DNA of 38,767 nt, from contig CAIWTU010000152.1 of the NCBI GenBank assembly GCA_903915655.1, positions 1 through 38,767 on the forward strand, in the 5' to 3' direction. Origin of the DNA: an uncultured Geobacter sp. (GTDB lineage: Bacteria > Desulfobacterota > Desulfuromonadia > Geobacterales > Geobacteraceae). Made by a program: the position numbers and the translations under genes. The stretch's first letter is position 1, and every line of letters begins with the position of its first letter. The notes under the pieces are model-generated. The model saw only the letters and a program-made list of their open reading frames with translations. It was not told where the DNA came from and did no database searches. Shown piece by piece: positions 1-38,767 of this stretch.

Positions 1-64
1 AAGCCCCTCTGGGCCGATGGTACTGCATGGGTAGCTGTGTGGGAGAGTAGGTCGCTGCCGAGAT
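1..64 (+). rRNA. rrf: 5S ribosomal RNA, 3' part (cut by window start)
   Basis: The first bases match the 3' half of a bacterial 5S rRNA: the segment GGCCGATGGTACTGC, then GTGGGAGAGTAGGTCGCTGCC, which is the conserved loop E / helix IV to 3' strand of helix I. The 5' half lies outside the window, so helix I cannot be checked and the 3' end is placed only to within a few bases. A strong terminator follows at once, as expected for the last gene of an rRNA operon. Confidence 0.9.
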
Positions 65-71
65 TTAATTA

Positions 72-115
72 AACAAGCCCGCCCGATTCATTTCGCGCGG
101 GCTTGTTGCTTTTAT
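72..115 (+). terminator. Rho-independent terminator of the rRNA operon, probably bidirectional
   Basis: An 11-bp perfect stem (72-82 AACAAGCCCGC with 97-107 GCGGGCTTGTT) and a 14-base loop are followed by a T-rich tract (108-117). Read on the other strand, the same stem is followed by a TTTAATTAAAT tract. It can therefore also stop transcription coming from bioA, whose stop codon lies about 60 bases away and whose gene converges on this site. Confidence 0.88.
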
Positions 116-165
116 TTTACGTAAACTATTTTTGCGGAATTTAAAATCTCACCGCAGTATGTACT

Positions 166-1533
166 TCAACCCGTAATTTCCCTGATTGATCCCCCGATAC
201 CATCCATAAGGAAGTCAAGTTCTTCAATCGAAATTGATAGCGGCGGGAAGATTACTATTACATTGCCGAGCGGACGCAGGAAAAGCCCCTTTTTTCTCGC
301 ATCGAGACAGACCTGTACGCCAATTCTTTCGTCCCACGCGAACGGTCTCTTAGTTTTTTTATCTTCAACAAGTTCGATCCCGGCAACCATTCCCCTCTGG
401 CGTATATTCCCGACATGATTTAATTTGTTAAGCTCTGTAAGCCTTCTTGCCAGATGGTCGATTTTTTCCGGGAGTTCTTCGAGTAAACCGGTCTTCTCGA
501 AAAGGTCGAGACTTGCCAGTGCGGCTGCGCACGCTATCGGATTGCCTGTAAATGTGTGGCCGTGAAAAAATGTCTTTAATTCTTTGTACTCACCAAGGAA
601 GGCATCGTAAACCTTGCGATTTGTCATTGTCGCTGCGAGAGGGAGGTAACCTGCGGTTATCCCTTTTGAAAGAGCCATAATATCTGGGGTCACACCTTCC
701 TGTTGACAGGCGAACATGACGCCTGTTCTGCCAAAACCGACGGCAACTTCATCGGCTATCATCAGAATGTCATACCTGTTACAGAGTTCACGTATTTCCC
801 TGATAAAACCGTCAGGTTGAACAATCATTCCCCCGGCACCCTGTATCAACGGCTCGATCACGAGTCCGGCTGTTTCCTCGGCATGCTCCGCCATAAGGCG
901 TTCCAGTTCCTGGAGGCAAAATCTTTCACAGCTGTCGCCTGATCCGTTTCCCCCCATTTCGCAACGGTAACAGTAGGGAGAGGGTGCCTGTATGGTCGGG
1001 AAGAGGAGGGGACGGAATACTTCATGAAAAATATCGATCCCACCCACGCTGACTGCGCCGAGGGTATCCCCGTGATAGGCATTTTTGAATGTTATGAATT
1101 TTGTCTTTCCTCCGTAATTACCTTTCCGCTGCTGCTGATACTGGAAGGCCATCTTTATTGCGACCTCAACAGCCGTAGATCCGTTGTCAGAGTAAAAGAC
1201 CTTGCAGAGTCCGGCGGGGGCGATATCGACAAGCCTTTTGGCAAGGATCGCCGACTTGTCGTTTGCCAGGCCGAGCAGCGTGGAATGTTCCAGCTTATCC
1301 ACCTGGGCTTTAATCGCATCATTGATCTCTTTTCGACAGTGGCCGTGCAGATTGGTCCAGAGCGAAGCAACCCCGTCCAGGTAGCGGTTGCCGTTCGTAT
1401 CGAACAGGTAAGAGCCCTTCCCCTCGGAAATAACGATGGGGGGCTCCTCCTCCCATTCCTTCATCTGGGTAAACGGGTGCCAGACAAAGTCGAGGTCATA
1501 GCTCTGCAAGGTGGAACTGTCCATGTCACTCAA
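166..1533 (-). CDS. bioA: Adenosylmethionine-8-amino-7-oxononanoate aminotransferase (DAPA synthase)
   Basis: This PLP-dependent class III aminotransferase converts KAPA to 7,8-diaminopelargonate in biotin synthesis, normally with SAM as amino donor. Visible marks are the HPFTQM motif at residues 19-24 typical of BioA, Asp261 in the IADEV segment that contacts the PLP nitrogen, and Lys290 in ALSKGIT as the Schiff-base lysine. The length, 455 aa, is usual. A four-Cys stretch at about 188-206 (CYRCEMGG then SCERFC) is an insertion I cannot explain functionally. Start choice: the TTG at 1531-1533 lies 7 bases after AAGGAG (1541-1546) and overlaps the end of bioD. The ATG at 1522-1524 has a 16-base spacing and is less likely. 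It is the last gene of bioB-bioD-bioA. Confidence 0.93.
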   Translation of the reverse strand: MSDMDSSTLQSYDLDFVWHPFTQMKEWEEEPPIVISEGKGSYLFDTNGNRYLDGVASLWTNLHGHCRKEINDAIKAQVDKLEHSTLLGLANDKSAILAKRLVDIAPAGLCKVFYSDNGSTAVEVAIKMAFQYQQQRKGNYGGKTKFITFKNAYHGDTLGAVSVGGIDIFHEVFRPLLFPTIQAPSPYCYRCEMGGNGSGDSCERFCLQELERLMAEHAEETAGLVIEPLIQGAGGMIVQPDGFIREIRELCNRYDILMIADEVAVGFGRTGVMFACQQEGVTPDIMALSKGITAGYLPLAATMTNRKVYDAFLGEYKELKTFFHGHTFTGNPIACAAALASLDLFEKTGLLEELPEKIDHLARRLTELNKLNHVGNIRQRGMVAGIELVEDKKTKRPFAWDERIGVQVCLDARKKGLFLRPLGNVIVIFPPLSISIEELDFLMDGIGGSIREITG

Positions 1534-2251
1534 TATTGAACTCCTTCAACAAGATGTTTGCGAGTGGCTCTCCCCGGAGAACCAACGCCAGTTTTTCTAC
1601 CATGTCGGTATCATTGTACCCCTCCAGATGGGGTAATATCCCAAGAACAGGATCTCCCGAGAGTTTGGAAATCATCCCGGCGGCGTACTTTTCGACAGGA
1701 CCTGCGGAGTCCGGGTACTGGTTCATAATGATACCTGAGACCTCAATCCCCATTTTTTTGGCGCAGAAGCTTGTAAGCAGCGTATGATTGACGGTTCCGA
1801 GATTAGGGCGTGTGACTATTATGAGCGGGAGTTGCAGAGAGAGAACCAGATCAGCGATAGACAGCTTTTCTGTAAGAGGAGCAAGGAGACCTCCTGCACC
1901 CTCCACCAGCATAAAATCGTGCGCAGTTTCCAGGCGTTTATAGGCCTGCGCTATGTTTTCAAACAGGATCTCTACACCTTCCAGCGATGCGGCTACAGAA
2001 GGGGCAAGGGGAGCTTTCAGCAGGTAAGGAGCAATATCGGCATCACGGGCAGTGCACGAACTTGCCCATTTCAGCAACTCGGCATCTTCGGAGACAGGTT
2101 TGCCTCCTCGCAAAACAGATCCGCTGGTGACAGGCTTCATAACTCCTGTGGATATTCCGCGGTTGTGCAAAAACCTTGCAATAGCCGCAGTGGTGATGGT
2201 TTTCCCGACAGCTGTATCTGTTCCGGTTATAAAAAAACCGCGCTTTTTCAT
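1526..2251 (-). CDS. bioD: Dethiobiotin synthetase
   Basis: This ATP-dependent carboxylase closes the ureido ring of diaminopelargonate to give dethiobiotin. The protein is 241 aa, the usual size. The P-loop GTDTAVGKT is at residues 10-18, Lys39 lies in the MKPVTSG segment, and the VEGAGG motif (Glu117) supplies Mg2+/ATP-site residues. It is translationally coupled on both sides: its ATG shares the four bases ATGA with the bioB stop (2248-2251), and its own stop lies inside the start region of bioA. This confirms a bioB-bioD-bioA operon. Confidence 0.95.
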   Translation of the reverse strand: MKKRGFFITGTDTAVGKTITTAAIARFLHNRGISTGVMKPVTSGSVLRGGKPVSEDAELLKWASSCTARDADIAPYLLKAPLAPSVAASLEGVEILFENIAQAYKRLETAHDFMLVEGAGGLLAPLTEKLSIADLVLSLQLPLIIVTRPNLGTVNHTLLTSFCAKKMGIEVSGIIMNQYPDSAGPVEKYAAGMISKLSGDPVLGILPHLEGYNDTDMVEKLALVLRGEPLANILLKEFNIE

Positions 2252-3231
2252 TGCTCTGCCGGAGTTAGTCCGAGATCGAGCAGCATTTGCCAGTCGTCCA
2301 GAGGGGCCCGACCGGACGTGGTCAGATAATTACCGATCATCGTTCCACTCGCTCCGGCAAAAAACATCCAGGATTGGAGATCACGGAGGTTTTTTTCCCG
2401 TCCGCCGCAGACTGAGATCTGCTTGTCTGGCAGTATAAAGCGATAGAGGGCAATGATCCTAAGGCATTCCATTGGTGTAAGGTAATCGGCGTCAGCCAGT
2501 TTTGTCCCCTCAATCGGATTGAGAAAATTGATCGGAACAGAATCGACACCCATCTCACGCAGGGTAAAGGCGAGCTCGACCCGCTGTGCGCGTGATTCTC
2601 CCATACCGAAGATACCGCCGCTGCATACTTTCAGACCGGCCTGTTTGACAGCCTTTAAGGTTTCCAGGTCATCATCATATGCGTGCGTGGTGCAGATGTT
2701 CGGAAAGAAACTGCGGGCGGTCTCGAGATTATGATGATACTTCTCCATGCCTGCCTCTTTGAGAATTGAAGCGATTTCAAGGTTGATGACGCCGAGGGAG
2801 CATGCCGGCGGGATGCCTGTTTCTTCTCTTATCCGGGTCAACGCCTGGCGGATACGCTCAAGTTCTTCACCCTGCCGTATACCTGAACCGCTGGTGACAA
2901 TCCCGTAACAGCCGGAACCTTCTGATTCGGCTCTGATGGCGCCGGAGACTATCTCTTCTTCCTCCACCAGCGGAAAGAGAGGCGCATTTGTCGTGTGATG
3001 GACCGACTGTGCGCAAAATGAGCAGTTCTCTGGACAGAGCCCAGATTTGGCGTTAATGATAGAGCAGAGATGTATCCGGTTGCCAAAGAAGTGGTTCCTC
3101 AGCTGATTTGCATGTGAAAAAAAGGATATTGTTTCGGAATCTGGAAGATTTGCCAATTCAAGCGCCTCTTCGTAAGAAATGTTGTTTCCTGCAAGAATCC
3201 GTTCTACAAGTTCAGTCAGTAAAATTTTCAA
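2248..3231 (-). CDS. bioB: Biotin synthase (radical SAM)
   Basis: This radical SAM enzyme inserts sulfur into dethiobiotin. The radical-SAM cysteines are in CPENCSFC (Cys66, Cys70, Cys73). Cys108, Cys144 and Cys203 together with Arg278 (CGGRE segment) sit at spacings that fit the ligands of the second, sacrificial 2Fe-2S cluster in E. coli BioB. The length is 327 aa, as expected. The start is taken at a TTG (3229-3231) because GGGAG (3238-3242) lies 6 bases upstream and no ATG is suitably placed. It is the first gene of the bio operon. No BirA-type operator palindrome could be recognised in the 95 bases upstream. Confidence 0.95.
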   Translation of the reverse strand: MKILLTELVERILAGNNISYEEALELANLPDSETISFFSHANQLRNHFFGNRIHLCSIINAKSGLCPENCSFCAQSVHHTTNAPLFPLVEEEEIVSGAIRAESEGSGCYGIVTSGSGIRQGEELERIRQALTRIREETGIPPACSLGVINLEIASILKEAGMEKYHHNLETARSFFPNICTTHAYDDDLETLKAVKQAGLKVCSGGIFGMGESRAQRVELAFTLREMGVDSVPINFLNPIEGTKLADADYLTPMECLRIIALYRFILPDKQISVCGGREKNLRDLQSWMFFAGASGTMIGNYLTTSGRAPLDDWQMLLDLGLTPAEQ

Positions 3232-3326
3232 AAAATTCTCCCATATGCTCTGGAAATCGTGAACAAATCATCAACCGCCCTCGCGTTGAGAGCCAGCGTA
3301 GCACTTCAGTATGGCCTTCAGGTATT

Positions 3327-3839
3327 TTACGGGTAGAGTGAGGAAAAATGGCTCTGAGTGGGTAGGATGGTGCGAATATCTACTGTTTCGGCCGTTACGG
3401 CGCCATTTTCAATCGATAGCAGGGCAAAACTTTGCAGGCGAGAGTTCTTCCCCATCTCCCCCGGATTTATGTAGAGAACGCCGTTAAGGTTCTGGACCAC
3501 CGGGCGGTGAGTATGGCCGTAAAGCACCAGATCGGCCTCCTCCCGTTTGGCCCTCCGTTGGATCAGGTTCAGTCCGTTTTTGACCATAAACTGGTCACCA
3601 TGGGAAAGAAGACATTTATTGCCGTCGATCATCGTTATGATCAATTCCGGATATTTCTTCGCCATATCACAGTTGCCTGACAACTTGATAATCTCCCGCC
3701 CAAGGGCAAGTTCTATCATTTCCGCATCATCAGACGTATCACCGAGATGGATGATATAATCCGGGGAATCAAGTGACTCCAGCGCCTTGACGGCGAGGGG
3801 ATAATTCCCGTGGGTATCGGAGAGTATCGCTAATTTCAT
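3327..3839 (-). CDS. Small metallophosphoesterase of the YfcE/MJ0936 family
   Basis: The 170-aa protein belongs to the calcineurin-like phosphoesterases of the YfcE/MJ0936 group, which hydrolyse phosphodiesters with two divalent metals. The physiological substrate is not known from sequence. Metal-site motifs are all present: DTHGN (Asp8, His10), GD (Asp34), GNCD (Asn56), SHGD (His80) and GHTH (His109, His111). The start is the ATG at 3837-3839. A TTG 21 bases further upstream would only add residues before the first beta strand. It lies upstream of bioB on the same strand with a 95-base gap, and its upstream region is shared with the divergent sppA. Confidence 0.85.
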   Translation of the reverse strand: MKLAILSDTHGNYPLAVKALESLDSPDYIIHLGDTSDDAEMIELALGREIIKLSGNCDMAKKYPELIITMIDGNKCLLSHGDQFMVKNGLNLIQRRAKREEADLVLYGHTHRPVVQNLNGVLYINPGEMGKNSRLQSFALLSIENGAVTAETVDIRTILPTQSHFSSLYP

Positions 3840-3884
3840 GAATGCAGGATACCAGAACAAATCTCCCCGTCAAGATGAAAAAAC

Positions 3885-3912
3885 TTGAGAATTCAGAATA
3901 GCGATATATACT
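3885..3912 (+). promoter_or_regulatory. Predicted sigma-70-type promoter for sppA
   Basis: TTGAGA (3885-3890), a 16-base spacer and TATACT (3907-3912) lie in the divergent intergenic region about 90 bases ahead of the sppA ATG. This is a match by eye only. Confidence 0.5.
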
Positions 3913-3999
3913 TTATTTTTATAGGATGAACCGGGTTACAAGTGCGCTCTGCCCTTCCCTGATTTGGTCCGGATACTACCTTTGATCTGAGGGGATTAG

Positions 4000-4899
4000 A
4001 TGAAAATGCGACCAGTTTTAATCTCAATAGTTATCCTGGCTGCGGTTGTTTTTCTTTTCGTCATCTCGCTCTTTATTGCCCACTTCTTCAAGGGTGGCCA
4101 GGGGGGGGTGGTGGCAGGGCCATCTGTCGCTGTCCTGGTGGTAAAGGGGATTATCCTTGACTCGAGCGAAACGATAAAGCAGTTGCATGATTTCAGGAAG
4201 AATAAAAATGTGAAGGCCGTTGTGCTCCGGATAGATTCTCCCGGCGGGGTTGTTGCCCCTGCTCAGGAAATTTACGAAGAGGTAAAGAAGCTAGCAGCAA
4301 AGAAAACGGTGGTAGTCTCCATGGGTAGCGTGGCAGCCTCCGGTGGGTACTACATAGCTGCCCCGGCAAACAGGATATTTGCAAACCCCGGAACGGTAAC
4401 CGGTAGCATCGGTGTCCTGATGAAACTTTCCAATATCGAAGGGCTCCTTGGCCGGATCGGTCTGAAGTCTTTTATCCTGAAGAGCGGGAGGTTCAAGGAT
4501 GCCGGATCTCCACTCCGACCGATGACCAGGGAAGAACGGGCCATCATGCAGAGTGTCATAGATAGTATGCATGGCCAGTTTATCAGGGCGGTTGCCGAGG
4601 GGAGGAAACTGCCGCTAGAAGCGGTTACACGCCTTGCCGATGGGCGAATATTTTCCGGGGAGCAGGCGCTGAAGCTGAAACTGGTCGACAGGTTGGGGAA
4701 TCTCCAGGATGCCGTGACAGAGGCAGGCAAGTTGGCCGGTATAAAAGGTGAACCAGAGGTCATATACCCGCCGGAAAAAAAGAGCTTCCTGCGTGACCTG
4801 CTGATTGAGGGGCTGGCCGGAACCGTCGGCGGCTTGGTCGGACTGGAACCAGGGGTAAATGCCCGGTATGAAATCGAAGGGGTAAGGGTTCTTCAATGA
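4000..4899 (+). CDS. sppA: Signal peptide peptidase SppA, short (36K) type
   Basis: This is a membrane-anchored serine protease of family S49 that degrades signal peptides left in the membrane. One N-terminal membrane segment (about residues 5-30) is followed by the protease domain. The catalytic Ser114 is in the AASGGYY motif and the general-base Lys166 in SGRFKDAGS. The 52-residue distance is the same as in the Bacillus enzyme. At 299 aa it is the one-domain form and not the 67K E. coli form. GAGGGG lies 5 bases before the ATG. A G8 run (4101-4108) encodes part of a Gly-rich linker. A gap of about 350 bases follows. Confidence 0.92.
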   Translation: MKMRPVLISIVILAAVVFLFVISLFIAHFFKGGQGGVVAGPSVAVLVVKGIILDSSETIKQLHDFRKNKNVKAVVLRIDSPGGVVAPAQEIYEEVKKLAAKKTVVVSMGSVAASGGYYIAAPANRIFANPGTVTGSIGVLMKLSNIEGLLGRIGLKSFILKSGRFKDAGSPLRPMTREERAIMQSVIDSMHGQFIRAVAEGRKLPLEAVTRLADGRIFSGEQALKLKLVDRLGNLQDAVTEAGKLAGIKGEPEVIYPPEKKSFLRDLLIEGLAGTVGGLVGLEPGVNARYEIEGVRVLQ

Positions 4900-5246
4900 T
4901 GCTGTGGCGATGCGTCGCTCAACGGTTCCCGTAGAAAGGGTCGGCCTGGTAATTGGCTAAAATTAATATTAGTGCGCTTTTCGCACAGCAGGTAAATGGG
5001 TTATAAATAACAGACTGCAAAAGGTTCTTCATCAGCTTTTCTTGGCGCATCTCGACGAGGGGTGCTTTGGAGTGTGGCACTTTTACCGGAAGGCTCCAAA
5101 TCTTCTCTTAAAATCAGCGTACCGCAGGCGGGTAGTTGCCTGTATTTATTGTAAATTTTTTGATATGCAGGGGCAATCTGTTATTTCCCGTATTTCTTTA
5201 ATTATCTTCGGGAACAACGATGCTCCCAAATGAAGGAGGCAGTCAG
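4900..5246. other. Intergenic region without a recognised gene
   Basis: I see no convincing gene here. A short reading frame at 5042-5233 has no ribosome-binding site and no recognisable motif. Two weak hairpins are present: GTGCG/CGCAC (4972-4986) and CAGGC/GCCTG (5125-5142), the second followed by an AT-rich tract. Either could be a weak terminator or part of the leader of the next gene, but neither is strong enough to call. The region is more AT-rich than its neighbours and probably holds the promoter of the sugar dehydratase gene. Confidence 0.4.
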
Positions 5247-7271
5247 ATGGAAAAGTTTTTCTTACAAAGGCGTGTCAGTTGCATTGCTTTTGTCAAATTG
5301 TTTATTATCGCCTCGGCCTTTATTCTGGCGTTCCTTCTTCGATTCGAATTCAAGATGAGCGACAGCGAATGGGAAGTTCTCTTTCAACTCCTCCCTGCCG
5401 TTATCATTATTAAATTCGCGGTCTTCTGGAAAATGGGACTCGGGCAGGGGTGGTGGCGTTATGTCTCGCTCACGGATGTGGTCCGTATCCTCAAGGCAAA
5501 CCTGATGGCCTCGGCCGCTTTCCTTCTCTACGTACTCTTAATCTACAAAATGCAGAATATATCCCGTTCTGTGCTGATTCTGGATTTCATACTCTCTCTT
5601 CTCATGTCCTGTGGCGTTCGTTTCGCTAGCAGAATTTTACGAGAGAATTTAATCCCTTTCAAGACTGCTTCTGATAAAGATTTGAAACGGATTCTTGTTG
5701 TAGGCGCAGGGAGTGCAGGTCAGATGATTGTGCGGGAGACAAGACAGAATCCATCTCTGAATATTTTTGTTGCTGGATTTATAGACGATGACCCAAATAA
5801 GAGGGATGGACGTTTCCAGGGGGTCAAGGTGATCGGTACCAGCAATGATATAGCGCCGGTTTGTCAAAAAGAAAAAATTGATGAGATTGTTATTGCTATC
5901 CCTTCCGTTTCCGGGCATCAACTGCGACCCATAGTCGAGAGATGTCAGGAGACAGGACTTCCATTCAAAACGCTGCCGAGCGTGGGAGACCTTATCGATG
6001 GAACCGCTACGTTGGAACAGGTTCGCGATGTTGACCTGAATGATCTTCTTGGACGGGAACCTGTCCGACTCGATATGGAACAGATAAGCAGGTTTCTGCG
6101 GGGGAAGAAGATCCTCGTTACCGGAGCCGCCGGGAGTATAGGTAGTGAAACCTGCCGTCAGGTGGCTCTTTTCGAACCGGCTGAAATGATGCTGTTCGAT
6201 AATGCCGAGACCCCCTTGTTTTTCATAGAAAATGAGCTGGCTGAAAAATTCCCGGATCTTGCAATAAATGTCATAATTGGTGATGTCCGAAACCGGCACA
6301 GCGTTCAGACTCTCTTCGAGGATTTCATGCCGGACGTGGTTTTCCACGCAGCAGCCTACAAGCATGTTCCGATGATGGAAGCCAATCCCGCCGTTGCCGT
6401 GATCAACAATGTCCATGGGACAAGGATTGTCGCGGATGCGGCCCATGCTGCCGGTGTGGGCGTTTTTGTCATGATTTCGACGGACAAGGCCGTAAATCCG
6501 ACCAATGTCATGGGGGCAACGAAGAGAGCTGCGGAGTTGTATGTGCAAAATCTCGCACTGATGAGCGGAACCCACTTTGTGACGGTTCGCTTTGGCAATG
6601 TCCTAGGGAGCAATGGGAGCGTGGTTCCCATTTTCAAGGAGCAGATAGGCAAAGGAGGTCCGGTCAAGGTAACCCATCCGGATGTTACCCGCTTTTTCAT
6701 GACTATTCCGGAGGCGACCCAGCTGGTCCTGCAGGCAGGGAGCATGGGGCAGGGTGCGGAAATTTTTATCCTGGATATGGGTGAACCGGTCAAGATCTTA
6801 GCCCTTGCGGAAGAGCTTATACGGTTGTCGGGGTTTCGTCCCTACAAGGATATAGACATCCATTTTACCGGATTGCGTCCGGGGGAAAAGATGTACGAGG
6901 AGCTCCTACTTACTGATGAGGGGGTGGCGCCCACCAGCCACGAGAAGATTATGATAGCCAGCGCAACCGTATGCAACTGGGAGGTGCTGAACTCTCTGCT
7001 GGACAGTCTTGTCAAGAGCGCAAGGCTGCTGGATGTAAATTCGGTTCTGGCGACGCTCCAGGAGATTGTCCCCGAATATCGGGTGCAGGGAAGGTTGTAT
7101 GTTGCGGGGAAATCGGGTGGGGAGGCGCAGCTTATTGGAAGCCGTCTTTCGGAAAGAGACCGGTCACCCCTGAAGACGCCTGGCCCCTTGTCGGGGCGGG
7201 TTCTGCCCAGGGGGGGATCCATTCCTTCAGCTTTTCTGGCTGCAGATAGTTTCAGGGGCGCCCCGAGATAG
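5247..7271 (+). CDS. Membrane-bound nucleotide-sugar 4,6-dehydratase (CapD/PglF/WbpM family)
   Basis: The 674-aa protein is of the polysaccharide-biosynthesis family that makes UDP-4-keto-6-deoxy-HexNAc for glycan or O-antigen sugars. Four membrane helices (about 14-32, 48-62, 83-101, 107-124) precede two Rossmann units: GAGSAG at 153-158 and GAAGSIG at 293-299. The catalytic region reads STDK (411-414) and MGATK (422-426), so the SDR Tyr is replaced by Met, the hallmark of this subgroup. The start is the ATG at 5247 because AAGGAGG lies 7 bases before it. An in-frame ATG 27 bases upstream has no such site. The last 60 residues are Pro/Gly/Arg-rich and look like a poorly conserved tail. No other glycan genes lie next to it. 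Confidence 0.9.
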   Translation: MEKFFLQRRVSCIAFVKLFIIASAFILAFLLRFEFKMSDSEWEVLFQLLPAVIIIKFAVFWKMGLGQGWWRYVSLTDVVRILKANLMASAAFLLYVLLIYKMQNISRSVLILDFILSLLMSCGVRFASRILRENLIPFKTASDKDLKRILVVGAGSAGQMIVRETRQNPSLNIFVAGFIDDDPNKRDGRFQGVKVIGTSNDIAPVCQKEKIDEIVIAIPSVSGHQLRPIVERCQETGLPFKTLPSVGDLIDGTATLEQVRDVDLNDLLGREPVRLDMEQISRFLRGKKILVTGAAGSIGSETCRQVALFEPAEMMLFDNAETPLFFIENELAEKFPDLAINVIIGDVRNRHSVQTLFEDFMPDVVFHAAAYKHVPMMEANPAVAVINNVHGTRIVADAAHAAGVGVFVMISTDKAVNPTNVMGATKRAAELYVQNLALMSGTHFVTVRFGNVLGSNGSVVPIFKEQIGKGGPVKVTHPDVTRFFMTIPEATQLVLQAGSMGQGAEIFILDMGEPVKILALAEELIRLSGFRPYKDIDIHFTGLRPGEKMYEELLLTDEGVAPTSHEKIMIASATVCNWEVLNSLLDSLVKSARLLDVNSVLATLQEIVPEYRVQGRLYVAGKSGGEAQLIGSRLSERDRSPLKTPGPLSGRVLPRGGSIPSAFLAADSFRGAPR

Positions 7272-7400
7272 ATCTGTCAAGATTTTCGAAACACCAGGCA
7301 CGATTTTGCCTTCTATCAGGCGACCCTCTCGCCAGCTGATTTATCTGCGGGGGGAGACAACCGGCGTTTGATGGATCGAATCTATCCTTGGGAGGAACGT

Positions 7401-7733
7401 ATGAGAGAGAAGAAGGGAATAGCTGTCGCGGATGTACAGATTTTAACTGACCTGATTGCCTATCAGGATGACGCCGTAGTCAGCAAAACCCTGCTTGACA
7501 GGGGGATAGGAACGATCACCCTCTTCGCTTTTGATCTGGGGCAGGGGTTGAGCGAGCACACGGCTCCATACGATGCCTTTCTGCAGGTGACGGATGGCGA
7601 GGCCGAAGTTACCATATCAGGGAAAAGTTTTGCACTGCAGGCAGGACAGATGATCATAATGCCGGCCAACGAACCGCATGCGCTCAAGGCGGTCAAAAGA
7701 TTCAAAATGCTTCTGGTTATGATCCGGGCATAG
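7401..7733 (+). CDS. Small cupin-domain protein
   Basis: The 110-aa protein consists of a single cupin (conserved beta-barrel) domain. Motif 1 spans residues 51-70 (SEHTAPYDAF then GEAEV) with His53, and motif 2 is the PANEPHAL segment with His93. Proteins of this kind bind a metal and may be sensors, isomerases or dioxygenases, and the sequence does not decide which. The ATG at 7401 is chosen because GGGAGGA lies just 5 bases upstream. An in-frame ATG 33 bases earlier has no site. It lies alone between the sugar dehydratase and the dnaE promoter. Confidence 0.8.
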   Translation: MREKKGIAVADVQILTDLIAYQDDAVVSKTLLDRGIGTITLFAFDLGQGLSEHTAPYDAFLQVTDGEAEVTISGKSFALQAGQMIIMPANEPHALKAVKRFKMLLVMIRA

Positions 7734-7772
7734 CCTCTTTCCTTTTCATTCTTTATTCTCTATTCCCCTTTC

Positions 7773-7802
7773 TTGACATGACTTCTGCATTCATGGCATA
7801 AT
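7773..7802 (+). promoter_or_regulatory. Predicted sigma-70-type promoter for dnaE
   Basis: A perfect TTGACA (7773-7778), an 18-base spacer and CATAAT (7797-7802) lie about 70 bases ahead of the dnaE start. The site separates dnaE from the cupin gene. Confidence 0.6.
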
Positions 7803-7874
7803 TCAGCCGGTTTCAGCCGAAATAGACGGGGGCCGTTTTAAGTCGCGGCTTCCCCGATTGTTTGCAAAGGACGT

Positions 7875-10800
7875 ATGGATCAGGCAAATTTTGCACATCT
7901 GCATATGCATACCCAGTATTCCCTTCTCGACGGCGCCATAAAGCTCAAGGATCTGGTCAGAAAAGCTAAAGAATACAAGATGCCGGCGGTGGCGATCACC
8001 GATCATGGCAACATGTTCGGCGCCATGGAGTTCTATCTCGAATGCAAGTCGGCGGGAATCAAGCCGATAATAGGGTGCGAACTCTACGTCGCTCCCGGTT
8101 CACGTCTCATCAAAGAGGCGAAGGGGATAGGTGACGCGGCTTACCACCTGATCCTCCTCTGCGAAAATCTCAAGGGGTACAGGAACCTCTGCAAACTGGT
8201 CTCCATCGGCTATAAGGAAGGTTTCTACTACCGCCCACGTATCGACAAGGAAGTGCTCCGGGATCACTCGGAAGGGCTGATTGCTCTTTCCGCATGCCTC
8301 AAGGGTGAAGTGGCCTGGCTCTGCGGAAAAGATAAGATTTCCGAAGCGGTGGCCGTTGCCGCTGAATTTGCCCGACTCTTCCCCGACCGCTATTATCTCG
8401 AACTTCAGGAAAATACCCTCCCCGAGCAGGAAATTGCAAATAAAAGAGTCATGGCGGTGGCGGCGGAATTGAGTCTGCCGCTGGTGGCAACCAATGACTG
8501 CCATTATCTTAATCGTGAAGACGCCAGGGCCCATGAGGTGCTTCTCTGCATTCAGACCGGAAAGACCATGGGGGATCCCTCCCACATGTGCTTCTCGGCT
8601 GATGAGTTTTACTTCAAATCTCCAGGGGAGATGGCCAGGGCTTTTTACTATGCCCCCGAAGCCATCGCCAATACCGTCCGGATTGCCGACAGGTGCGAGC
8701 TCTCCTTTGATTTCAAGACTTATCATTTCCCAAAGTATATTCCGCCGGAAGGCAAATCCCTGGAAGAGGAGCTGGCAGAAGAGGCCCGGCAGGGGTTGGT
8801 GTCGCGTCTGGCGGCCATAAGGGAAAAGAGGCCCGATTTTGCCATCGAAGACGAGCAGGGTTATTATGCCAGGCTGGCGATAGAACTGGAATGCATCAAC
8901 TCCATGGGTTTTCCGGGCTATTTTCTGATTGTGGCGGATTTTATCAACTGGGCGAAAAATCACGACATACCTGTCGGGCCGGGTAGGGGGTCCGCAGCCG
9001 GTTCGCTGGTTGCGTATGCCCTTCGGATAACCGACCTTGACCCGATCCCGTACAACCTCCTGTTTGAGCGTTTTCTCAATCCCGAGCGTATCTCCATGCC
9101 TGATATCGACGTCGACTTCTGCCAGGACCGTCGCGAGGAAGTCATCCAGTATGTGACCGAAAAATACGGTCGGGACAAGGTCTGTCAGATAATAACCTTC
9201 GGTACCATGGCTGCGAAAGGGGTGATCAGGGACGTGGGCCGCGCCCTCGATTTCCCCTACAGCGAGGTGGACAAAATATCCAAGCTCGTACCCAATGTCC
9301 TCAATATCCAGCTGGCGGATGCATTGAAACAGGAGCCGCGACTCAACGAGCTTGCCGAGGCCGATCCTCGTATCAGACAGCTCCTTGATACTGCGCTCCG
9401 TTTGGAAGGGCTGACCAGGCACGCTTCCACCCATGCTGCAGGGGTTGTGGTCGCACCTGAAGCGCTGGAAGAGTTCTGTCCGGTATATAAGGATCAGAAG
9501 AGCGAGTCGATAACGACTCAGTTCACCATGAAATTTGTAGAAAAAATCGGTCTGGTCAAGTTCGATTTTCTCGGTCTCAAGAACCTGACCGTTATCGATA
9601 ATGCCGTCAAGCTGATCCGCACAGGTAAAGATCCCTCATTTGATATCTCCAGGCTGAGTGATGATGATGAGGCCACCTACCAGCTGCTGCAGTCTGGCAA
9701 TACTACCGGGGTTTTCCAGCTGGAGTCGAGCGGGATGAAGGAACTGCTGGTCAAGCTGAAGCCTTCCTGTTTCGAAGATATTATCGCCGTCTGCGCACTC
9801 TATCGTCCCGGTCCTCTCGGTTCAGGCATGGTTGACGATTTTATTGACCGCAAGCATGGCAGGAAGTCGGTAACCTACGAACTTTCCCAGCTGCAACCGA
9901 TCTTGAAAGACACCTATGGAGTTATCGTATACCAGGAGCAGGTCATGCAGATTGCCCGTTCGCTGGGGGGGTATTCCCTGGGGGGGGCCGACCTGCTCCG
10001 CCGCGCCATGGGTAAGAAAGATGCGGTTGAAATGGCCCGACAGAAAGAACATTTTTTGGCTGGGGCAAAAGAACAGCATATTGACCCCCGCAAGGCCGAG
10101 GCTATTTTCGACCTGATGGCCAAGTTTGCCGAGTACGGTTTTAACAAGTCCCATTCGGCGGCCTACGCCCTGCTTGCCTTTCAGACAGCCTATCTGAAGA
10201 CCCATTATCCGGTAGAATTCATGGCAGCCCTCCTCACCGAAGACATGGATAATACCGACAAGGTCATCAAGAACATCACCGATTGTCGGGAGATGGGGAT
10301 AGATGTCCAGCCTCCCGATATTAATGCGTCCAACCGCTCTTTCAAGGTCCTGGAAAACTCGATGCGTTTCGGACTCGGCGCGGTTAAAAATGTAGGCGGG
10401 GCGGCGGTAGATGCTATCATCGAGGCGAGAACCGTTGGGAGCTACAAGGACCTATATGATTTCTGCGAGAGGGTTGACCTTCGCCGGGTGAACAAGCGTG
10501 TAATCGAATCGCTGATCAGGTGCGGTGCATTTGATTCCACCGGCGCAAAGAGGTCACAGGTAATGGCGGTGCTGGAATCGGCTACTGAACTGGGGCAGAG
10601 AATCCAGAAGGAAAAAGAGAGTGCCCAGGGATCGCTGTTCGGCGCAGCTGAAATTGCGAAAGGAAATGGCAACGGCAACCACCCCTTACCCGATATCAGG
10701 GAATGGAGGGAAAAAGATCTCCTCGCCTATGAGAAGGAAGCGCTCGGTTTTTACATAACCGGACACCCTCTGGCCCGCTATGCTGCCGATGTCAAACGGC

Positions 10801-11342
10801 TGGCCACGGTAGATACTGCCACTTTGCGGGAAAAATCTGACAAGAACGAGGTGCGGATCTGCGGTATTGTTGCTTCTCTCAGCGAAAAGATAACCAGGAA
10901 GGGTGACCGGATGGCCTTTGCCGTCCTGGAAGACCAGATAGGGTCTGTGGAGATCATGGTTTTTCCTGATGTATATGCCAGGGTCTCCGAATTTCTCAAG
11001 ACCGATGATCCGCTTCTGGTAACCGGCATTGTCGAGTTCAGTGAGGAAAATTGTAAGATCAAGACGTCCGATATCGTCCCTTTGCGCGTGGCCAAAGAGC
11101 AGAGCGCTAAAAAGGTCAATTTTATCATCAGGGCGAACGCTGTCCGTAGAGAGCAGCTGGAATCGCTGAAAATAATTATCGACAGGTACAGGGGCGACTG
11201 CGCTGCATCCCTGCAGATCGACATACAGGGTAGAAGCAGGACCACCATAAAACTTGCCGATTCCTTTTCCGTCAAGGCGAGCGAAGATCTGTCACAAGAG
11301 CTGGAAAGCCTGTTTGGTTACAATGTAACTTCTTTTACATAG
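7875..11342 (+). CDS. dnaE: DNA polymerase III alpha subunit
   Basis: This is the replicative polymerase subunit. At 1155 aa it has the normal DnaE length. The PHP domain begins at once with HLHMHT (His8, His10, His12), so its metal-site histidines appear present at the N-terminus. The polymerase carboxylates are Asp412 and Asp414 in PDIDVDF and Asp564 in FDFLGL. The helix-hairpin-helix region follows, then an OB fold at about 993-1065 (VRICGIV), and a C-terminal tau-binding region. AAAGGA lies 3 bases ahead of the ATG, slightly close. G7 and G8 runs at 9964-9970 and 9980-9987 encode Gly-rich turns. accA follows after a repeat-bearing gap. Confidence 0.97.
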   Translation: MDQANFAHLHMHTQYSLLDGAIKLKDLVRKAKEYKMPAVAITDHGNMFGAMEFYLECKSAGIKPIIGCELYVAPGSRLIKEAKGIGDAAYHLILLCENLKGYRNLCKLVSIGYKEGFYYRPRIDKEVLRDHSEGLIALSACLKGEVAWLCGKDKISEAVAVAAEFARLFPDRYYLELQENTLPEQEIANKRVMAVAAELSLPLVATNDCHYLNREDARAHEVLLCIQTGKTMGDPSHMCFSADEFYFKSPGEMARAFYYAPEAIANTVRIADRCELSFDFKTYHFPKYIPPEGKSLEEELAEEARQGLVSRLAAIREKRPDFAIEDEQGYYARLAIELECINSMGFPGYFLIVADFINWAKNHDIPVGPGRGSAAGSLVAYALRITDLDPIPYNLLFERFLNPERISMPDIDVDFCQDRREEVIQYVTEKYGRDKVCQIITFGTMAAKGVIRDVGRALDFPYSEVDKISKLVPNVLNIQLADALKQEPRLNELAEADPRIRQLLDTALRLEGLTRHASTHAAGVVVAPEALEEFCPVYKDQKSESITTQFTMKFVEKIGLVKFDFLGLKNLTVIDNAVKLIRTGKDPSFDISRLSDDDEATYQLLQSGNTTGVFQLESSGMKELLVKLKPSCFEDIIAVCALYRPGPLGSGMVDDFIDRKHGRKSVTYELSQLQPILKDTYGVIVYQEQVMQIARSLGGYSLGGADLLRRAMGKKDAVEMARQKEHFLAGAKEQHIDPRKAEAIFDLMAKFAEYGFNKSHSAAYALLAFQTAYLKTHYPVEFMAALLTEDMDNTDKVIKNITDCREMGIDVQPPDINASNRSFKVLENSMRFGLGAVKNVGGAAVDAIIEARTVGSYKDLYDFCERVDLRRVNKRVIESLIRCGAFDSTGAKRSQVMAVLESATELGQRIQKEKESAQGSLFGAAEIAKGNGNGNHPLPDIREWREKDLLAYEKEALGFYITGHPLARYAADVKRLATVDTATLREKSDKNEVRICGIVASLSEKITRKGDRMAFAVLEDQIGSVEIMVFPDVYARVSEFLKTDDPLLVTGIVEFSEENCKIKTSDIVPLRVAKEQSAKKVNFIIRANAVRREQLESLKIIIDRYRGDCAASLQIDIQGRSRTTIKLADSFSVKASEDLSQELESLFGYNVTSFT

Positions 11343-11346
11343 TGGA

Positions 11347-11472
11347 GGCTCTTGCAAAATGATGGTTATCCCCGAATGCCTCTATCGGGAATCCCGTCTG
11401 TTAGGCAGTTAAAGTCTGGATTCCGGCTAGAAGCCTGCCGGAATGACAATTATTTCAACTTTTGCAAGAGGC
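11347..11472. repeat. MITE-like intergenic element with terminal inverted repeats (copy A)
   Basis: The 126-base element lies between dnaE and accA. Its ends are inverted repeats, GGCTCTTGCAAAA (11347-11359) and TTTTGCAAGAGGC (11460-11472), with one mismatch in 13. Inside, ATTCCGGC (11420-11427) and GCCGGAAT (11437-11444) form an 8-bp hairpin of the ATTCC(C)GC...GC(G)GGAAT kind that is common in dispersed repeats of this bacterial group. No coding capacity and no clear target-site duplication are seen. A related left half occurs at 19010. Confidence 0.7.
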
Positions 11473-11523
11473 GAACTGTTTCAGCTTTTTTCGATGTAGA
11501 GGAAACGTAAGGAGATCAACACG

Positions 11524-12480
11524 ATGTCAATGCATCATTCTTTCGATTTTGAAAAACCGGTTCTGGAACTGGAAAACAAAATCCATGAACTGCTTGAATT
11601 ATCCAAAGACGGCACAGACCTTAAGTCCGAAATTGCGCGACTTGGAAAAAAGGCTGACAGACTGCGGGAGGAAATATTTTCCAACCTTACCCGCTGGCAG
11701 ATTCTGCAGGTAGCCAGGCACATAAACCGGCCATTTACGACCGACTATATCAGGCTTATATTCACCGATTTCGTGGAACTGCACGGTGATCGGAATTTTG
11801 GCGATGACCACGCCATTGTTGCCGGCCTGGCAAGGCTGGACGGTGAACCGGTTATGGTTATTGGTCACCAGAAAGGTCGTGATACCAAAGAGAAAGTGTT
11901 CCGTAATTTTGGCATGCCCAACCCGGAAGGGTACCGGAAGGCTCTGCGACTGATGGAAATGGCGGAGAGGTTCAAACTTCCGATCATTACCTTTGTCGAT
12001 ACTCCCGGCGCTTTCCCCGGTATCGGCGCCGAGGAAAGAGGGCAGGCCGAAGCCATAGCCAGGAATCTGCGTGAAATGTCTACCCTGACCGTACCGATTA
12101 TCGTGACGGTTACCGGTGAGGGAGGGTCTGGCGGCGCCTTGGCAATTGCAGTCGGCGACAGGATTCTGATGCTTGAATATTCGGTATATTCGGTGATCTC
12201 TCCCGAAGGATGCGCCGCAATTCTATGGTCGGACGGGACGAAGGGGGAACTTGCCGCCGAGGCTTTGAAGCTCGCAGCAAAAGACCTCAAGGCTCTGAAT
12301 GTCATTGACGAAATAGTCAAGGAACCTCTGGGGGGAGCCCATCGCGACCATGGGGCAATGGCCGGGTCTCTGCACGAGGCGTTGAGCCGGAACCTGAGGG
12401 AATTGAAAAAAATCCCGACGGATCAACTTGTGGCAGCGCGTTACCTTAAACTCGGCACGATGGCACGCTTCAAGGAGTAA
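11524..12480 (+). CDS. accA: Acetyl-CoA carboxylase carboxyltransferase subunit alpha
   Basis: AccA with AccD forms the carboxyltransferase that moves CO2 from carboxybiotin to acetyl-CoA to give malonyl-CoA. The 318-aa length is typical. The N-terminal [12 protein letters not shown] segment is the family signature, and the crotonase-like core has the [11 protein letters not shown] oxyanion loop (about residues 199-209). AAGGAG lies 9 bases before the ATG. accD is not in this window. The placement after dnaE is a common arrangement. The biotin operon at the left end makes its cofactor. Confidence 0.96.
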
Positions 12481-12586
12481 ATGCCGGGCAAGCCTCTACT
12501 CGAATCGCTCACTTTCTTCAATTTTCAGAACAGGGCCGATTAATGGTAGTTTTTTGCGAACCGCTTTCTGGAAGGAGTAGCTGCTG

Positions 12587-13804
12587 ATGGCGAGTGAAGA
12601 GCTGGCAAAGCTGAGGATAGACAAATCAAAAACGAACTTCCGACCTCCGCTCCGCATGAAGACGATTGTATGGTTTGCGGCGCTGATCATTCCTCTTTTG
12701 TTCCTTTCCCTCTACGTTTCAGGGCTCCTTTCTCCGGCGATGTCGGTGAAAGTAGCAACAATTTCTCAAGTATATCCGTACAACTCTTTCTCCCTCCTTA
12801 ATGCCAGCGGTTACGTGGTGGCCCAGCGTAAAGCGGCCGTGGCGTCAAAGACGACCTCTCGGCTCGTCTGGCTTGGCGTCGAGGAAGGGAGCAGGGTCAA
12901 GCAGGGTGAAATAATTGCCCGTCTTGAAGGGGACGATGTAGCTGCCACCCGGAAGCAGGCTGCGGCAAACCTGCAGGTGGCCGTCGCTAATCTGGAACAG
13001 GTCCGGGCAGAGTTGCATGACGCTACCCTGGCCCTTGGCCGTCAGCGTGAATTGTTGCGTCAGGGGATCGTGGCGGAGGCTGACTTTGATGTCGCCGAGG
13101 CCCGGTACAAAAAGGCCAAAGCCTCTGTTTCGGGGGGGGAATCTTCCATAGCTGCGGCAAAGGCGCTGTTGCGAGGCGCCGACGTGGCTGTTGAGTATAC
13201 CCAGATACGAGCCCCTTTCGATGCCGTTGTACTCACAAAAAATGCTTATGTGGGTGATATTGTCACCCCTCTGGGAGCGGCGGCCAATGCGAAGGCATCT
13301 GTGGTCACCATCGCTGATCTTGGATCTCTGCAGGTAGAAACGGACGTTTCCGAGTCAAATCTGGAAAAGATAAAGCCTTCACAACCTTGCGAAATCCAGC
13401 TCGATGCCCTCCCCGAAGCCCGTTTTAGTGGAAGGGTGCACATGATCGTGCCGACTGCGGACCGCTCCAAGGCAACAGTGATGGTCAAGGTCCGTTTTGT
13501 TGATCAGGATCGACGGATTCTTCCGGAGATGAGCGCCATGGTGACCTTTTTGTCCAGGCCGGTTTCAGGATTGGAAAAAAATCCGAGAACGGCGGTAACT
13601 CCTGCCGCGGTTACCACCCGCAATGGCAGAAAAGTCATTTTTCTTCTCCAGGGTGGACGTGCTATTGAAACACCGGTCAAAACTGGTGATAAAATCGGAG
13701 ATTTTATTGAACTTACCGGGGGCGCCAAAGCGGGCGACAAGGTCGTTCTGAAGCCACTGGAGAAACTGAAGGATGGGGCGAAGGTGAGGGTTGCGGAAAA
13801 TTGA
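12587..13804 (+). CDS. Membrane-fusion (HlyD/MacA-type) adaptor of an ABC export system
   Basis: The 405-aa periplasmic adaptor has a single N-terminal membrane anchor (about residues 25-48). A split lipoyl-like domain follows (GYVVAQRKAAV and GVEEGSRVKQGE at about 82-115), then an alpha-hairpin rich in Ala/Leu/Glu (about 130-200), and a beta-barrel with the IRAPFDAVV motif. Such proteins link an inner-membrane pump to an outer-membrane channel. GGAAGGAG lies about 10 bases before the ATG. Its stop overlaps the start of the ATPase gene, so the two are translationally coupled. No TolC-like channel gene is nearby, so a channel encoded elsewhere would be needed. Confidence 0.87.
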   Translation: MASEELAKLRIDKSKTNFRPPLRMKTIVWFAALIIPLLFLSLYVSGLLSPAMSVKVATISQVYPYNSFSLLNASGYVVAQRKAAVASKTTSRLVWLGVEEGSRVKQGEIIARLEGDDVAATRKQAAANLQVAVANLEQVRAELHDATLALGRQRELLRQGIVAEADFDVAEARYKKAKASVSGGESSIAAAKALLRGADVAVEYTQIRAPFDAVVLTKNAYVGDIVTPLGAAANAKASVVTIADLGSLQVETDVSESNLEKIKPSQPCEIQLDALPEARFSGRVHMIVPTADRSKATVMVKVRFVDQDRRILPEMSAMVTFLSRPVSGLEKNPRTAVTPAAVTTRNGRKVIFLLQGGRAIETPVKTGDKIGDFIELTGGAKAGDKVVLKPLEKLKDGAKVRVAEN

Positions 13805-14496
13805 ACAGTACAGTTATAAGGCCACCTATCGTCCGTATCAGGAACCTTACCAAGTCCTACCAGCGGGGGAACCAGAATATCCCTGTCTTGATGGATATAG
13901 ATTTCGACATTGCAGATGGGGAGTTTCTCGCCTTGATGGGTCCGTCCGGTTCCGGCAAAAGCACCCTGCTCAATCTGATAGCCGGCATCGATAAGGCTGA
14001 CACGGGTCAGATCGTTATCGGCGGAGTTGACATTGCGCTACTGACCGAAGCCGAACTCGCTCGATGGCGTTCGACAAATGTCGGTTTTATCTTTCAGTTT
14101 TACAACCTTATTCCGGTCCTTACTGCATTCGAGAATGTCGAACTGCCGCTTCTGCTGACCGCTCTTTCCAGAAAAGAACGATGCGAACATGTAGAAACGG
14201 TGTTGCGCCTGGTCAATCTGGAAGAGCGTATGGACCATTATCCATCACAACTTTCCGGGGGACAGCAGCAGCGGGTTGCCATTGCCCGGGCAATCATCAC
14301 CGATCCGACCATATTGGTTGCGGATGAGCCGACCGGTGATCTCGACCGTCTATCCGCGGAAGATATCCTCACCTTTATAGACCGTCTGAATCGGGAATTC
14401 GGCAAAACCGTTATCATGGTCACACATGATCCTCGGGCTGCGGAGAAGGCGCATCTTGTCAGGCATCTGGAAAAAGGTGTGCTGTCTGACAACTAA
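13801..14496 (+). CDS. ABC transporter ATP-binding protein (MacB/LolD type)
   Basis: The 231-aa ATPase has Walker [10 protein letters not shown] (47-55), Q-loop Gln99, signature LSGGQ (151-155), Walker B ILVADE (171-176) and switch His209. The FQFYNLIP segment after the Q-loop is typical of the MacB/LolD/FtsE group that drives FtsX-type permeases and does not pump through the membrane in the classical way. The start is a TTG that overlaps the adaptor stop (TTGA, 13801-13804). The next in-frame ATG falls inside the nucleotide-binding domain. Two permease genes follow. Confidence 0.92.
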
Positions 14497-14553
14497 TGTT
14501 TCTTATCCGGAATCTTCGGATGGAAACTACTTCCGGAATGGTTGCTGACCGTT

Positions 14554-15711
14554 ATGTTTTTTCTGAAACTCATCATTCGCAATGCGTTTCGCCACCGGCT
14601 CCGCACGGTTCTGACCGTTGTCGGTGTCGCGATTGCCGTCATGGCCTTCGGGCTCCTGAGTACACTGGTCGGGCTCTGGTATCTCGGTGTTGAATCGTCG
14701 TCAGCGACCCGATTGGTCACACGCAACTCTATCTCCCTTGTCTTTTCCCTTCCTGTCGCCTATAAGGACCGGATACGCCAGGTTCCGGGGGTGAAAAGCG
14801 TTTCCTGGGGCAACTGGTTCGGGGGGGTCTATATTGAGCCGAAGAATTTCTTCCCCAATTTTGCCGTGGAGCCTGGAAGCTACCTGGGCCTCTACCCTGA
14901 ATTTATACTCCCCCCCGATCAGAAGGCTGCCTTTCTGCTTGACCGGCGTGGGGCCGTGGCCGGCAGGAAGCTGGCGGAAAAGTATCGATGGAAAACAGGC
15001 GATCAGATCACGCTGAAGGGGACGATCTTCCCGGGAGAGTGGCCATTTGTGCTTCGAGGAATTTACCGGGGGGCTCAGAAGAGCACCGATGAGACACAGT
15101 TTTTCTTTAACTGGAACTACCTGAATGAAACCCTGAAAAAAACCGTGCCACGCCGTGCCGATCAGGTCGGTTTTTATATGACCGGAGTGTCGAGACCGGA
15201 CCAGGCAGCGGAAGTGTCGGTGGCGATAGACACCCTGTTTCACAATTCACTTGCGGAAACCCTTACCGAGACCGAGAAGGCATTCCAGTTGGGGTTTGTT
15301 TCGATGACGGAGGCGATTATGGTTGCCATCAGGATTGTTTCCTATGTTGTGATTGTGATCATCATGGTTGTTGCGGCCAACACCATGGCGATGACCGCGC
15401 GCGAAAGGATGGGGGAGTTTGCTACCCTTAAAACTCTCGGATTCGGGCCCTGGTACATTGCTCTGGTTGTGTTTGGCGAATCGATAACCATCTCAATGGT
15501 CGGCGGCTTTACCGGGGTGTTGCTGACCTTCCCTGCCGCCTGCTGGATCGAAGCGGAGCTGAGCCAGTTTTTCCCGGTCTTTAACATTTCTCCGATGACC
15601 ATCTATCTCGACCTTCTCGCTTCTTTTACCGTCGGGGTGACTGCAGCGGTCTTCCCCACCTGGCGGGGTGTGACCATCGGGATTGCCGAAGGGTTGCGAA
15701 GGGTCGGATAA
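14554..15711 (+). CDS. FtsX/MacB-type ABC transporter permease, first of two
   Basis: The 385-aa protein has the FtsX/MacB permease plan. One N-terminal membrane helix (FRHRLRTVLTVVGVAIAV) is followed by a large periplasmic domain of about 230 residues, then three C-terminal helices. The cytoplasmic loop segment MTARERMGEFATLKTLGF is the conserved contact to the ATPase. The ATG at 14554 is chosen. A TTG at 14542 is in frame but no clear ribosome-binding site supports either start, so this is uncertain. It is paired with a second, diverged permease and probably forms a heterodimer with it. Confidence 0.87.
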   Translation: MFFLKLIIRNAFRHRLRTVLTVVGVAIAVMAFGLLSTLVGLWYLGVESSSATRLVTRNSISLVFSLPVAYKDRIRQVPGVKSVSWGNWFGGVYIEPKNFFPNFAVEPGSYLGLYPEFILPPDQKAAFLLDRRGAVAGRKLAEKYRWKTGDQITLKGTIFPGEWPFVLRGIYRGAQKSTDETQFFFNWNYLNETLKKTVPRRADQVGFYMTGVSRPDQAAEVSVAIDTLFHNSLAETLTETEKAFQLGFVSMTEAIMVAIRIVSYVVIVIIMVVAANTMAMTARERMGEFATLKTLGFGPWYIALVVFGESITISMVGGFTGVLLTFPAACWIEAELSQFFPVFNISPMTIYLDLLASFTVGVTAAVFPTWRGVTIGIAEGLRRVG

Positions 15712-15769
15712 AGGGTCCGGACCTCCGTTATCAGATGATTTATCGGACATTGAACATCAGAGAAATTTT

Positions 15770-16936
15770 GTGGGCATTCCATACTCTTACAGTTTCAGAA
15801 ACCTCTGGACACGGCGCCTTACCACCATTCTGACCGCTTCCGGAATGGCGCTGGTGGTCTTTGTCTTTGCCGTCACAATGATGCTTGCCGAAGGGCTGCG
15901 CAAGACCCTTATTGACACCGGCTCCTACGATAACGTGGTGGTTATCCGCAAGGGGGCCGGTTCCGAGGTGCAGAGTGGCGTCGAAAGGTCGCAGGCATCG
16001 ATTGTGGCGGGGCAGCCCGAGGTAGCGATTGGAGAGGGGGGACTCTCTCTCCTGGCCAAGGAGTTGGTGGTCCTGATAAATCTGCCGAAGAGGATAAGCA
16101 ACAAACCGGCAAATGTCGTCATAAGGGGGGTCGGTCCTGTATCACTGGCTCTGCGGCCGCAGGTTAAACTGGTGCTGGGGCGGATGCCGAGGCCAGGATC
16201 GGCGGAGGTGATCGCCGGCAAGAATGTTGCCGAGCGCTTCCAGGGGGGAGGGCCAGGGGAGACGCTGAGGTTCGGGATGCGGAACTGGACCGTTGTCGGG
16301 GTCTTTGATGCGGGTAATACCGGCTTTAATTCGGAGATATGGGGAGACGTCGATCAGCTTATGCAGGCGTTTCGCAGGCCGGTCTATTCTTCGGTAATCT
16401 TCAGACTTCGTGATTCATCGGGATTTGACTCGGTCAGGGAGCGGATCGAGCATGACCCGCGACTTTCCCTCGAAGCAAAGCGGGAGACCCGTTTCTATGC
16501 GGACCAGTCGGAGGCCATGACCAAATTTCTCCGTATTCTCGGGATCACGCTGACGATAATATTTTCCCTTGGGGCCGTTATCGGTGCGATGATCACGATG
16601 TACGCCGCCGTGGCAAACCGGACCACTGAAATAGGGACACTCAGGGCTTTAGGCTTCATGAGGTCCAGCATCCTGGCTGCCTTTATCCTGGAGTCACTTT
16701 TCCTCGGGCTGCTGGGTGGGATGGTCGGACTTTTTTTTGCTTCATTCATGCAGCTTGTTACAATCTCTACAATGAACTGGCAGACCTTTGCCGAACTTGC
16801 CTTCGGTTTCAACCTGACCTTCGAAATTGCCTGGAAATCGCTCCTTTTTTCGCTCTTCATGGGGTTTGCCGGAGGGTTGCTCCCTGCGGCCCGGGCCGCA
16901 GGGATGAATATCGTTGCGGCGTTGAGGTCGACATAG
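15770..16936 (+). CDS. FtsX/MacB-type ABC transporter permease, second of two
   Basis: The protein has the same architecture as the gene before it. An N-terminal helix (LWTRRLTTILTASGMALVV) and a periplasmic domain are followed by three C-terminal helices with the NRTTEIGTLRALGF contact loop. The two permeases are similar in plan but clearly diverged. The start is uncertain. The open frame extends back to a TTG at 15683, inside the end of the first permease, but the added N-terminus is hydrophilic and unlike the family. The GTG at 15770 gives a 388-aa protein that begins just before the family core and is preferred. Confidence 0.84.
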   Translation: MGIPYSYSFRNLWTRRLTTILTASGMALVVFVFAVTMMLAEGLRKTLIDTGSYDNVVVIRKGAGSEVQSGVERSQASIVAGQPEVAIGEGGLSLLAKELVVLINLPKRISNKPANVVIRGVGPVSLALRPQVKLVLGRMPRPGSAEVIAGKNVAERFQGGGPGETLRFGMRNWTVVGVFDAGNTGFNSEIWGDVDQLMQAFRRPVYSSVIFRLRDSSGFDSVRERIEHDPRLSLEAKRETRFYADQSEAMTKFLRILGITLTIIFSLGAVIGAMITMYAAVANRTTEIGTLRALGFMRSSILAAFILESLFLGLLGGMVGLFFASFMQLVTISTMNWQTFAELAFGFNLTFEIAWKSLLFSLFMGFAGGLLPAARAAGMNIVAALRST

Positions 16937-16997
16937 TGCGAAGGTAATGGAAAGAAGGTTCCACCGTAGAATTACCTGAGAAGATGGAGAGGGTCAA

Positions 16998-17738
16998 ATG
17001 CAGAATTTTTACCTGAAGACAGCAAACCTGGCCTGGTTCCTGTTGATCGTTTCGCTGCTCCTGTATAGTCTGGATTACCTGGTTTTCGGCAGGGCCGGCG
17101 ATCTGGTTTCAAGCTTTCTCGGTAACCTCGCCTTTCTTCCAGTCTATGTCCTCTTCGTCACGCTCATTATCGAGCGTATTTTGAAGGAGCGGGAAAAGCT
17201 CGTCATGATGCGGAAAATGAACATGGCTATCGGGGTCTTTTTCAGCGAAGTCGGAGCTACCCTTTTGCGGGACTTTTCCGGTTTTCTTACAGATTATGCA
17301 GAACTAACCGTCCGGCTCGCTGTTACGATGCGATGGGAAGCGAAGGATTTTGCAGATGCAAAAGATTTTATTCTGAATCAGGACTTTAACGTTGATTGCC
17401 GTGGGAACGACCTCTCTGGCCTGAAGAATTTCCTCATGGGGGAAAGACAGTTTTTCCTCGGCCTCCTTGAGAATCCAAACCTCTTGGAGCACGACGAATT
17501 TACCGATCTGCTTTGGGCGGTCTTTCACCTGATGGAAGAACTTGCCGCAAGGGAAAGGCTTGACGGGCTCCCCCAGTCTGATCTGGATCACCTTGCTCTC
17601 GATATACATCGAGTCTATAAAATCCTGATGCGCCAGTGGGTGCAGTACATGTATCACTTGAAAAGTGATTATCCCTACCTCTACTCTCTGGCTGTCCGCA
17701 CCAACCCGATGAATCCGGATGCAAGCGTGGAGGTTTAG
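16998..17738 (+). CDS. Unrecognised protein with two N-terminal membrane helices
   Basis: I do not recognise a family for this 246-aa protein. Two hydrophobic segments at about residues 10-30 and 38-60 form a hairpin. The rest is a mostly helical, charged cytoplasmic region with many Leu, Phe, Asp and Glu, and no enzyme motif is visible. GGAGAGG lies just before the ATG. It follows the second permease by only 61 bases with no terminator between, so it may belong to the ABC export transcript, possibly as an accessory membrane protein. That link is inference from position only. Confidence 0.6.
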   Translation: MQNFYLKTANLAWFLLIVSLLLYSLDYLVFGRAGDLVSSFLGNLAFLPVYVLFVTLIIERILKEREKLVMMRKMNMAIGVFFSEVGATLLRDFSGFLTDYAELTVRLAVTMRWEAKDFADAKDFILNQDFNVDCRGNDLSGLKNFLMGERQFFLGLLENPNLLEHDEFTDLLWAVFHLMEELAARERLDGLPQSDLDHLALDIHRVYKILMRQWVQYMYHLKSDYPYLYSLAVRTNPMNPDASVEV

Positions 17739-17846
17739 CACGGTTTTGCTCTCCACTCGACCTGGCCAGCTCATTTCGATGCTGGCTGCTCGCGGATAGT
17801 CGCTCTCGGTGACCTACCGCTGAAAAAGCCGGCAAAATAAGTCGGT

Positions 17847-17852
17847 TATAAT
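17847..17852 (+). promoter_or_regulatory. Possible -10 element ahead of the M29 peptidase gene
   Basis: A perfect TATAAT lies 24 bases before the start codon. No convincing -35 box is found at 16-18 bases, so this is weak support for a promoter. Confidence 0.3.
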
Positions 17853-17876
17853 ATCAAGAGAAAAGGAATTCTATCA

Positions 17877-19010
17877 ATGTCGAGGTTCAACGAGGCTTTC
17901 AAATCACTTTTTGCGATAAATATGGGAGTCAGAAAAGGGGAGAGAATAGTGGTTTTCAGCGACACCATCCGGCCTGACGAAAACCCTTTTCCCTCAGATG
18001 CTGACCGGCGCACGAGACTGCGCGAAACTGCAGAAGCAGCCGCCGGTTTTGCCGGGGAAAACTACGGGAATGCCTCTTTCGTCTCGTACCCCTCTACAGT
18101 CGCGCCTGGCGCGGAACCTCCCGAGCTCCTCTGGCGTGAGGCGCTCGGTGATGCCGTGGTTGATTTGCTGGCTGGTGACGGTATTCTTGCCCCCCTCCTT
18201 TCAAAGACGGCGAGCAGGGCGCAGCTGGTTCGGGCGGAGGAAATCGTCCTCGCCGGTAAAGATTCGGTGGCAGATCTGGTTCTCGCCATGGCCAACCACT
18301 CTACCAGCCACACCCGGTTCCGCTTGCTGGTAAATGCTGCGGGAGGCCGTTTTGCAAGCCTCCCCAATTTTGACCCCGAGATGTTTTTCTCCTCCATGCA
18401 GGTTGACTGGTCACTGCTGGCGGAGAGGACGGCACGCCTTGCCGAAGAGGTTAACCGGGCCGTAGAGATAGTAGTCCAATGTCCGAATGGAACGATGATG
18501 CGTTTCCTCAAGTCCGGGCGTGTTGCTGCGGGAGACGACGGTCTCCTGACAGCCCCGGCCAGTTTCGGGAATCTCCCGGCGGGAGAGGTCTACCTGGCCC
18601 CCCTTGAAGGAACCAGTGAGGGGGTAATGGTCGTGGAGTATGCCCCGACAAGGAAACTTGACTCTCCTCTGAAACTCCTGGTGCAGGATGGAAGTGTGGT
18701 CGAGATATGCGGTGATGAACCCTATCGGCTGAAACTGGAACAGAAGTTTGCCGAAAGTGATAAAAACCGGAATATTGCCGAGTTGGGAATCGGCACCAAT
18801 GACCGTGCGACAAGGCCGGACAATATTCTGGAGGCCGAAAAAATTCTCGGTACCATCCACATCGCCCTGGGAGACAATACCGGATTTGGCGGCACGGTGA
18901 GCACCCCGTTCCACGAAGACTACGTCTTCTACCGTCCGACCCTCACTGCGATAGGGGGAGACGGTTCAGCCAGAATACTCCTGGATGACGGAAAACCGGT
19001 GATATGGTAG
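17877..19010 (+). CDS. M29-type (AmpS-like) metallo-aminopeptidase
   Basis: The 377-aa protein resembles thermophilic-type aminopeptidases of family M29. The putative metal ligands fall in the expected order: Glu237 in PAGEVY, Glu302 in AELGIGTN, His328 in the IHIALGDN motif, and His346 and Asp348 in FHEDY. The N-terminal half is less conserved and I see no motif in it. AAAAGGA lies about 9 bases before the ATG. The gene stands alone between the export cassette and clpB. Its TAG stop runs directly into a copy of the CTCTTG repeat. Confidence 0.78.
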   Translation: MSRFNEAFKSLFAINMGVRKGERIVVFSDTIRPDENPFPSDADRRTRLRETAEAAAGFAGENYGNASFVSYPSTVAPGAEPPELLWREALGDAVVDLLAGDGILAPLLSKTASRAQLVRAEEIVLAGKDSVADLVLAMANHSTSHTRFRLLVNAAGGRFASLPNFDPEMFFSSMQVDWSLLAERTARLAEEVNRAVEIVVQCPNGTMMRFLKSGRVAAGDDGLLTAPASFGNLPAGEVYLAPLEGTSEGVMVVEYAPTRKLDSPLKLLVQDGSVVEICGDEPYRLKLEQKFAESDKNRNIAELGIGTNDRATRPDNILEAEKILGTIHIALGDNTGFGGTVSTPFHEDYVFYRPTLTAIGGDGSARILLDDGKPVIW

Positions 19011-19090
19011 GCTCTTGCAACCTGATCGTCATCTACGAATTCCTCTATCGGTGATCCACTCTTTTCAGTCAGATAAAATCTGGTCAGGCG
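19010..19090. repeat. Partial copy (copy B) of the CTCTTG intergenic element
   Basis: Beginning at the last base of the upstream stop codon, the sequence GGCTCTTGCAA, then CGAAT.CCTCTATCGG and GATCC, follows the left half of the element after dnaE over about 75 bases. It includes the AAA(G/A)TCTGG segment near its end. The right inverted terminus is absent, so this copy is truncated or decayed. Confidence 0.55.
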
Positions 19091-19097
19091 ACTTGAC

Positions 19098-19126
19098 TTG
19101 ACATAGCTGACAGCCGTACCTATCCT
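19098..19126 (+). promoter_or_regulatory. Predicted sigma-70-type promoter for clpB
   Basis: TTGACA (19098-19103), a 17-base spacer and TATCCT (19121-19126) end 35 bases before the clpB start codon. No CIRCE repeat and no good sigma-32 box (CTTGAAA with CCCCAT) was seen, although clpB is usually a heat-shock gene. Confidence 0.5.
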
Positions 19127-19161
19127 TTAACCATACGGAAATGTATAAAAGGAGGTCTTCC

Positions 19162-21756
19162 ATGATCAGACCCGAGAAGATGACGATAAAGACTCAGGAG
19201 GCTCTTGGTGCGGCTCAGCAGCTGGCAGCGGACAGGCAAAACAGCTCGCTGGAGCCACTCCACCTCCTGCTGGCTCTGCTCGACCAGGAGGGAGGGCTGG
19301 CCGCTTCTCTCCTGCAGAAGATAGGCGGCAATGTTGCTTATGTTCTCTCGAAGCTTCAGACCGAGTTGAAGCGGCTGCCACAGGCTTCCGGGGCGGGGGG
19401 GCAGCTTTACATTTCTCCCGAACTCAACCGGGCACTGGACGCCGCGCAGAAAGAAGCCGAGGTGATGAAGGACGGATTTGTTTCTACCGAACATCTGCTC
19501 CTCGGGCTTGTAAGTGAGAAGGGGAGTCGGGCTGCGCAGATACTGGCCGAAAATGGCGTGTCGCGGGATTCGATTCTGGCGGCGCTCAAGGAACTTCGGG
19601 GGGACGAACGGGTAACCGACCAGAATCCCGAGGAGAAATACCAGGCTTTGGCGAAATACAGCCGTGACCTTACCGAACTGGCCGGCCAGGGGAAGCTCGA
19701 TCCGGTTATCGGCCGTGACGACGAGATCCGTCGAGTGATCCAGGTGCTGTCACGGAGGACCAAGAACAACCCCGTGCTGATAGGTGAACCGGGTGTCGGC
19801 AAGACTGCCATCGTGGAGGGGCTGGCTCAGCGGATACTCTCCGGTGATGTCCCGGAGACCCTGAAAAACAAGAAACTGGTGGCGCTCGACATGGGGGCTC
19901 TGATAGCTGGAACTAAATTCCGCGGCGAATTCGAGGAACGGCTGAAGGCGGTGATCAAGGAGGTCAGCAAATCCGAGGGGAATGTAATCCTTTTTATCGA
20001 TGAACTCCACACCCTTGTCGGCGCAGGGGCGGCAGAGGGGGCCATGGACGCCTCCAACCTGCTGAAACCGGCGTTGGCCCGGGGGGAGTTGCACTGCATC
20101 GGCGCCACGACACTCAATGAATATCGCAAATATATAGAAAAAGACGCAGCCTTCGAACGGCGTTTTCAGCAGATTTATACAGGCGAGCCGAGCGTCGAGG
20201 ATACCATTTCTATCCTGCGTGGGCTCAAGGAAAAGTACGAGGTTTACCATGGCATCCGTATCCAGGATAGCGCCATCGTTGCCGCCGCAACCCTTTCCTC
20301 CCGGTACATCCCCGATCGTTTTCTTCCGGACAAGGCTATTGACTTGATCGATGAAGCCGCCTCCCGGCTTCGAATAGAGATAGATTCCATGCCGACCGGG
20401 ATAGACGAGATAGAGAGAAAAATTATCCAGATGGAGATAGAGAAGCAGGCGCTCATGAAAGAAGAGGATTCCCATTCCTGGGAGCGGCTCAGGAAGCTAA
20501 CCGATGAACTGGAGGCGCTGAAGGCTGAATCAGCGGAGCTGAAGGTGCACTGGCAGAAGGAAAAGGAGATAATCAAGTCGCTCCGTGACCTGAAGAACTC
20601 CCTGGAAGAGAAGAAGGAAGAGGCAAAGAAATCGGAGCGGGAGGGGAATCTGGCCCGGACTGCGGAGATCCGTTATGGTGAAATTCCGGCCATAGAGAAG
20701 CAGATGTCGGCGAAAAATCTCGATTTGGGGGCGATACAGAAAGAGGGGAAGATGCTTTCCGAAGAGGTTGACGGTGATATGGTAGCCGATATTGTCGGAA
20801 AATGGACCGGCGTACCTGTTTCCCGATTACAGGAGAGCGAGTCTGCGAAGCTGGTAAAGATGGAAGATCGGCTGAAGTTGAGGGTTGTGGGTCAGGACGA
20901 TGCCCTCATGCTGGTGGCGAACGCAGTCCGTCGCGCCAGGTCTGGCCTTTCCGATCCGAACCGGCCGATCGGTTCCTTCATATTTCTCGGCCCTACCGGT
21001 GTCGGTAAGACCGAGACCGCCCGTGCCCTTGCCGAATTCCTCTTTGATGATGACCAGGCCATTGTCCGGATAGACATGAGTGAGTATCAGGAAAAGCATG
21101 CGGTGGCGCGACTGATCGGAGCGCCCCCAGGCTACGTGGGCTATGAGGAAGGTGGGCAGCTTACCGAGATGGTTCGCCGTCGGCCTTACAGCATCATCCT
21201 CTTTGACGAGATTGAAAAGGCCCACCCGGAGGTCTTCAATCTGCTGCTTCAGCTCCTGGATGACGGTCGTCTGACCGATGGTCAGGGGCGCACAATCGAC
21301 TTTCGCAATACGGTAATCATCATGACCAGCAATCTGGGGTCGCAATGGATACAGCAGTATGGAGCCAGCGACTACGCAAGGATGCGGAGCATGGTCATGG
21401 AAACACTGAGAGAGAGCTTCAAGCCGGAATTTCTCAATCGAGTCGATGAAGTGGTTATTTATCACGGATTGCCGTTGGAACAGATCAAGAAAATAGTCGG
21501 AATTCAGGTCAAAATATTACAAGACCGTCTGGCTGAAAGGCGGATTACGCTACTGATTACGGATAAAGCGAGAGAATATCTGGCCGGGGAAGGATACGAA
21601 CCTGCCTATGGAGCTCGCCCTCTCAAGAGGGCCATACAGCGCAAGGTGCAGGATCCGTTGGCACTCATGCTGCTTGATGGTAAATTTTCCGAAGGGGATA
21701 CGGTCTCAGTGGATCTCGATCTGAGCGGAGAAGGACTTGTTATCAAGAGAAAATGA
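19162..21756 (+). CDS. clpB: ClpB disaggregase (Hsp100)
   Basis: This AAA+ chaperone pulls apart protein aggregates together with DnaK. The full domain order is present: Clp_N repeats (about 6-145), first ATPase with Walker A GEPGVGKT (208-215), the long middle coiled coil (about 405-525, rich in Glu, Lys and Leu) that marks ClpB rather than ClpA/ClpC, and second ATPase with Walker A GPTGVGKT (610-617). The start at 19162 follows AAGGAGG by 7 bases and gives 864 aa, the usual length. An ATG 21 bases upstream lies ahead of that site and is rejected. The stop overlaps a possible ATG of the next gene. Confidence 0.96.
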
Positions 21757-21779
21757 AGGCAGGAAAGAGGGGGGAGTAC

Positions 21780-22664
21780 ATGCGAGTTGTAAAAGTAGCT
21801 TTATTGCCGGTTATGCTCATATTCCTTTTAGCAGGATGTGCGCCAGTCAAGGTAGTCCAGCCACCGCTACGGACCGGTCTTGCCAAGGTTGCAGTGGTGC
21901 TTGGTGGCGGTGCGGCGAAGGGGTTTGCCCACATTGGTGTCTTGAAGGTGCTGGAGGCAAATAACATCCCGATGCACATGGTTGTGGGGACGAGCGCCGG
22001 AAGTTTTGTCGGAAGTCTTTATGCCTACGGATTTAACGCCTATCAGCTGCAAAAAATCTCTCTCGAACTCGAAAAGGGTGATCTGGCCGACCTCACCTTT
22101 CCCGATAACGGCTTCATCAAGGGGGACAAGCTCGAGGCTTACATCAACCGGATGCTGAGAAATACGACAATGGAAAAACTTCGGATCCCTTTCTATGCGA
22201 TAGCAACGGATATCCAGAATGGTGCGGAGATGGATTTTGGTTCGGGAAATACCGGTCGGGCGGTCAGGGCAAGTTGCTCTATTCCGGGGGTATTTTCTCC
22301 AGTCATAATCAGCGGCAGGATGTATGTTGACGGAGGATTGGTCAGCCCGACTGCGGTTGATGCGGCGCGAAAACATGGTGCAGATATTGTTATTGCCGTT
22401 GATATAACTGGGGAAGGAGAAGCACCCCGCCCAAAGGGGACACTGGAAACCATTATGCAGTCAATAAATGTCATGTATGAACGTATCGGTGCCCAGCAAC
22501 TCCCGCATGCAGATGTAATAATACGCCCTAAAGTCGGCCATATCGGGGCAGCCGATTTTTCGAAGAAGAACGAGGCTATCCTGGAGGGTGAGAAAGCGGC
22601 GATCGCAGCACTGCCTGCCATAAATTCGCTCCTTGCCAGGCTGAGGTCAGAAGGAAGGTTGTGA
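21780..22664 (+). CDS. Patatin-like phospholipase, predicted lipoprotein (RssA-type)
   Basis: The 294-aa protein starts with a lipoprotein signal (MRVVKVALLPVMLIFLLAGC) whose lipobox LAGC places the lipidated Cys at residue 20. The patatin domain follows: oxyanion loop LGGGAAKG (41-48), nucleophile Ser72 in GTSAG, and Asp184 in the DGG motif. These are the parts of a Ser-Asp dyad acyl hydrolase, presumably acting at the periplasmic face of the envelope. The ATG at 21780 follows GGGGGAG and gives the clean signal peptide. The ATG at 21753, overlapping the clpB stop, would add nine hydrophilic residues. It is probably cotranscribed with clpB. Confidence 0.86.
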   Translation: MRVVKVALLPVMLIFLLAGCAPVKVVQPPLRTGLAKVAVVLGGGAAKGFAHIGVLKVLEANNIPMHMVVGTSAGSFVGSLYAYGFNAYQLQKISLELEKGDLADLTFPDNGFIKGDKLEAYINRMLRNTTMEKLRIPFYAIATDIQNGAEMDFGSGNTGRAVRASCSIPGVFSPVIISGRMYVDGGLVSPTAVDAARKHGADIVIAVDITGEGEAPRPKGTLETIMQSINVMYERIGAQQLPHADVIIRPKVGHIGAADFSKKNEAILEGEKAAIAALPAINSLLARLRSEGRL

Positions 22665-22806
22665 TCTCTTGACGCGCACCAGGATCATCTATCGGTGGCT
22701 ACCGGCGAAATTTGACATCTTCTAGCATACCGTTCCTCAAATATCGCGATAACAAACGCTCTCTCTGACTGCTGTTGTTACGCAATTCTCCGGCAAATAA
22801 TTTTGT

Positions 22807-22834
22807 TTGACAACCTGTCCAGTTTTGTTATATT
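22807..22834 (+). promoter_or_regulatory. Predicted sigma-70-type promoter for the aldehyde dehydrogenase gene
   Basis: TTGACA (22807-22812), a 16-base spacer and TATATT (22829-22834) are present. Transcription from here would start near 22841 and leave a leader of about 195 bases. Confidence 0.6.
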
Positions 22835-22893
22835 GTGCTCTGTGCATTATGAGGAGTGAATTGCCTTTAATTCTTGATTGTTCATGTCACGGA

Positions 22894-22905
22894 AACAGTA
22901 CTGTT
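22894..22905. promoter_or_regulatory. Operator-like 12-bp perfect palindrome
   Basis: AACAGTACTGTT reads the same on both strands and lies about 55 bases downstream of the predicted transcription start. It could bind a dimeric repressor. The protein is unknown. Confidence 0.35.
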
Positions 22906-22942
22906 AATGCGATGATTACATAAACATGAATGAAGATTAAGG

Positions 22943-22963
22943 TAGCCGGTATTTCGCCGGCTA
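22943..22963 (+). promoter_or_regulatory. Leader hairpin of the aldehyde dehydrogenase mRNA
   Basis: TAGCCGG and CCGGCTA form a perfect 7-bp stem around a 7-base loop. No T-run follows, so it is not a plain terminator. I do not recognise a known riboswitch class. Confidence 0.45.
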
Positions 22964-23036
22964 TATGGGATAGACGCTCAAATTGATGGTTAGTTCACTT
23001 TGGCGCCTAAAAAACAATTTATTTGGGAGGTATGTG

Positions 23037-24392
23037 ATGGCAGATGCAGTACAGCAGATTGATCAAATGGTAGCAAAGGCAACTAAAGCAGCGGCAGCAT
23101 TCAGAAACTTCACTCAGGAGCAGGTCGACAAAGTTTTGGCAGCGATGGACGTAGCCAGTGTGGCCAACGAAGTCAAACTTGGTGAAATGGCTGTTGCTGA
23201 GACAGGTATCGGCAGGGCTGACCACAAGGCCATCAAAAATCACCTTGGCGCCCATATCGTCTATGAGTGGCAAAAAGACAAAAAATCCGTAGGGGTCATT
23301 GAGGAAAAAGATGGCGTGAAGTATATTGCCGAGCCTTTCGGTGTAGTTGCTGCCGCCACTCCGACCACCAACCCTACTTCGACTACAGAGTTCAAGTCTA
23401 TTATTGCTCTCAAAGGCCGTAACGTTGTGATCTTCGCTTTCCACCCGCGCGCACAGAAGTGCAGCGCCGAAGCAGCCAGGATCATGCTCGAAGCAGCAGT
23501 CAGCGCAGGTGCACCTGCAGACTGTATCCAGTGGATCGATGAGCCTTCAATCGAGGCAACCAACGCGCTGTTCAAACACCCTGGAGTGAATCTTGTCATC
23601 GCCACCGGTGGCGGCGCCATGGTCAAGTCCGCATACAGCTCAGGTCACCCCGCTATCGGCGTCGGCCCGGGAAATACCCCGGTTTTCATTTCAAAATCCG
23701 CGAACCTCAGCGTTGCAGTAAATAACGTCATTGCATCCAAGACCTTCGACAACGGGACCATCTGCTCCTCCGACCAGTCGATGATCTTTGACGACAAGGC
23801 AATAGGCGAGAAAGCTGTCAAATTGATGGTAGAAAGAGGCGCCTACCTCGTAAATGCAGATGAGAAAGCCAAGCTTGAGACCGTAATGTTCGACAAGGAA
23901 AGAGGCGTTCCGGCTATGGCCATCGTAGGGAAATCTCCTCAGGTTATTGCCAAGCTTGCCGGTTTTGAAATTCCTGCAGATGCAAAACTGCTTCTCGTGC
24001 CCCTTTCAACCATTGGACCCGAAGACTGGTTCAGCCACGAAAAACTTTCCCCGGTCCTCGGTTACATCGCCTTCAGCAGCACTGACGAAGCGATTTCCGC
24101 TGCAAAAAACCAGCTCCTCTGGGGCGGCGCAGGCCACACCGCAGTTGTTCATGCGCAGGACGATGCAGTTCTTGAAAAATTTGCCATGGAGATCCCTGCC
24201 AACAGGCTGCTCCTTAACCAGCCAGCAGTTCACGGCAGCGTAGGACTTATTTACAACCAACTCCCCCCTTCACTTACCCTTGGTTGTGGTACAAGCGGTG
24301 GCAACTACCTCTCCAATAACATTAACTATAAGGACCTCCTGAACATCAAGCAGGTCGCAAAACGTATAGTTGATTATGAAAGAGACGAATAG
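23037..24392 (+). CDS. CoA-acylating aldehyde dehydrogenase (EutE/PduP/AdhE-N type)
   Basis: The 451-aa enzyme interconverts an aldehyde plus CoA and NAD+ with an acyl-CoA plus NADH. The likely substrate is acetaldehyde or propionaldehyde. The catalytic Cys243 lies in the FDNGTICSSDQS motif, and the VAAATPTTNPTST segment is typical of the acylating branch and absent from hydrolytic aldehyde dehydrogenases. GGGAGG lies 7 bases before the ATG at 23037. An ATG 54 bases upstream would add an unrelated N-terminus. No microcompartment shell genes and no alcohol dehydrogenase are adjacent, and the N-terminus shows no obvious encapsulation helix. A strong terminator follows, so the gene is monocistronic. 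Confidence 0.9.
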   Translation: MADAVQQIDQMVAKATKAAAAFRNFTQEQVDKVLAAMDVASVANEVKLGEMAVAETGIGRADHKAIKNHLGAHIVYEWQKDKKSVGVIEEKDGVKYIAEPFGVVAAATPTTNPTSTTEFKSIIALKGRNVVIFAFHPRAQKCSAEAARIMLEAAVSAGAPADCIQWIDEPSIEATNALFKHPGVNLVIATGGGAMVKSAYSSGHPAIGVGPGNTPVFISKSANLSVAVNNVIASKTFDNGTICSSDQSMIFDDKAIGEKAVKLMVERGAYLVNADEKAKLETVMFDKERGVPAMAIVGKSPQVIAKLAGFEIPADAKLLLVPLSTIGPEDWFSHEKLSPVLGYIAFSSTDEAISAAKNQLLWGGAGHTAVVHAQDDAVLEKFAMEIPANRLLLNQPAVHGSVGLIYNQLPPSLTLGCGTSGGNYLSNNINYKDLLNIKQVAKRIVDYERDE

Positions 24393-24425
24393 AACTTGAT
24401 CTAGCAATATTTTTTTCATAATGTC

Positions 24426-24468
24426 AGCCCCTGACCTTTCTTCACGGAAGGCCAGGGGCTTTCTTTTT
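24426..24468 (+). terminator. Rho-independent terminator after the aldehyde dehydrogenase gene
   Basis: A 13-position stem (24426-24438 with 24448-24460, one A-C mismatch) closes on a 9-base loop and is followed by TTCTTTTT. Confidence 0.92.
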
Positions 24469-24593
24469 AGCTCCTTTGAACCGATGCCGTGTCGCTTATT
24501 CCTGATCGGAGCGGCCCGAATTCGCCCGTCAACGGTGAACTGCCCCCATTTATTCTTATAGCCAGTTATTACGGATCTCCAGGAGAAAAACAG

Positions 24594-25436
24594 TTGAAAT
24601 CGGTCACTCTAAATGCTCCGGCAAAGGTGAATTATCTGCTTGATGTGTTGCGCAAAAGAGCCGATGGGTATCACGATCTACGGATGATTATGCAGCGGAT
24701 TGCACTCTCCGATCAGATAGAAATTACCCTGCTTGATAACCCCGGAATTTATGTCACCTCTGATAAGGGTGGAGTTCCGGACGGTCCCGGCAATATTGCG
24801 TGGCGCGCAGCAGAGGCGATCCTCTCCTGCTCTGGAAGAGAGGCAGGGGTTCGAATCAGGATAGTCAAGAAAATACCGGTTGCGGCAGGACTGGGAGGCG
24901 GAAGCAGTGACGCGGCAACAGTTCTTATCGGTTTGAACGAACTGCTGGGGCTCGGCTTCTCCGATGAAAAGTTGATGCAACTTGGGGTAAAACTCGGGGC
25001 CGACGTCCCCTTTTTTATTTTTAAAAGAGCTGCCCTCGCGGAAGGAATTGGCGAAAGGCTTTCCCCGGTCGATCGGCTTCCTGCAGTCTGGATGGTGCTG
25101 GTAAATCCGAATGTTCATGTGTCAACTGCCTCGGTCTATCAAAATTTGAGATTGACAAAAAGGGAAGATACCTATAAAATGCCTACTTTTAGCGGCAATG
25201 TTGATCAGCTCTGTGCAATTCTTTCAAATGACCTGGAGAGCGTCACTACAGAACGGTTCCCGGTAATAAGGGAGATCAAGTCGGAACTCCTTTCCCTTGG
25301 TGCACGCGGTGTTCTCATGTCCGGTAGCGGACCCACTGTCTTTGCAGTTTTTGCAGATGAGGGCGCGGCGCGATACTGTTTTGACACGGTCTCCAAGGTA
25401 AGCGGCTGGAGTTCATTCTTGACTCGGACAATCTGA
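24594..25436 (+). CDS. ispE: 4-diphosphocytidyl-2-C-methyl-D-erythritol kinase
   Basis: This GHMP kinase of the MEP isoprenoid pathway phosphorylates the 2-hydroxyl of CDP-ME. The N-terminal NAPAKVN segment (Lys11), the ATP-binding glycine loop [14 protein letters not shown] (95-108), Asp137 in GADVPF and the C-terminal [10 protein letters not shown] motif are all present. The start is set at TTG 24594 because AGGAGA lies 8 bases upstream and the protein then begins at the family N-terminus with 280 aa. The open frame runs back to a GTG at 24489 within terminator-proximal sequence, which is rejected. tRNA-Gln and prs follow closely, the classic ispE-prs-rplY-pth order. Confidence 0.93.
25152..25180 (+). 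promoter_or_regulatory. Possible promoter inside ispE for tRNA-Gln and prs
   Basis: TTGACA (25152-25157) with a 17-base spacer and TAAAAT (25175-25180) lies within the ispE reading frame, about 270 bases before the tRNA. It is a good consensus match by eye but may be chance. Confidence 0.3.
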
Positions 25437-25449
25437 GTTTGTACACAAT

Positions 25450-25524
25450 TGGGGCGTCGCCAAGCGGTAAGGCACTGGATTTTGATTCCAGCATTCCCAG
25501 GTTCGATCCCTGGCGCCCCAGCCA
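25450..25524 (+). tRNA. tRNA-Gln (anticodon TTG)
   Basis: The 75-base cloverleaf has an acceptor stem TGGGGCG/CGCCCCA, discriminator G and an encoded CCA (25522-25524). The anticodon stem CTGGA/TCCAG holds the loop TTTTGAT, giving anticodon TTG (reads CAA and CAG), and the T arm holds GGTTCGATCC. It lies 13 bases after ispE and 40 bases before prs, so it may be processed from the same transcript. Confidence 0.97.
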
Positions 25525-25564
25525 AACGATTTTATGATGAAAATAATAGAGTATTGAGGCCGTG

Positions 25565-26509
25565 ATGGAAAATAAGATCAAAATTTTCTGCGGTAATTCG
25601 AATCCCATCCTTGCCGGGAAGATCTGCGAATGCCTGAATTTGCCACTTGGTTCAGCCAGGGTCAAAAATTTCTCCGATGGCGAGATCATTGTAGAGATAG
25701 GGGAAAATGTCCGTGGTCGCGATGTCTATGTGGTCCAGTCAACTTGCTGTCCGACCAACAATAATCTTATGGAGCTCCTGATCATGATGGATGCCCTGAA
25801 AAGGGCGTCAGCAGCGACAATTACCGCGGTCATACCGTATTATGGTTATGCCAGACAGGACAGGAAGGTCGCTCCCCGTACCCCGATAACGGCTAAGCTG
25901 GTAGCAGATCTTCTGACAACGGCAGGCGCCGACCGAGTAGTCACGCTAGATCTTCATGCCGGTCAGATACAGGGATTCTTCAATATTCCGGTTGATAACC
26001 TTTATGCGGCGCCGGTGATACTTGACTATCTCCGCAGTAATTTTGATCCCGGCAACGTGGTAATGGTCTCTCCTGACGCTGGCGGCACCGAGCGGGCAAG
26101 GGCATATGCGAAACGTATCGGCTGTACGTTGGCTGTTATCGACAAGCGTCGATCTGGAGCAAACGTCTCCGAGGTTATGCATCTGATCGGTGATGTACAG
26201 GGTAAGGTTGCGATTATACTGGACGATATGGTTGACACTGCAGGGACCTTGACGCAGGCAGCCAAGGCTCTCAAGGAGCACGGAGCGAAGTCGATCTTTG
26301 CCTGTGCAACGCATGGAGTCCTGTCGGGGCCGGCAATCGAGCGAATTAACGCATCAGAGATAGAAGAGATGGTGATTACGGATACTATCCCACTGGGGGA
26401 GAAGGTCGGGATGACCGGCAAGATAAAGATTCTCCCGGTAGCTAAACTTCTCGCCGAAGCGATCAAACGTATTCATCATGACGAATCGGTTAGTTCTCTT
26501 TTTGTGTAA
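25565..26509 (+). CDS. prs: Ribose-phosphate pyrophosphokinase (PRPP synthetase)
   Basis: The enzyme makes PRPP from ribose 5-phosphate and ATP for nucleotides, His, Trp and NAD. The 314-aa length is standard. The [11 protein letters not shown] signature and the PRPP-binding loop [11 protein letters not shown] are complete, and the N-terminal FSDGEI segment is typical of class I enzymes. The start is the ATG at 25565. The codon before it, GTG, is also in frame. A GAGG lies 5 bases upstream. Confidence 0.96.
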
Positions 26510-26512
26510 CAC

Positions 26513-26532
26513 AGGAGCTTGCGCTCTTTTTT
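26513..26532 (+). terminator. Weak terminator or attenuator between prs and rplY
   Basis: AGGAGC (26513-26518) and GCTCTT (26523-26528) form a short stem with one G-U pair and a 4-base loop, running into T6. With so short a stem, read-through into rplY is likely. Confidence 0.4.
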
Positions 26533-26564
26533 GACAAATACAATAGATGATAAGTGGAGAATGT

Positions 26565-27161
26565 ATGGAACAAAAAGTTCTGAACATCGAAATTAGAAGT
26601 GAGACCGGTAAAGGGATTTCCCGCAGGATCAGGAAGCAGGGGCTGATTCCTGCCGTTGTTTATGGTAAGGGTATAGATTCTGTCGCAGTAACGGTAAACC
26701 CGCGTGACCTGGCTGCAGCAATTGCAGGGGAAGGGGGTCACAACAACCTGATTACCTTGAAGGGGGAGGGCGCACTCTCCGGCAGCGTCGTAATTGTAGC
26801 AGATCTCTACCGGGACTGCATTAAAGGTAATCTGCTTCATGCCGATCTGCATAAGATCAATCTTGAGGAGAAAGTCAAGGTTCCGGTTACAATCTCCCTT
26901 ATTGGCAGCTCTATAGGGGTAAAAGAGGGGGGTCTGCTCGATTTCGTCATGCATTCCGTTGAGGTCGAATGCCTCCCGACCGAGATCCCGGAGCATCTCG
27001 AAGTTGATGTGACCAACCTCGCGATCGGAGATTCGCTACATGTCCGTGACCTGCAGGTTCCTCCTGGGATTAAGGTACTTGAAGATCCGAAGGCTACCCT
27101 GGTCAACATCCTTGGCAAGGGTAAAGAAGAGGACGGAGCGGCTGAAACTGCAGGGGCGTGA
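26565..27161 (+). CDS. rplY: 50S ribosomal protein L25, long (Ctc) form
   Basis: The 198-aa protein binds 5S rRNA in the large subunit. The N-terminal L25 domain (about 5-95) includes the RIRKQGLIPAVVYGKG segment. The C-terminal TL5/Ctc beta domain (about 100-185) makes this the long form found outside enterobacteria. The tail is acidic and Ala-rich. The ATG at 26565 follows GTGGAG. An ATG 18 bases earlier is rejected because that site would then lie inside the frame. Confidence 0.94.
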   Translation: MEQKVLNIEIRSETGKGISRRIRKQGLIPAVVYGKGIDSVAVTVNPRDLAAAIAGEGGHNNLITLKGEGALSGSVVIVADLYRDCIKGNLLHADLHKINLEEKVKVPVTISLIGSSIGVKEGGLLDFVMHSVEVECLPTEIPEHLEVDVTNLAIGDSLHVRDLQVPPGIKVLEDPKATLVNILGKGKEEDGAAETAGA

Positions 27162-27189
27162 TCCTTTTGCGGGTTAAGTCGTAGGCTTT

Positions 27190-27786
27190 ATGGAAACGAA
27201 ACTGATTGTCGGGCTGGGTAACCCCGGCTCGGAGTACCAATGGACCCGCCACAATGCGGGTTTCATGGTTTTGGACAAATTGGCCGATGTCGCCGGGATT
27301 TCAACTGCGAGAAAAAAATTCTCCGGTTTCTACGGAGAGGGTAACTGGCAGGGAGAACGACTGCTGCTGCTAAGGCCTCTGACCTTTATGAATCTATCCG
27401 GCAGGTCAGTTGCTGAGGCGCTTGGTTTCCATAAGCTCTCCCTGAATAACCTGATAGTTATCCATGATGATCTTGATATACCGTTCGGAAGGGTTAAGTT
27501 GAAGGAGGGAGGCGGTCATGCCGGTCATAACGGACTTCGTTCTCTTCTCTCCGAACTTGGGAGCGGAGATTTTACCCGGGTCAGGATAGGGATAGGCCGT
27601 CCTTCACGTGGTGATGTGGTAGATTATGTCCTCAACAGGTTTGCAGCTGAGGAGTTTTCCAGATTACCGGATATTCTGGCTGGTGTAATAGAAGCGCTCT
27701 CTCTTTACTGCAAGGAAGGGCGCGGTAAGGCGATGACCCTTTTCAACAACCGTGACCTGTTGACTGAACCGATGAAGCGAGATTGA
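27190..27786 (+). CDS. pth: Peptidyl-tRNA hydrolase
   Basis: The enzyme frees tRNA from peptidyl-tRNA that has dropped off the ribosome. The 198-aa protein has VGLGNPG at 7-13, catalytic His21 in RHNAG, Asn68 in FMNLSG and Asp93 in the HDDLD motif, all expected for bacterial Pth. The ribosome-binding site is poor. The start is fixed by the family N-terminus. It follows rplY by 28 bases. Confidence 0.95.
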   Translation: METKLIVGLGNPGSEYQWTRHNAGFMVLDKLADVAGISTARKKFSGFYGEGNWQGERLLLLRPLTFMNLSGRSVAEALGFHKLSLNNLIVIHDDLDIPFGRVKLKEGGGHAGHNGLRSLLSELGSGDFTRVRIGIGRPSRGDVVDYVLNRFAAEEFSRLPDILAGVIEALSLYCKEGRGKAMTLFNNRDLLTEPMKRD

Positions 27787-27883
27787 ACTTTAGATATAAG
27801 AGGTGTAGAACGGCAAAAACTTTATATTGCCGTATCTCCTTGCTCCGGCAGCACCGGGGCTAAAACCGTGAGGAGGAATGATC
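27787..27883 (+). promoter_or_regulatory. rpsF leader with two hairpins, candidate S6:S18 autoregulatory site
   Basis: Two stems lie in the 97 bases before rpsF: ACGGCAA/TTGCCGT (27810-27816 with 27827-27833) and GCTCCGG/CCGGGGC (27842-27848 with 27854-27860). S6 operons in many bacteria carry a leader bound by the S6:S18 pair. I cannot confirm that the conserved motif is present here. Confidence 0.35.
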
Positions 27884-28255
27884 ATGAGGAAGTACGAAAC
27901 TATTTTTATCACGAAGCCAGACCTTGGCGAAGATGAAACCAAGGGGATCAGCGAAAAAGTGCAGGACGTCATTACGAGTATGAATGGCGAATGCAAGAGG
28001 CTTGAAGACTGGGGGATCAGGAAGTTGGCCTACCCTATCAACAAATGTGCGCGAGGCCGATACTTTTATGTCAATTTTGGCGGCAGTGCGCCGCTGATCG
28101 CCGAACTGGAGAGACGTCTGCGGTTGGACGACAAGGTTCTCAGATACCAGAGCGTCAAGTTGGAGAAGGAACTTGAAGTTGCCCCCGTGGCAGAGGAGCC
28201 CCAGGCTACAGAGGAATCATTGGAAGTTACTGAAGAATCCTCGGTTTCAGAATAA
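27884..28255 (+). CDS. rpsF: 30S ribosomal protein S6
   Basis: The 123-aa small-subunit protein sits in the platform, paired with S18. The N-terminal MRKYETIFI and the LEDWGIRKLAYPI segment are characteristic. The last 25 residues form a Glu-rich acidic tail, common in S6. The start is the ATG at 27884, 7 bases after GAGGAGG. An ATG two codons earlier is too close to that site. rpsR follows in the same transcript. Confidence 0.95.
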   Translation: MRKYETIFITKPDLGEDETKGISEKVQDVITSMNGECKRLEDWGIRKLAYPINKCARGRYFYVNFGGSAPLIAELERRLRLDDKVLRYQSVKLEKELEVAPVAEEPQATEESLEVTEESSVSE

Positions 28256-28279
28256 TCACATGGAAGGAGTGACCATATA

Positions 28280-28555
28280 ATGAGTGACGAGAGAACCCCC
28301 GCACGTAGCAATGGGCCAAGAAAAAAAAGGACCTTTCAGCGCAGGAAGGTATGTCGTTTTTGCGCTGATAAACAGGCAACAATAGACTATAAAGATCCGC
28401 GTACCCTGCGTACCTTTGTGAGCGAGAGAGGGAAAATAGTTCCCCGTCGGATTTCGGGCAATTGCGCGAAACATCAGCGCGAAATAACCGAAGCAATCAA
28501 GAGAGCCAGAAACATTGCTCTCCTTCCGATTGGCGCCGGGCATGTGATGCCTTAA
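28280..28555 (+). CDS. rpsR: 30S ribosomal protein S18
   Basis: The 91-aa protein has a basic N-terminus, the KVCRFC segment with two Cys, the [19 protein letters not shown] core and the [17 protein letters not shown] helix typical of S18. The CxxC plus the later Cys suggests a zinc-binding (C+) form. AAGGAG lies 10 bases before the ATG. Confidence 0.96.
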
Positions 28556-28594
28556 GGGATGTTTCGATTGAGCCTTTTTTGCAGTAGAGATGTA

Positions 28595-29512
28595 ATGATT
28601 GACTTTGTCAAGAGCAGTCTGGCGACAATAACGCTTTTTCTGGCGTATATGCTCCTTATGTTCGCAGGACCCCTGGCCGGGGTCCTGGTCCCTTTTCCCG
28701 TCTTGTTCTATTCTCTGAAAAACGGGAGGGGGGTCGGGATAGCCACCGTTGCCCTGGTTACCGTCGGACTCCTCTTTCTGACCCCTGCCGCTGCGCTTTT
28801 TTATCTCTTCCAGTGCGGTATATTTGCACTTTTACTGGCAGAGTTCCTTTCCAGGGGGAAAGGCGCGGTCAAATCGATAACCTATACACTGCTGATTAAT
28901 ATGCTGGCAGTCTCAGGTTTGGCGCTCTCCTATGGATTCTGGCAGGGGGTGGACGTAAACGGTTTAGTGGTCAAGGGTATACGCGCCGCCACAAACCAGA
29001 CCGCCCTCTTCTATCAGCAAAATGGCTTGAAGGGTGAGGATCTGGAAGCTCTTCGGAGTATACTGGCCCAGACAGCCGAGTTTACAGCTATTGCCTATCC
29101 GGCATTGCTGCTGATTCTTCTGGGAGCTGTTGCTTGTCTGAATCTTTTTTTGCTGAAAAAGGCCTCTAAAAGATTTCTCACGCCTCTTGTTTTTGACGAT
29201 TTTTCACGATTCAAAAACCCGGATCAAATGATATGGGTCCTTATTGCAGCCGGTTTTGCACTGATGTTAAATGATGTTTTGGTGACCAAAGTGGCGCTGA
29301 ATATCCTTCTTGTTACCCTGTCTCTCTACTTTATTCAGGGTTTGTCCATTACGTCATATTTTTTTAAAAAATATCCTGTACCCGGTTTTTTGAAGATCCT
29401 GTTTTATCTGATGCTGGTGATCCAACCCTATTTAACAGTTCTGGTTGCAGCAGTCGGAGTAATAGATTTATGGTGCGGTTTCCGCACTCCAAAAATACGC
29501 GAAAACCTGTAA
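28595..29512 (+). CDS. DUF2232 (YybS-like) integral membrane protein
   Basis: The protein of about 305 aa has eight or so hydrophobic helices across its length and no enzymatic motif. Its size, helix pattern and position between rpsR and rplI match the DUF2232/YybS family, whose function is unknown to me. Start: the ATG at 28595 gives MIDFVKSSLATI and a clean first helix. An ATG at 28559, four bases after the rpsR stop, adds 12 residues and cannot be excluded because neither start has a good ribosome-binding site. Confidence 0.8.
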   Translation: MIDFVKSSLATITLFLAYMLLMFAGPLAGVLVPFPVLFYSLKNGRGVGIATVALVTVGLLFLTPAAALFYLFQCGIFALLLAEFLSRGKGAVKSITYTLLINMLAVSGLALSYGFWQGVDVNGLVVKGIRAATNQTALFYQQNGLKGEDLEALRSILAQTAEFTAIAYPALLLILLGAVACLNLFLLKKASKRFLTPLVFDDFSRFKNPDQMIWVLIAAGFALMLNDVLVTKVALNILLVTLSLYFIQGLSITSYFFKKYPVPGFLKILFYLMLVIQPYLTVLVAAVGVIDLWCGFRTPKIRENL

Positions 29513-29530
29513 TTCAGGCTAGGAGGAAAA

Positions 29531-29974
29531 ATGAAGGTCATTTTGAAGGAAAATATTGAAACATTGGGTCATATTGGCGACATAGTCAAAGTTGCCCCCG
29601 GTTATGCCAGAAATTTTCTGCTCCCCAAGGGGTTGGCTATTGAGGCTACTTCCCGAAATGCCAAGGCGTTAGAGCATTCAAAGCGGCAGATGGAGTACAA
29701 AAAGCACAAGGTGCGTGAGCAGGCGACGCATCTCTCCGCAAAGCTGGAAGCGCTTTCAATCGTCCTTGCCCATCAGGCCGGTGAAGGGGACAAGCTTTTT
29801 GGCGCTGTGACGAATATGGAAATTGCCGAGTACCTCAAAAAACATGAGATACAAATCGATCGGAAAAAAATCGTACTGGCGGAACCGATCAAGCATCTTG
29901 GTGAATTTACCGCTACGGTAAAAATTCATCCGGAAGTTACTGCCACCCTTAAAATTACAGTCACTCCTTTATAA
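29531..29974 (+). CDS. rplI: 50S ribosomal protein L9
   Basis: The 147-aa protein has the standard two-lobed L9 plan. The N-terminal domain contains the GYARNFLLPKGLA signature, a long helix spans about residues 40-75, and the C-terminal domain closes the protein. AGGAGG lies 5 bases before the ATG. It is the last gene of the rpsF operon, and a strong terminator follows. Confidence 0.96.
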   Translation: MKVILKENIETLGHIGDIVKVAPGYARNFLLPKGLAIEATSRNAKALEHSKRQMEYKKHKVREQATHLSAKLEALSIVLAHQAGEGDKLFGAVTNMEIAEYLKKHEIQIDRKKIVLAEPIKHLGEFTATVKIHPEVTATLKITVTPL

Positions 29975-30000
29975 GAGGGTCGTACCTCTTAGCTATCCGG

Positions 30001-30036
30001 AAAGCGGTGTGGAGTAACAACTCTACACCGCTTTTT
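30001..30036 (+). terminator. Rho-independent terminator after rplI
   Basis: A 14-bp stem with one G-U pair (30001-30014 with 30021-30034) and a 6-base loop ends in a T5 run. Confidence 0.94.
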
Positions 30037-30130
30037 ATCGTTCAAGCGCATTGATCCGATCATTGGGGCTTCCTTGCTAGGGGAGAAGCGCCTTTCCTGG
30101 GTTGATCCGACACTCTTCTGGCCAAAGCTG

Positions 30131-30159
30131 TTGACCCGAACAACTATGCGGGTTATAGT
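30131..30159 (+). promoter_or_regulatory. Predicted sigma-70-type promoter for dnaB
   Basis: TTGACC (30131-30136), a 17-base spacer and TATAGT (30154-30159) end 43 bases ahead of the dnaB ATG, after the rplI terminator. Confidence 0.6.
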
Positions 30160-30202
30160 AGCGCATTCTCTTCTTCGCAATCACTAAAATTTCAGGAAAT
30201 AA

Positions 30203-31552
30203 ATGTCTACGTTCGACGCAAAAAAACTACCCCCGCAGAGTATTGAAGCGGAGATGTCCATTCTTGGCGGTATCCTCCTTGAGAACGAAGCGATAAACCG
30301 TGTTCTTGATCTTCTTGTGCCGGAGGATTTCTATCGAGAGACCCATCGGAAGATTATGCGCGCGATGATCGAACTCAATGAGCATAGGGAGCCGTGCGAT
30401 CTTATAACAATGACGACGATACTGAAAAAGCGCGGTGACCTTGAAGAGGTCGGCGGCGGCGCCTATCTTGCGACCCTGGTCGATTTCGTTCCGACCGCAG
30501 CCAATATCGCTTACTACAGCAAAATCGTCAAGGAAAAGGCCATTCTTCGCACCCTGATTTCCGCAGCAACCGAAATAATTACACAGGGTTATGACGCGCG
30601 GGTCGAGATCGAAGAACTTCTCGATATGGCACAAAAGACCATCTTTGATATTTCCGAAAACAAGCTGAAGCCTGCATATTACCAGGTCAGCGCCTTACTT
30701 AAAGAGACCATAAAAAATATTGAGGCATTGTACGAAAAGAAGGATCACGTTACCGGTGTTCCGACCGGCTATTTTGATCTTGATGAGAAAACGGCGGGAT
30801 TCCAGCGTGGTGATCTGGTTATTATTGCAGGGCGACCCTCTATGGGTAAAACAGCCTTTGCCCTCAATATTGCCCAGTATGCAGCTATCCATGCCGAGCC
30901 GAATCAGGCGGTTGCTCTTTTTTCCCTCGAAATGAGTAAAGAGCAACTGGTGACCCGTCTTCTCTGTTCAGAAGCTAGGGTCGATGCCAGCCGTCTCCGT
31001 ACCGGCCATCTTATCGAAACAGACTGGCATAAGCTCACGCGCGGCGCCAGTGCACTCCACGAGGCAAAGATATTCATTGACGACACCCCGGCAATCTCCG
31101 TATTGGAAATGCGCGCCAAATCCCGGAGGCTGAAGGCCGAGCACAATGTCGGTATGATTGTTGTCGATTATCTCCAGTTGATGCGCGGCGGGAGCAACCC
31201 CGAATCCCGCCAGCAGGAGATTTCAGAAATATCCCGCTCTCTTAAGGCGCTGGCAAAAGAGCTGAATGTCCCGGTTGTAGCTCTCTCCCAGCTGAATAGA
31301 GGGTTGGAGAGCCGGACAGATAAACGCCCTATGATGAGCGATCTGCGCGAGTCGGGTGCAATCGAACAGGATGCCGACGTTATCATGTTCGTTTATCGTG
31401 AAGAGGTCTATGACAAGGAAAATCCGGAGCTCAAAGGGAAGGCCGAAATTATTATCGGTAAGCAGAGAAACGGCCCTATCGGCACGGTAAACCTTGCCTT
31501 CCTCGGTGAGTACACGCGCTTTGAAAGCTTGAGCATCAGGTCGGACAACTGA
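30203..31552 (+). CDS. dnaB: Replicative DNA helicase DnaB
   Basis: This hexameric fork helicase is 449 aa. The N-terminal domain (about 10-115, PPQSIEAEMSILGG) binds primase, and the RecA-type motor has Walker A GRPSMGKT (210-217) and the VDYLQLM motif of Walker B. No intein interrupts the Walker A region, a frequent intein site. AGGAA lies shortly before the ATG. Confidence 0.97.
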   Translation: MSTFDAKKLPPQSIEAEMSILGGILLENEAINRVLDLLVPEDFYRETHRKIMRAMIELNEHREPCDLITMTTILKKRGDLEEVGGGAYLATLVDFVPTAANIAYYSKIVKEKAILRTLISAATEIITQGYDARVEIEELLDMAQKTIFDISENKLKPAYYQVSALLKETIKNIEALYEKKDHVTGVPTGYFDLDEKTAGFQRGDLVIIAGRPSMGKTAFALNIAQYAAIHAEPNQAVALFSLEMSKEQLVTRLLCSEARVDASRLRTGHLIETDWHKLTRGASALHEAKIFIDDTPAISVLEMRAKSRRLKAEHNVGMIVVDYLQLMRGGSNPESRQQEISEISRSLKALAKELNVPVVALSQLNRGLESRTDKRPMMSDLRESGAIEQDADVIMFVYREEVYDKENPELKGKAEIIIGKQRNGPIGTVNLAFLGEYTRFESLSIRSDN

Positions 31553-31622
31553 GGTTCCGACGGGAGCCTTGCACCATCGAGATCTGTGAGCTGCAGGGCG
31601 ATTTTACGAAGGAGAGGTAAAG

Positions 31623-32417
31623 ATGATAGATTCAACAGCCCGCATCAGTTCGACTGCCAGGATAGCGCCTGATGCAGAGATAGGTCCCAATGTGATTGTC
31701 GGCGAAAATTCCATTGTCGGCAGTGGGACGAAAATCATGGCAAACGCAGTAATTGGGCCATGGACGACGATCGGGCGTAATAATGAAATTCATTACGGCG
31801 CCATAGTTGGGCACGATCCACAGGATTTCGGCTACAAGGGTGAAGAAAATTACGTCAGGATCGGCGACGGCAATATTATCCGTGAATATGTAACCATCCA
31901 TCGAGGGAATCGCGAGGGGACTTCAACCGTAATAGGCGACAACAATTTTTTAATGATTCAGTCCCATGTTGCGCATAATTGCATAATCGGGAACAATGTT
32001 ATCGTGGCAGGCGGATCACTTCTGGCGGGACATGTCACTATTGAAGACCGGGCCATTATTTCCGGGAACTGCGTCGTACACCAGTTCTGTCGTATCGGTC
32101 AATTCGCCATGATGCGGGGTCTCTCGCGAACCTCCAGGGATGTTCCCCCCTTCTGTATAATGGATGAAACGCACACCATCAAGACCCTTAATCTGGTCGG
32201 ACTCCGCCGAAACGGCTTTGGGCTTGAGAGGGTACGGGCAATAAAGAATGCTTTCGTGGAGCTGTTCCGTGGCGGTATGAACATGCGCAAAAATGTTGAA
32301 AAGGTTGAAGCGGAACTGGAGATAACCGAAGATGTCCGCTATCTGCTAGATTTCATCAAGAGCTCCAAGAGAGGCGTCTGTTTCGGGAAAGGCGTATCCA
32401 ATAAAGAGTTTGAATAA
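31623..32417 (+). CDS. lpxA: LpxA-type acyl-ACP:UDP-GlcNAc O-acyltransferase
   Basis: The 264-aa left-handed beta-helix protein has repeated hexapeptides (IAPDAE, IGPNVI, IGDNNF and similar) through about residue 185 and a helical C-terminus. Catalytic His118 aligns with E. coli His125 (SHVAHN), His137 with His144 and His153 with His160. The segment after VHQF reads MMRGLSRT where E. coli has MVGGCSGV. This segment lines the acyl-chain pocket, so chain-length preference may differ. The gene is not beside lpxD, fabZ or lpxB, so it may be a second copy. AAGGAGAGG precedes the ATG. Confidence 0.85.
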   Translation: MIDSTARISSTARIAPDAEIGPNVIVGENSIVGSGTKIMANAVIGPWTTIGRNNEIHYGAIVGHDPQDFGYKGEENYVRIGDGNIIREYVTIHRGNREGTSTVIGDNNFLMIQSHVAHNCIIGNNVIVAGGSLLAGHVTIEDRAIISGNCVVHQFCRIGQFAMMRGLSRTSRDVPPFCIMDETHTIKTLNLVGLRRNGFGLERVRAIKNAFVELFRGGMNMRKNVEKVEAELEITEDVRYLLDFIKSSKRGVCFGKGVSNKEFE

Positions 32418-32468
32418 AAGGATTGTCAGAAAATAACAGCTGACAGGCCCTGAATAAAAGGGGGGAAT

Positions 32469-33782
32469 ATGACCAGATATAATCCTATGAGAGAAATCCC
32501 CGCCCCTGCGGGTTATAAGGAAGGTGACGTTTTTGTCCTCTTCGGTGAACTGTTTGGCCGGGGGTATGCCAATGGCATCGTTGAAGAAGCCCGCCGTGCA
32601 GGGATGACGGTGCTTGGCATTACCGTAGGTCGACGTGATGCCGGCGGAATCCTCCGTTCCCTGACCGACGAGGAACTCGCGGAAGCGGAAGCTAATCTCG
32701 GCGGCAGAATAATCAATATCCCCCTGGAGGCAGGTTTTGATATGGAACCTGGAACCTCAGCGCTATCCCCGGTCGAGCGGCTTAAAGGGGTGAAGACCGA
32801 TGAGTGGGACAAGGTGCAGCTCGACTGGGAAGCGATAGAGCAATCGCGGCTCTCCGGAATAAAGCGCTTTACCGATAATCTGGCTGCCGTTGTGGCCGAG
32901 CTTGATGCCGCAATCCCGGAGGGGGTGAATCTCCTTTTTGCGCACACTATGGCTGGAGGGATCCCCCGCGCCAGGATTTATATGCCGCTTCTCAACCGGA
33001 TTTTCAAGGGACAGGGGGACCGCTATCTCCCTTCGGAGCTGTTCTGGAAGTCGGATCTCGGCAGGTTGTGCGGCTTAAGCTTTGACGAGGTAACGGCCAA
33101 CACCTTCAGCCATCTTATGACCGCCACAACAGCGCTGAGGGAAAAAATAACCTCCGGGAAAGGCCGGGTCAGCTATGTCGCCTACTGCTACCATGGCTGC
33201 GAGGTACTGATCAACGGCGACTATACCTGGCAGTCATACGCGCCTTATCTCCAGGGGTGGGCCAAGATGCTTCTGGAAGATGTTGCACTAGAGGCCTGGA
33301 AAAAGGGGGTGAAGGCAACGGTCTTCAACTGTCCAGAGATCCAGACAAACTCGAGTGCCCTTTTCCTTGGGGTGGAACTGTCGCTCTATCCTCTGCTGAC
33401 GGCCCTGGAACTGGAGGGGGGGGGGGCGCGAGCGCGGGAGATCCGGGAAAATTGCAAGACCCTCCTTAAGGACGGGTCGACGCTCGAAGAGCTGCTTGCC
33501 GGGGCTGAAAGCTATCTTTCCAGTCCGGAACTGGCGAATTTCATGGATCTAGCAAGGTGGCCCCGGCACAATACCGCCGCACAGTCCGAGCAGATGCTGA
33601 CCTCGGCGACCAGGCTGCTGGAGATGAACCGGGACCCTAAAGAAATCGTCTGTGCGGTTCTTTCCCGTGAGGTTTTCCGCGCGGTTGGCGCGCTGATGTT
33701 TAAAACCGCCTGGAAGCCTGAAGCTCCCCTCTTCTGGCTCAATCATGATATCTGCGCCAGGCAGATTGTTGCAGAGGGGTGA
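32469..33782 (+). CDS. Conserved 437-aa protein, possibly an enoyl-ACP-reductase-like enzyme
   Basis: I recall similar proteins annotated as FabMG-family enoyl-ACP reductases, but I am not sure of that label. Visible support includes a Gly-rich Rossmann-like start (VFVLFGELFGRGYANG at 21-36, then a strand ending in GRRD). A second strand-turn, LLFAHTMAGGIPRA, lies at 155-168. A Tyr257-x8-Lys266 pair (YAPYLQGWAK) matches the spacing of FabV-type reductases. It follows the LpxA-type gene by 51 bases, which fits a lipid or lipid A role by position only. An unbroken run of 11 G (33416-33426) lies in the coding sequence. GGGGGG precedes the ATG. Confidence 0.55.
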   Translation: MTRYNPMREIPAPAGYKEGDVFVLFGELFGRGYANGIVEEARRAGMTVLGITVGRRDAGGILRSLTDEELAEAEANLGGRIINIPLEAGFDMEPGTSALSPVERLKGVKTDEWDKVQLDWEAIEQSRLSGIKRFTDNLAAVVAELDAAIPEGVNLLFAHTMAGGIPRARIYMPLLNRIFKGQGDRYLPSELFWKSDLGRLCGLSFDEVTANTFSHLMTATTALREKITSGKGRVSYVAYCYHGCEVLINGDYTWQSYAPYLQGWAKMLLEDVALEAWKKGVKATVFNCPEIQTNSSALFLGVELSLYPLLTALELEGGGARAREIRENCKTLLKDGSTLEELLAGAESYLSSPELANFMDLARWPRHNTAAQSEQMLTSATRLLEMNRDPKEIVCAVLSREVFRAVGALMFKTAWKPEAPLFWLNHDICARQIVAEG

Positions 33783-33871
33783 CAGGGTGCTTAATCCAAG
33801 AATCTCCTGGATGACTGAGGTTGTCGATTTGGAAAATCTGGATAGTCGGCATCTGATCCCTTTAGCGGGGG

Positions 33872-34654
33872 CTAGATGGTCATGCCGAAATAGGACACGA
33901 TGTACTTTATTGAAATGTAGATAAAGACCACGCCGAACAATAGCTTCAGAAGAGCTCCCGGGACGTGCGGGACAATGCGCGCCCCGCCGATAGCGCCGAC
34001 GGCAGTAGCTATCCCCATGATCAACCCGGCGGGGATATCGGTCACCCCATCGAAGATTTTCAAGCCTGCCCCGGCCAGCGCGTACCAGAGAAAAGAAGCC
34101 ATCGAGGTACCGACGGCCAGGCGCATCGAAGCGCCGCATAGGAAGGTGAAACCGGGCAACAAGATCGCGCCCCCTCCCAACCCGGAGATCCCTGCCAGAA
34201 TCCCCGCCCCCGCCCCGAGGCCAAGCCGCGTACCGTGGCCACCGCCCATCTCTCGGCAAACAGGTTCTGGACCGTTGCGCCGGACCCCCTCGTAAACCAT
34301 CTGGCATGAGGCCAGAAGCAGGATGATCCCGAGGATCAGGTTCACCAGCCCTGTATCACTCTTGATGAAATGGAAGAGGGCTGAGCCGGCAAGGACTCCA
34401 AGCACCCCGGCAGGAGCGATCCAAATCACCATTTTCCAGTCAACATTCCCCAGCTTCCAATGCTGCCAAGTGCCCGAGGCGGCGGTGAAGACCACCGCCA
34501 GCATGGTGGTGCCTACCGCCACCTGAGGCGGATAACCGAGCACGAACTGCATCACCGGCATCAGTACCATCCCTCCGCCAATGCCGAGCAGCCCGCCGAG
34601 GAGCCCCCCCCCCAGCCCTGTAACCAGAAAGATGATTATTGTATAGGTTTCCAC
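33872..34654 (-). CDS. TauE/SafE-family membrane permease
   Basis: The 260-aa inner-membrane protein has about eight helices in two related halves. Each half opens with the Gly-rich family motif (GGLLGGLLGIGGGMVLMPV near residue 20, and GILAGISGLGGGAILLPGF near 160). The family exports or imports small anions such as sulfite, sulfoacetate or other organosulfur compounds, and the substrate here is unknown. The start is a GTG at 34652-34654, 7 bases after GGGAGGG. It converges with the gene at its right-hand end on the plus strand, and no clear terminator separates them. Confidence 0.85.
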   Translation of the reverse strand: METYTIIIFLVTGLGGGLLGGLLGIGGGMVLMPVMQFVLGYPPQVAVGTTMLAVVFTAASGTWQHWKLGNVDWKMVIWIAPAGVLGVLAGSALFHFIKSDTGLVNLILGIILLLASCQMVYEGVRRNGPEPVCREMGGGHGTRLGLGAGAGILAGISGLGGGAILLPGFTFLCGASMRLAVGTSMASFLWYALAGAGLKIFDGVTDIPAGLIMGIATAVGAIGGARIVPHVPGALLKLLFGVVFIYISIKYIVSYFGMTI

Positions 34655-34735
34655 TGGTCAACCCTCCCAAAATACAAGATATTCAGATGGAAACCCCATA
34701 GGCTCTTACCCCATAGTCTTCACATGGTTTCCCTC

Positions 34736-34825
34736 GTAGGGGCGATCCCAACGGGTCGCCCTGGTTTATCGATCCCAACGTTTTCCGCATTGTCTACAGT
34801 CGGGCGAGCCGTTTGCGACGCCCCT
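34736..34825. repeat. Pair of REP-like palindromes in inverted orientation
   Basis: The outer ends are inverted copies, GTAGGGGCGA (34736-34745) and GCGACGCCCCTAC (34813 to 34825 by eye). The left unit also folds on itself: GGCGATCC and GGGTCGCC around a CAAC loop at 34741-34760. The right unit holds GGGCG...CGCCC. This head-to-head arrangement is typical of REP doublets mobilised by Y1 transposases, and a piece of such a transposase lies directly beside it. Confidence 0.7.
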
Positions 34826-34970
34826 ACATGGAATTATACAGGTTTTTCTTGCCAATTACGGATTTTAACAGGTTATTGATGATATAATCACGGGCGAGGG
34901 TCGATTCATCTTTATTGCGGATTACCTGTTCGTAATAATTTCTCTGCCATACCGGGCGGCTGGGCGGGGG
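34824..34970 (-). pseudogene. C-terminal remnant of a REP-associated Y1 (IS200-like) transposase
   Basis: On the minus strand about 45 residues read VWQRNYYEQVIRNKDE, then DYIINNLLK. This matches the strongly conserved C-terminal end of IS200-like transposases of REP elements (W-Q-R-N-Y-Y-E-x-x-I-R-N, then Y-I-I-N-N). The catalytic HUH and Tyr parts are missing. The open frame continues upstream into unrelated sequence up to 35171 but only this part is recognisable. Confidence 0.75.
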
Positions 34971-35069
34971 GAGAAGTTGGTGCAGGACGATCCCGTTCTT
35001 TTGGGAATAATCAACAAATAAAGAACGTCCGTACGCAGGGCCGAAGGACCCGTAAAGGAGATTTAAGAT

Positions 35070-35663
35070 ATGAGAGTTACGTTTGTTTGCTTGATGGCCA
35101 GTCTGTTGCTGGCAGGGTCTGTTGCAGCTAAAGAGACAGAAACAGCGAAAGATACGTTTTCCGTTATTCACTCCAGGAAGAGCGTCAAGTCCTTTACAGG
35201 AGCGACTGTCAGCATAGAAGCTCTGGACAAAATCGTACGGGCAGGAATGGCAGCACCAACGGCGGTCAACAAACAGCCCTGGTCGTTTGTGGTGGTAACC
35301 GACAGGCAGAAAATTGATGCCCTGGCTGCCGGGTTGTCGAATGCACGGGGTATAAACAAGGCAGGTGCTGTCATTATTGTCTGCGCAGAACCGGAAAAAG
35401 CCAACCTGCAGAGCAAGGACTTTGCCATTATTGACGCCTCGCTTGCAAGTGAAAACATTTTGTTGGCCACAGAGGCTTTAGGGCTTGGCGGTCATTGGAC
35501 AGCTTCATATCCGTATGAAGACAAGATGAAGCACGTGCGTACTGTGCTGGGGATACCAGCTAATATTATCCCGCTGAACATCATTTTGGTCGGTGTACCA
35601 ACCGGGGAAGATAAACCGAAGGACAAATACCAAAAAGATAAAATCCACTGGGAGAAATGGTAA
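35070..35663 (+). CDS. Nitroreductase-family flavoprotein with a Sec signal peptide
   Basis: The 197-aa protein begins with a signal peptide (hydrophobic 5-16, cleavage likely after Ala20 in SVAA). The mature domain has the FMN-phosphate motif HSRKSVKSF (34-42), the APTAVNKQPWSFVVV segment that is typical of nitroreductases, and a C-terminal IHWEKW. The family reduces nitro compounds, quinones or flavins with NAD(P)H using FMN. Export through Sec without a twin-Arg signal is unusual for such an enzyme, since FMN and NAD(P)H are cytoplasmic. AAAGGAG lies 9 bases before the ATG. Confidence 0.83.
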   Translation: MRVTFVCLMASLLLAGSVAAKETETAKDTFSVIHSRKSVKSFTGATVSIEALDKIVRAGMAAPTAVNKQPWSFVVVTDRQKIDALAAGLSNARGINKAGAVIIVCAEPEKANLQSKDFAIIDASLASENILLATEALGLGGHWTASYPYEDKMKHVRTVLGIPANIIPLNIILVGVPTGEDKPKDKYQKDKIHWEKW

Positions 35664-35685
35664 CCGCTATGGGAGTGGTCAGCAT

Positions 35686-36173
35686 GTGAACTTGCTGCTG
35701 ATTTCAGCAAACACTGAAACAATCAACATGATCCCGCTGCAACTCGGGTTAAACTGCGTTGCCGTTGCTCCCCGCAATGCCGGACATGACCTGCATCTGC
35801 TCGATCTGATGGGTGGTGGTGATCACCAAAAACTCATTCGGAATCCGATCCAGCAATCAAGACCTGCCCTGATCGGAGTTTCTGTCAGGAAGGTCGATAA
35901 CCAGCATATGGCAGAGACAAGATTCCTCCTTGAACCGGTACAGAACACCATTGCCAAATGCCGTGCCTTCTCCAAAGCCGTTATCGCCATAGGTGGCGCA
36001 GGTTTCAGCATTTTCCCGCAGGCGGTGCTCCGTTACCTGCAGGTCGATATGGTATAATTGCCGAAGGAGATGATCTGCTCCTTCCCAGATTTTACCTTGC
36101 CACGGGGGTTGCAGGGTGGCTTGATTCAACCATACGCACGTGGATGGCCGAAAGGCCTTTCTGTACCATGTAA
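35686..36173 (+). pseudogene. Remnant of a B12-binding radical SAM protein (internal deletion and frameshift)
   Basis: From a GTG at 35686 (GGGAG upstream) about 123 residues form a cobalamin-binding domain: VNLLLISANTETINMIPL, then GHDLHLLDLM, RPALIGVSVRK and GGAGFSIFPQA. This is the usual N-terminus of B12-dependent radical SAM proteins. The frame stops at 36055-36057. In the next frame, from 36059, a segment with PRFYLATGVAGWL and MAERPF reads like the extreme C-terminus of the same family. The whole CxxxCxxC radical SAM core is missing, so the gene has lost its middle and cannot be functional as such. Confidence 0.65.
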
Positions 36174-36215
36174 CTACTGAATTGAATGGTATTAATGACT
36201 GTAAGAGGTGATGCG

Positions 36216-37238
36216 ATGAAATATGTACAACTCGGCAAGACAGCACTGACGGTTTCAGAATGCGGATTCGGGTGCATTCCCATTATCCGTTTATCTAAAG
36301 AAGAAACAGGAGAGGTTCTCCGACATGCTTTCGAGCGAGGAATCACCTATTTCGATACAGCAAACGCCTATCGCGACAGCGAAGAGAAAATCGGGATGGC
36401 GTTTAACGGCATACGTGACAAAGTGGTCATTGCCACGAAGAGTCTGAAGCGTAATGCGGAAGGCATTACAGAACAAATGGAAAACAGCCTGCGGATGTTG
36501 CGGACAGATTATATCGACCTGTACCAATTTCATCAGATTGCCCAGGAAAAGGATTGGCAAGAAGTGACCGGTGCATCCGGTGCGCTAGAGGCGGTCATGA
36601 AGGCCAAGTCTGCTGGAAAAGTCAGGCACATCGGCGTGACCTCTCACAATCTGCAGATGGCCCTCAAAATGGTGCGCAGCGGCCTTTTCGATACAATTCA
36701 GTTCCCCTTCAACCTGATCGAGGAGGGGGCAAAGGACGAACTGATCGGCGCTGCGCATGAAGCAGGAATGGGCTTTATCTGCATGAAGCCGTTCGGGGGT
36801 GGGGTTATCAACAATGCCGCGGTTGCGTTCAAGTATCTGCGGGACAATGCCGGAGTAATACCGATTCCCGGCTTCGAGTCATCTGAACAGGTGGATGAGA
36901 TCATTTCATTCTATGCACAACCAAATGAAATCACCGACCGGGACCGAGAGATCATGGGTGATTATCGGAATGAGTTGGGCAAGAGATTCTGCCGACGCTG
37001 CGAGTATTGCCAGCCTTGCCCCCAAGGAGTAATGATCACACCGGCCATGGGCTACCCGATTGTCGCTGCCAGGATGTCCCCGTCGGTTGCCGTTGAATTC
37101 TGCAAGATACCGATGGAGAGCGTGCTGCTCTGCACCGACTGCGGTACATGCCTGGCGCGTTGCCCGTATGAATTGAAAATTCCTGATATTCTCAAAGCTA
37201 ATTACGCTCTATATGAAAAGCATCTGAAGGGTAAATAA
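36216..37238 (+). CDS. Aldo/keto reductase with C-terminal 4Fe-4S ferredoxin-like motifs
   Basis: The 340-aa protein has a TIM-barrel AKR domain with the tetrad Asp47, Tyr52 (FDTANAY), Lys75 (VIATK) and His106 (YQFHQ). It is followed by two Cys motifs, CxxCxxCxxCP at 259-269 and CxxCxxCxxxCP at 306-317. These suggest one or two iron-sulfur clusters that could pass electrons to the barrel. Such fusions are common in anaerobes. The substrate is unknown. The ATG at 36216 follows AAGAGGTG. An ATG 30 bases upstream precedes that site and is rejected. Confidence 0.87.
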   Translation: MKYVQLGKTALTVSECGFGCIPIIRLSKEETGEVLRHAFERGITYFDTANAYRDSEEKIGMAFNGIRDKVVIATKSLKRNAEGITEQMENSLRMLRTDYIDLYQFHQIAQEKDWQEVTGASGALEAVMKAKSAGKVRHIGVTSHNLQMALKMVRSGLFDTIQFPFNLIEEGAKDELIGAAHEAGMGFICMKPFGGGVINNAAVAFKYLRDNAGVIPIPGFESSEQVDEIISFYAQPNEITDRDREIMGDYRNELGKRFCRRCEYCQPCPQGVMITPAMGYPIVAARMSPSVAVEFCKIPMESVLLCTDCGTCLARCPYELKIPDILKANYALYEKHLKGK

Positions 37239-37370
37239 GCCTGAAAAAGCATGTTAACTGACAAGTCAAAATCAAGCTCTCTTGCAATAATTGAAGCTAA
37301 AAGGCAACGCATTGAACAACCCAAACATCACTGCCAAGCTGCCTTTCCGCTGGAAAGCCCTCCTGAGATT
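37239..37370. other. Short gap between the aldo/keto reductase and the small minus-strand ORF
   Basis: I see no terminator here. A 41-codon plus-strand frame (37251-37376) has no good ribosome-binding site and was not called. Confidence 0.4.
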
Positions 37371-37508
37371 TTATAAGAGTCCATTATTTTCAGAGATGTA
37401 TTCGAGTGTAAATGTTTTATTGTTTATGCTGATACCAAGATAAGGGTTCCACTGCCGGTTGTTGATTTCAATTTCTGTTGTATTGATTAAAGTTTCTAAT
37501 TTTATCAT
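37371..37508 (-). CDS. Small 45-aa protein downstream of SemiSWEET
   Basis: I do not recognise this protein. It reads MIKLETLINTTEIEINNRQW and then a short mixed strand-like region ending in ENNGLL. It has no membrane helix. GAGG lies 7 bases before its ATG, and it starts 26 bases after the SemiSWEET stop on the same strand, which supports a real, cotranscribed gene. It is rich in Asn, Ile and Thr and more AT-rich than the core genes to its left, like the SemiSWEET gene itself. A chance frame of this size is possible. Confidence 0.4.
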   Translation of the reverse strand: MIKLETLINTTEIEINNRQWNPYLGISINNKTFTLEYISENNGLL

Positions 37509-37534
37509 ATTTCAACCTCACTGAAGTTGTTTGT

Positions 37535-37795
37535 TCAACTCCTGTAGATGATCGACAACACTGTAACTGTTCCACATGACAGAAGACTGGCTAACATCCC
37601 GAACAGCAAATACATATCTCCCTGAAAATATCCGTGCAAAATACCTGTGATCTGGAGGATAGAAAATCCTGAAAAGGTGAAGGTCGAAACACCATTGGCA
37701 CTTCGAATCTTGACTATTTTGACCGCTTGAATCACAAATAATGCCGCATTTACTAAAATGCCCATTCCAAATAAATAACCGATTATTTCTTTCAT
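37535..37795 (-). CDS. SemiSWEET / PQ-loop family small membrane transporter
   Basis: The 86-aa protein has three membrane helices (about 5-25, 40-57, 62-83), the single-repeat form of the SWEET/PQ-loop sugar transporters that works as a dimer. The KIVKIRSANGVSTFTFSGF segment and a CGTVT segment in helix 3 are family-like. The Pro of the usual PQ pair is replaced (VIQAV). The substrate is unknown. Its ATG overlaps the stop of the frame upstream (ATGA, 37792-37795), so they were translationally coupled. Confidence 0.78.
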   Translation of the reverse strand: MKEIIGYLFGMGILVNAALFVIQAVKIVKIRSANGVSTFTFSGFSILQITGILHGYFQGDMYLLFGMLASLLSCGTVTVLSIIYRS

Positions 37796-37970
37796 AAAGA
37801 CAGCATTCTCCGGTATATATCCCTAACAGCAACAAGGCAACCACCTGCTGCCAAACAAAAACCAACAACCCCGATTCGTAGCCCAAGTAATTTTCTCGGT
37901 GGTGTTGTGTTTTCTAATTCCTTCGTTTTGGTATTGAATAATGCACCGATGCCGACAGCTATGGCTATAG
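37792..37970 (-). pseudogene. 3' part of a small membrane-protein gene truncated by an IS end
   Basis: The frame encodes about 58 residues with two hydrophobic stretches (AIAVGIGALF and GVVGFCLAAGGCLVAV) and ends in the ATGA overlap with the SemiSWEET gene. Going upstream, it runs into TGGACCCCAAATTCTGGACA, which looks like the end of the neighbouring insertion sequence. The apparent TTG start (37978-37980) lies inside that end. The original 5' part therefore appears lost. I do not recognise the family. Confidence 0.55.
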
Positions 37971-38340
37971 TGGACCCCAAATTCTGGACAATAGTTTAAA
38001 GTGTAGCCTGCGGTAAAAAGGAGCAGGCAATGAGCGAAAAAAGTCGTAAAAGTTTCACTAGTCAGCACAAAGCAAAAGTCGCACTCGAAGCGATCCGAGG
38101 CACCAAGACTTTAAATGAAATCGCCCAAGAATTTGCCGTCCATCCGAACCAAGTTGGGGATTGGAAAAGATTATTTCTGTCACAAGCGCCTGGGATTTTC
38201 GACAGCAAGCGCGGTCCCAAGCCCGATGATCCGTCTGCCAGTCCCGAGCGGCTCTACTCGGAAATCGGGCGGTTGAAGATGGAATTGGACTGGCTTAAAA
38301 AAAGTCCGGGATTGGCCTCTAGATGACCAAAGCACGGCCA
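37971..38340 (+). mobile_element. Partial IS3-type insertion sequence (left end and orfA only)
   Basis: The left end probably begins at TGGACCCC (37971) and orfA follows. orfB, with the DDE catalytic domain, is missing: shortly after the orfA stop the sequence changes to the upstream region of a different transposase. The right boundary near 38340 is approximate, and no right terminal repeat was found. Confidence 0.65.
38030..38326 (+). CDS. IS3-type transposase OrfA (helix-turn-helix protein)
   Basis: The 98-aa protein has the IS3-family OrfA plan. A basic N-terminus and a helix-turn-helix (KVALEAIRGTKTLNEIAQEF) are followed by the HPNQVGDWK segment and a C-terminal leucine-zipper-like region (YSEIGRLKMELDWLKK). 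AAGGAG lies 6 bases before the ATG. Near the end an A7 run followed by G (38297-38304) is the kind of slippery site at which these elements shift by -1 to make OrfAB. Here there is no orfB to join, so the element is defective. Confidence 0.85.
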   Translation: MSEKSRKSFTSQHKAKVALEAIRGTKTLNEIAQEFAVHPNQVGDWKRLFLSQAPGIFDSKRGPKPDDPSASPERLYSEIGRLKMELDWLKKSPGLASR

Positions 38341-38402
38341 AGGGGGACGTCCTTAAGTTATTAAGTTAACAGAATAAATGTATTTGTGTAAATGTTATTC
38401 CA

Positions 38403-38767
38403 TGCCAAGATCAGCAATATTAGATGCTCCCGGTGCCTTGCATCAGATCATGATCCGAGGGATCGAGCGGAGAAAGATATTTAAAGACGATGACGACGGG
38501 AAGATTTTTTGGGACATCTGGAGAAACTTCTTCCTATAACCAAGACATCCTGTTTTGCATGGGCACTTATTCGCAATCATGCTCATTTTCTGTTTCGAAC
38601 CGGCAATGTATCAATCGCCACTCTGATGCGGCGACTCCTTACCGGTTATGCTGTCTATTTCAATCACAGGCATAAACGTAGCGGACAACTCTTTCAAAAT
38701 CGGTACAAATCCATCCTTTGTCAGGAAGATGCATACTTTCCAGGGGTGATGAAAAATTTGAACGCTA
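38403..38767 (+). pseudogene. REP-associated Y1 (IS200-like) transposase, frameshifted, cut by window end
   Basis: The gene starts MPRSAILDAPGALHQIMIRG, the typical N-terminus of RAYT-type transposases, and continues RRKIFKDDDDGK. It then stops early at 38537-38539. Reading in the -1 frame from a T6 run at 38505-38510 restores the protein: GHLEKLLPITKTSCFAWALI, the HUH motif in NHAHFLFRT, LMRRLLTGYAVYFN with the presumed catalytic Tyr, and LFQNRYKSILCQEDAY. The window ends before the C-terminus. This may be a broken gene or one read through slippage at the T6 run. Confidence 0.75.

Follow-up and report, generated by a model that had tools for sequence, protein, structure and literature searches.

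A second lpxA gene of Geobacteraceae, located next to fabMG, occurs only together with gnnA in the genomes sampled

We found that an uncultured Geobacter sp. carries, besides its canonical lpxA (hereafter designated lpxA1), a second LpxA-type gene (lpxA2) that was observed, among the related genomes surveyed, only where gnnA is also present. These genes, together with the finding that LpxA2 depends on gnnA but not the reverse, suggest, with about an even chance, that LpxA2 is a specialised part of a two-track lipid A pathway, in which LpxA2 would act on UDP-GlcNAc3N and LpxA1 on UDP-GlcNAc. The whole stretch of DNA that was analysed (38,767 nucleotides; hereafter the window) is held by contig C152 of a 3.36-Mb genome. 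As indicated by the open reading frames and the reading of the locus, lpxA2 (31623–32417, forward strand; 264 amino acids) is placed between dnaB on the upstream side (30203–31552, forward strand) and, after a gap of 51 bases, a gene encoding a protein of 437 amino acids, identified below as fabMG (32469–33782, forward strand). The positions and lengths of the two ORFs and the gap between them, as given in an earlier sequence-only reading of this DNA, were confirmed in the ORF list, and the absence of lpxD, fabZ, and lpxB from the neighbourhood of the LpxA-type gene, also described there, was borne out. The closest named records for the lpxA2-fabMG locus are those of Geobacteraceae, including Geomobilimonas luticola and Geobacter sp. 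AOG1. When plasmid records were searched with the stretch upstream of lpxA2, the best 5 of 434 records matched the dnaB end only. Elsewhere in the window, positions 36186–37238 encode an aldo/keto reductase whose C-terminal part matches a 4Fe-4S dicluster family barely above the Pfam cut-off, and positions 38030–38326, 441 bases from the window end, encode a 98-residue protein, which by eye resembles an IS3-type transposase OrfA and gave no Pfam match at 1e-8.

LpxA2 exceeded both of the NCBIfam LpxA equivalog cut-offs over its full length, scoring 289.8 bits against TIGR01852 (cut-off, 231.05) and 301.6 bits against NF003657 (cut-off, 226), and it also matched LpxA structures in the PDB. In the alignment (E. 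coli numbering), the active-site residues Q73, D74, H122, H125, H144, H160, and Q161 are all kept. H125 is presumably the general base of E. coli LpxA, and we likewise assume a role for D126; the corresponding residues of LpxA2 are H118 and N119, whose codons lie at 31974–31979 (forward strand). The segment following the VHQF motif, in which the sequence-only reading had noticed changes, is indeed altered, with Arg at 172 and 176, Asn at 205, and a gap at column 191, and further pocket changes are D126N and K76G, the Asn at column 126 being common to 18 of 18 LpxA2 rows aligned. As judged from these matches, the lpxA2 product is most likely a working LpxA-type acyltransferase. The canonical LpxA1 proteins of the same genomes belong to the same family and have the same active-site histidines, whereas LpxA2 differs from them in its low identity (42% to LpxA1 of the same genome), in its separate clade, and in D126N, K76G, R172, and R176. 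The second-best PDB match of LpxA2 was the LpxA of Leptospira interrogans (3hsq), which we take to be selective for UDP-GlcNAc3N; in both proteins column 76 is Gly and column 176 is basic, but the Leptospira enzyme keeps D126, unlike LpxA2, and branches outside the LpxA2 group in the tree.

In the LpxA tree (87 rows; 16 rows were thinned out before building), the LpxA2 of Geobacteraceae clusters with stand-alone LpxA2 of Desulfuromonadales (support, 100/97), apart from LpxA1 of both groups, and the LpxA of Bacteroides fragilis joins this clade on a long branch (94/91). The separate LpxA2 clade rules out a recent duplication of lpxA1 as the origin of LpxA2. By this grouping with the Desulfuromonadales proteins, apart from LpxA1, LpxA2 is identified as either an old paralogue or an old acquisition. 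A second lpxA of Geobacter sulfurreducens was already noted in 2010 (PMC3087551, in the excerpt available).

A search of the genome for another lpxA, as the sequence-only reading had proposed, revealed the canonical copy between fabZ and gnnA (G000:C26:31223–31984), showing that the stand-alone gene is not the sole lpxA, a condition under which that reading would have counted against itself. The gene order on this contig is lpxD-fabZ-lpxA1-gnnA-gnnB-(RCC1-like)-lpxB-msbA. The best PDB match of GnnA was 7bvj (E = 6.3e-67; next match, 2.4e-23), which is, we assume, the GnnA of Acidithiobacillus, and its best NCBIfam model was that of UDP-GlcNAc 3-dehydrogenase (NF040723), with a score below the cut-off (233.7 against 450 bits); the name of this model says archaeal, and it may thus not fit here. 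GnnB is a sugar aminotransferase with WbpE second among its PDB matches. From these matches, the gnnA and gnnB products are expected to convert UDP-GlcNAc into UDP-GlcNAc3N. The protein encoded between gnnB and lpxB (L068:10197–11420, on the same contig) appears by eye to be an RCC1-like repeat protein, and a similar one occupies the same place in G011, G026, and G029. The genome also has an additional, isolated LpxD-like gene (G000:C33:15457–16488; locus L069:5457–6488), with genes for an Fe-S protein and a radical-SAM protein (by eye) as neighbours, and several relatives have more than one LpxD-type match; this doubling of LpxD may belong to the same two-track lipid A idea.

The 437-residue protein encoded downstream of lpxA2, which had been thought to resemble no common enoyl reductase, turned out to be a full-length member of the enoyl-ACP reductase family FabMG. 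Thus, its residues 4–433 matched positions 2–431 of the 431-position Pfam model PF22046 (663.7 bits, E = 1.5e-199; gathering cut-off, 27 bits), which was the only Pfam family listed for the protein at E values up to 1, a FabV profile match being absent, and the FabMG structures 6ki9 and 6kia aligned over residues 6–433 (E = 1.9e-142). In the part of the alignment counted, 172 of 306 residues are identical to those of 6ki9. Identity as FabV or FabI was rejected on the Pfam, NCBIfam, and PDB searches. The FabV-like Tyr-x8-Lys pair proposed in the sequence-only reading has to be replaced by a Yx5K pair, Y260 and K266 (codons at 33246–33266, forward strand), which carry the same numbers in 6ki9; the Yx8K motif starting from Tyr257 merely overlaps it. 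According to a review, FabMG came to light in a soil metagenome, as a clone conferring triclosan resistance, and was shown with bound NADH and the Yx5K pair, and the metagenomic enzyme complements an E. coli fabI(Ts) mutant, an ability lost with Y260F or K266A (PMC9260719, in the excerpt available). Elsewhere in the Geobacter genome, we found a FabI-like protein, for which the 12 best NCBIfam models were all FabI, the top five giving 317.5–328.3 bits, below their cut-offs of 337–452. The best match in the genome to the FabK model TIGR03151 reached 120.2 of 453.1 bits, with nothing near the cut-off, and a search with the FabV family PF12242 gave no match in the genome and none in the control genomes either. 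Because a FabI-like protein is present and no match comes near the FabK cut-off, this genome seems to encode two enoyl reductases, FabMG being one of them.

The co-occurrence of LpxA2 and gnnA was analysed quantitatively in two overlapping sets of genomes. Among the 58 nearest genomes, gnnA was found in 37 and LpxA2 in 18, all of which were among the 37, with LpxA2 in none of the 21 without gnnA. In the sample of 195 genomes of the class, gnnA was found in 88 and LpxA2 in 29; gnnA was present in all of the 29, and the 107 genomes without gnnA yielded no LpxA2 (Fisher p = 4.6e-12, a value that ignores kinship). LpxA2 was called at scores of at least 269.8 bits (at least 49% identity), and the next matches, from 252.4 bits down, were taken as LpxA1; four of the first matches below this threshold (G194, G128, G177, and G212) were later read as LpxA1 loci. 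Similarly, gnnA was called at identities of at least 53% (next match, 32%), including the split genes of G149 and G214. In 35 of the 35 LpxA2 genomes with the locus read (three sets of 16, 18, and 1, with G024 left out), gnnB adjoins gnnA, and the two genes lie directly behind lpxA1. No report of the gnnAB link of a second LpxA in this bacterial group was found in the open-licence literature.

The dependence does not hold in the reverse direction, since 59 of the 88 gnnA genomes have no LpxA2, and consequently either LpxA1 suffices in these genomes or the product has a different fate. In four genomes, all without LpxA2 (G042, G047, G049, and G055; loci L305, L307, L308, and L311), gnnA lies beside lpxA1, but the stretch read gave no match for gnnB; a different aminotransferase may act there, or the 3-keto sugar may be used in some other way. 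In G214 gnnA is cut by the contig end. These cases make gnnA an imperfect proxy for the gnnA-gnnB pair. Incomplete assemblies may also hide genes, as in G021 (84% complete), with neither an LpxA2 nor a FabMG match, and 2 of the 195 class-sample genomes show no LpxA match at all. On a tree of LpxD, FabZ, and LpxB from 86 genomes, at least 15 state changes were counted for LpxA2 and 9 for gnnA. Among six supported independent contrasts, gnnA differed in parallel with LpxA2 in an average of 1.6, in the opposite way in 0.0, and not at all in 4.4; the informative contrasts are therefore all one way, with a median p of 0.5 that is not significant in a test devoid of power. Kinship may explain part of the absence of LpxA2 from the gnnA-less genomes.

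The choice of acceptor was also sought in individual residues of the LpxA proteins. Column 157 ranked first over all columns in 83 LpxA1 sequences, having Val, Ala, or Ile in 16 of 21 from genomes with gnnA and no LpxA2 against 1 of the 62 others, although it was picked after the fact and was not significant in tree-aware tests. A prediction for this column was written before 59 further genomes were read. As predicted, Val was found in 31 of 35 further genomes having gnnA without LpxA2, but it was also found in 14 of 23 without gnnA; these 14 are all the genomes of family f4, for which Ser, Thr, or Cys had been predicted. Column 157 thus failed out of sample as a specificity switch, with Val in 14 of 14 gnnA-less f4 genomes, and it is read as a lineage mark of this family. 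Similarly, column 71 has gnnA-type residues in 35 of 35 genomes that carry gnnA, yet 14 of the 23 lacking it have them too. The D126N replacement, suggested as a mark of an amine acceptor by the His-Asn in the LpxD of the genome itself, was dropped because Leptospira LpxA keeps Asp, and Asn126 is also present in LpxA rows of Synergistaceae, Vampirovibrionales, and Prochlorococcus. Indeed, none of the pocket differences K76G, D126N, R172, R176, and N205 was diagnostic. As the columns tested gave no residue evidence for which LpxA takes which sugar, the case for a substrate split is one of gene content.

In the mechanism that we propose, lpxA2 would provide a second entry into lipid A synthesis. 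GnnA and GnnB would turn UDP-GlcNAc into UDP-GlcNAc3N, one LpxA would attach a 3-hydroxyacyl chain as an ester to UDP-GlcNAc, the other would attach a 3-hydroxyacyl chain as an amide to UDP-GlcNAc3N, and the two products would lead to a mixed or hybrid lipid A, whereas FabMG would serve as an enoyl-ACP reductase of fatty acid synthesis, outside the LpxA2 route. The enzyme activities, the substrate split, and the lipid A structure are those that we infer from the gene content. Of the 58 nearest genomes, the 21 that lack gnnA have no LpxA match above the cut-off other than LpxA1, which should therefore take UDP-GlcNAc there; as LpxA2, in contrast, was not found without gnnA, it is LpxA2 that likely takes UDP-GlcNAc3N. 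The location of gnnAB in the LpxA1 operon, not beside lpxA2, and the score of GnnA below the NCBIfam cut-off speak against this explanation. A more specific form of it, which we consider possible but put somewhat short of an even chance, is that LpxA2 is a dedicated N-acyltransferase for UDP-GlcNAc3N, belonging to an old lineage of the Geobacter/Desulfuromonas class that is kept only with GnnAB, and that such a two-enzyme solution, like that of Capnocytophaga, was reached separately in betaproteobacteria.

In a reversed split, UDP-GlcNAc3N would receive its amide-linked chain from LpxA1, and the role of LpxA2 would be to restore ester formation on UDP-GlcNAc. The position of gnnA-gnnB directly behind lpxA1 in all LpxA2 genomes read fits this assignment, which predicts the same one-way dependence; we regard it as quite unlikely, however, as it needs a switch in the specificity of LpxA1, the only LpxA match above the cut-off in all 21 gnnA-less near relatives, and as the gnnAB-linked LpxA of betaproteobacteria is the extra one, though not closely related to LpxA2. 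Alternatively, both enzymes might use the same UDP-GlcNAc, with LpxA2 introducing a chain of other length, for example under other growth conditions, and the link to gnnAB would then reflect shared history. The acyl-ruler segment does differ, being G173/M176 in LpxA1 and G173/R176 with R172 in LpxA2, and column 176 is occupied in Leptospira LpxA by K171, which we take to be a C12 ruler. Moreover, the two LpxA of Segatella copri and of Psychrobacter cryohalolentis were read by their authors as a source of acyl-chain variety, GnnAB not being mentioned in the excerpts available. Such a chain variant is nevertheless unlikely, since it leaves unexplained why LpxA2 is absent from all of the gnnA-less genomes sampled, although kinship may cover part of this absence. 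Still less likely is a role of LpxA2 outside lipid A, in which it would acylate some other UDP-amino sugar destined for a different glycolipid or for a surface polysaccharide: lpxA2 lies inside a lipid A operon in none of the LpxA2 loci read, but the protein matches LpxA at the equivalog level with its active-site histidines intact, and gnnAB, the partner that it tracks, sits between lpxA1 and lpxB.

Finally, the sequence-only reading had proposed that lpxA2 and fabMG together could supply a special acyl chain for lipid A or another glycolipid. Besides the short distance between the two genes, this functional pairing is favoured by the 18 close LpxA2 loci (69–82% identity), in which fabMG follows lpxA2 in 16 and dnaB precedes it in 18. 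Among the 30 best fabMG loci, the window's own included, dnaB was present around fabMG in 26 and lpxA2 in 16, but dnaB and fabMG were neighbours without lpxA2 in 10, and in G007 lpxA2 is located behind dnaB with fabMG on a different contig. Thus, lpxA2 comes and goes within a broader neighbourhood formed by dnaB and fabMG. Over the class sample, FabMG was found in 96 of 97 genomes of one order, regardless of LpxA2, and in none of the 98 others, whereas LpxA2 was found in 11 and 18 of them, respectively; the check for conservation of the pair therefore turned out negative, FabMG not being found in 19 of the 29 LpxA2 genomes (the 18 that lie outside the order, plus G012, an assembly of 85% completeness). 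These results show that FabMG and LpxA2 have quite different ranges. LpxA takes (R)-3-hydroxyacyl-ACP, an intermediate drawn from the fatty-acid cycle ahead of enoyl reduction, and an enoyl reductase is accordingly no obvious dedicated partner of LpxA. Collectively, the 51-base pairing looks incidental, with FabMG a neighbour by position only, and joint work of the two genes is scarcely to be expected, while the other part of the earlier proposal, in which an additional LpxA carries out a special lipid A acylation, is retained as the best reading.

If the proposed assignment of LpxA2 to UDP-GlcNAc3N is true, these metal-reducing bacteria would begin lipid A synthesis by two parallel reactions, and an amide-linked, probably hybrid lipid A would be predicted in a group for which we found no description of lipid A in the open-licence literature. 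A second LpxA together with gnnAB would then be a genomic marker for lipid A of this type, and the naturally split LpxA pairs would allow the choice between a hydroxyl and an amine acceptor to be dissected.

Among the nearest matches outside the class, eight betaproteobacterial loci, mostly of Rhodocyclales, have an LpxA gene directly after gnnB, with gnnA also seen in seven, and a canonical lpxA beside lpxD-fabZ is also present in five of five such genomes searched. Since this gnnAB-linked LpxA forms a clade separate from LpxA2 in the tree, the betaproteobacterial arrangement seems to be convergent. In Capnocytophaga canimorsus, which has two lpxA genes with gnnA and gnnB, the lipid A was shown to have a hybrid GlcN3N-GlcN backbone, and the authors relate the pair of LpxAs to the presence of a single GlcN3N and a single GlcN in it (PMC3342949, in the excerpt available). 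The Geobacter genome thus shares with C. canimorsus (lpxA and lpxA') the presence of two LpxA genes, gnnA, and gnnB in one genome, but the latter belongs to another phylum, and in Geobacter lpxA2 stands alone behind dnaB with gnnAB in the LpxA1 operon, the likeness being one of gene content. A hybrid backbone is likewise described for the lipid A of Campylobacter jejuni (PMC7956469, in the excerpt available), and this case, compared by its backbone, speaks against a strict rule, as do the two LpxAs of Segatella and Psychrobacter noted above. The combination of two LpxA with GnnAB is therefore of a kind already known from Capnocytophaga, and FabMG is a known family, whose metagenomic representative is a soil clone, whereas here it is a chromosomal gene of nearly every sampled genome of one order, to which it was restricted in the class sample. 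This order is at least one standing home of the enzyme known from the metagenomic clone.
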